This document shows, in pieces, positions 1 to 39,696 of a DNA stretch of 39,696 bases. Origin of the DNA: Terriglobia bacterium (GTDB taxonomy: Bacteria; Acidobacteriota; Terriglobia; Terriglobales; Acidobacteriaceae); NCBI GenBank assembly GCA_021324365.1, contig JAJPJE010000069.1, positions 1 through 39,696 on the forward strand, written 5' to 3'. The translations under genes and the position numbers were made by a program. Under the pieces are notes generated by a model. That model was not told the origin of the DNA and ran no database searches. It saw only the letters and a program-made list of their open reading frames with translations. The number at the start of each line of letters is the position of its first letter. Position 1 is the stretch's first letter.

Positions 1-1
1 C

Positions 2-670
2 GACGGTCCTGCCGGCGCCGGAAAGAGCACTGTCGCTTCGCATCTCGCGCGCAAGCTCGGCTACATTAATCTGGAAACGGGAGCGATGTATCGTGCTCTC
101 GGCCTGCGCGCACTGGAAGCGAAGATCCCGCTCGATGACGAGCAACAACTCGCGGAACTGGCCCGGCATTCAGCAATCTCTCTGATCCCTACAGGCGACG
201 GCAACCGCGTGCTGTTGGACGGCCGCGACGTTTCCGAGCGGATTCGCGAAAGTGACGTGACCGCTGCCGCGTCGCAAGTTTCCGTTCATCCCGCGGTGCG
301 GGAGTGGATGGTCGTGTGCCAGCGCGATATGGGAAAGCAGGGAGGCGTAGTGATGGAAGGCCGCGACATCGGCACAAAAGTCTTTCCCGACGCTGATATA
401 AAGATCTTCCTTGATGCCGACGAGAGCGTTCGTGCGGAACGGCGCATCCGGCAACACTCGGTAGAGAGCAGCGCTGATTACGCAAAAAAGATTGCCGAAG
501 AGATGCGCCAGCGCGACCGGCGCGACACCACCCGCGCTACTTCTCCGCTTCTAGCCGCTGCGGATGCCGTGATCCTGGATTCCAGCCATATGAGTCTCGA
601 CGAGGTGTTGAGCACAATCGAGAAACTCGTGAACGAAAAGCTCTTGTCCCGAGCCATCACGCAGTCCTAA
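2..670 (+). CDS. cmk: Cytidylate kinase, 5' end cut by window
   Basis: Cytidylate kinase phosphorylates CMP and dCMP with ATP in the cytoplasm as part of pyrimidine nucleotide salvage. The frame is open from base 2. It begins inside the P-loop (DGPAGAGKST) and continues into LGYINLETGAMYRALGL, the usual N-terminal block of Cmk, so only the first few codons lie outside the window. The later blocks GRDIGTKVFPDADIKIFLDA and RDRRDTTRATSPL match the NMP-binding and lid regions. The internal ATG at 86 is therefore not the start. The gene ends with TAA at 668-670. The 294 bp that follow show no clear gene and no convincing terminator. Confidence 0.95.
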   Translation, partial: DGPAGAGKSTVASHLARKLGYINLETGAMYRALGLRALEAKIPLDDEQQLAELARHSAISLIPTGDGNRVLLDGRDVSERIRESDVTAAASQVSVHPAVREWMVVCQRDMGKQGGVVMEGRDIGTKVFPDADIKIFLDADESVRAERRIRQHSVESSADYAKKIAEEMRQRDRRDTTRATSPLLAAADAVILDSSHMSLDEVLSTIEKLVNEKLLSRAITQS

Positions 671-964
671 AACCAATTCTCATCCTGGGGAATACGATGG
701 GAAATATATCGGCCTGCTACCACAATCACTAAAGATTTAGTTCTCCTTTTTTGCCGGAGACTCGCAAAGTCAATTCCCAAATCGCAACTAAGGTTTCGAA
801 ATGCCGCGCTGGAAGCACGACATCCACAAAAACTTTTGCATACAATTACTGGTGAAATTATCTAAAAAAGGTGTTAGCGAACTGGGTTTGAGTGAGCAAA
901 GCTCGTCCCGCAACGTCAATCTGTCCGGCCCCGGAGCCGGTTCTTCCTCAGGAGAATAAGCGGT

Positions 965-2347
965 ATGGCCTCCCCTGCGAAGTTCCGCATCGACGTCGAC
1001 ATCCACAACATCCTCACCGGCAGTAATCAGAAAGGGCCTGAGCCCGCCAAGGCCATGGGCCTGACTTTACCGCAGCCAAAGTTTCCGCAGCATCCGGAAT
1101 TGCTGAGCGATCCCGGTCCAACCGTCCCGCCTGAAAGGCGCGAATGGAGCACCCGGGAGATCTACCGCAAGATGCGGGGCTGGCTGTTTCCCTACATTCG
1201 ATCGCGGGTGTACCCGGGAGAGTTCCACCCGATTACGGCGTATCTATTTCTCGAATACAAGTGCAACCTGGATTGCTGGTACTGCTGGTCGTTCAATAAC
1301 CAGGTAAAGGGAATGACGGAAGATGTTGCAAAGCGATCCATTGACTGGCTGCACGATCATGGGTGCCGAGTTCTCGCCCTGATGGGTGGCGAGCCGTTGT
1401 TGCGCCCGCAGTTTGCCCACAAGGTGGTGGACTACGCAGCCAAGAAAGGATTTTGGGTCTACATCGCGACGAACGGACGGTTGCTGCGTCCTGAGGTCAT
1501 GGATCGCCTTGGCGATGCGGGCGTCGCCTGTATTAACTTCGCGTTGGACTCGTGGGATCTGAAGCCCAGCCTTCCAAAAGCACTGGTTCCGGCCGAGAAG
1601 AACCTGGAGTACGTGCTGAAGAAGCAGTACGTGTATGGAAACATGGTGTTCTTCAACATCAACATCTGCCGCAACAACCTGGAAGATGTGCGCCGGTTGA
1701 CCGAATATGCGAGGGAACATCGTGTAGCGACCGATTATCACATTAATGAAACGCCAATGATCGAGCAGGATGATCACTTCAAGCATCTGTATGACAATCC
1801 AACGTACATTCGTCCGGAAGACTGGCGTGCGGTCGACGAGACCATCGACTGGATCATCGAGAAGAACCGATCCGGATACCAGATGGTGAACTCGATTCCG
1901 CGGCTGAAGGAGATGAAAGCGTTCATTCGGATGTCATCGGGCCTGGATCTGCGAAAAGTTGGCTGGTATGGCGACGGCACCAGCGGCAACGGGGAAGTGA
2001 CCGCTCTGATTGACGCTATGCCCGGAATCGAACGCGACGAAAGTGGCGAGTTGAGCTTTGCGGAATGGTCCTGTCGCGCGGGCCAGAACAACGTCATCAT
2101 CCGTACCGACGGTACCGTGGGACCGTGCTTCCCGATGTATTCGTCGAACTATGATTGGGGAAACATCGATCAGCCGAAGTTCGACGCGAAGCAGATGGGC
2201 GAAATGAAGAAGACCTGCCAGAAGCATTGCTTCTCGACGCTGAACCATAACCTAGCGTACTGCTATAACGACGCGCGCGTGATCAAGTGGTTGTGGAAGC
2301 AGGCGAAGAACGGATTCGGAGCAGGAGCTCGCAGTTTCGAGGACTGA
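965..2347 (+). CDS. Radical SAM protein with SPASM-like C-terminal domain, substrate unknown
   Basis: A 460-residue cytoplasmic radical SAM enzyme. The CX3CX2C cluster motif is CNLDCWYC (C100, C104, C107), followed by the SAM-contacting MGGEPLL. The C-terminal third has a SPASM/twitch pattern: a Cys (CRAGQN), an IRTDGTVGPC segment, a GNI motif, then KTCQKHC and a late Cys (AYCY), as expected for auxiliary [4Fe-4S] clusters. The first 95 residues are an extension with no recognised fold. AGGAGAA at 950-956 lies 8 nt before the ATG. The gene stands alone: there is no precursor peptide, transporter or partner enzyme beside it, and it has its own terminator. SPASM proteins modify peptides, proteins or small molecules; the substrate cannot be read from the sequence. 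Radical SAM class is sure, function unassigned. Confidence 0.9.
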   Translation: MASPAKFRIDVDIHNILTGSNQKGPEPAKAMGLTLPQPKFPQHPELLSDPGPTVPPERREWSTREIYRKMRGWLFPYIRSRVYPGEFHPITAYLFLEYKCNLDCWYCWSFNNQVKGMTEDVAKRSIDWLHDHGCRVLALMGGEPLLRPQFAHKVVDYAAKKGFWVYIATNGRLLRPEVMDRLGDAGVACINFALDSWDLKPSLPKALVPAEKNLEYVLKKQYVYGNMVFFNINICRNNLEDVRRLTEYAREHRVATDYHINETPMIEQDDHFKHLYDNPTYIRPEDWRAVDETIDWIIEKNRSGYQMVNSIPRLKEMKAFIRMSSGLDLRKVGWYGDGTSGNGEVTALIDAMPGIERDESGELSFAEWSCRAGQNNVIIRTDGTVGPCFPMYSSNYDWGNIDQPKFDAKQMGEMKKTCQKHCFSTLNHNLAYCYNDARVIKWLWKQAKNGFGAGARSFED

Positions 2348-2382
2348 AACAAGCGGATCACCACGAACGACCCAACAATTCG

Positions 2383-2415
2383 GAAAGGGCACTCCTTGTG
2401 CCCTTTCTAATATTT
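2383..2415 (+). terminator. Rho-independent terminator after the radical SAM gene
   Basis: A perfect 10-bp stem (GAAAGGGCAC, 2383-2392, with GTGCCCTTTC, 2398-2407) closes a TCCTT loop. It is followed by the A/T-rich TAATATTTT and sits 36 bp after the stop codon. The tract is not a pure T run, so termination may be partial. Confidence 0.8.
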
Positions 2416-2587
2416 TCCCAAGGCGAGCACCAGCATACGAAAGAAATCGACCGAAAGGTTTCGCCTTCCATTAGGACGTGAGCGAGCGGTTCCTTTGCGT
2501 GCGGGAAAGATCGATTAACAGACTACAATGTCAGGCGGAATAAAACTCCGCCCCCGCACTCATTTCGCGGAACACCAGGGATTCGCA

Positions 2588-4120
2588 ATGATTACTCGTC
2601 GTGAATTTGTGTACGGTAGTGCTGCGGTTTCTGTTTCATTGGCGTTAGCTCCGCACAGCCAGTTGCTTTTTGCGCAACCTGAGGGTGGCACTTACCGCAA
2701 TCCGATTCTTGCTGGAGATCATCCCGACGCCAGCCCGATCCGGGTAGGCGATGACTTTTATCTGACGCACTCCAGCTTCGACTACGCGCCCGGCTTGATA
2801 ATCTGGCACTCGCGAGACTTGCTCAATTGGCGCCCTGTTGCGGCAGCGTTGCGTAAGTATTACGGCAACGTATGGGCGCCGTATCTCTGTGAATATGAGC
2901 AGCGCTATTACATTTATTTTCCGTCTAATCAACGGCTCTGGGTTGTACATGCCGAACATGTCGCCGGACCGTGGAGCGAACCGATTGATCTAGGGATCAA
3001 TGCGATCGATCCCGCACACGTGGTGGAAAACGGCCGGCGCTTTCTTTACATGGCGGGAGGACGGATGGCGGAGCTAACGTCTGATGGACTTGCCGTGAAA
3101 GTTCCTCCGCGCGTTGTGCTTGAGCCGTGGCCGCTGCCTACCTCCACTCGGATGGAGTGCATTTGCCTGGAAGCGCCAAAACTGCTGCAGCGGGACGGCT
3201 ATTACTACTTGAACGTAGCTGAAGGAGGCACCGCAGGTCCGGCAACCAGTCATTCGGTTGTTAGCGCGCGCAGTCGACACGCGGAAGGACCGTGGGAGTT
3301 CTCGCCTTACAATCCGATCGTGCGTACGCATTCGCGCAACGAACGCTGGCTAAGCGTGGGTCATGGGCGTCTGGTCGATACACCTGCGGGGAAGTGGTAT
3401 ATGACGGTCCACTCGTACGAGAACGGGTATCGCACTCTTGGCCGGCAATTGTTGCTGCTTCCGATAGAGTGGACTGCCGACGGCTGGTATCGTGTGCCGC
3501 AAGGTATCACTGCCGATTCAGCGATGCCGGTTCCGATTCCGGGTACCACACAACACCCATCCCTGGATCCTTCCGACGATTTCACCTCTCCCGAGTTGGG
3601 CTTCCAATGGGGATTCTGGCACGAATATGACACGTCCCGGTTCAGCATCGGCAACGGCGCGCTTACGCTGGAAGCACGCGGCAAATCACTCGGCGACACG
3701 CCGGTGCTTACGACCGCGGTTGGCGGCCATTCCTACACTATTGAGATCGACGTGGAAATCGAGCCCGGCTGCCAATCGGGGCTGCTACTTTTCTATGACC
3801 CCGAGCACACAACCGGCATTCTCATCGACTCTGATGGAATCGGTGCGCGTCTCGGTACCGGTTTCATCCCGAGCCGTTATGAAAAGGGCGCTACCCGCGC
3901 CACGCTGCGTGTCGTCAACGACCGACAGGAAGTGGACTTCTATTTCCGCGTACCTGGGAAAGCATGGCAGCGTACGCTGGAGTCTGCGGAGATCTCGGGA
4001 ATGCAGCACAATGTGCTGGGAGGTTTCCTCGATGTTCGTCCGGCGGTATTTGCGTGCGGGTCGGGGAAAGCTACCTTGCGCAATTTCCGCTGCTGGCCGG
4101 ACGTAAAAGCGCCATCATAA
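2588..4120 (+). CDS. Exported glycoside hydrolase family 43 (beta-xylosidase/arabinosidase type)
   Basis: A 510-residue GH43 five-bladed beta-propeller enzyme, likely cleaving xylose- or arabinose-containing glycans outside the cytoplasm. The N-terminus (MITRREFVYGS, a hydrophobic stretch, then LLFAQ) resembles a Tat signal. The family triad is visible: catalytic base D47 in GDHPDAS, pKa-modulating D141 in AIDPAHV, and general acid E195 in LEAPKLL. Residues from about 330 to 510 form a second beta-rich domain like the concanavalin-type C-terminal domain of many GH43 xylosidases. The start at 2588 is preferred because CAGGGA lies 6 nt before it; an in-frame ATG at 2528 has no ribosome site and would bury the signal. 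The TonB receptor and permease downstream suggest a substrate-uptake locus. Exact substrate is unknown. Confidence 0.88.
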   Translation: MITRREFVYGSAAVSVSLALAPHSQLLFAQPEGGTYRNPILAGDHPDASPIRVGDDFYLTHSSFDYAPGLIIWHSRDLLNWRPVAAALRKYYGNVWAPYLCEYEQRYYIYFPSNQRLWVVHAEHVAGPWSEPIDLGINAIDPAHVVENGRRFLYMAGGRMAELTSDGLAVKVPPRVVLEPWPLPTSTRMECICLEAPKLLQRDGYYYLNVAEGGTAGPATSHSVVSARSRHAEGPWEFSPYNPIVRTHSRNERWLSVGHGRLVDTPAGKWYMTVHSYENGYRTLGRQLLLLPIEWTADGWYRVPQGITADSAMPVPIPGTTQHPSLDPSDDFTSPELGFQWGFWHEYDTSRFSIGNGALTLEARGKSLGDTPVLTTAVGGHSYTIEIDVEIEPGCQSGLLLFYDPEHTTGILIDSDGIGARLGTGFIPSRYEKGATRATLRVVNDRQEVDFYFRVPGKAWQRTLESAEISGMQHNVLGGFLDVRPAVFACGSGKATLRNFRCWPDVKAPS

Positions 4121-4498
4121 GATTCGGCCACTTTCTGCTGTTCGTGTTGTGCTGCATTGCACGTTCATAATCACGTGGCGACCTTGACCTTGGTCCAAAG
4201 CGGAGTGGCGCAGTCGTTTCCTTCACCATTTCTACTGAGGCGAGTGGGGCCTGCAGATTGTGGGTGCGACTGGCTCCACAATTTCGCGCCGCGACGGTTG
4301 ACATTTTCGTACTCGCAAAGAGCGACCTACTACTGCTTTTCTACTATTGTTTGCTGCTCTCTTCTTACGAATAATCGCGACACTCTGCTGTGGGGGATTT
4401 CAGCCCGCTAATTTGAGCTGGGCAGTCGTGCGCCAATCACGCGTGTGAGCGCAAGTGTGCGTGTTCTTATCAATCTGTGCTGGGGGATTCGAAACAAT
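4121..4498. other. Non-coding spacer between GH43 and TonB receptor genes
   Basis: These 378 bp have no convincing ORF. A perfect -35-like TTGACA lies at 4298-4303, but no matching -10 sits 16-19 bp downstream. The words TGGGGGATT near 4391 and near 4481 are repeated, the second acting as the likely ribosome site of the receptor gene. A promoter for the receptor is expected here but could not be placed. Confidence 0.5.
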
Positions 4499-7400
4499 AT
4501 GAGATTTGTTCATCGGTTGCCGGTCTTAATTATTGTTGTTTGCGCCAGTCTGTGCGCTCAGCAGATCACCGGGAACATCCGTGGCACGATCGTCGATTCG
4601 ACAGGCGCGCTAATCCAGGGTGCGACAGTCACTGCTCGGCAGACCGAAACTGGTTTGTCGCGTACGACAACTACAGATCGAAATGGAAACTACATTTTGC
4701 TCGAGTTGCCAGTCGGGCATTACCGTCTGCAAGTCACGGCGAAAGGATTTCAGGAATATATCCAGGACGGAATCTCGCTGAATGTCAACGAGACAGCGTC
4801 GGTTCCCGCGCACCTCGTGGTCGGGTCTGAGAGAGAGCAGGTCCAAGTGCGGGCGGATGCTGATCTAATCGAACCCACCGTCACCAGTATGGGCAAGGCA
4901 GTATTGCAACAAGAACTGGAAGAGTTGCCGCTGAACGGGCGTAACTTTTCTCAACTTGGTCTCCTTCAGCCCGGCGTGGTGCCTCTGACTCCGGGCCTAG
5001 CGGAGGCGGGCGGTTCACTTCGCGCCGGGCAGGCGTATGCCGTAAACGGGCAGCGCCCTGAGTCGAATAACTTCCTCATCGACGGCGCAAATAATTTCAA
5101 TGGTGTTGATGCAGGATTCGTGCTCAAGCCGCCAGTAGACGCGATCAGCGAATTCCGCATTCTCACGCACAATGCTACTGCTGAGTTCGGTGATAGCCTG
5201 GGATCGACCACAAACATCGTTACCCGTTCGGGCTCAAACAATATCCATGGCACGCTCTGGGAGTTCATCCGAAACGATGCCTTCGATGCACGGAACTACT
5301 TCGCTCAGCAAACGGAACCTCTAAAGCAGAATCAGTTCGGCGCCACTTTCGGCGGACCGATCAAAAAAGACAAGACTTTCTTCTTCGGCTTCTACGAGGG
5401 ATTTCGGAATCGGCAGGGCGAGACGGCATTGACGACAGTTCCATCCCTGAAGCAACGGAATGGGGATTTTTCAGAATTATGTCCCGAAGGATTTACAGGC
5501 GGGATGTGTAACAATCCGGCTCACCAGTTGTTTAACGTGTTTGCCAATGCACCGTATCCGAACAATCAGTTGCCGTCGGTCAATCCGATTTCGCAGGGAC
5601 TGCTGAGTTTCTTCCCGCTGCCCAACGTGGGCACGAACCTCTTTTCGACCACCCAGATACTGCACAACGATAGCGATCAATTTGGGATTAAGATTGACCA
5701 CTATCTCACGGCGCGAGATACGTTGAACTTCCGGTACATGTTCGACCAGTTGTCGCAGCTGGATCCATTGTCTCCGAGCGGAGCAAGCGTGCCGGGATTC
5801 CCGGTGGGTGAAGATCAGCGTGCGCAGAACTTCGTTGCCCAGGAAACGCATACCTTTTCGTCGGCCATGATATTTGTTGGGCGTTTCTCATTTCTGCGTA
5901 ACAAGTTCCTGTTCGGCGAACACATGAACAATCAATCGCCGGAAAGTCTCGGGTTCCAATATCAGCCGAGCCTCGGGCTCGCTGCTGGACCGCCATTCAT
6001 TCAGGTAAATGGCTATTCGACGGTGGGAGATCCGATCACTGGTCCGCGGAATACCTACGAAAATGTGTTCGACTACTCAGGGTCGTTCAGTTGGGTACTC
6101 GGGAAACACGAACTGAAGTTCGGCGGCGGGTACCAGCGTCAACAGATAAATGTATTGCAGGGCATCGCCACAAACGGCTTCTTTGTCTTTGCTCCATTCC
6201 CGGTGACCGACGCGTTCGCCAGTTTCCTTTATGGACAGCCCGTAGTGTTTCTTCAGGGCATAGGAGATTTCTCGCGGGGCATCCGCGGAAATGGTCTCAA
6301 CGGCTATATCCAGGACACCTACAAGGTGACATCCCGCCTTACGTTGAACCTCGGACTACGATATGACCTGCCAATGCCCGACACGGAAATTCATAACCGA
6401 CAGTCGCTTTGGATTCCCGGCAGGCAGTCACAAGTGATGCCGAATGCGCCTGCAGGACTCCTCTATCCAGGCGACCCGGGAGTACCGGCTGGGCTCATCT
6501 CGACTGACAAGACGGCTTTCGCGCCGCGTATAGGTGTAGCGTGGGATCCAACAGGCGACGGCAAGTGGTTGATTACTTCGGCCTATGGCATTTTTTACGA
6601 GCCTTATTACACGGGGCAAGGTGGTCCGTTACAGGCGCCGATCAGCGCGCCGCCATACCTGGGAACTCCGCAAGTGAGTTTGCCGAATTTTGGAAATCCG
6701 TTTGGCGGAAATCCCCCAGCGCCTGGGACGTTCTCAACACCACTCACGAATCTGACACTATCTCCGACGATGACCCTTCCCTACACGCAGGACTGGGATT
6801 TGAACGTGCAACGTGCGTTCGGTGAAGATTGGCTGTTTGAAATCGGATATGTTGGAACAAAAGGCACACATCTACCACGCTTCATTGAAGCGAACCCGGC
6901 CGTTTTTGTGCCCGGCTTCGCCAACGGTCAGCCGATTTCCAATTCCAGCAACGCCGATCAGCGCCGGCTATACTCGGGCTGCACTTTAGCGAACTCTCCG
7001 AGCAGTTGCGTGTATTCATCGACAGGAGAGATTGCCAGCATCGCGAACTCTTCCTACAACGCGATGGAAATGAGTATGCGCAAGCGCTTCCGTCATGGCC
7101 TGTCATTCCTCGCCTCTTACACATGGTCGAAGTCCATCGATGATGTGTCGTCTTTCAACATGACGGGGTCGGCCGCGAAACCGGTTGCGGGCGAGAATGA
7201 CCTGGCGCAAAATCCTTTCAACCTGGCTGCGGAGCGCGGGTTGTCGTTGTTCGATGCGAGGAACCGATTCGTCGTCAGTTACGAATGGGCACTGCCGTTC
7301 TGGACCCATCCGCATGGTTGGTATCAACAGGCGTTTGGCGCATGGCAAGTATCCGGCATCGCGACTCTGATGAGCGGGACGCCGTTTACAGTCTTTGATT

Positions 7401-7804
7401 CAAACGACGTTGCGGCACAGGGGAGTGCGCCCGAGATCACCGGATTCTCCGCACAGCGTCCAAACATCGTCGGCAATCCCAATAGTGGGCCACAGTCGGT
7501 CAATGGCTGGCTGAATGCGAGCGCCTATCAGCGGCTCGATCCAGTTGCCAATGCAGGGCAGTTCGGTACTGAGGGCCGCAACGTGAATATCGGTCCTGGC
7601 TACGCTAATTGGGATTTTGCGGCGCTGAAGAATTTCAAGTTAACGGAATCGAAACAATTCCAGTTCCGCGCGGAACTGTTCAACATTCTGAATCACCCGA
7701 ACTTCCGGCTGCCGGACAGCGACATTAGTTCTCCGACCTTTAACCACATCCTGGCGGCGCAAGCACCCCGGCAGGTGCAGTTTGCCTTGAAGTTCATGTA
7801 TTAG
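4499..7804 (+). CDS. Oar-like TonB-dependent outer-membrane receptor
   Basis: A 1101-residue outer-membrane receptor predicted to import a ligand using TonB energy. A signal peptide (residues 1 to about 20, ending CASLCA) is followed by a carboxypeptidase-regulatory-like beta-sandwich (ITGNIRGTIVDSTGALIQGATV... to about residue 100), a plug containing ELPLNGRNFSQL near residue 140 and VNGQRPESNNFLIDG, then a long beta-barrel rich in aromatic strands. It ends LKFMY, with the terminal aromatic residue typical of barrel proteins. This architecture is greatly expanded in Acidobacteriota. The ATG at 4499 is chosen because it directly precedes the signal peptide and has GGGGGA about 11 nt upstream; an in-frame GTG at 4445 is less likely. 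The permease start lies 12 bp after the stop, so the two are probably co-transcribed. Ligand unknown. Confidence 0.92.
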   Translation: MRFVHRLPVLIIVVCASLCAQQITGNIRGTIVDSTGALIQGATVTARQTETGLSRTTTTDRNGNYILLELPVGHYRLQVTAKGFQEYIQDGISLNVNETASVPAHLVVGSEREQVQVRADADLIEPTVTSMGKAVLQQELEELPLNGRNFSQLGLLQPGVVPLTPGLAEAGGSLRAGQAYAVNGQRPESNNFLIDGANNFNGVDAGFVLKPPVDAISEFRILTHNATAEFGDSLGSTTNIVTRSGSNNIHGTLWEFIRNDAFDARNYFAQQTEPLKQNQFGATFGGPIKKDKTFFFGFYEGFRNRQGETALTTVPSLKQRNGDFSELCPEGFTGGMCNNPAHQLFNVFANAPYPNNQLPSVNPISQGLLSFFPLPNVGTNLFSTTQILHNDSDQFGIKIDHYLTARDTLNFRYMFDQLSQLDPLSPSGASVPGFPVGEDQRAQNFVAQETHTFSSAMIFVGRFSFLRNKFLFGEHMNNQSPESLGFQYQPSLGLAAGPPFIQVNGYSTVGDPITGPRNTYENVFDYSGSFSWVLGKHELKFGGGYQRQQINVLQGIATNGFFVFAPFPVTDAFASFLYGQPVVFLQGIGDFSRGIRGNGLNGYIQDTYKVTSRLTLNLGLRYDLPMPDTEIHNRQSLWIPGRQSQVMPNAPAGLLYPGDPGVPAGLISTDKTAFAPRIGVAWDPTGDGKWLITSAYGIFYEPYYTGQGGPLQAPISAPPYLGTPQVSLPNFGNPFGGNPPAPGTFSTPLTNLTLSPTMTLPYTQDWDLNVQRAFGEDWLFEIGYVGTKGTHLPRFIEANPAVFVPGFANGQPISNSSNADQRRLYSGCTLANSPSSCVYSSTGEIASIANSSYNAMEMSMRKRFRHGLSFLASYTWSKSIDDVSSFNMTGSAAKPVAGENDLAQNPFNLAAERGLSLFDARNRFVVSYEWALPFWTHPHGWYQQAFGAWQVSGIATLMSGTPFTVFDSNDVAAQGSAPEITGFSAQRPNIVGNPNSGPQSVNGWLNASAYQRLDPVANAGQFGTEGRNVNIGPGYANWDFAALKNFKLTESKQFQFRAELFNILNHPNFRLPDSDISSPTFNHILAAQAPRQVQFALKFMY

Positions 7805-7816
7805 GACTGCTGAAAC

Positions 7817-9142
7817 TTGCCACTGAAACGGGAACTCGGCCTTTGGGCGGCGATCGCAGCAGTCTGCGGAGAATCGATCGCACTAGGAATCTTTCTCACT
7901 CCGGCAGCGATGGCGAAGTCACTTGGTTCCCCAATGCTGCTGTTCGGAGTCTGGTGCGCGATGGCGCTCATGGCATGCGCCGGAGCGGTTTGCTACGCAG
8001 AACTCGCTGTCACCTTTCCGGAAGCTGGAGGCGGATACGTGTACCTCCGGCATTTTTACGGAAAGCGAGTGGCATTCCTCTATGGGTGGATGTCGATGGC
8101 CGTAATGGACTCCGGACTTGCAGCCGCATTGGCAGTCGGCGCAACGGCCTACCTATCAGTACTCTCTCCAGTCGTGGGTCACTTTCCAGGAGAAACTGCG
8201 GCGATTCTTCTAATAATGATTGCAGCGATTAATTATTGCGGGACACGCCTCAGCGGCGCGTTCATGGCAACGGTAAATTGGCTGAAGCTGCTTATTATCG
8301 CTGTGCTGATTGCGTGGGCATTTGCCAGTCATGGCATTTCGCATTCAAACCTGGTGCCGCTTAGTACTCGGCGCCATGGATCAGACCTGCTTCTCATCGG
8401 CATTGCTGGAGCATTCATCAACGCATTCTTTAGTTACGGCGGGTGGTGGGATGTAACGAAGCTTGCGGGTGAAGTCCGCGATCCACGGAAGAATTTACCG
8501 CGAGCTCTTATTTTTGGAGTAGTCGCTGTCACGCTCGTCTATATCGGCTTGAGCGCCGCGTTCCTGCATGTCGTGCCTTTGCAGAACGTGACATCAAACC
8601 AGGCATTTGTGGCGCAATTCGGAGAAGCGCTCTTCGGGCGAACAGGCGCCGCGGTGCTGTCTGTTTGTGTCCTGATTTCGGTGCTCGGTGGATTGGCGGC
8701 ACTCACAATGGCGGCCCCACGCGTGTACTTCGCGATGGCGCAGAAGGGCGAATTCTTCGCTCTGTTCGGTCGGCTTCATCCGCGATTCAACTCACCCGGC
8801 AATGCGATTCTTTTGCAGTTGTTTTGCTCCCTGGCAGTCCTAGCACTGGGAGCATTCGACAAGATCATCTCGTACATCATCTTCAGCGCCGTGATCTTCC
8901 TGGCTCTCACCGGCGCGACAGTCTTCCGTTTACCCGAAGCGCGCCGACAGTTCTGGTACCCGGTGGCACCGGTGCTCTATATCTTGTGCTGCACCGCAGT
9001 CGCACTGATGATCATTATGCGCAATCCGCTGGAAGCCGTGCTCGGCATCGGCGTAGTCCTGCTTGGGTATCCCCTTTATTGGAAGTTGCCGAAATCGCAG
9101 GACGAGCACCAGACTCCGTTGCAAGCTGCAGTCGGCGAATAG
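7817..9142 (+). CDS. APC-superfamily amino acid permease
   Basis: A 441-residue inner-membrane transporter with about twelve hydrophobic segments. Family signatures are the TM1 segment GIFLTPAAMAKSLGSP, which corresponds to the unwound substrate-binding region of APC permeases, and SYGGWWDVTKLAGEVRDPRKNLPRA, the conserved TM6 to loop motif of the LAT/amino-acid-antiporter branch. The start is TTG at 7817, with AGGAC (7803-7807) overlapping the receptor stop codon, so translation is probably coupled to the upstream gene. Substrate is likely an amino acid or amine, but it cannot be specified. Its link with a GH43 glycosidase is positional only. Confidence 0.88.
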   Translation: MPLKRELGLWAAIAAVCGESIALGIFLTPAAMAKSLGSPMLLFGVWCAMALMACAGAVCYAELAVTFPEAGGGYVYLRHFYGKRVAFLYGWMSMAVMDSGLAAALAVGATAYLSVLSPVVGHFPGETAAILLIMIAAINYCGTRLSGAFMATVNWLKLLIIAVLIAWAFASHGISHSNLVPLSTRRHGSDLLLIGIAGAFINAFFSYGGWWDVTKLAGEVRDPRKNLPRALIFGVVAVTLVYIGLSAAFLHVVPLQNVTSNQAFVAQFGEALFGRTGAAVLSVCVLISVLGGLAALTMAAPRVYFAMAQKGEFFALFGRLHPRFNSPGNAILLQLFCSLAVLALGAFDKIISYIIFSAVIFLALTGATVFRLPEARRQFWYPVAPVLYILCCTAVALMIIMRNPLEAVLGIGVVLLGYPLYWKLPKSQDEHQTPLQAAVGE

Positions 9143-9241
9143 ATTGCAAAATCGGTGCGGTCAATGCCGGACGGGAACGCCAGGGGCGTGTGGTGAAGTT
9201 AGCCAGCTTGCGGCCGCTGGGATCCGCTCAGCCACTATTCG

Positions 9242-9673
9242 TTACGCCACCTTTTGCGCTTGGCTGGGTATCACGCCGATCTGTTTCAGCATGCCCATCA
9301 GATCGTAAACAAGATTCTCCTCTACGATCTGTCTCTGTTCGTTCCAGCGCGCGACGGTACAGAAATCAATGTGAAAGCTCTTGCCAGTGGGCTGAACCAC
9401 CGTTCCGTCAGGCATCGTCATGGGAGCTTTCATGGTGCCGGTAAAATCCGCGACCGTGCATGTCCGTTCACCCTGCGCCAGCATGATTTTGTACGGGTTG
9501 TTGATGAGGTGCTGATCGGGAAACATCTCGAAAAACGCAATTGCCTCCTGCGCGTGAGCGTTAACGCCTTGCGTTGGGGGCTGATTTGGCCGGCGCATAA
9601 TACAGTCCGTGGAGTGATGGCGGCGGAACGTTGCAAGATCTTGTTCGTTCCACGAATCATCCAGGCTCTTCAT
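9242..9673 (-). CDS. SnoaL-like / ester cyclase family protein, start possibly frameshifted
   Basis: A 143-residue protein of the NTF2-like SnoaL (ester cyclase) fold. Evidence is the N-terminal SLDDSWNEQDLATFRRHHSTDCIMRRP, the central FPDQHLINNPYKIMLAQGERTCTVADFTGTM and the C-terminal VARWNEQRQIVEENLVYDLMGMLKQIGV, the usual ending of this family. Its reaction cannot be inferred. The listed ATG at 9673 has GGAG only 3 nt away. A much better site (GAGGTG at 9705-9710, 5 nt before an ATG at 9699) opens another frame that stops after nine codons. A single-base insertion would fuse the two frames, so the gene may be 5'-frameshifted or the sequence may hold an error. Confidence 0.75.
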   Translation of the reverse strand: MKSLDDSWNEQDLATFRRHHSTDCIMRRPNQPPTQGVNAHAQEAIAFFEMFPDQHLINNPYKIMLAQGERTCTVADFTGTMKAPMTMPDGTVVQPTGKSFHIDFCTVARWNEQRQIVEENLVYDLMGMLKQIGVIPSQAQKVA

Positions 9674-9848
9674 GTTCTCCAGGTCTTGCTTGCATCCATA
9701 ACGTCACCTCAAAATCTCTTAGGCTGTTTGCTGGAAGGAATGAGCGGCAAAGAACACAAACGGGAAAACCTGTTTGCGCGGTACGAACCCGAATATACTC
9801 TCGGAGTGTCAGCGTGAAAACGTACACCAGTTCAGGCCACACGTCTTT

Positions 9849-9898
9849 TGATGAGACGCGAAGCCAGCGAGAGTGATGAGACGCGAAGCCAGCGAGAG
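9849..9898 (+). repeat. Perfect tandem duplication of a 25-bp unit
   Basis: Two identical 25-bp copies (9849-9873 and 9874-9898), each beginning TGATGAGACGC and ending CCAGCGAGAG, sit directly before the broken amidohydrolase. The second copy contributes the GAGAGG of that gene's ribosome binding site. Identity is perfect, so the duplication is recent or maintained. Confidence 0.95.
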
Positions 9899-10321
9899 GT
9901 GGAACAATGAGCGACAAAGCACAACAAGTGAGTAGCGTACTGGCCAAGCTCGGCGCCCTGATTCCCGATCTCGAATCCGTTTATAAAGATATTCATTCTC
10001 ACCCTGAACTCTCGATGCAAGAGAACCGTACAGCCGGCATTGCAGCGGACCGCCTCAGGACAGCGGGTTACGAGGTGACGACGCAAGTGGGGAAAACCGG
10101 AGTAGTTGGTTTACTGCGAAACGGCAATGGTCCAACCGTCATGTTGCGCGCGGATATGGACGCGCTTCCAGTTCAGGAAGCCACGGGCCTGCCGTACGCC
10201 AGCAAGCTAAGTGCGACCGACAGCACCGGAAAAATCGTTCCCGTGATGCATGCCTGCGGCCATGACATGCATATAACTTGGCTCATTGGTGCGGCAACAC
10301 TGCTGGCCCAAAATCGAAACG

Positions 10322-10340
10322 CCTGGCGAGGTAGGCCAGG
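10322..10340. repeat. Short hairpin at left inversion junction
   Basis: CCTGGC (10322-10327) and GCCAGG (10335-10340) are perfect inverted 6-mers around a 7-nt spacer. The first arm belongs to the left gene part and the second to the flipped segment, so before inversion the two arms were direct copies. Confidence 0.7.
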
Positions 10341-10773
10341 ACGCGTTTTCGGACATCTTCATCAAATGTACGTACGTTGAGCTTGATGATTGCCTCATCC
10401 GGAATCACATTCTCTTTAGTACCGGCCTGCAGCGAGCCTACGGTTACCACCGCTGCATCAGTTGGCGAGATTTCGCGGGACACAATCGTTTGCAGACGCA
10501 GGACAGTGGCAGCAGCCATCACGACGGGGTCAATGCTCGCTTGAGGCATCGATCCGTGAGCGCCGCGGCCAAACATTCGGATTTGCAGGCTGTCTCCGGC
10601 AGAGGTGATCGCACCGGAACGGGTGCTGATGTCGCCAGAAGATCCGACCATCACGTGTTGTCCGAGTATGGCGCTCGGCTTTGGAAACCTCTTGAACAAG
10701 CCATCATCAATCATCGCCTGCGCGCCGGCACCGGTTTCCTCCGCAGGTTGAAAAACGGGCATCAGCGTGCGCT
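10328..10773 (-). other. Inverted internal segment of the amidohydrolase gene
   Basis: Read on the minus strand from about 10773 to 10330, this segment encodes about 147 residues from TLMPVFQPAEETG to VRKRVLAYL. This fits exactly between the NAWRG end of the left plus-strand part and the right plus-strand part. The reading frame is intact through the segment, with no stop codons, which indicates a recent event. Exact break points are ambiguous by a few bases because both lie in short hairpins. Confidence 0.88.
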
Positions 10774-10781
10774 GTAGATGC
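10759..10781. repeat. Short hairpin at right inversion junction
   Basis: GCATCAGCG (10759-10767) pairs with CGCT (10770-10773) and GATGC (10777-10781) across a TG loop, leaving a 3-nt GTA bulge. As at the left junction, one arm lies in the flipped segment and the other in the unflipped flank. Confidence 0.65.
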
Positions 10782-11063
10782 ATTTCGAAACTACTTTCGG
10801 GCCGACCGCGTGAAAGACACGCAACCAACAACCGCGAGCGAGGACTTTGGCTCTTTTGGAACTGAGTGGCAGGTGCCCTCCGTGTTCTGGTTTGTAGGCG
10901 GTACTGATCCGGAGGCATATGCTAAGGCGAAACGATCGGGCACAATTGCCGACCTCCCGACCAATCACAATCCGCGCTTCGCGCCAGTGATTCATCCAAC
11001 TTTGGAAGCCGGAGTAGAAGCAATGGTAGTAGCATCTCAAGCGTGGCTTTCCGCATAAGCTAA

Positions 11064-11714
11064 TTGATCGTCAACGAACAAATCGTTGTGAATACGCTGC
11101 TGGTCGCGTTTGACCTAGGCGGCACCTTCGTGTTCGCATTGAGCGGCGCAACCGCTGGAGTTAAGCATAAGCTCGATTTATTTGGAGTCCTGGTCCTGGC
11201 TTTCGCCGCCGGCAACTCGGGCGGAATTGCTCGCGATGTGATGATCGGAGCACATCCGCCTGCAGCTATCAGCGACTGGCGATACATAGCTGTCTCAATG
11301 CTTGCCGGGCTGATCACGTTCTACTGGTTTCCCATTATCAACAGGCTGAGTAGCCCGGTGCTGGTCTTCGACGCCGCCGGACTGGCGCTTTTTGCAGTGG
11401 CTGGTGCCGGTAAGGCGCTGACGTTTCACACCGGCCCGGTTGCGGCGACACTTTTAGGAATGCTGACAGGCATTGGAGGCGGCATGGTGCGCGACATCCT
11501 CGTGAGAGAGATTCCCACCGTGCTGCGAACCGAGCTTTACGCGGTCGCGGCTCTGATTGGCGCTGCAGTGATGGTACTGGGAAAAATGATGCATCTCCCC
11601 ACTTCCGTCGCGGCGACTACCGGCGCAGTCCTTTGCTTTGGGTTGCGGTTCATCGCCATGCGACGAGGCTGGCAGCTTCCCATCGCACGAACTCCACAAA
11701 ATCGGGCTGAGTAG
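11064..11714 (+). CDS. TRIC-type channel, UPF0126 family
   Basis: A 216-residue inner-membrane protein with about seven hydrophobic segments arranged as two homologous halves. The first half carries GVLVLAFAAGNSGGIARDVMIG and the second LLGMLTGIGGGMVRDILVREIP; the paired G-G-x-x-R-D motifs are the hallmark of UPF0126/TRIC proteins, the prokaryotic trimeric cation channel family. Its physiological cargo is not known from the sequence. The start used is TTG at 11064, five bases after the amidohydrolase pseudogene stop, without a strong ribosome site. It may have been the second gene of an operon with the now broken enzyme. Confidence 0.85.
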   Translation: MIVNEQIVVNTLLVAFDLGGTFVFALSGATAGVKHKLDLFGVLVLAFAAGNSGGIARDVMIGAHPPAAISDWRYIAVSMLAGLITFYWFPIINRLSSPVLVFDAAGLALFAVAGAGKALTFHTGPVAATLLGMLTGIGGGMVRDILVREIPTVLRTELYAVAALIGAAVMVLGKMMHLPTSVAATTGAVLCFGLRFIAMRRGWQLPIARTPQNRAE

Positions 11715-11715
11715 C

Positions 11716-11841
11716 TCTTCTTAGGTCTGCTCGGGTGATTTCTTTGAGGGATTTGTTGTTGATGCACTGGTAGAAATAGCGGCAAGAAGTACTGTACGCC
11801 TGAAGTGTTTGCTTTTCCTTACGCTGCCAATCTGAACCAGA
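11716..11841 (-). pseudogene. Remnant of tyrosine recombinase N-terminal (core-binding) domain
   Basis: The minus strand encodes about 42 residues, including TLQAYSTSCRYFYQCINNKS and then LKEITRADLRRA. This resembles the SAM-like core-binding domain that precedes the catalytic domain in tyrosine integrases (pattern: tyrosine, short helix, NKxLxEITRxDL). A stop codon lies just upstream (11842-11844) and the reading runs into the 3' end of the TRIC gene, so neither a start nor the catalytic R-H-R-Y part exists here. It is a short relic, with tRNA-Ser less than 0.6 kb away. The call rests on motif resemblance only. Confidence 0.5.
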
Positions 11842-11847
11842 TCATCG

Positions 11848-12320
11848 TCAATGGCTCACTTCTCCGCGCTGCTGATAGTCGAGCGCCCGTCTCAGATCTC
11901 CTCGCACCCACAAAACGCCGGCGATCTGAATATAGCTGTAATAAAGATGGCTTGCAGCTATCCGGCTCGGCCAATCGCGATAGACCTCTTCTGCAAGCCT
12001 AGCGGCATGCGTGAGGTACGAGAGAGCACTCGATGTGTCCCCGACATTCGCGAAATAAGGGTCTCCAAGTTGTTCCCCAATAACTCATACTGTAGGCATA
12101 ATTCGAGTTCGGCCTCAGGCGAAGCAATCACTTTGTTGTACAGCGATATGTCGCGTTCGGCTTGCTGGACAGCTTTAAGCTTCCCGAAAGTGAAGGCGCG
12201 AAGAAGCACGTCCAGCGCTCTCTGGTGCATGGCGACGGAAGTGCAAACATCAGTACCAAGCAGCGCCAATGCTTTATCCCGGTGAGCAAGCGACAGAAAG
12301 TATCGAATGGGCGTAGCAGA
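11848..12320 (-). pseudogene. Frameshifted remnant of a TPR protein (C-terminal part)
   Basis: From about 12320 the minus strand reads HRDKALALLGTDVC, then HQRALDVLLRAFTFGKL and SPEAELELCLQYELLG. Near 12085 the sense continues in another frame as EQLGDPYFANVGDTSSALSY, then LTHAARLAEEVYRDWPSR and LRRALDYQQRGEVSH before a stop at 11848. The GDPYFANxGDTxxALxxxxxA block is like the TPR repeats that follow Ser/Thr kinase domains in many acidobacterial proteins. No kinase part or start is present, and at least one frameshift breaks the repeat region. It is a decayed fragment rather than a small gene. Confidence 0.6.
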
Positions 12321-12416
12321 CGTTCACGGTCGGATCAAAATCGCTGGTATGGGAATCCAATTTTCGATCCGTGTGATTGAGACTAGATTTGACTCTAAGT
12401 CACTGATAATAAAGGC

Positions 12417-12506
12417 TGGCGGAGAGACAGGGATTCGAACCCTGGATAGAGTTTCCCCTATACACGCTTTCCAAGCGTGCGCCTTCAGCCACTCGGCCAT
12501 CTCTCC
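12417..12506 (-). tRNA. tRNA-Ser (anticodon GGA)
   Basis: Read on the minus strand: acceptor stem GGAGAGA (12506-12500) pairs with TCTCTCC, discriminator G, and an encoded CCA (12419-12417). The D arm is GCCGAGTGGCTGAAGGC, the anticodon loop TTGGAAA gives GGA, a long class II variable arm (TATAGGGGAAACTCTA) is typical of serine, and the T arm contains GGTTCGAATCC. All elements of a serine tRNA reading UCC/UCU codons are present. A -10-like TACAAT lies at 12542-12537 on the same strand. Confidence 0.97.
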
Positions 12507-12618
12507 GCTTAGGAAGTGCCAGGCAGGCGCAACTCCATTGTAACGTATGCGATCTACGAGGCCTCACCGGGAAATTGGTCAAAGCGTTGTTACGAATCAG
12601 GTAGGATCGGGTGGGGAA

Positions 12619-13416
12619 TCAGTGCGTAACGGTGCTAATGTCGGGGATGTCGTCGGCTTTCTGTTCCGGGCCTTCGCTACCGGCAGGCATCTTGGGAGCG
12701 GTTTCCAGCAAACGATGATGCACGCAATAGAGGGCAAGTTCCAGACGATCTGATACGCCAAGCTTATCGTAAACGCGGCGCAAGTAATTCTTGATCACCT
12801 GCTCGGTGGTGCCAATCTCGCGCGCAATATCTTTGTTCTTCATACCCTGTGCGACACAGGACACGATCAGAAGCTCTTTTTCGGTGAGTCGATTCTTCGG
12901 CTTCGGAGAGAACAGCGCGGCGGTCTGCGTACGATACGCTTCGATCACCCAATTTACGCCCTGATTATCGAGCCAGGTTTCGCCCTGGGCGACCTTTTTC
13001 ACGCAGCGCACCAACAACTCCGGCGCGATGGAAGGCGTGATAATTCCTTTCACGCCGCGTCGCAGATAATCGACAGTCTGCGATTCTTCCAGCGACTCCG
13101 TGATGACGATGACCTTCATGTCAGGCGCCGCCTTTAAAAGCATCGAAACGCCTTCGGCTGGATTTGGAACGAGCCGCGACTCGACCAGCAGCACGTCTGC
13201 CGGATATTTCACGACGGTCATCAAGGCTTCGTCGAGCGTTTCGGCCTGCGCGACCATGCGAACGTCATCTTCCATAGCGAATACCTTCCGCACACCGACG
13301 CGGAAGATCGCCTGGGAGTCAGCCACGATCAGGCGGATCGTTCCCTCTGGAGCAGGGGACGACTGTCCGTTGCCATTCGCGTGGCCATTTGTGCCGTTTG
13401 CAGAGTCAGCGGCCAT
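12619..13416 (-). CDS. NarL/LuxR-type response regulator with degenerate receiver
   Basis: A 265-residue DNA-binding regulator. After a low-complexity N-terminus rich in N and G (residues 1-25) comes a receiver-like domain (about 27-150) and a LuxR-type helix-turn-helix (NRLTEKELLIVSCVAQGMKN, IGTTEQVIKNYLRRVYDKLG) near residues 185-245. The receiver lacks key residues. The phosphoacceptor Asp is replaced by E79 (DVLLVESR), one acid-pocket Asp is Ala (VADSQ), and the conserved Lys is replaced by Pro (KGIITPS). It is therefore probably active without phosphorylation. The start is the ATG at 13416, with GAAGGAAG upstream, rather than a longer in-frame start that would overlap the PilZ gene. The 14-bp gap to the PilZ gene indicates an operon. 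Confidence 0.9.
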   Translation of the reverse strand: MAADSANGTNGHANGNGQSSPAPEGTIRLIVADSQAIFRVGVRKVFAMEDDVRMVAQAETLDEALMTVVKYPADVLLVESRLVPNPAEGVSMLLKAAPDMKVIVITESLEESQTVDYLRRGVKGIITPSIAPELLVRCVKKVAQGETWLDNQGVNWVIEAYRTQTAALFSPKPKNRLTEKELLIVSCVAQGMKNKDIAREIGTTEQVIKNYLRRVYDKLGVSDRLELALYCVHHRLLETAPKMPAGSEGPEQKADDIPDISTVTH

Positions 13417-13430
13417 GTTTCTTCCTTCAA

Positions 13431-13778
13431 TTACGAACGCTCGAAGCGATATTCGTCGATGATGGCAGCAACCGACTGCTTGCCTTCCTCGGGATCGCAA
13501 CGAACGATCCGCCCAGCGCCGCTCACCAGCACATCATTTGGTGCGCCGATGACGTCGGCAGGGATGGAAATCGTAAACTCGATATCGGAGCCGATTGCGA
13601 CTTCGTTATCGAGATTGAACATCACACCGGCGGCAGAGATATCATGCGTCTCCGCATGGATTTCCTGCGCACCCGACTTCAGGGTTACCGGGAGTTTCAG
13701 GGGGAATCGGACCGCGCCTCTCATATTCAAGGTGTTAGTCGCTTTCAACTCCAACGCTGAGAGTACCGCCGGTGCCAT
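13431..13778 (-). CDS. PilZ-domain protein
   Basis: A 115-residue single-domain protein. RGAVR (RxxxR) near residue 20 and DISAAGVMF (DxSxxG) near residue 47 are the two c-di-GMP-binding signatures of PilZ domains, followed by a beta-rich tail ending CDPEEGKQSVAAIIDEYRF. It probably binds c-di-GMP and acts on a partner protein. The regulator gene starts 14 bp downstream on the same strand, and a diguanylate cyclase gene lies 1.2 kb away, so a shared c-di-GMP circuit is plausible. No clear ribosome site precedes the ATG at 13778; an in-frame ATG at about 13724, just before RGAVR, is an alternative. Confidence 0.85.
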   Translation of the reverse strand: MAPAVLSALELKATNTLNMRGAVRFPLKLPVTLKSGAQEIHAETHDISAAGVMFNLDNEVAIGSDIEFTISIPADVIGAPNDVLVSGAGRIVRCDPEEGKQSVAAIIDEYRFERS

Positions 13779-14000
13779 CCCCGGGAAAGTTACGAAAGTG
13801 CTGAAACGGAACCACTAGGACATCGCTCCAAGTGGGCTTTCCGGTGAATTCGCATTGAGAATGGGCCCATTTGGTGGCGTAAACGAAAGCAGGACAGACG
13901 ACTGGACACCGATTCCCAGGGGCCGACAAAGCAAGCAGAAATGGAGCACCGCGTCTTTGCCCCGCGCAATCCAAGTTAATCTGATCGTGCGGGGTAAACG

Positions 14001-14966
14001 ATGTCGCCTGGTGTCTCGATCGTGCGAACCAGAATCCCAGAACTGATAGTGATCGTTATGTGGACAGCCGCCTCCTGCTTTGCACAATCAGGCGGTCCCC
14101 CCTGGCGTGCCCCGATCGCTTCCTCCCAGGAACTAAAAATCGGGGGAGGCGCAATCCAGGTCGATTTCGCGAACGGCAAGCTCGATCTTCCCAACTCCGC
14201 TCTCACAGCTTGGGTCGATAAAGCAGCCCGCGCCGTTACCGCTTATTACGGTCACTTTCCAGTATCTCGGGCTCGGGTTTTGATCGTTCCAACCAGCGGC
14301 GATGCGATTCATGGCACGACATGGGGCGGCGTAGGTGGAGTAGCGGGGTTCACGCGCATGCGGGTCGGAACTCGTGTATCCCAAGCCGATCTCTCTTCCG
14401 ACTGGACCATGACTCATGAACTCACGCACCTGGCGTTTCCCAGTCTCCCTGATGATCACCACTGGATGGAAGAGGGTCTGGCCACCTATGTGGAGCCGAT
14501 TGCGCGCGCGCAGATCGGCGATCTCAGTGCGCGGCAGGTTTGGGAAGGCATGGTGAGCGGCATGCCCAACGGCGAGCCGCAATCCGGGGACCAGGGACTC
14601 GATCGAACTCATACCTGGGGACGCACATACTGGGGCGGCGCCATGTTCTGCCTGGTCGCCGATGTGATGATCCGTCGGCAAACCGATAATCGCAAAGGGT
14701 TGCAAGACGCCTTGCGGGCAATCGTCGACACCGGCGGCACAATCGATCACGATTGGTCGCTTACGCGAGCTTTGGAAATCGGAGATCGCGCCACCGGTAC
14801 AACGGTGCTGAGCGATCTCTATAAGAAATGGAGCGATGCCCCAAAAGAAGTTGATCTCCCTGCGCTATGGAAGGATTTGGGAGTTCAAAGCAGCGCCAAC
14901 GGCGTGACTTTCGACGACAATGCGCCGCTCGCTCGGATTCGGGAAGCGATCACACAGAAGGGATAG
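14001..14966 (+). CDS. Exported zinc metallopeptidase, gluzincin (peptidase MA-like)
   Basis: A 321-residue predicted secreted peptidase. A signal peptide covers about residues 1-29 (hydrophobic LIVIVMWTAASCFAQ). The zinc-binding HExxH is HELTH at residues 139-143. A downstream WMEEGLATYVEP provides the third ligand Glu (probably E158), as in the peptidase MA-like group where a W-x-x-E-G-x-A motif follows HExxH. The upstream VGGVAGFTRMRVGTR and the C-terminal DLYKKWS... region have no recognised function. GGGG lies about 8 nt before the start. It is transcribed divergently from the PilZ gene and convergently with the diguanylate cyclase. Substrate unknown. Confidence 0.8.
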   Translation: MSPGVSIVRTRIPELIVIVMWTAASCFAQSGGPPWRAPIASSQELKIGGGAIQVDFANGKLDLPNSALTAWVDKAARAVTAYYGHFPVSRARVLIVPTSGDAIHGTTWGGVGGVAGFTRMRVGTRVSQADLSSDWTMTHELTHLAFPSLPDDHHWMEEGLATYVEPIARAQIGDLSARQVWEGMVSGMPNGEPQSGDQGLDRTHTWGRTYWGGAMFCLVADVMIRRQTDNRKGLQDALRAIVDTGGTIDHDWSLTRALEIGDRATGTTVLSDLYKKWSDAPKEVDLPALWKDLGVQSSANGVTFDDNAPLARIREAITQKG

Positions 14967-15022
14967 CTGGTGCCTGCCGTCGGATTCTTCTGCACAGGTG
15001 CGGGGAGAGTTGTGGAGCCAGT

Positions 15023-16279
15023 TCAGCTCCATTCCTGGTTCACCACAGTGCAATTTCGTCCATACGATTTCGCCTTGTACAGCGCCTTATCCGCCGACTT
15101 CACCATATCGTCTGGCTTGCGTTTTTGACCCACTACTCCCGCCGCTCCAATACTCACGGTCACGTGTGTCTCCCGCTTCGACCCGCGCCCGCTGCCAGGT
15201 ATCCGCGGCTTCTTGCCTTTTGCCTTGCGGCGATCTTTGCTTCTCAACTTGAACGGCAATTCTTCGATGCTGCGGCGCAAACGTTCAAGATGAGGAAACG
15301 TCTCGTCCACACATTTGCCAGGGAAGAGAACGGCGAATTCTTCGCCTCCATAGCGATAGCCCTTGCCACCGCCGCTCACTTGAGCGATCCGGGACGCGAC
15401 CATGCGGAGAACCTGGTCGCCGGCATCGTGTCCGAAGGTGTCATTAAAGCGCTTGAAATGATCCACATCCACCATCGCGACCGTATAGGTATTACCCAGC
15501 CTGAGCTTGGCATCGTTGAACGATCGACGGCTGGGGAGATCCGTCAGTTCGTCGAAGTAGGCCATCGCGTAAAAAGCTTCGAGCAGGGCAATCACAAGAA
15601 CAACGGCACCCGCGGCAAACGCCACCGACGACAGACGTGCCGATTGCGCCACGCACAGAGCGGAAAAGCCCGACACGAGCGCCCAAAACAGTCCTATGTC
15701 GGTGGGACGGAACCGTCGGCGCACCAATGGAAGCAGGAGCAGCAAAAATCCTAAGGTAAAGGCCACCACTGCCGAGTGTGGCAACCCGCGTACGCTCGCA
15801 AACGGCAGCCACTGCACGAATGGGACGCTAATGATGTACACGAGTTTCGCAGCGTAGAAGCGAATTGCGATCGCAGTCGCCGCACCTTCCAAGGCAAGGA
15901 CTGCGAGCCGAAACAATCCTTGGCGCGAAACGATCCCACTTTCGGGGAGAAAGGAAATAAGGACGAGGTTCAGCGGCAACGCCAACGCCAGGAGCCTGAC
16001 CAGCAGATCGGTGCTCGCCGTGCTCAAATGCCCGGCCGTCAGCAGCAGAGAGAGATCGCACGTAAATAACAGCAGCAGCGTATGGAAGATACGACTGCGG
16101 TGGAAAGCTGCGCTCAACAACAGGCCGGCGGCAAAAACAACGTACGGTGAATATCGGACGAAATCACTGGACGGAGGCGGCAGCGCTTGCGCATGAGTGA
16201 CCGTCCAAGTCAGGCCAGCTAGTACTAACGCGCCAGGAATGAAGTGGACGAATGCTCTGGCGGGAAATCTCGCGGTCAT
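15023..16279 (-). CDS. Membrane-bound diguanylate cyclase (GGDEF)
   Basis: A 418-residue inner-membrane protein that should make c-di-GMP from two GTP. The first about 240 residues hold about eight hydrophobic helices with no known sensor motif. The GGDEF domain begins near AYFDELTDLPSRRSFNDA, includes VDVDHFKRFNDTFGHDAGDQVL and carries an active GGEEF (YRYGGEEFAVLFPG). The residues five positions before GGEEF are SGGG, so the RxxD inhibitory site is missing and product feedback is unlikely by that route. A basic stretch (KDRRKAKGKKPR, then GSGRGSKRE) is inserted before the conserved VTVSIGAA. ATG 16279 is chosen over a longer start because GAGGGA lies 8 nt upstream. Confidence 0.9.
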   Translation of the reverse strand: MTARFPARAFVHFIPGALVLAGLTWTVTHAQALPPPSSDFVRYSPYVVFAAGLLLSAAFHRSRIFHTLLLLFTCDLSLLLTAGHLSTASTDLLVRLLALALPLNLVLISFLPESGIVSRQGLFRLAVLALEGAATAIAIRFYAAKLVYIISVPFVQWLPFASVRGLPHSAVVAFTLGFLLLLLPLVRRRFRPTDIGLFWALVSGFSALCVAQSARLSSVAFAAGAVVLVIALLEAFYAMAYFDELTDLPSRRSFNDAKLRLGNTYTVAMVDVDHFKRFNDTFGHDAGDQVLRMVASRIAQVSGGGKGYRYGGEEFAVLFPGKCVDETFPHLERLRRSIEELPFKLRSKDRRKAKGKKPRIPGSGRGSKRETHVTVSIGAAGVVGQKRKPDDMVKSADKALYKAKSYGRNCTVVNQEWS

Positions 16280-16466
16280 TACGTTTCCCTCAAAATGTTT
16301 CGGGGTACTGTACAGGCCGCTGGTCCTTAGACGTAGGTGCCCGGGGTCGATGTCCACAGGTCCAGTGCCTGACCGGTGCAATACGGTAATCAGGTATATG
16401 ATTACCTTCTGTTCTTGCACCAGTCCGGATATCGTGCTGACGATTCCGCTGAATCGTGCGGTGCGC

Positions 16467-17855
16467 TTAGAACTTGGTGACTTCAGTGAAATTGAAATCG
16501 CGGATTTTCATGGCAGGAACAACCATATCGAACGACTCTTCGCCGCTGGCTCGTACGGGTTCGCCCATTTCCAGTACGTTATTTAGCAGCGCGACCATGC
16601 TCTGGTTGAAACGGAAGTTGCGGATGCCGCCACGGATTTGGCCATCTTTTACCAGGAATGTGCCGTCGCGTGTCATGCCAGTCAGTATCTTTTCGTAGGG
16701 ATCGACTTCGCGGATGTACCACAAACGCGTAACCAGGATGCCCTCATCCGTGCCCCCGATCATTTCGTCGACAGTGCGAGACTTGCCGGCGACTCCGCTG
16801 TAGAGCACGATGTTCATAGGCATCTCGCCGATCTCGTTTGGAATGGGAAATCCATGGCCAGTCGCCCGCACCGGCCCAACTTTATCGGCAAACTCCGACT
16901 TGCGGACCTTCTCCGCTGTCCCGCGCGCGTAGACCAGGTTACTGACGACGCCCTTTTCGACGAGGAGCACGCGTTGCCTGCGTACGCCTTCACCATCGAA
17001 GGGCGCGCCCGACTGCAGGGGGTGGTAGACGTCGTCGCTGATGGAAATGTTCTCACCGAACAGCTTCGTGCCGACCCGATTGTTGAGAAACGAGCGCTCG
17101 TCGAGGATGGCCTGACCGCCCCAGTCCCAGAAGATGAAGCCCAGCAAGTCGAGCACCGCTGCCGGTTCAAGAATGACAGTGTATTTGCCGGGCGCGAGAT
17201 CTTGTGGTCCGGCTGATGCTTTCGCTTTTTGAGCGGCAATCTCGGCCAGTTGGACGGGATCGAAATTGCGGGCATCAGGCGAATTGGCTTTTTGCCATCC
17301 GGAAGAATCAGGCGCCAGCATGGTGATCGAGCATTCAGCGGAAGTTTGCGTGTAATACGCCACCAGTCCGCTCGAGTTAAGGATGGCATCGACCGATTCC
17401 GACGTGGAGTAAATTCCAGCTGTCGTGAGCTTTTGCTTGTGCGCGACCTGCACTATTTTTTCCACGGCGTCCGCGCGTTCCTGTGGTCCCATGGTGGACG
17501 TTTCAAAGAAGTTGCGCGCCGGAGCTGGACCCTTGCCGTCGAATGCCGAGGCATCAGCCATGGGCAGCAGATCGGGATCGGGCGCCTGCACTTTGGCGAG
17601 GTTCGTCGCGGCTTCCACCACGCGCCGGATACTCTCGTCATCAAATTTGTTGGTGGTCGCGCGCGCCGTGCGGCCATTGACATTCACGCGCACCGAAAGC
17701 GTGTAGTTCTCTTCCGCAACGTTCTGCGTAATCGCATTATTCGCGAAGCGAGTGAGCGCACTACGGCCGCCGCTGATAAGCAGTTCCGTTTCATCAGCGC
17801 TCGAGAACTTGAGCACTCGGGCAAAGATGCTTTGGGCTTTATCTTTGGTCAGCAT
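16467..17855 (-). CDS. pmbA: TldE/PmbA family subunit of the TldD-TldE protease
   Basis: A 462-residue member of the TldE (PmbA) family. TldD and TldE form a heterodimeric metalloprotease that trims unfolded or modified peptides in the cytoplasm; TldE lacks the metal site itself. Family features are the N-terminal helix with SADETELLISGGRSALTRFA, the central LAPGKYTVILEPAAVLDLLG and the C-terminal GGIRNFRFNQSMVALLNNV block. The start is uncertain. ATG 17855 (MLTKDKAQ) gives the usual N-terminus, while ATG 17876 adds seven residues translated from a 7-bp repeat array. Neither has a good ribosome site. tldD lies upstream on the same strand, but an unrelated IVS-type gene separates the pair. Confidence 0.92.
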   Translation of the reverse strand: MLTKDKAQSIFARVLKFSSADETELLISGGRSALTRFANNAITQNVAEENYTLSVRVNVNGRTARATTNKFDDESIRRVVEAATNLAKVQAPDPDLLPMADASAFDGKGPAPARNFFETSTMGPQERADAVEKIVQVAHKQKLTTAGIYSTSESVDAILNSSGLVAYYTQTSAECSITMLAPDSSGWQKANSPDARNFDPVQLAEIAAQKAKASAGPQDLAPGKYTVILEPAAVLDLLGFIFWDWGGQAILDERSFLNNRVGTKLFGENISISDDVYHPLQSGAPFDGEGVRRQRVLLVEKGVVSNLVYARGTAEKVRKSEFADKVGPVRATGHGFPIPNEIGEMPMNIVLYSGVAGKSRTVDEMIGGTDEGILVTRLWYIREVDPYEKILTGMTRDGTFLVKDGQIRGGIRNFRFNQSMVALLNNVLEMGEPVRASGEESFDMVVPAMKIRDFNFTEVTKF

Positions 17856-17881
17856 TCGGCACTCAGTATTCAACATTCAGC
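17854..17881. repeat. 28-bp array of four degenerate 7-mers at the pmbA start
   Basis: Plus-strand units are ATTCGGC, ACTCAGT, ATTCAAC and ATTCAGC (consensus AYTCRRY); a fifth related unit GGTCAGC precedes them. The array overlaps the start region of pmbA and the stop codon of the IVS-type gene. Confidence 0.8.
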
Positions 17882-18266
17882 CGTGAAACGGAGTTCTCTG
17901 GTTCTCTGCCCGTGCCTGATCGACTTTTCGCGAAAGGGATGACAGCATTCGCTTCAACCCGGTGACGGCCTTGTTCAACCCTGAATAATCTACGGCCATC
18001 GATAAGCCTAAATCATGTGCGAGAAGAAAGTGGTACTCGAGTTCGCTCGCGGAGCCGCTCGCGATCTGCAGGAAGCGGTGAAACTCACTATTGCCGCGTC
18101 GTCCACATCCTTCGGCAATGTTTGCGGCAATAGATGCGCTGCACCGGCGGATCTGAGTTGTCAAGCCGTATAACTCTTCGCGTGGAAAACGTGCGGTCAT
18201 TTTGCACGAATTGAAAGTCAAAGCGTGCGCTTTTTGCCATACCTGCAAGTTTCGAAAATTCTTCAT
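17877..18266 (-). CDS. Four-helix-bundle protein, 23S rRNA intervening-sequence type
   Basis: A 129-residue protein of the family first found in 23S rRNA intervening sequences (S23/avd-like four-helix bundle). Diagnostic blocks are NLQVWQKAHALT at the N-terminus, TARFPREELYGLTTQIRRCS, and ASIAANIAEGCGRRGNSEFH followed by RFLQIASGSASELEYHFLLA. Molecular function is not established for stand-alone copies; the related Avd protein works with a reverse transcriptase in diversity-generating retroelements, but none is present here. The ATG at 18266 has GGAG 5 nt upstream. It lies between tldD and pmbA on the same strand, and 7-mer repeat arrays lie at both its borders in opposite orientation, which suggests it is an insertion in an older tldD-tldE pair. 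Confidence 0.9.
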   Translation of the reverse strand: MKNFRNLQVWQKAHALTFNSCKMTARFPREELYGLTTQIRRCSASIAANIAEGCGRRGNSEFHRFLQIASGSASELEYHFLLAHDLGLSMAVDYSGLNKAVTGLKRMLSSLSRKVDQARAENQRTPFHG

Positions 18267-18354
18267 CACGGCTCCTTCATGACAGAATGAATTCGATACT
18301 TACATGTTCTTTCCCGCGAGTAAGTGATGGCAGTCAGCAGTGTATATTCCAGGA

Positions 18355-18382
18355 CTGAATGCTGAGTGCTAAAAACTGACAA
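18355..18382. repeat. 28-bp array of four degenerate 7-mers abutting the tldD stop
   Basis: Units are CTGAATG, CTGAGTG, CTAAAAA and CTGACAA, ending directly at the tldD stop codon. CTGAATG and CTGAGTGC also occur in the array at 17854-17881 on the opposite strand, so the two arrays form an imperfect inverted pair around the IVS-type gene. Confidence 0.8.
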
Positions 18383-19852
18383 CTATGCTTTGTACGCTGT
18401 TCCCACCTTCACCCGTTTGAATCTTGCCGGACTCGCGCCGTGTCCGGTTCCCATAACTTGCTGTGGCTGGCCTTTGCCGCAGTTCGGTGTTCCCCAAAGC
18501 GTCCACTCATCGCGCGAACAGATTGCGTCCATCGAATTCCAGAACTCGGTCGTGATTCCCGAGTACGAAGGATTCTTCAGCATTCGTCCCAGTTTGCCCG
18601 CTTTGATTTCCCAGCCAATTTCCGTACCGAACTGGAAGTTGTAACGTTTGTCGTCAATCGACCAGGAGCGATTTGTCTGGAAGAAGATGCCGTAATCAGT
18701 GGAGGCGATCAACTGATCCAGTGTCAATGGCTTCGCACCGGGAAGGATGCTGATGTTGGTCATTCGAATCATCGGAATACGATTCCAGCCGTCAGCACGC
18801 ATCGTTCCACCGGACCGGTCCAGGCCGATCGTGTGTGCGGTCTCACGCGAGGAGAGGTACCCGGTAAAAAGTCCGTTGTTGATCACCGGCGTACATTGCG
18901 CAGGAACCCCTTCATCGTCGTACTTAAATGTACCCAGGCCCGGACCATGCGCTTCGGTTGCATCGGCAACGACATTCACGATTTCGCTGCCGTATTTTAA
19001 TTTGCGAAGCTTGTCGATGGTAAGGAACGACATCCCGGCGAAATTTGCTTCCATGCCGAGCACGCGATCAAGCTCGATGGGATGGCCGATGGATTCGTGA
19101 ATCTGCAGGCCGAGCTGCGAAGAATCGAGAATGATGTCGAAGTTGCCCGCGGGGCACTGATCGGCTTTGTGCAGCGCGACTGCTTCTTCGGCGATACGCC
19201 GGGCGTTCTCGACCAACTTCAACTCTTCGATGAGCTCGTAGCCTTTGTCCTGCCACTGGCCGCCAAACGAATTGGGGTAGGATCGTTTCATGATCTCGCT
19301 GCCCGAAAAGGCGTAAGCGGCATAGCCCGCGCCCACCGTGGTCTTGGTCTGGTGAATATCTGAGCCATCTGTGTTGTAAAACCATTGCTCGTAACGGCGA
19401 AAATTCAGATTCGTCTCAGCCAGCGTAATCCCCTGAACTATGCGCAATTCGGCGTCAATCTTTAACAGGAGATGGATGTTTTCTTCGACGGATGTGCTGA
19501 ATGGATCAATGCGGCAAGGGCTGGCCCATTCGTCGACATAGGCCTTCTCCGGAGCCAGTCGGACATCTTCCTGCTTGACGCGCGCCGAGGAGCGGGCAAT
19601 TTCCAACGCCCGGCCCGCAGTGATCTCGACGCCCTCGCGCGTCAAATCTTCGGTTGCCGCGAATCCCCACGCTCCATTTGCGAGCACGCGAATGCCTGCA
19701 CCCAGCGACTCTGAATCGGAAACGTATCCCACCTTGCCGTTCTTCGTCGAAAGTGCACGCTGGCGATCGTCGACTATTCGGATTTCGGCGTACTGGACGC
19801 CATTCGCGTGGCAGACGTCCAGAGCCCATCCAGCAATTTGCTTCATACTCAT
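18383..19852 (-). CDS. tldD: TldD metalloprotease subunit
   Basis: A 489-residue catalytic subunit of the TldD-TldE protease. The zinc site is the HExxxH motif HESIGH (GLQIHESIGHPIELDRVLG), a variant of the usual HEAVGH. Other family blocks are GNFDIILDSSQLGLQ, GTFKYDDEGVPAQ, TPVINNGLFTGYLSSRETA and a C-terminal MGTGHGASPARF. TldD-TldE removes leader or unfolded peptides, for example in microcin maturation and CcdA turnover in E. coli. The start is ATG 19852, or ATG 19846 two codons later; a 7-mer repeat array lies 16 bp upstream and no ribosome site is evident. The gene precedes the IVS-type gene and pmbA on the same strand. Confidence 0.93.
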   Translation of the reverse strand: MSMKQIAGWALDVCHANGVQYAEIRIVDDRQRALSTKNGKVGYVSDSESLGAGIRVLANGAWGFAATEDLTREGVEITAGRALEIARSSARVKQEDVRLAPEKAYVDEWASPCRIDPFSTSVEENIHLLLKIDAELRIVQGITLAETNLNFRRYEQWFYNTDGSDIHQTKTTVGAGYAAYAFSGSEIMKRSYPNSFGGQWQDKGYELIEELKLVENARRIAEEAVALHKADQCPAGNFDIILDSSQLGLQIHESIGHPIELDRVLGMEANFAGMSFLTIDKLRKLKYGSEIVNVVADATEAHGPGLGTFKYDDEGVPAQCTPVINNGLFTGYLSSRETAHTIGLDRSGGTMRADGWNRIPMIRMTNISILPGAKPLTLDQLIASTDYGIFFQTNRSWSIDDKRYNFQFGTEIGWEIKAGKLGRMLKNPSYSGITTEFWNSMDAICSRDEWTLWGTPNCGKGQPQQVMGTGHGASPARFKRVKVGTAYKA

Positions 19853-19867
19853 CGCAGAACATAATAA

Positions 19868-19895
19868 GTTGTCGGTTGCTGGTTGTCAGTTGCCA
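19868..19895. repeat. 28-bp array of four degenerate 7-mers upstream of tldD
   Basis: Units are GTTGTCG, GTTGCTG, GTTGTCA and GTTGCCA (consensus GTTGYYR). The array lies between tldD (minus strand) and the divergent Smr-like gene, where promoters or ribosome sites would be expected. Confidence 0.85.
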
Positions 19896-19928
19896 GACCA
19901 ATTCCTTTCCGGCGCGATTCGAGGGACG

Positions 19929-20273
19929 TTGCTGCTGAAAACGGTCAATCTAAAGAAGGATATGCCTCTGGTCCGCGAGGCACTGGCCCAACTTGAGCGG
20001 GAAATCAGCATGGCACGGCAGCAGGGATATGTTCTCTTGAAAATTATTCACGGCTATGGCTCCCACGGGGTAGGTGGAGACATCCGCATTGCAGTTCAGA
20101 AGAGGCTTCGCGAGATCTGTGATGCCGCCGATTGTGGAGCGGTGATATTTGGCGAGGATTGGCGTATCTCCGATCCGCTTACCTGGGAGTTGATCCGCAA
20201 ACATCCGGCACTGAAAAGAGATTCCGACCTCGGACGGGGTAATCGTGGCATTACGGTTCTTGTTCTATCTTAG
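19929..20273 (+). CDS. Smr-domain-like protein
   Basis: A protein of about 114 residues resembling a stand-alone Smr (MutS2 C-terminal) domain. It begins with a beta-strand TVNL, then a helix (VREALAQLEREISMARQQG), then LLKIIHGYGSHGVGGDIRIA, which matches the Smr HGxG core, and a C-terminal strand GITVLVLS. Smr domains bind or nick branched nucleic acids or RNA; the role of this copy is unknown. The frame extends upstream, but that part is antisense to tldD. TTG 19929 is used because GAGGGA lies just before it, with short spacing; ATG 19962 would cut off the first strand. It is divergent from tldD. Confidence 0.65.
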   Translation: MLLKTVNLKKDMPLVREALAQLEREISMARQQGYVLLKIIHGYGSHGVGGDIRIAVQKRLREICDAADCGAVIFGEDWRISDPLTWELIRKHPALKRDSDLGRGNRGITVLVLS

Positions 20274-20394
20274 ATCCGGAGCGAACCACAGTTCAGGCTC
20301 GGGGATATATGCAGAGTTAACCGGAGGCTATCCAGGCTCATCATAGAGAGGGGAGACGAATACGCGTCGAGCAGCTATTCCTATTTCAATTTTA

Positions 20395-20766
20395 GTGCTG
20401 ACTCTGGCTGCCAGCGCCCTGCCAGGGAATGCTTCTTTTACCGTCAGGATCTTGAGCGCCGATAGCCGGATTTTTCAAGCACCTCCTCTGAGTCCGCCCG
20501 ATTGCGGTTGGCGAGATTTCTCCGCATACTGCTTCAGTTCCAGTCCGGTCGACTACGTCGAGCACACCATGATCGTCGAGAAATCCGACGGCAGCAGGCT
20601 CCAGATTGCCTGCACGGTATATAACGAGTGGTCCCGCTGCAGAGATTTACCGCTCAATCAGACATTTCAGGCCATGAAGACAAAACGTGGCTTGACGATT
20701 CGGTATCGGGACCGGCATGGCAAGATGCGGAAACAAATTTATGAGATCGTGAGCAAGGGTCACTGA
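20395..20766 (+). CDS. Small secreted protein, function unknown
   Basis: About 123 residues from the GTG at 20395. The frame is also open upstream, and RRAAIPISILVLTLAASALPGNA would make a complete signal peptide. A strong ribosome site (GAGAGGGGAG, 20346-20355) precedes that extended frame, but only ACG codons (20356 and 20362) are in a position to start, so either initiation is unusual or an ATG was lost. The mature part has MIVEKSDGSRLQIACTVYNE, paired cysteines and TFQAMKTKRGLTIRYRDRHG. This pattern resembles small exported proteins I associate with Acidobacteriota, without known function. Confidence 0.6.
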   Translation: MLTLAASALPGNASFTVRILSADSRIFQAPPLSPPDCGWRDFSAYCFSSSPVDYVEHTMIVEKSDGSRLQIACTVYNEWSRCRDLPLNQTFQAMKTKRGLTIRYRDRHGKMRKQIYEIVSKGH

Positions 20767-20941
20767 CTCCGAAATCACACCACAATTGTGCCTTTTGAGC
20801 TAGGTCCCTTTCGGCAACGGCCTCGCTGTTTGCAATCGCAGGCTCTCACGAAGGGTCGTAAGTTCGATTCCATTCGCCTCAAGCAAGATGCTGGTCAGCC
20901 CTTCCCCGGGTTTTGGCAAAGCTATGCTCTACCGTCGCGGC

Positions 20942-20973
20942 GTGGCTCGTGCGGACAAGAATGTCCGCGCCAC
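20942..20973. repeat. GC-rich palindromic (REP-like) element
   Basis: Nested arms GTGGC...GCCAC (20942-20946 / 20969-20973) and GCGGACA...TGTCCGC (20951-20957 / 20962-20968) surround an AGAA loop. The CCGCGCCAC end also occurs in two palindromes at 30278-30342, which suggests a dispersed family. Confidence 0.75.
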
Positions 20974-20975
20974 AA

Positions 20976-21006
20976 CAAACAAAAAGGGCGACCTTGCGGC
21001 CGCCCT
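20976..21006 (-). terminator. Rho-independent terminator of ahcY
   Basis: On the minus strand AGGGCGGCC (21006-20998) pairs with GGTCGCCCT (20993-20985), using one G-U pair, around a GCAA tetraloop. A T-rich tract (TTTTTGTTTG) follows. It lies about 32 bp after the ahcY stop codon. Confidence 0.9.
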
Positions 21007-21008
21007 CG

Positions 21009-21036
21009 GAAACGTGAAACTCGAAACGTGAAACGC
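21009..21036. repeat. 28-bp array of four 7-mers after ahcY
   Basis: Units are GAAACGT, GAAACTC, GAAACGT and GAAACGC. The array fills the space between the ahcY stop codon and its terminator hairpin, so it would be transcribed in the 3' untranslated region. Confidence 0.85.
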
Positions 21037-21037
21037 T

Positions 21038-22315
21038 TTATGTTCCTTCCGACCAGCCTGCCAGGTATTCTTCCTGTTCGGGCGTGAGGCGGTCGATCTT
21101 GATACCCATTGATTCCAGCTTCAGTTTGGCCACGCGCTTATCAAGGTCTTCGGGTACGCGGTAGACCTTCTTTTCGAGCTTCTCGTGATTCTTCACCATG
21201 TATTCGACCGAGAGAGCCTGGTCGGCGAAGCTCATGTCCATTACTGACGGCGGATGCCCCTCGGCAGCGGCCAAATTGATCAGGCGACCCTCGCCCAGCA
21301 GGTTGATCTTGCGCCCATCTTTCAACGAGTACTCCTCGACGAAGTTGCGCGTGGTACGTTTCGATGAGGACAGTTTTTCAAGCGCGGGAATATCAATCTC
21401 TACGTTGAAGTGGCCGGAATTTGAAATGATCGCGCCATCTTTCATTAATTCAAAGTGCTCTTTGGCGAGAACGTTCTTGTTTCCGGTAACGGTGCAGAAG
21501 ACGTCTCCGAGCTTGGCTGCTTCGTGCATCGACATCACGCGGAAACCATCCATCACGGCCTCAAGTGCCTTCGTCGGATCCACTTCGGTTACGATAACCT
21601 CCGCACCCTGGCCTCGCGCTCGGCTTGCGAGTCCACGACCGCACCAGCCGTAGCCGGCGACCACGAACTTGCTGCCTGCGAGCAGGAAGTTGGTTGCCCG
21701 AATGATGCCGTCGATAGTCGACTGACCAGTACCGTAACGGTTGTCGAAGAGGTGCTTGGTATCAGCATCGTTCACAGCGATGATGGGATACTTCAGCACG
21801 CCTTCCTTGGCCATCGCGCGTAGCCGGATCACACCCGTAGTGGTCTCTTCCGTTCCACCAATGATCTCGTCGACTACGTCGGTGCGCTTGGTGAGCGCGA
21901 TGCTGACGAGATCAGCGCCGTCATCCATGGTGATGTGCGGCCTGTGGTCGAGCGCCGACATAATGTGCGAATAGTACGTATTGTTGTCCTCGCCCTTGAT
22001 GGCAAACACGGGAATGTTGTAGTCGCGCACCAGGCAAGCGGCCACGTCATCCTGCGTGGAGAGCGGGTTCGAGGCGCATAGCGCGACGTCGGCTCCGCCA
22101 TCCCGGAGTGTGATCATCAGGTTGGCGGTTTCCGCCGTTACGTGCAGGCAGGCGGAAATGCGAATGTCCTTCAGCGGCTGATTCTTGATGAAGTCTTTGC
22201 GGATGATCTGCAAAACCTTCATCGACTGGTTCGCCCACTCGATACGCTTCTTGCCCAAATCGGCTACTTCGAAATTCTTTACGTCGCAGGGAATGTTGGT
22301 GGTTGTACTTGCCAT
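21038..22315 (-). CDS. ahcY: Adenosylhomocysteinase (S-adenosylhomocysteine hydrolase)
   Basis: A 425-residue cytoplasmic NAD-dependent enzyme that splits S-adenosylhomocysteine into adenosine and homocysteine, relieving product inhibition of methyltransferases. Signatures are [53 protein letters not shown] and the Rossmann motif [11 protein letters not shown]. The C-terminal [20 protein letters not shown] block is also family-typical. AGGAG sits 5 nt before the ATG at 22315. The gene lies downstream of metK on the same strand (203-bp spacer), so the two steps of the SAM cycle are neighbours. No SAH riboswitch consensus was seen in the spacer. Confidence 0.97.
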
Positions 22316-22442
22316 AATCTCCTATTTAACAACAGCTCGAAGGCCCTGGGAATAATTGCAGTGACTCGCATCGGATGCCTGCTAACCCCACCCTAGCCAG
22401 AAGAAGGCCAGGATGGGCCACCCGAGAATTTACCTGGGGGTT

Positions 22443-22462
22443 GGGCGCACGCAAGTGCGCCC
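22443..22462. repeat. Perfect GC-rich hairpin between metK and ahcY
   Basis: GGGCGCAC (22443-22450) and GTGCGCCC (22455-22462) form a perfect 8-bp stem with a GCAA loop, 57 bp after the metK stop. No T run follows on the minus strand, so it is more like a dispersed palindrome or an RNA-stability hairpin than a classic terminator. Confidence 0.7.
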
Positions 22463-22518
22463 TTCTTACACCATCTCTCCTCAGGTCCAAACGGACCGGG
22501 AGAGCGCGGCAAGCTTGA

Positions 22519-23697
22519 CTACTTCTGTGCGTGCGCAGCGGCTTCCAAGCCGGCTGCGGTACGCAGGGCAGCTGTTTTGTCCGTGGCTTCCCAGGTGAAA
22601 TCCTTATCGTTACGGCCAAAGTGACCGTAAGCGGCAGTTTTGCGGAAGATCGGCCGGCGCAGTTTCAGCGACTCGATAATGCCTTTCGGAGTGAGCTGGA
22701 AGTTTGCGCGAATTGCCGAGACAATTTTGTCTTCGGGAACCTTGCCGGTGCCGAATGTCTCGACCAGCACGCTGACCGGTTCGGCTACACCGATGGCATA
22801 AGCGAGCTGCACTTCGCAGCGATCCGCGAGTCCCGCAGCCACGACGTTCTTGGCTATGTAGCGAGCCATATAAGCTGCCGAACGGTCGACCTTGGTCGGA
22901 TCCTTGCCGCTGAAAGCACCACCGCCATGGCGTCCCATGCCACCGTAGGTGTCGACAATGATTTTGCGTCCGGTGAGGCCAGTGTCGCCCATCGGACCAC
23001 CGATGACGAACCTGCCGGTCGGATTGATGTGGTACTTCGTATCAGCGTCAAGCAGTTCGGCGGGAACCGTAGCCTGGATGACATGCTTCAGAATGTCGGC
23101 GCGAAGCTCTTCCGTGGTCACCGTCTCTGCGTGCTGCGTCGAGATTACAACCGCGTCCACGCGATAGGGCTTGCCGTGCTCGTCATATTCCACTGTCACC
23201 TGGGATTTGCCATCAGGCCGGAGGTAGGAAAGTGTTCCGTTCTTGCGAACTTCGGTGAGTCTCAGGGTCAGCTTATGAGCTAGCGAGATTGGCGCCGGCA
23301 TCAGTTCGGCTGTTTCGTTGGTGGCATAGCCGAACATCATGCCCTGGTCGCCGGCGCCGCCAGTGTCGACGCCCATGGCGATGTCACCAGACTGCTTGTT
23401 GATGCTGGAAATCACAGCGCAGGTATTGGAGTCGAAGCCGTAGAGCGCGTTGTCATAACCAATCGCAGCTACTACGCCACGTACCAGGGTCTGGAAATCG
23501 ACATAGGCGCGAGTGGTGATTTCGCCCGCTATAACGACGAGGCCGGTGGCGGTCAGCGTTTCGCATGCCACACGGCTGTAGGGATCCTGCTCAATACATG
23601 CATCGAGAATTGCGTCGGAAATTTGATCGGCGATCTTATCCGGGTGACCTTCCGTCACGGATTCGGACGTAAACAGGTAACGCTTCTTGGAAGGCAA
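22519..23697 (-). CDS. metK: S-adenosylmethionine synthetase
   Basis: A 392-residue cytoplasmic enzyme making SAM from methionine and ATP. Signatures are [19 protein letters not shown] near the N-terminus, [13 protein letters not shown] in the centre and [20 protein letters not shown] in the phosphate-binding loop. The start codon is TTG at 23697, supported by AGGAGG nine bases upstream (spacer AAGCAAGCC); there is no ATG in a suitable place. TTG on such a highly used gene may tune translation. A 10-bp hairpin lies about 130 bp upstream. ahcY follows on the same strand. No known SAM riboswitch motif was recognised in the leader. Confidence 0.97.
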
Positions 23698-23823
23698 GGC
23701 TTGCTTCCTCCTGGATGACTTTGGACGCTACAACAAGAGAGGAACAAATCGCGTAGGCCAAAAATCGAATTATCGTCTTCCAACTTACCAGAGAACGGGT
23801 GCGAACTCAATCATTTGTAACCG

Positions 23824-23856
23824 CTGCAACAGCTTACAGGTGAACGGCTGTTGCAG
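23824..23856. promoter_or_regulatory. Strong hairpin upstream of metK
   Basis: CTGCAACAGC (23824-23833) and GCTGTTGCAG (23847-23856) are perfect 10-bp inverted repeats around a 13-nt loop. The element lies between the rodZ-like gene and metK, both on the minus strand. No T run follows on either strand, so it may be an operator, an RNA leader structure or a weak terminator. Confidence 0.55.
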
Positions 23857-23926
23857 ACGGCGGCATCGAAATGAGTATTTCCAGCACGCAAACGCATGCA
23901 GCAAGGCCTGAGTGGAGCGTGATGGC

Positions 23927-24811
23927 CTATTGTTCGTCGGGGTTCGCAAAGTGAAAACTGTCAGGCGTAAAGACCATCGTTCTCACTTTCCCATCTTCTC
24001 CGAGGGAGGGTAGTTCCGCCCCGTTGTAGGTAATCTGCACCCCGGCCGCATTTCCAATTGTTAGTGTTACACGCCGTGAGGCTACGACGTGTTTTTCGGT
24101 CGAAACAGGGAGGGTCTCGGAGAAAACGGTTTTGCCGTCGGCCACAGCGGAGATCCAGGATTCTGCTGTCGTACGAATTACCACATCCACCTGGTTCGTT
24201 GCCGGCACCTGTGCAGTGCTGGACTTCAAGGCGGCGTCGCTGACAGTTGCCGGTATGAGAGCTTTCGATGATGAAGGTGTGCTCAGAGGAGGAGCAACGT
24301 TTTTTTTGCTGCTGTCAGTGGGCCCTGCAGAAGGCGCATTAACAGGAGCAGCAACGGCTGCAGGAGTGCTCAATGGCGCAGTTTCGTTTTTCGCGGCGAT
24401 AGCTCGACTTTCGCGTTCGGCTTTGCGGCGGGAGTAAAGCGTCCAGCCGGTATATCCAAAAGCCAGGATCAGCACTAGAACGACAATGAGAGTCCACGAA
24501 ATTGTCGCCGGCTCGTGAGGACGTGTTCTCTCTGCAGCGCGCTCCGCGAGTTGTGGGAGGTGATCGACGACCACCTCAGGACCGACAGCGGCGTTGTAAT
24601 CCGCGACGGCTTGCTCCTGATCGATCCCGAGGAACTTGGCGTAGGCTCGGATAAAGCCTTTGTTGAATATACCGCCGGGGAGAAGATCGAACTGCTCATC
24701 CTCAATGGCTTTCAACATCCGGGTGCTGATTTTGGTGGCGGTAGCGATCTCGTCCAGCGAGATTTTGCGCATCTCGCGCTCACGCCGCATCCTGTCGCCG
24801 AAAGCGCCCAA
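23927..24811 (-). CDS. RodZ-like protein (Xre-type HTH, one membrane helix, DUF4115)
   Basis: A 294-residue bitopic membrane protein. Residues 1-75 form an Xre-like HTH (RREREMRKISLDEIATATKI, then STRMLKAIEDEQFDLLPGG, then IFNKGFIRAYAKFLGID), the cytoplasmic domain of RodZ that in other bacteria contacts MreB. A single membrane segment (ISWTLIVVLVLILAFGYTGW) lies near residue 110, followed by a Ser/Ala/Pro-rich linker and a C-terminal DUF4115 domain (DVVIRTTAESWISAVADGK, GNAAGVQITYNGAELPSLG). A role in cell-shape control is likely, but mre genes are not in view. The start is TTG 24811 with GAGGG 6 nt upstream; the GAF-GGDEF gene is divergent. Confidence 0.85.
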   Translation of the reverse strand: MGAFGDRMRREREMRKISLDEIATATKISTRMLKAIEDEQFDLLPGGIFNKGFIRAYAKFLGIDQEQAVADYNAAVGPEVVVDHLPQLAERAAERTRPHEPATISWTLIVVLVLILAFGYTGWTLYSRRKAERESRAIAAKNETAPLSTPAAVAAPVNAPSAGPTDSSKKNVAPPLSTPSSSKALIPATVSDAALKSSTAQVPATNQVDVVIRTTAESWISAVADGKTVFSETLPVSTEKHVVASRRVTLTIGNAAGVQITYNGAELPSLGEDGKVRTMVFTPDSFHFANPDEQ

Positions 24812-25025
24812 GACTGACCCTCGATTTGCAATGAAATTTGCCCTTCGATGATAGGTACTGCATTTTCAGGTGTCAAACCTCCAAATCGCTGCATATTGCT
24901 GAAATGTAAGCCGTTGGACGTTGGCCTAAGGAGTGACATCGGTAACTTACCTGTATTGCTGTAGGACTAAGACCGAAAATATAATTCGCCAATTAGCCCA
25001 GAGCGGCGGGCTCGGATCCCCTTTG

Positions 25026-26078
25026 ATGATTCAAAGCGCTGAAGTTCAGAGAAAGCGGCATCTTCACGAGCTGAACATATTTCACGATGTCGCCAAAGCG
25101 CTGACGTCATCCCTGAATCTCGACTCCATCCTGCAAACCATCATGGAAAAAGTGGCCGAGTACTTTAAGCCGGACACCTGGTCCCTTTTGATGGCCGATG
25201 ACACAAAAGACGAACTGTACTTTGCGATTGCAGTTGGCGATGCAGCCGACACGCTGAAATCAGTCAGGCTGAAGATGGGTGAGGGAATCGCGGGTTGGGT
25301 GGCGCGACACGGCGAGCCGCTGATAGTACCGGATGTCTACAACGATCCCCGCTTCGCGAAGCGCATTGACGAGATGACGAAGTGGAAGACGCGCTCGATC
25401 ATCTGCATGCCGCTGAAGTCGCGCCAGCGCGTACTGGGCGTCATCCAATTGATCAATGTGGGAATGAGCCAGTTCGAGGAGAACGAAATGTTCTTCCTCC
25501 AGGCGCTGTGTGATTACGCAGCTATTGCCATCGAGAACGCGCGTTCCGTCGAAAAGATCCAAGAACTCACGATTACTGACGATTGTACCGGTCTCTATAA
25601 TGCGCGCCATCTTTACAAGACACTGGAAGCTGAGGTTTACCGCTCCGCGCGTTTCGGATACGAGTTCACGGTGCTATTTATCGATCTGGATCGCTTCAAG
25701 ATGGTGAACGACACCTACGGCCACCTCGTCGGAAGCAAACTGCTGGCTGAGATCGGCTATGCCGTGAAATCCCACCTGCGCTTGATTGACTACGCCTTTC
25801 GTTATGGCGGAGACGAGTTCGTCATCCTTCTACCGCAGACGAGCAAGGAATCGGCAACCGTTGTAGCGCGACGTTTGCTCGAATACTTCCGCCGGACCAT
25901 GTGGCTCAAGGGAGATGGCCTCAATCTGAACGTTCGTGCCAGTTTTGGTCTGGCCTCCTACCCTGAAGACGCAAAGAGCGCCCACGAAATTATCCGCCAG
26001 GCCGATGAGATGATGTACGTCGTGAAGAACTCCACGCGGGACAATATTGGGATCGCACAGCAGGGATTGCTGAAGTAA
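25026..26078 (+). CDS. GAF-GGDEF diguanylate cyclase
   Basis: A soluble protein of 350 residues. A GAF sensor domain (about 20-180: FHDVAKALTSSLNLDSILQT, EGIAGWVARHGEPLIVPDVY, SIICMPLKSRQRVLGVIQLI) is joined by a coiled segment to a GGDEF domain (ITDDCTGLYNARHLYKTLEA, IDLDRFKMVNDTYGHLVGSK). The active site is intact (FRYGGDEFVILLP). RLID lies exactly five residues before GGDEF, a consensus RxxD inhibitory site, so c-di-GMP feedback is expected, unlike the other cyclase in this window. ATG 25026 gives the natural start of the helix before GAF but has no strong ribosome site; a GTG at 24933 would add 31 residues and directly abuts AAGGA. Confidence 0.9.
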   Translation: MIQSAEVQRKRHLHELNIFHDVAKALTSSLNLDSILQTIMEKVAEYFKPDTWSLLMADDTKDELYFAIAVGDAADTLKSVRLKMGEGIAGWVARHGEPLIVPDVYNDPRFAKRIDEMTKWKTRSIICMPLKSRQRVLGVIQLINVGMSQFEENEMFFLQALCDYAAIAIENARSVEKIQELTITDDCTGLYNARHLYKTLEAEVYRSARFGYEFTVLFIDLDRFKMVNDTYGHLVGSKLLAEIGYAVKSHLRLIDYAFRYGGDEFVILLPQTSKESATVVARRLLEYFRRTMWLKGDGLNLNVRASFGLASYPEDAKSAHEIIRQADEMMYVVKNSTRDNIGIAQQGLLK

Positions 26079-26229
26079 GTCGCCTGAGCTTCAGACCAAC
26101 GGCTGTTAGAGGGTGCGCCTCCGTTTACCTGACTAGCCGCCCAATCAACGCTCAAGTTGCGGACCTTCACGACCCCGAACCCTTGGTGCGCTAAAATCAT
26201 CCAAGTGATCAGATAACAAGGAGACAGGA

Positions 26230-26553
26230 ATGAGCTGCGGCAATCCAATTACGCCCCAACCTGATAATGAGCCGGTGACGCGCACGGTGTTCTGTGTGAA
26301 GTTTCAGCGTGAGATGCCGGGGCTGGATGAACCGCCATTTGACGGTGAACTAGGTCAGCGCATCTTCAACAACGTTTCGCGCGAAGCCTGGAAGATGTGG
26401 GCCGAACACTGCAAGATGATCCTCAATGAATATCGTCTGAACCCGGCCAACAAGGCCGACCAGGAGATCCTGGTAAAACAGATGGAAGAATACTTTTTCG
26501 GCCAGAACGCTGCATTGCCGCCCGGATTCGTGCCGCAGAAGACGAAGCAATGA
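26230..26553 (+). CDS. YggX-like Fe(II)-trafficking protein
   Basis: A 107-residue protein of the YggX family, small cytoplasmic proteins linked to protection of iron-sulfur clusters and iron handling under oxidative stress. The family blocks are RTVFCVKFQREMPGLDEPPF (with its conserved Cys), LGQRIFNNVSREAWKMWAEH and CKMILNEYRLN, then EQMxxYFFG in the form KQMEEYFFG. The N-terminus has an extra stretch of about 17 residues with a second Cys. AGGAG lies about 7 nt before the ATG. It is convergent with the ATP-grasp gene. Confidence 0.93.
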   Translation: MSCGNPITPQPDNEPVTRTVFCVKFQREMPGLDEPPFDGELGQRIFNNVSREAWKMWAEHCKMILNEYRLNPANKADQEILVKQMEEYFFGQNAALPPGFVPQKTKQ

Positions 26554-26564
26554 TCCGGTTGTTT

Positions 26565-26633
26565 GGTTATTCGGTTTTTCGTTTCGACCAAGAAGTGTTT
26601 GCTGGAGAACTGTAATAAAAAACCGAATAAACC
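26565..26633. terminator. Possible bidirectional A/T-rich terminator between convergent genes
   Basis: GGTTATTCGGTTTTT (26565-26579) and AAAAAACCGAATAAACC (26617-26633) are imperfect inverted repeats with T runs on either strand. They lie between the ends of the YggX-like gene (26553) and the ATP-grasp gene (26638). The left arm is part of an 8-bp tandem repeat (GGTTGTTT, GGTTATTC, GGTTTTTC). The 37-nt loop is long for a classic terminator. Confidence 0.5.
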
Positions 26634-26637
26634 TTCG

Positions 26638-27894
26638 TTAAACCACCTTCAATTCCGCTGAGATCTGGAACTGCAGTTTGGAATGAGCCTCACGCAGCGC
26701 TTCTTCCACGAATTCAGGCGTAGTGCCCCGGGCAAAAATGAATCCCAGATAACTGGCTCCTTCCGGTAGAGGCACCAGCTTCTGTTGCAGCTTAGCGGTG
26801 ATTTCGACCGATTCGATACCTTTCACTTTCTCTGCTTGTGCGACGTTCTCAACGCCTTCATAAACACCGGCGGCCGGAATCGGAATCATCATCACACCGG
26901 ACGCAGCGTTTTCTCTCCTGATCTCCGACATGTCTTCGCCCAATGCATGACGGATGATCAGTTCCTCCAGAGCCATCTCTGTTTCGAACCGAAGCGACTT
27001 CGCGCATAATCCGCCAATCGGACGCGCAGCGACTTCGAGCACCCAGGCACCCTTTTCATTGAAACGAAATTCGGCGTGAACCGGACCATGTTGCAGGCCC
27101 AGGGCGGATATGGCCGACTGCGCGCAACCAAAAATAGCATGCTGGTCGCGCGAGAGTAGGCGCGACGGGGTCACGTAGATTGTTTCTTCGAAATATGGCC
27201 CTTCCAGCGGGTCGGGCTTATCGAAGAGGGCGAGTACTTTCAGGCGACCCTCCGTTACCAATCCCTCCAGCGCAAATTCTGAACCCGGAATGTAGCTTTC
27301 CACTTGAATCCACTGAGTCGAATCTTGCTTGCTGCTGCGAACATCGGCTGCTGCGAGAAGCAACTCGATGCGTTTGAATGCGGCGTTGAACTCGTGTTTG
27401 TCATTGGCGCGTATGACGCCACGGCTCGCCGAGAGTCCCAGCGGCTTGAGCACACAGGGGAACGGAACCTCTGCTGAAGCGATCGCCGGATCTTCGTCAG
27501 CGGGGAAGCGTTTGTACCATGGCATCCGCAGCCCTGTGGCTTTAAAGCGTTCGCGTGCGATCCACTTATTCCGACAAGCGTCGACCGCATGAGGAGGATG
27601 GAACGAAAGCCCGAGGCGCTCGGCGGCGAAGGCGGCGGTCATCGTGGGCGCATCACCGATGGCAACGACAGCATCGATCGAATAACGTCTCGCGAAGTCG
27701 GCGATTTTCTCCGCCGATTGCTGCGGCTCCTGGAATCGCACTGGAATTGCGCCGTCACCCCACGGATCTTCAAGAACATGGCAGCGATCGCTGGCAAGAA
27801 CAATCTCAACGCCAATGCGCTCGGCAGCTGCCTTGAAGGCATTCGCCTGGTATCCGGTGGTGTTCGAGAGCAATAAGACGCGCGCCATCCTCAT
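26638..27894 (-). CDS. ATP-grasp ligase (carboxylate-amine ligase type)
   Basis: A 418-residue cytoplasmic enzyme of the ATP-grasp superfamily. It has a preATP-grasp Rossmann part (MARVLLLSNTTGYQANAFKA, VVAIGDAPTMTAAFAAERLG), the ATP-binding lid (VPFPCVLKPLGLSASRGVIR), the IQVESYIPGSEFALEGLV block, and the metal-binding GAWVLEVAARPIGGLCAKSL. A C-terminal domain (GVMMIPIPAAGVYEGVENVA...) is like the LAL_C2 domain of L-amino acid ligases (BacD/YwfE type). It probably joins a carboxylate to an amine, for instance making a dipeptide; substrates are unknown. Start ATG 27894 or 27888. It is divergent from an exported M28 carboxypeptidase, with only 76 bp between. Confidence 0.85.
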   Translation of the reverse strand: MRMARVLLLSNTTGYQANAFKAAAERIGVEIVLASDRCHVLEDPWGDGAIPVRFQEPQQSAEKIADFARRYSIDAVVAIGDAPTMTAAFAAERLGLSFHPPHAVDACRNKWIARERFKATGLRMPWYKRFPADEDPAIASAEVPFPCVLKPLGLSASRGVIRANDKHEFNAAFKRIELLLAAADVRSSKQDSTQWIQVESYIPGSEFALEGLVTEGRLKVLALFDKPDPLEGPYFEETIYVTPSRLLSRDQHAIFGCAQSAISALGLQHGPVHAEFRFNEKGAWVLEVAARPIGGLCAKSLRFETEMALEELIIRHALGEDMSEIRRENAASGVMMIPIPAAGVYEGVENVAQAEKVKGIESVEITAKLQQKLVPLPEGASYLGFIFARGTTPEFVEEALREAHSKLQFQISAELKVV

Positions 27895-27911
27895 TCATTC
27901 TAATTGCCAGA

Positions 27912-27943
27912 TTGGACTTCCATTCATCATTGCACGCTATAAT
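27912..27943 (+). promoter_or_regulatory. Candidate sigma-70 promoter for the M28 gene
   Basis: A perfect -10 TATAAT lies at 27938-27943, 28 bp before the start codon. The best -35 (TTGGAC, 27912-27917) is 20 bp upstream, longer than the usual 17, so the -35 assignment is weak. Transcription would begin near 27950, giving a leader of about 20 nt. Confidence 0.5.
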
Positions 27944-27970
27944 GCCCCGCTGCTTTTCTGGGGAGAGTCG

Positions 27971-30256
27971 ATGCAATTCAAGCCATCAATCATGTTCGGA
28001 CTGCTCGTGTCTCTGTTGATCTCGCAACTTCCGCTTCAAACGGTTTCAGCGCAAGCCCCAAATCTGGCCGGATATTCGCAACAGTCCTCTACGGCTGAAC
28101 GCGATTGGGAACAGAAATTCCGTGAAATTCCCACCACGGAAAATATCCGCCAGTATAACCAGCGGCTTTCCGCGCGTCCGCACAACGTTGGATCGCCCTA
28201 CGATAAAGACAATGCCGAGTGGATCCTTTCGCAATTCAAGAGCTGGGGTCTCGACGCACAGATCGAAACCTTCGACGTCCTGTTTCCCACCCCGAAGACC
28301 CGTAAGCTGGAACTTCTTGGTCCTAAGCCGTACACCGCAAAGTTGGTCGAACCGCCCGTGCCGGGTGATCCGACTTCGAGCCAGCAATCGGAGCAGTTGC
28401 CAACCTACAATGCCTATTCCGTCGACGGTGACGTGACTGCGCCACTTGTCTACGTGAACTACGGCATTCCCAAAGATTACGAGCAACTCGACCGGATGGG
28501 GATTTCCGTAAGGGGCGCGATCGTCATTGCGCGTTATGGGCAATCATGGCGCGGTATTAAGCCCAAGGTCGCGGCCGAACACGGCGCCGTCGGTTGCATT
28601 ATCTATTCCGACCCGCGCGATGACGGCTACTTTGAAGGCGACGTTTTTCCGCAGGGAGCATATCGCAACTCCAATGGCGTACAACGGGGCAGCGTGCTGG
28701 ATATGCCGGTGTATGCCGGTGATCCATTGACGCCAGGTATCGGCTCGACGCCCGGCGCCAAGCGCCTCGCGCTGAAAGACGTCAAGGTGTTTACGAAGAT
28801 CCCGGTTATGCCGATCTCTTATGGAGATGCCCAGCCCTTTCTTGAACAGCTGACCGGACCGGTTGCGCCGGAAGGCTGGCGTGGCGCACTGCCTTTCACC
28901 TATCACGTTGGTCCGGGTCCCGTGAAAGTGCACATGGTGGTCGCTTCCAACTGGGATCAGAAGCCCATCTATGACGTGATCGCTCGCATTCCCGGCTCTC
29001 AATATCCCGACGAGTGGGTCATTCGCGGTAATCATCACGACGCCTGGGTCAATGGATCGCAAGATCCCGTGTCCGGTACTTCGCCGCTAATGGAAGAAGC
29101 ACGCGCTCTGGGCGAGTTGTTGAAACAGGGATGGAAACCAAAGCGCACCATTATTTATGCTGCCTGGGACGGCGAAGAGCCTGGTCTGCTTGGTTCGACA
29201 GAGTGGGCGGAGACTCACGCCGATGAGCTCCGGCAACATGCGGTCGCGTATATCAATTCTGACGCCAACAGCCGCGGCTTCCTCTTTGCAGGAGGGTCCC
29301 ACTCATTGCAAACCATGCTGAATGATGTCGCGCGCGATGTGCCGGATCCCGAAAGGCAAATGTCGATCTGGCAGCGGCGGCGCGCTCGCGACATTACCCA
29401 AGCGGCGACCGACGACGAGAAGGAGAAAGTTCGCGATCGTAAATACGTGCCGGTACAGGCGCTCGGTTCGGGTTCGGATTACACGGTGTTTCTTGACCAT
29501 CTTGGAGTAGCGTCCGCAAACCTTGGATTTGGCGGCGAGGATGGAGGCGGTATCTATCACTCGATCTACGACGACTTCTACTGGTACACCCATTTCGACG
29601 ATCCGCAATTCATCTATGGCCGCGCGCTGGCGCAGGTCGCCGGCAATAGCGTAATGCGACTGGCGGATGCCGACTTGATCCCACTGGATTTCATGGCGTT
29701 CTCGGATACCGTGAAAGGTTATGCCGATGATGTCGAAAAACTCGCAACCGATGAGCGCAATCACATTGTCGAGGAGAACAAAGAACTTGACGAAGGGGAT
29801 CAGATTGCCGCTTCCGATCCGACCAAGAAGTACGTGCCTCCGGCAAGGGAAGCTGTGCCGCCATATCTGAATTTCGCTCCCCTGAAGAATGCGCTTGATG
29901 CGCTTAGCCACAGTGCGGAGCGGTATCAGCATGCTTTCAATCAGGTAGCGCAGAATGGAGGAGCTGCACTGGCGAAAGGATCGCTGGCCGCGGTGAATGC
30001 GAAGCTGATTGAGTCAGAACGCGCGCTGACTGCCGTACAGGGATTGCCGAACCGTCCCTGGTTCGAGCATCAGATCTATGCTCCCGGCTTCTATACCGGA
30101 TACGGAGTGAAAACGCTGCCGGGGATTCGCGAGGCAATCGAGCAGAAGAAATGGCAGGAAGCTGATCGCGAGATCGGTGTGGTTGCAAATACGCTGAACA
30201 ACGAAGCGACGATAATTGATAGCGCAGCGGAAGAGTTGGAAAAGGTCGGGAAGTGA
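27971..30256 (+). CDS. Exported M28B metallopeptidase, glutamate carboxypeptidase II type
   Basis: A 761-residue homologue of glutamate carboxypeptidase II, a dizinc exopeptidase that removes C-terminal Glu or related residues. A signal peptide (MQFKPSIMFGLLVSLLISQL... VSAQA) targets it outside the cytoplasm. A PA domain insert covers about residues 140-330. All zinc ligands are in register with human GCPII: H355 (GNHHDAW), D365 (SQDPVSG), E403 with catalytic E402 (WDGEEPGLLGS), D431 (NSDANSRG) and H530 (YHSIYDD). The C-terminal transferrin-receptor-like dimerisation domain (NRPWFEHQIYAPGFYTGYG) is complete. ATG 27971 follows GGGGAG. Its divergent partner is an ATP-grasp ligase, so peptide making and breaking may be linked, but that is only an inference. 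Confidence 0.93.
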   Translation: MQFKPSIMFGLLVSLLISQLPLQTVSAQAPNLAGYSQQSSTAERDWEQKFREIPTTENIRQYNQRLSARPHNVGSPYDKDNAEWILSQFKSWGLDAQIETFDVLFPTPKTRKLELLGPKPYTAKLVEPPVPGDPTSSQQSEQLPTYNAYSVDGDVTAPLVYVNYGIPKDYEQLDRMGISVRGAIVIARYGQSWRGIKPKVAAEHGAVGCIIYSDPRDDGYFEGDVFPQGAYRNSNGVQRGSVLDMPVYAGDPLTPGIGSTPGAKRLALKDVKVFTKIPVMPISYGDAQPFLEQLTGPVAPEGWRGALPFTYHVGPGPVKVHMVVASNWDQKPIYDVIARIPGSQYPDEWVIRGNHHDAWVNGSQDPVSGTSPLMEEARALGELLKQGWKPKRTIIYAAWDGEEPGLLGSTEWAETHADELRQHAVAYINSDANSRGFLFAGGSHSLQTMLNDVARDVPDPERQMSIWQRRRARDITQAATDDEKEKVRDRKYVPVQALGSGSDYTVFLDHLGVASANLGFGGEDGGGIYHSIYDDFYWYTHFDDPQFIYGRALAQVAGNSVMRLADADLIPLDFMAFSDTVKGYADDVEKLATDERNHIVEENKELDEGDQIAASDPTKKYVPPAREAVPPYLNFAPLKNALDALSHSAERYQHAFNQVAQNGGAALAKGSLAAVNAKLIESERALTAVQGLPNRPWFEHQIYAPGFYTGYGVKTLPGIREAIEQKKWQEADREIGVVANTLNNEATIIDSAAEELEKVGK

Positions 30257-30277
30257 GCGCTTGAAATGCAGAGAAGA

Positions 30278-30342
30278 CGCGGGCGAGGGCGCCCGCGCCA
30301 CTTTGAATTGAATCCCCGCTGGGGCACGAGTGCCCGCGCCAC
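30278..30342. repeat. Two adjacent REP-like palindromes sharing GCCCGCGCCAC
   Basis: The first is CGCGGGCG (30278-30285) with CGCCCGCG (30290-30297) and an AGGG loop. The second is GGGCAC (30322-30327) with GTGCCC (30330-30335). Both continue into the identical GCCCGCGCCAC (30291-30301 and 30332-30342). They lie between the convergent M28 and pstS genes and could protect 3' ends or end transcription. Confidence 0.75.
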
Positions 30343-30355
30343 CTAGCAAGGCGAG

Positions 30356-31432
30356 TTAAGAGAGTGGTTGGCCGTCGGCTTTCATTTGGCCCAGCAGCTT
30401 CAAATCAGTTTGCTTGAGCGAGTCCGGAATCGGTGCATAGTTGAGCGACTGTGCGGTTGCTTGCCCGTTGTTCACGACGTAAGTGATGAAATTCTTGATG
30501 TCGCTGCGCTGCTGCTTGTCAGAACCGTCCGCCGGGATGATCAGGAAGGTGAGACCGCTGATCGGATAGGCTTCCTTAGCTGCCGCCGGCGGATCGACAA
30601 TCGGATTGCGGATGTCTTGAGCGAGTTGATCTTTGAAAGCATCGATCGCGGCTGTTGTTCCCTCGGCTGAAGGCTTCACCCACTGGTCGGCCTTATTCTT
30701 GATGAGGGCAACTGGAAGATTATTCGTGGTGGCGTAAGTGAGTTCGACATAGCCAATGCTTCCGGGAGTCTGCTTCACAACTCCCGTTACACCTTCGCTC
30801 CCTTTACCGCCGATCCCCACTGGCCAGTTCACGGCCAGGCCTTGTCCAACCTTGCTCTTCCACTCCGGGCTCACCGCGGACAGATACGTCGTGAAGATAT
30901 TTGTCGTACCACTGCCTTCAGACCGGTGAGCGACAACGATTTCAGTTTTCGGAAGTGTGACTCCTGGATTGTCCTTCTTAATTTTCGGATCCTGCCAAGT
31001 CTTGATCGTTCCTAGAAAGATTCCCGACAGTGTGGAATCGCTGAGCTTCAAAGGTTCTTTGAGTTCGGGCAGGTTGTAGGTGATGCAAACAGGTCCGGCG
31101 CTCTCTGCGATCTGGATAACTGGCTGAGGCATCTCTTTGATCTGCTGATCGTCAAGCGCCATGTCGCTGGCAGCAAAACCAACCAAACCCTTCTTCAGCT
31201 GCTGAATACCTCCGCCGCTGCCGATGGATTGATAGTTCACTTCAACGCCGGCGTCCTGAGCATGAAAGTCGCTGATCCAGCGGCTCATGACCGGATACAC
31301 GAAGGTGCTTCCCGCAGCCACGATTGTGCCGCTACCGGTGGATGATTCATTCCCGCTCTTTTTCGAATTGCAGCCGACCAGTAATGAAGTGGCGGCGAGC
31401 ACCGCCAGGACGTAGCCGTGAAAACGCAACAT
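30356..31432 (-). CDS. pstS: Phosphate-binding lipoprotein PstS
   Basis: A 358-residue periplasmic phosphate receptor of the PstSCAB ABC importer. It has a lipoprotein signal (VLAVLAATSLLVGC, with Cys as the anchor), then the PstS blocks GSGTIVAAGSTFVYPVMSRW, YQSIGSGGGIQQL, VGFAASDMAL, VVAHRSEGSGTTNIFTTYLS and GSIGYVELTYA, which line the phosphate site. ATG 31432 has AGGAGG 6 nt upstream; the longer frame reading would put extra residues before the signal. No pstC, pstA or pstB follows within the window, since the next gene downstream is convergent. It shares its upstream region with a large divergent porin and with an 11-bp-periodic repeat, consistent with phosphate control. Confidence 0.95.
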   Translation of the reverse strand: MLRFHGYVLAVLAATSLLVGCNSKKSGNESSTGSGTIVAAGSTFVYPVMSRWISDFHAQDAGVEVNYQSIGSGGGIQQLKKGLVGFAASDMALDDQQIKEMPQPVIQIAESAGPVCITYNLPELKEPLKLSDSTLSGIFLGTIKTWQDPKIKKDNPGVTLPKTEIVVAHRSEGSGTTNIFTTYLSAVSPEWKSKVGQGLAVNWPVGIGGKGSEGVTGVVKQTPGSIGYVELTYATTNNLPVALIKNKADQWVKPSAEGTTAAIDAFKDQLAQDIRNPIVDPPAAAKEAYPISGLTFLIIPADGSDKQQRSDIKNFITYVVNNGQATAQSLNYAPIPDSLKQTDLKLLGQMKADGQPLS

Positions 31433-31453
31433 AAGAATCCTCCTAACACGATA

Positions 31454-31483
31454 CGAATAGAGAACGCGGCTCGTTGCAGTCAA
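31454..31483 (-). promoter_or_regulatory. Candidate promoter of pstS
   Basis: On the minus strand TTGACT (31483-31478) is a good -35, followed after 18 bp by TATTCG (31459-31454), a weak -10. The periodic box at 31499-31516 lies about 16 bp upstream, a position suitable for an activator. Confidence 0.4.
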
Positions 31484-31498
31484 GGCGCGCGCTCAATT

Positions 31499-31516
31499 TT
31501 CATCGAATGTTAACAA
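31499..31516 (+). promoter_or_regulatory. Pho-box-like operator, pstS side
   Basis: TTCATCGAATGTTAACAA, in which TTCAT (31499) and TTAAC (31510) are 11 bp apart. It matches the porin-side sequence at 31597-31614 in 16 of 18 positions, in the same orientation. Confidence 0.6.
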
Positions 31517-31574
31517 AAGGGTCGCAACTGCGTACTCACACAGCAATTCGCGTTTTCCGCAGATCACGTGCACG

Positions 31575-31628
31575 TTCACGGCATATTCACTCATCATTCA
31601 TCGCTTGTTAACAATGCTTTTCTACGAT
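31575..31628 (+). promoter_or_regulatory. Pho-box-like array of four 11-bp-spaced half-sites plus -10, porin side
   Basis: TTCAC, TTCAC, TTCAT and TTAAC begin at 31575, 31586, 31597 and 31608, exactly 11 bp apart and so on one face of the helix. A -10-like TACGAT follows at 31623-31628, with the array covering the -35 position. This is the layout of PhoB/PhoP-type boxes, where direct repeats at 11-bp period replace the -35. The start codon of the porin is 80 bp further on. Confidence 0.6.
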
Positions 31629-31707
31629 GCCCACGAAGCAACTTACATCGTTCTAGCAAACCGGGACACCAGAAGCCCACCGATTTCACTTTGTTTCAGG
31701 AGAGGCA

Positions 31708-33474
31708 ATGAAGCGAACAACAGCTCTAATGCTCTCAATCATGATGTCGATGAGCGCATTCGCGGCAGACCCAGCAAGTCCGCAAGCAACTACAAAGAAG
31801 ACAACAAGAACCAGGGCCACCAGTTCTGTCAGCGCTGAGATTCAGGAAATGAAGGAAGCCTTGGCCGCTCAGCAGCGCCAGATCGAAGAACTGAAACAAC
31901 AGGTGTCACAGCGCGATCAGGCGATTCAGCAGACGCAGCAGCAATTGAATCAGCTGGAGAGCGCCGCTTCGGCTGCACAGACGAAGGCTGATCAGGCCGC
32001 CGCCGCATCCTCGCAGGCGACCGAAAATGCAACGGCCCTGCAGAAAGACGTAGCAGATCTGAAACAGAACAACACGAACACCGCGCTGGAGTTGCAGGAG
32101 ACGCAAAAACGCGTTACCGGTGTGGAGAGTCCGTTATCGTTGCACTACAAGGGCATCACGCTAACTCCGGGTGGCTTCCTGGCAGCAGAAACCGTGTACC
32201 GCCAGCACGGAACACTGAGCGACATCAACACGCCGTTCACGTCCATTCCGTTTCCGGGCAGTAATACATACAACCAGTCGGAGTTTTTCGGTTCCGGCCG
32301 TCAGTCACGTTTGACGTTCCTCGCGGAAGGCAAATTAAGGAACATGAAGCTGACCGGTTACTACGAAATGGACTGGTTGGGTGCTGGGGTTACTTCAAAC
32401 AATAATCAGAGCAACAGCTACGTAAACCGGCAACGCCAGTTGTGGGGACAAGTTGCGACCAGCAGCGGCTGGACAATAACGGGCGGACAGATGTGGAGCT
32501 TGGTGACAGAAACCAAAAAGGGCCTCGATAATCGCACAGAAGCTTTACCGATGACCATCGATCCACAATACGAGGTAGGGTTCAGCTGGGCTCGTCAATA
32601 CGGTTTTCGCGTGACCAAGAACTTCAACAACAAAGTCTGGCTCGGCGCTTCGCTGGAAAATCCCCAAACGACTTTTGCGGCTTCGAATGCTGCAGCCAAT
32701 TTCAATATCGGCGGACCTGGTACCGGTGGTGGTTTGTATAACGCGACGGCCAACTATTCCTTGAACTACACGCCTGACTTCATCGTGAAAGCAGCATTCG
32801 AACCTGGCTTCGGTCATTACGAGATTTTCGGTGTGATCAGCAACTTCCGCGATCGCGTGTATCCGAATGCAACACTGGCGACACCCAGTGCGCTGGGCGC
32901 TTATAACTCCAGCAACGCGGGCGGCGGAATTGGTGCCAACGCTCGCGTAACGGTTCACAAGGTTATGGATGTTGGCCTTCATTTCCTCGGCGGCGACGGC
33001 GTAGGCCGGTATGGCAGCTCCAGCCTGCCGGATGCAACGGTTCACCCCGACGGGGCGCTCGCCTTGCTGCATAGCTATCAGGGCCTTGGAACACTGGAGT
33101 TTCATACCAAGAAATGGGATATCTACTTCAACGGTGGTGAGGAATACGTAAGCCGCGTTTCGAACTTGAATGCGAAGGGAACCCTGGTCGGCTACGGGGT
33201 CCAGAGCCTGAACAACAGCGGTTGCTTCCTCGAAGTGGTACCGGGTGCTGGCGGCTTTGCTCCGAACTCAGCCGCAAACTGCGCATCGGCCACGCGCAGC
33301 ATGTTCGAAGGCGTGGCGGGCTTCTGGTACAAGCTGTACAACGGAGACAAAGGCCGTATCCAATTCGGTCCGCAGTACTCCTACTTCCGCCGTAATACTT
33401 GGTATGGAGTCGGTGGTTCGCCGAATACGGACGACAACATGTTCTGGACTTCCTTCCGCTACTACCTTCCCTAG
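31708..33474 (+). CDS. Outer-membrane porin with periplasmic coiled coil, likely phosphate-related
   Basis: A 588-residue outer-membrane beta-barrel protein. Signal peptide is residues 1-19 (LMLSIMMSMSAFA). A Lys/Thr-rich stretch and a long coiled coil (about 45-140: EIQEMKEALAAQQRQIEEL, then QQVSQRDQAIQQTQQQLNQL and so on) come next, as in trimeric porins that reach into the periplasm. The rest is a barrel with many alternating, aromatic-edged strands, ending MFWTSFRYYLP. AGGAG lies about 6 nt before the ATG. Divergence from pstS and the shared operator-like repeats suggest it admits phosphate or phosphate esters, like OprP/OprO functionally; that specificity is inferred from context only. 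Confidence 0.82.
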   Translation: MKRTTALMLSIMMSMSAFAADPASPQATTKKTTRTRATSSVSAEIQEMKEALAAQQRQIEELKQQVSQRDQAIQQTQQQLNQLESAASAAQTKADQAAAASSQATENATALQKDVADLKQNNTNTALELQETQKRVTGVESPLSLHYKGITLTPGGFLAAETVYRQHGTLSDINTPFTSIPFPGSNTYNQSEFFGSGRQSRLTFLAEGKLRNMKLTGYYEMDWLGAGVTSNNNQSNSYVNRQRQLWGQVATSSGWTITGGQMWSLVTETKKGLDNRTEALPMTIDPQYEVGFSWARQYGFRVTKNFNNKVWLGASLENPQTTFAASNAAANFNIGGPGTGGGLYNATANYSLNYTPDFIVKAAFEPGFGHYEIFGVISNFRDRVYPNATLATPSALGAYNSSNAGGGIGANARVTVHKVMDVGLHFLGGDGVGRYGSSSLPDATVHPDGALALLHSYQGLGTLEFHTKKWDIYFNGGEEYVSRVSNLNAKGTLVGYGVQSLNNSGCFLEVVPGAGGFAPNSAANCASATRSMFEGVAGFWYKLYNGDKGRIQFGPQYSYFRRNTWYGVGGSPNTDDNMFWTSFRYYLP

Positions 33475-33499
33475 CTGGCACCCAGCTTCTTCGCTCAGC

Positions 33500-33534
33500 A
33501 AGGCGCCATCTCCTCCGGAGGGCGCCTTTTTTAT
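33500..33534 (+). terminator. Rho-independent terminator of the porin gene
   Basis: AAGGCGCC (33500-33507) pairs with GGCGCCTT (33521-33528), followed by a run of T (TTTTTTATT). It lies 26 bp after the porin stop codon. Confidence 0.95.
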
Positions 33535-33725
33535 TGATACGGAGTGAGAACCGCGATGCCCTCTCTGGGAATGCTGCTCCATACTGAAAAGGTAATCGCG
33601 AGCAGACGATTTTTTCATGTGATATCGCGTCAAAATTCACACCCAAACGCGCTATAGTTATTAGCTGGACAATAGAAAGGGTGCTTTTTGTTGTCCGGGA
33701 ATTTATCCAGAGGAGTAAATCAGTA

Positions 33726-33965
33726 ATGGCGACACCAAAGCGTGCACGGGCAACTTCGTCGGAGACCACCCGCCGCAAGAAGACGGCTGAGCCGAAGACA
33801 GAAACCGCGGTGCAGACGCCGGAAGTCACGGACATCGAAGAAGCGATCCGCGTTCGCGCGTATCAGTTGTGGGAACGGCGCGGTCATCCCTATGGGTCAG
33901 CGATGGATGACTGGCTAAAGGCCGAGACAGAGATCGTTGTGTTCAACGGTGCTCGCACTGCTTGA
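33726..33965 (+). CDS. DUF2934 family small protein
   Basis: A 79-residue cytoplasmic protein. After a basic, Thr/Lys-rich N-terminus of about 37 residues comes the DUF2934 motif (IEEAIRVRAYQLWERRGHPY, GSAMDDWLKAETEI). Family function is unknown; copies are common in Acidobacteriota and Proteobacteria. AGAGGAG (33711-33717) precedes the ATG at 33726 by about 8 nt. The next gene on the same strand, a stand-alone receiver, begins 61 bp later, so co-transcription is possible. Confidence 0.9.
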   Translation: MATPKRARATSSETTRRKKTAEPKTETAVQTPEVTDIEEAIRVRAYQLWERRGHPYGSAMDDWLKAETEIVVFNGARTA

Positions 33966-34026
33966 TTTGATATCCTCGCGCCGGAATTTTGCCCGGCGCA
34001 CTTAAACTGGAGCCGTTTTTCGGATT

Positions 34027-34404
34027 TTGTCGCGCGTTCTGCTCATTGACGATGATCCCTTGCAGTTGCGCGTCCGCGAAGCCGTATTGCGCGACGCTGG
34101 GCTGGAAGTGTACGTGGCTACAACTGCCGAAAGCGCCTTGGCGCTCCTCAAGAGCCAGGTCGGCGACAGCATCGGTGCGGTAGTCACCGATCACATCATG
34201 CCGGGGTGCAGCGGTGCGGTATTTGTTCGGGCGCTGCGCGACGTCAAGCCGCAGATTCCGGTCATGGTGATCAGCGGTATGCCGGAAGCGGAGGATGAAT
34301 ACGGCGAAATGGATATTGTCTTTCGCTCAAAACCGCTTCCGCCGCCGCAGTTGATCGCTCTGGTGCGTGAGTTGGTGCAAAGGTCAGAGCGCCGCAACTC
34401 CTAA
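34027..34404 (+). CDS. Single-domain response regulator (receiver only)
   Basis: A 125-residue CheY-like receiver with no output domain. Acid pocket D8-D9-D10 (LLIDDDPLQ), phosphoacceptor D55 (VVTDHIMPG), hydroxyl residue in VMVISGMPE and Lys in FRSKPLPPP are all present, so it should be phosphorylatable. The start is TTG at 34027 with a weak ribosome site. No histidine kinase lies nearby. Its 3' end overlaps the 3' end of another receiver gene on the opposite strand by 21 bp. Confidence 0.88.
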   Translation: MSRVLLIDDDPLQLRVREAVLRDAGLEVYVATTAESALALLKSQVGDSIGAVVTDHIMPGCSGAVFVRALRDVKPQIPVMVISGMPEAEDEYGEMDIVFRSKPLPPPQLIALVRELVQRSERRNS

Positions 34405-34800
34405 AGCTGGAAGCAGTTCATCCTGACGAACCGGGACGCGCGAATCCTCGGGTAGCAGTGCTTCAATCTTGCGGATCAGTTGAGCCGGACGGAACGGCTT
34501 GACCAAGCAGGCGTTCGCCCAAAACGGCAGGTCGTATCCGTACTGGCCGAGGCCACTCATTGCGATCACTGGAATGAGGGCGGTCGTCGTGTTATTGCGA
34601 AGTGTCTGGAGGGTGCGCAGACCGCCTGCGTGCGTACCCATGCAGTCGATCACGATCAGAGCAACTCCGCCGCGTGCCGCTATGGCAAGCCCTTCGGCGT
34701 CGTTGCTGACGTCCGAAACCCAGTAACCGGCGGCTTCGAGCGCGCTCCGGAGAAATCGACGTACCATCGCATCACCTTCGATCACAAGTATTGTTTTCAA
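34384..34800 (-). CDS. Single-domain response regulator (receiver only)
   Basis: A 138-residue CheY-like receiver. It has acid-pocket residues E8 and D10 (VIEGDAMVR), D52 as phosphoacceptor (LIVIDCMG), Ser in IAMSGLGQ and Lys in CLVKPFRP, followed by a tail of about 20 residues. TTG 34800 is the start, with GGAGG exactly 6 nt upstream, which is better than any ATG choice. It is convergent with the other stand-alone receiver and overlaps its end. The two receivers are not close copies of each other. Confidence 0.88.
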   Translation of the reverse strand: MKTILVIEGDAMVRRFLRSALEAAGYWVSDVSNDAEGLAIAARGGVALIVIDCMGTHAGGLRTLQTLRNNTTTALIPVIAMSGLGQYGYDLPFWANACLVKPFRPAQLIRKIEALLPEDSRVPVRQDELLPALGVAAL

Positions 34801-35007
34801 CGCTGGCCTCCATCCCGCACCTTTCGTGGGATAACGTATGAACGCATGAACGAAACGTAACGTGCTTTGGGTCAGGGTTTAGAGGAAAATCGGTCAACGC
34901 CAACTTACGTCGATTCAGTTTTGGCCCTGCTTCCAAAATGGGACGAAGTTGCGGGGCGGAGTCGATTCTGAAAAAATACTAGGCAGTGGTGGTGAGCCGC
35001 TCTTTTC

Positions 35008-37056
35008 ATGGCAGAACTAGGAAGTTTTTCGCTCCTCCTCGCGCTTGCGCTTGCCGCGTATGCGCTAGTTGCCGGTATTATTGCGTTAACCAAGAAAAGT
35101 GAAGGAAGTGATCGCCTGGGCGAGACTGCCCGGCGGGCGGGAATTGCCGTATTCGGCGCGGTCGCGCTGGCTGCCGTGGTTCTGGTCACTGCCACCTTCC
35201 AGAACGATTTCTCCATTTCTTACATCCTTCACCATAGCAACCGTGATCTGCCGATCCCCTACAAGTTCGCGGTGTTGTGGTCGGGGCAGGAAGGCTCGCT
35301 GCTGTTCTGGGCACTGCTTCTCTCCGCCTATGGCCTAATCCTGCGCCTGAGGCACAAGGTCGATACCCGCCTGGTGGCGTACGCATCGGTGGTGATTTCC
35401 GCCGTACAAGTCTTCTTTTTATTGCTCGTAAATTTCGCCGCGAACCCTTTCGCAATGACGATCGGCACCCTGCCGCCAGATGGATTCGGCCTCAATCCGC
35501 TGCTGCAGTACCCCGAGATGGTGATCCATCCTCCGATGCTGTACCTGGGGTACGTAGGCTTCACCGTCCCATTTGCGTTCGCGTTGGCGGCGCTGATCAT
35601 GAAGTATCCCGGCGAAAAATGGATTCACATTACGCGCCGCTGGACCATGGTGACCTGGGGATTTCTCACCATCGGTATCTTCCTGGGCCAGCACTGGGCG
35701 TATTCGGTGCTCGGCTGGGGCGGTTACTGGGGATGGGATCCGGTTGAGAATGCCTCACTGATGCCGTGGCTGACCGGCACCGCATTCCTGCATTCGGTCA
35801 TGATGCAGGAAAAACGGGGCATGCTGAAGGTATGGAATGTTTGGCTGATCTTCTCCACCTTCATGTTGTCGATTTTCGGGACCTTCCTGACCCGCTCCGG
35901 CGTGGTCAGTTCTGTACATGCCTTCGCAGAATCATCGATTGGACCCTGGTTCGTTACCTTCCTGGCCTTAATCTTCGCTACTTGCCTGTACTGGTTTCTG
36001 CGAAATCGCGATCATCTGCGCAGCGAACACCGGCTGGAATCACTGGTCTCGCGCGAGTCGAGCTTCTTGTTCAACAACCTGATTCTGCTGGTTGCATGCT
36101 TCACGGTTTTATGGGGAACACTCTTCCCGGTCCTCTCGGAATGGGTGCAGGGCACCAAGGTTACGGTTGGGCCGCCATTCTTCAATCGCGTCAACATTCC
36201 TGTCGCACTTCTGCTGCTGGTCCTGACGGCGGTGGGCCCGCTGTTAGCGTGGCGCAAAACTTCTATTGAAAGCCTGAAGCGCAATTTCCGCATACCGGTG
36301 ATTTCCGGGCTTGCAGTCGGCGCGCTAATTATTGCTGTTGGGTACATCAAGCCTTGGACGGAGCAGTCGGCCCTCTACTCGTTTATCACTATCGTGCTCG
36401 CGGTGATGGTCGCTGTGACGATTGCGTCGGAGTTCTTGCGCGGCGCCAGGGTGATCGCGCGCCACACCGGGCAGAATCTTTTTGCGTCGATCGTGCACCT
36501 GACCAGACGCAACACTCGCCGATACGGCGGCTACATTGTGCATTTCGGCGTTATTGTGATCATGATCGGATTTGCTGGCAGCGCGTTCAACCGCGACATC
36601 GAGCGCGAATTGAGCAACGGCCAGAGTATGTCGATAGGCCCGTACACCCTGACGATGCGGTCGAACACGCAGGATGACAATCCGAACTACGCCAGCGAGT
36701 GGGCGATTATCGACGTCAGCAAAGATGGAAAGCCGCTGACGACGATGTATCCGGAGCGTCGCTTCTACAAAGCAATGCAGCAGCCCCAGAGCATGGTCGC
36801 GTTGCATTCGACACTCAAAGAAGATCTTTACCTCGTGTACAGCGGAATCAATCAGGACACCGGAAATCCCATTATCAAAGCGCACGTGAATCCGCTGGTG
36901 CTGTGGATCTGGATCGGCGTGCATATCATGGTAATCGGAACCGTCATCGCTCTTATTCCGAATATGGCGGCACAGCGAGTTCCGGTGCGCGCTCCCTTGC
37001 GCGCCACCGAGCTGATCGCCGACAAACCGGGCCAGCCGGTAGGGGTGGGCAGCTGA
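35008..37056 (+). CDS. ccmF: Cytochrome c maturation heme lyase CcmF
   Basis: A 682-residue inner-membrane protein with about fifteen membrane segments, the core of the system I heme lyase that attaches heme to apocytochrome c on the periplasmic side. The heme-handling WWD motif is present as WGGYWGWDPVENASLMPWLT. Other family features are PIPYKFAVLWSGQEGSLLFW near residue 85 and HPPMLYLGYVGFTVPFAFAL, plus a late periplasmic domain (GPYTLTMRSNTQDDNPNYAS). ccmH follows with a 1-nt overlap (TGATG), so translation is coupled. ccmE, usually just upstream of ccmF, is not in the 200-bp spacer, which has no evident ORF. Confidence 0.96.
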   Translation: MAELGSFSLLLALALAAYALVAGIIALTKKSEGSDRLGETARRAGIAVFGAVALAAVVLVTATFQNDFSISYILHHSNRDLPIPYKFAVLWSGQEGSLLFWALLLSAYGLILRLRHKVDTRLVAYASVVISAVQVFFLLLVNFAANPFAMTIGTLPPDGFGLNPLLQYPEMVIHPPMLYLGYVGFTVPFAFALAALIMKYPGEKWIHITRRWTMVTWGFLTIGIFLGQHWAYSVLGWGGYWGWDPVENASLMPWLTGTAFLHSVMMQEKRGMLKVWNVWLIFSTFMLSIFGTFLTRSGVVSSVHAFAESSIGPWFVTFLALIFATCLYWFLRNRDHLRSEHRLESLVSRESSFLFNNLILLVACFTVLWGTLFPVLSEWVQGTKVTVGPPFFNRVNIPVALLLLVLTAVGPLLAWRKTSIESLKRNFRIPVISGLAVGALIIAVGYIKPWTEQSALYSFITIVLAVMVAVTIASEFLRGARVIARHTGQNLFASIVHLTRRNTRRYGGYIVHFGVIVIMIGFAGSAFNRDIERELSNGQSMSIGPYTLTMRSNTQDDNPNYASEWAIIDVSKDGKPLTTMYPERRFYKAMQQPQSMVALHSTLKEDLYLVYSGINQDTGNPIIKAHVNPLVLWIWIGVHIMVIGTVIALIPNMAAQRVPVRAPLRATELIADKPGQPVGVGS

Positions 37057-37526
37057 TGCCGCGAATCACCATACGACGTTGGCTGCAGATAGTGCTTGTT
37101 GTTGGGGTGACCGTAGCGCTGCTGGGCGCGGGCGATGATGCGCGGTTCAACCGACTGGGTCACAAACTGATGTGTCCGTGTGGCTGCGCTGAACAGTTGC
37201 TGGAGTGCAATCACGTTGGCTGCGCTTATTCGGACGGAATGCGCAAAGAACTGGCTGCCGCGGTTCAGACAGGCGCAAGTGATGACGCCATCCTGCAGCA
37301 GTTTGCCGAAAAGTATGGCACGACCGTCCTGGCTGCCCCCACAAAACATGGTTTTGATATTGTGGCGTGGATCATGCCCGGCGTGGTGCTGGTTTCGGGT
37401 GCATGGCTCGCCGTCATTCTGATCCGCAAATGGAAATACCGGGTCGCTCCGGCAGTGCAAACCAGCGCGACCGCAGCTCAACTGGACGCCTTCCGCGCAC
37501 GTGCGCGACAGGAAACGGAGCTTTAG
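37056..37526 (+). CDS. ccmH: CcmH/CycL-type cytochrome c maturation protein with Cys-rich motif
   Basis: A 156-residue membrane protein. An N-terminal signal-anchor (LQIVLVVGVTVALLGAG) is followed by the periplasmic CcmH domain and a C-terminal membrane helix (IVAWIMPGVVLVSGAWLAVILI). CcmH keeps the apocytochrome CxxCH cysteines reduced using a CxxC pair in LRCxxC. Here the site is LMCPCGC (C40, C42, C44), with further cysteines C51 and C56 in LECNHVGC, so the redox site differs from the E. coli pattern. The helical bundle features DAILQQFAEKYGTTVLAAP are normal. The start overlaps the ccmF stop by one base; the CcmI-like gene starts 3 bp after the stop. Confidence 0.88.
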   Translation: MPRITIRRWLQIVLVVGVTVALLGAGDDARFNRLGHKLMCPCGCAEQLLECNHVGCAYSDGMRKELAAAVQTGASDDAILQQFAEKYGTTVLAAPTKHGFDIVAWIMPGVVLVSGAWLAVILIRKWKYRVAPAVQTSATAAQLDAFRARARQETEL

Positions 37527-37529
37527 ACG

Positions 37530-37844
37530 ATGATGCTTGGACTGGCTTGCTTGCTATTGACCGCCGGAGTCCTGGTGTTTGTGTTTGCTCCCGTACAGCG
37601 GTTGGAAAGTTCACCGGAGAAGACCAGGCTGGTCTTCTTGCGCGAGCGTAAAGAGACGGTATACGAGAACTTGCGTGACCTGAATTTCGAATACAAGGCA
37701 GGCAAGTTTCCAGAAGAAGACTATCAGACGATGCGTGCGTCGCTGGAAGAAGAAGCGGCGGCCGTTCTGTCCGAGATCGAGCGGCTGGAGAATCTTAATT
37801 CCGGCATTCTCGCAAAAAAGGGAGCAACCGGGAACCCTGTTTAG
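37530..37844 (+). CDS. CcmI-like small membrane protein
   Basis: A 104-residue protein with one N-terminal membrane helix (GLACLLLTAGVLVFVFAPV) and a cytoplasmic or periplasmic helical part (TVYENLRDLNFEYKAGKFPE, EDYQTMRASLEEEAAAVLSE). This corresponds to the N-terminal part of CcmI, whose YxxLxELxxDYxxGKLxxxDY pattern it follows; the TPR region of full CcmI is missing. In system I, CcmI holds apocytochrome for CcmF/CcmH. It is the third gene of the ccmF-ccmH cluster, 3 bp after ccmH. Confidence 0.8.
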   Translation: MMLGLACLLLTAGVLVFVFAPVQRLESSPEKTRLVFLRERKETVYENLRDLNFEYKAGKFPEEDYQTMRASLEEEAAAVLSEIERLENLNSGILAKKGATGNPV

Positions 37845-37878
37845 GCCTGCTCCGGGTTACAGCGAATTGGAGTTTCTA

Positions 37879-39213
37879 TTGAAAGCACGATATGCATTTT
37901 CGATTGCCGGCTTGCTCGCAGTGAGCTTGGCGGCGTCGGCTGCCGCTATCAGCGGCACTGTTACGAACGGAACCACCAATAAGCCTGCTGCCAGTGACGA
38001 CGTTGCCCTCATCGCCCTTTCTCAAGGTATGCAGGTGGCGGCCAGCGCGAAAACGGATGCGCAGGGAAAGTTTTCCTTCAGTTTTGAAGATAACGGCATG
38101 CCACACCTGGTGCGTGTGACACACCAGGGAGTGAACTACTTCCCGCAGGGCGGGCCTATCGGACCGAACGTCAGCACGGTCGATCTCACTGTCTATGACT
38201 CGGTAAAGAATCTTGACGCGGTGAGCACCACCGTCAACGTTTTGCGTCTGCAGAGCGATGGCGGGTCGTTACAGGTCATGCAACTGATCGCCGTGAACAA
38301 CACCTCCGCGCCGCCGCGCACTCTGAACTCGGACAAAGGTTATGCCTTCAGTGTGCCCGATGGAGCGCAGATCGATGAGGCCTCGACGCAGGCCCCAAAT
38401 GGCATGCCAGTGGCAGCTATGCCAATTCCCGACGACAAGCAGAAGGGCACCTATTACTTTGCGTTTCCTCTTCGCCCCGGCGAAACCCGATTCCAGCTTG
38501 CGTATCACATGCCATACAGCGGAGATGCGACGATCAGTCCGAAACTGCTGACCGATATGCAGCACTTTGTTGTGATGATGCCAAAGTCGATGAGTTTCGA
38601 GCCAAAGAATCCGGGCTTGTTTTCGCCGATGAAAGATCCTCAGGGCGGAGACGCGCTCGTCGAAGTATCCACTCAGGCAAAAACCGGAACGGATCTCACC
38701 TTTCACGTCAAGGGCACGGGTGTCTTGAATGACCAACCCGCACAGGCCGGTAATAATGCAGTGGGCATGCAGGGTGGCGGCGCTGTCGACAATCGCCCCG
38801 GCGGCGGGCTCGGTCGCCCCATTGATACGCCAGACCCGCTCGCAAGTTATCGCTGGGTGATCCTGGGTGCGTTGGGCGTTGTGCTGGCTGGCGGCGGATA
38901 CCTGGCAGTGTCGCGCTCGCGCAGCAATGGGGCAGCGCCACCGATCGAAGACGTGGACGAGATAGAATTCGCGAAACCGAGAATTGCGGTGCCAGCCAGA
39001 GCTTCTGCTGCGGCCGCCCCCGTCTCCACAGTTGCCGCCAGCGCTGCGCCCATTGTCGATCGCTCGCAGATGCTGCTGGAAGGTCTGAAGGAAGAGATGT
39101 TTCAGTTGGAGCTCGAGCGACAGCAGGGTAGCATCAGCCAGCCAGAATACGAGAAAGCGAAAGCAGCCCTCGATCAGACGCTGCAACGCGCACTTGCCAG
39201 AAAGAAATCGTAA
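37879..39213 (+). CDS. Exported membrane protein with carboxypeptidase-regulatory-like domain and CcmI/SHOCT-like tail
   Basis: A 444-residue protein. A signal peptide (residues 1 to about 22: YAFSIAGLLAVSLAASAAA) is followed by a carboxypeptidase-regulatory-like beta-sandwich (ISGTVTNGTTNKPAASDD...), a further beta-rich domain of unknown function, a Gly/Pro-rich linker, one membrane helix (WVILGALGVVLAGGGYLAV) near residue 340, an Ala-rich linker and a C-terminal helical hairpin (LKEEMFQLELERQQGSISQP, EYEKAKAALDQTLQ). The hairpin resembles that of the preceding CcmI-like protein and SHOCT motifs. TTG 37879 has GGAG 6 nt upstream; a longer frame overlaps the CcmI-like gene. It is probably the last gene of the ccm operon, and a role in the same pathway is inferred from position. 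Confidence 0.8.
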   Translation: MKARYAFSIAGLLAVSLAASAAAISGTVTNGTTNKPAASDDVALIALSQGMQVAASAKTDAQGKFSFSFEDNGMPHLVRVTHQGVNYFPQGGPIGPNVSTVDLTVYDSVKNLDAVSTTVNVLRLQSDGGSLQVMQLIAVNNTSAPPRTLNSDKGYAFSVPDGAQIDEASTQAPNGMPVAAMPIPDDKQKGTYYFAFPLRPGETRFQLAYHMPYSGDATISPKLLTDMQHFVVMMPKSMSFEPKNPGLFSPMKDPQGGDALVEVSTQAKTGTDLTFHVKGTGVLNDQPAQAGNNAVGMQGGGAVDNRPGGGLGRPIDTPDPLASYRWVILGALGVVLAGGGYLAVSRSRSNGAAPPIEDVDEIEFAKPRIAVPARASAAAAPVSTVAASAAPIVDRSQMLLEGLKEEMFQLELERQQGSISQPEYEKAKAALDQTLQRALARKKS

Positions 39214-39215
39214 AC

Positions 39216-39246
39216 CCAGGTTAGCCCAACGGAAGGGCGAACCTGG
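39216..39246. terminator. Hairpin between convergent genes, likely bidirectional terminator
   Basis: CCAGGTT (39216-39222) pairs with AACCTGG (39240-39246), and GCCC (39224-39227) with GGGC (39235-39238), giving an 11-bp stem with one A/G mismatch. It fills the 51-bp gap between the ends of two convergent genes. No long T run is present. Confidence 0.6.
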
Positions 39247-39264
39247 AGCAGCACGATAATCCCG

Positions 39265-39696
39265 CTACGACGGCAGCGGCGCAAAGTTCAGGACTGCAAG
39301 TTCCTTCCTCAGTTGGTCAGGCGATTCGAAGCGAATCGCTTGAAGTCCCACTTTTCGTGCCCCTTCGACGTTTACTTCACGATCATCGATAAACAGTGTT
39401 TCTTCCGGGGAGGTACCCAGTCCCCGCAGGCAGTGCTCGTATATTCCAGCCTCAGGCTTAGCAAGCCGAAGTTCGTAAGAAAGCACGGCAGTATGGAGTT
39501 CCTTGATCCAGGAAAACTCAGCGCGTACTTTTTTCGCCATGTCCAGCTGCATGTTCGACAGGAGAGCTGTCCGAATGCCCGCTGACTTTAGCGCCTGGAT
39601 CCAGGAAATCATTGCGGGGTTGAGATTGCTCCACATCTCCACATCCCATTGTCGAAGGGAAGAGAGCTGCTGCGAAGAAACTTGGACTCCGGTTTC
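39265..39696 (-). CDS. HAD-superfamily hydrolase, 5' end cut by window
   Basis: The last 143 residues of a haloacid-dehalogenase-like hydrolase. The frame is open to the window edge, so the first motif (DxDxT/V) lies outside. Visible are motif II (GIRTALLSNM), the motif III region LRLAKPEAGIYEHCLRGLG, with Lys before PEAGIY, and motif IV IDDREVNVEGARKVGLQAI. This is the pattern of epoxide-hydrolase/phosphoglycolate-type HAD phosphatases. An internal GTG (39642) is not the true start because homologous sequence continues upstream (SSLRQWDVEMWSNL). Substrate unknown. Confidence 0.9.
   Translation of the reverse strand, partial: ETGVQVSSQQLSSLRQWDVEMWSNLNPAMISWIQALKSAGIRTALLSNMQLDMAKKVRAEFSWIKELHTAVLSYELRLAKPEAGIYEHCLRGLGTSPEETLFIDDREVNVEGARKVGLQAIRFESPDQLRKELAVLNFAPLPS

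Follow-up and report, generated by a model that had tools for sequence, protein, structure and literature searches.

Results

Organization of the pstS-porin intergenic region

In the 39.7-kb window (the whole stretch of DNA that was analysed), two genes are transcribed divergently from a common spacer. The minus-strand gene, pstS (30356..31432; TIGR00975, 360 bits for a cut-off of 205), starts at 31432 with GGAGG before it and is a second copy, distant from the pst operon carried by contig C80 of the same genome. On the plus strand, the gene starting at 31708 (31708..33474) encodes a probable outer-membrane porin of 588 aa, with a signal-peptide-like start, a coiled coil (approximately residues 38-137) and a barrel-like part. 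Its product was matched by no Pfam family at E 1e-3 and by no porin model of NCBIfam; the Pfam family Porin_O_P (phosphate-selective porin O/P) gave no match at 1e-3 and was not among the best 25 of the 52 families obtained at E up to 10. Comparison of a profile of the barrel with the PDB retrieved a single match at E up to 10, the DcaP-like porin 6eus, which is weak (E 0.0021; profile positions 46-206 of 440). When the protein was modelled by AlphaFold2 as a single sequence, the mean pLDDT was 38, helix 38-137 being predicted with high confidence and the remainder not. The 31708 product is likely a porin; since carboxylic acids are the reported substrates of DcaP porins in Acinetobacter (PMC12338516), its own substrate is not readable from the DcaP family.

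Upstream of the porin gene, the units TTCAC, TTCAC, TTCAT and TTAAC start at 31575, 31586, 31597 and 31608, with a period of exactly 11 bp. This plus-strand array (TTCAC-N6-TTCAC-N6-TTCAT-N6-TTAAC, 31575..31612) scores 20/20 against four copies of a KTMAY consensus, which by eye resembles the known Pho-box cores CTGTCAT and GTTCACC (PMC4415409), and it may be read as two adjacent sites for PhoB dimers. It is followed on the same strand by a -10-like TACGAT (31623..31628), 15 nt past the start of the fourth unit, without a -35 hexamer, the place of which is occupied by the array. A σ70 scan of positions 31380-31760 gave no two-hexamer promoter match, as expected if an activator replaces the -35 element. 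A second, two-unit copy, TTCAT-N6-TTAAC (31499..31516, plus strand), is identical to 31597-31614 at 16 of 18 positions, in the same orientation. The initial annotation had placed all four units, TACGAT and the 31499 copy with its 16/18 match correctly to the base. The core that it proposed, TTCAY/TTAAC, describes the units found at the porin, but the wider core is KTMAY, GTAAC being frequent.

The pattern TTCAYN6TTMAY occurs four times in the window, for 0.49 expected, always on the plus strand of the pstS-porin spacer, and none of 100 shuffles reached four occurrences. Perfect KTMAY pairs within the spacer number four at lag 11, and none occurs there at lags of 6-44 other than multiples of 11. 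Outside the spacer, the window holds one pair at lag 11, for an average of 2.29 at such other lags.

Conservation of the array upstream of pstS genes

A search for PstS in 61 genomes yielded 61 matches in 53 genomes, and the 30 loci with DNA were analysed; nine distant loci from a pstS scan of named genomes were left out. Twelve loci (L016-L027, including the window's own) carry a window-type pstS, the 11 others being 54-65% identical to the window PstS, and 18 (L028-L045) carry a second type, 43-49% identical to it. Upstream of second-type pstS, a four-unit sense KTMAY array scoring 18-20/20 was found at 16 of 18 loci, the exceptions being L043 (13) and L044 (16). At periods of 8, 9, 10, 12 and 13, the best scores of the second-type regions were 13-17, and among 4800 shuffled regions a score of 18 was reached by nine, 19 by one and 20 by none. 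KTMAY pairs peaked at lag 11 and its multiples, with 36 pairs at lag 11 for the 18 loci compared to a mean of 1.29 at lags other than multiples of 11; in control stretches taken from within genes and from downstream of them (29 loci each), one and zero lag-11 pairs were counted, respectively. Measured from the start of the final unit, a TA step lies at +15 in the window and in 16 of 21 arrays from relatives (16 pstS, 5 porin), with at most four arrays at any other offset between 5 and 39. TACGAT lies at this distance; the initial annotation had already noted that it stands where an activator-covered promoter would need it.

The initial annotation had also set conservation upstream of pstS orthologues as a test that could refute it and, for window-type pstS, the outcome goes against it: among the 11 others, one (L019, 19/20) is preceded by a sense array scoring 18 or more, and three have a sense unit pair. 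At L019, a 20/20 array (1432-1469, minus strand) is also present just downstream of the window-type pstS, aimed at the next reading frame, for which no Pfam match was obtained.

The 31575 array and the 31499 copy are both oriented towards the porin. When the spacer was scanned on behalf of pstS, no Pho array made of independent units was found in the sense orientation, the sole sense score of 17 being the mirror of the porin array, and the perfect KTMAY units of the minus strand are two single TTAAC that stem from palindromic GTTAAC. The 31499 copy scores 18/20 for KTMAY if the two poor units after it are included and only 1.7 bits with the matrix described below; a second array scoring at least 17 is absent from the five closest porin promoters of relatives. 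Since the 31499 copy is aimed at the porin, has a matrix score of 1.7 bits and lacks a counterpart of at least 17 in these five promoters, it does not qualify as a conventional pstS operator.

We nevertheless considered a two-way operator, shared by the divergent genes, in which the 31499 copy would serve pstS and the 31575 array the porin, both under phosphate control. The 16/18 duplicate starts 67 nt upstream of the pstS start, divergent pstS/porin pairs also occur in two other genomes (G008 and G038), and the L019 array shows that a window-type pstS can carry a sense array. Given the direction of both window sites, the two lone palindrome-derived units on the minus strand, the matrix score of the 31499 copy and the single sense array of at least 18 among the 11 other window-type loci, such a shared operator appears rather unlikely, with perhaps one chance in a few of being real. 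An operator directed at the porin is the reading followed below.

Conservation of the array upstream of porin genes and linkage of porin to pstS

Relatives of the porin were detected in 50 of 61 genomes; 30 loci were obtained, and the matrix was run on the 27 with a usable upstream region. Besides the window there are 17 same-family loci, of which 10 have a sense array scoring 18/20 or better: L059, L064 and L074 score 20, L058, L061 and L068 score 19, and L066, L067, L069 and L070 score 18. The seven loci without such an array include L060 and L062, where the porin gene lies in tandem behind pstS. The array of L065 scores 17, none was found at 17 for L063, L072 and L073, and L075 has an antisense array only. 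The latter consists of five units (TTCAC TTCAT TTCAC TTTAC TTAAC) and is directed away from the porin, perhaps towards a divergent gene.

The 44-column matrix was built from 16 second-type pstS arrays, one each from 16 other genomes. As these training sites were chosen by KTMAY score, it is independent of the window sequence, not of the motif idea. It was applied to the 17 same-family porin loci, with sense sites considered up to 450 nt from the start. The best of these sites was the top of the locus in 12 cases and exceeded 19.7 bits, the highest value in simulated windows (see below), at L058, L059, L061, L064, L070 and L074. KTMAY pairs at lag 11 amounted to 16 for 15 same-family porins (mean of lags that are not multiples of 11, 0.86) and to 16 for 10 porins of other families (mean, 0.37). 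In this other-family set, from which L079 and L085 were excluded since they lack a usable upstream region, perfect lag-11 unit pairs are present at nine of the ten loci, all in the sense orientation. No matrix site above 13.0 bits was found at these ten loci and 18/20 was reached by L080 only; by eye, L084 and L086 have two separate two-unit boxes and not a four-unit array. On the basis of the matrix run over the 27 porin loci, the claim was therefore narrowed for other-family porins, with no change in the probability given to the window site.

Of 48 genomes with matches to both porin and pstS, 25 have the two at most 2 kb apart, divergently in three and in tandem in 22. In 14 of these 25 genomes the porin match spans the barrel, and in 11 it covers the N-terminal coiled coil only; the four scanned of these 11 belong to Pfam Porin_5, a different porin family. 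In the sister family, a porin match adjoins the window-type pstS at five loci of five (L023-L027). For the other six window-type pstS of the window's own family (L017-L022), no match to this porin was found within the 1.5-kb flanks; the 15 neighbouring reading frames scanned differ between the loci, one of them, at L018, encoding an ABC permease convergent with pstS. Two of five plasmid records with a relative of the porin were inspected (Methylocella and Acetobacter) and have no annotated pstS within 4 kb. With 25 of 48 genomes linked, and with L023-L027 paired and L017-L022 not, pstS in this class is often paired with a porin, not always with this one.

Phosphate genes and other arrays in the same genome

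On contig C80, phoB- and phoR-like genes (below, phoB and phoR), a phoU-like gene, pstS2, pstC, pstA, pstB and phoU follow each other in one direction. The regulator has PhoB as its best match among 93 NCBIfam families (244 bits, under the cut-off of 296.2), and the kinase matches PnpS (362.6, cut-off 400) and PhoR (313.9, cut-off 334.2), both below cut-off; the identity of this pair as PhoB and PhoR is supported by the gene order phoB-phoR-phoU-pst. The phoU-like gene located between phoR and pstS2 (L046:5519-6301) is a second PhoU-like gene, with a two-unit match, TTCAT-N6-TTCAC, upstream.

Arrays are also shared with pst and pho genes of this genome, a kind of check that the initial annotation had proposed for phoU, phoB and pstC. 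The pstS2 promoter contains TTCAC-TTCAA-GTAAC-TTAAC at 11-bp period (28.1 bits). Between phoB and the gene of an S9 peptidase, which are divergent, lies TTCAC TTCAC GTAAC TTCAC TTCAC at an exact 11-bp period (L046:8988-9036, 25.1 bits). The latter array points at the peptidase gene and ends 10 nt short of its called start codon.

These arrays bear on the identity of the regulator. Another response regulator of the OmpR family could bind the 31575 array in place of PhoB, as several recognize direct repeats of a similar period, receiver-domain matches number 98 in the genome, and PhoP of M. tuberculosis has been reported with direct repeats of 7 bp separated by 4 bp. However, an array precedes the genome's own pst operon and 16 of 18 pstS loci of relatives, which indicates a phosphate regulator and makes a different OmpR-family protein improbable. 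PhoB is thus retained as the presumed ligand.

Four further sites may extend the set. Close to the pst operon on C80, the gene of a TonB-dependent receptor (L015:9483-12164) is preceded by a three-unit array (L015:9371-9397, 12.3 bits) with TAGTCT at +15 and is a candidate Pho-controlled receptor. On contig C2, a metallophosphoesterase gene (L014:6381-7187) has a three-unit site 35 nt upstream (7223-7249, minus strand, 11.9 bits). By matrix, these two scores are within the range of simulated windows; both sites fit the exact three-unit pattern. The metallophosphoesterase gene adjoins genes for a GT28/MGDG-synthase-like glycosyltransferase and an acyltransferase, preceded by arrays at L014 2203-2246 (plus strand, 20.8 bits) and 4881-4924 (plus strand, 20.4 bits), respectively, so that this cluster carries three 11-bp arrays. 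In other bacteria, glycolipids replace phospholipids at low phosphate via PlcP and a glycosyltransferase; the cluster fits such a role, and phosphate-controlled remodelling of membrane lipids is a possible function for it. Sequences resembling -10 elements lie a few nucleotides before the called starts of the glycosyltransferase and acyltransferase genes (L014, about 2251-2264 and 4929-4941); owing to this proximity, the mRNAs may be leaderless or the starts miscalled. Within this genome, the porin, TonB receptor and acyltransferase arrays have the TA step at +15 and the pstS2 array has it at +14, whereas it is not seen for the glycosyltransferase.

Genome-wide scans were carried out with a profile (R1) and with unit patterns. 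With 150 of 368 first-look candidates scored, R1 gave five matches at E up to 10: the window site, which ranked second (E 0.036), three sites on C80 (pstS2, TonB receptor and S9 peptidase) and C1:19695, which was by eye taken for a chance match inside a gene; the C2 arrays detected by the matrix were not found by R1 among these candidates. The exact three-unit TTMAY pattern gave four matches at three places, two of them overlapping in the window and the others before the metallophosphoesterase and TonB-dependent receptor genes, for none in the reversed control. The two-unit pattern matched 45 times in 4.44 Mb compared to 33 times in the reversed control and is therefore not specific alone. Among nine two-unit places (L048-L056, 9 of the 45 matches), the best matrix scores were 16.2 bits (L055), 14.6 (L050) and 9.8 (L054); the L055 site, at about 1344-1387 of the minus strand on contig C28 of the same genome, surrounds its two-unit match.

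With the matrix, the 31575 site scored 26.4 bits, the highest value in the window, the runner-up non-overlapping site reaching 6.7 bits; 100 simulated windows gave a mean of 7.5 bits and a maximum of 19.7. That AT-rich words of the spacer became aligned by chance, as the commonness of two-unit matches might suggest, is hardly conceivable for four perfect units scoring above every simulated window and conserved in orthologous promoters (10 of 17 at 18 or more; 6 of 17 above 19.7 bits).

Discussion

Taken together, the array with its 11-bp period, the spacing of the -10 element, the conservation before pstS and porin genes, and the presence of phoB-, phoR- and pst-like genes form the basis for a Pho operator. 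We consider it highly probable that 31575-31612 is a PhoB-type Pho operator and that it drives expression of the 31708 porin, PhoB binding and the response to phosphate being deduced from sequence. The porin would very probably be switched on in phosphate shortage. The proposal of the initial annotation, that this is the Pho operator of the lineage and that the porin belongs to the Pho regulon, is supported by arrays at 16 of 18 second-type pstS and 10 of 17 same-family porins, by the distance to the -10 element and by the arrays at phosphate genes of the same genome.

In the mechanism that we propose, the PhoR kinase would phosphorylate the PhoB homologue encoded on C80 under phosphate shortage. 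Two PhoB dimers, arranged head to tail, would then occupy the four 11-bp units, replacing the -35 element, and recruit σ70-RNA polymerase to the -10 sequence TACGAT, leading to more porin. Through the porin, phosphate or a phosphorus compound may cross the outer membrane and reach the PstS proteins of the periplasm, the nature of the permeant being presumed.

In E. coli, the array of the PhoB Pho box stands in place of the -35 element. Its CTGTCAT units are directly repeated every 11 bp, with 7 bp of each conserved, and are found before pst genes (PMC4415409, PMC2648988). The array described here is alike in its 11-bp direct repeats upstream of pst genes and in its position at -35, whereas its units are KTMAY, usually four in number, with TTCAC, TTCAT and TTAAC at the porin and GTAAC often third at pstS. 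The Streptomyces PhoP Pho box (GTTCACC, 11-nt units in varying number; PMC4415409) shares the TTCAC core, the unit length and the variable number of units; here, by contrast, the array ends with a KTAAY unit at 15 of the 16 pstS loci and at five porin loci of relatives, and the target is a porin.

PhoE is a porin of phosphate starvation. The same holds for OprP and OprO (PMC3831634). The protein studied here resembles these three as an outer-membrane channel for which phosphate control is expected, but it has no Pfam porin match at 1e-3 and its nearest solved relative by profile is, weakly, the DcaP-like 6eus. No account of a Pho box of this lineage was found by title, nor in the available portions of PMC3160421, PMC3831634 and PMC9426549. 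Switches of this kind are well known; the present one has been mapped in a lineage that has received little study.

It is about an even bet that the lineage has its own outer-membrane module for phosphate starvation, made of a coiled-coil, DcaP-like porin without a match to the OprP/OprO profile. Within its own family, this porin would be governed by a four-unit Pho operator, and across the class its gene would recur beside pstS, either in tandem or divergently; porin and binding protein would then act as a two-step unit for phosphate capture. The analysis provides a testable model of the Pho operator for this lineage (four KTMAY units at 11-bp period with the -10 element at +15) and further candidate Pho targets, namely the TonB receptor, the glycolipid-type cluster and the S9 peptidase. 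It would also tie an otherwise unannotated family of outer-membrane proteins to phosphate supply.
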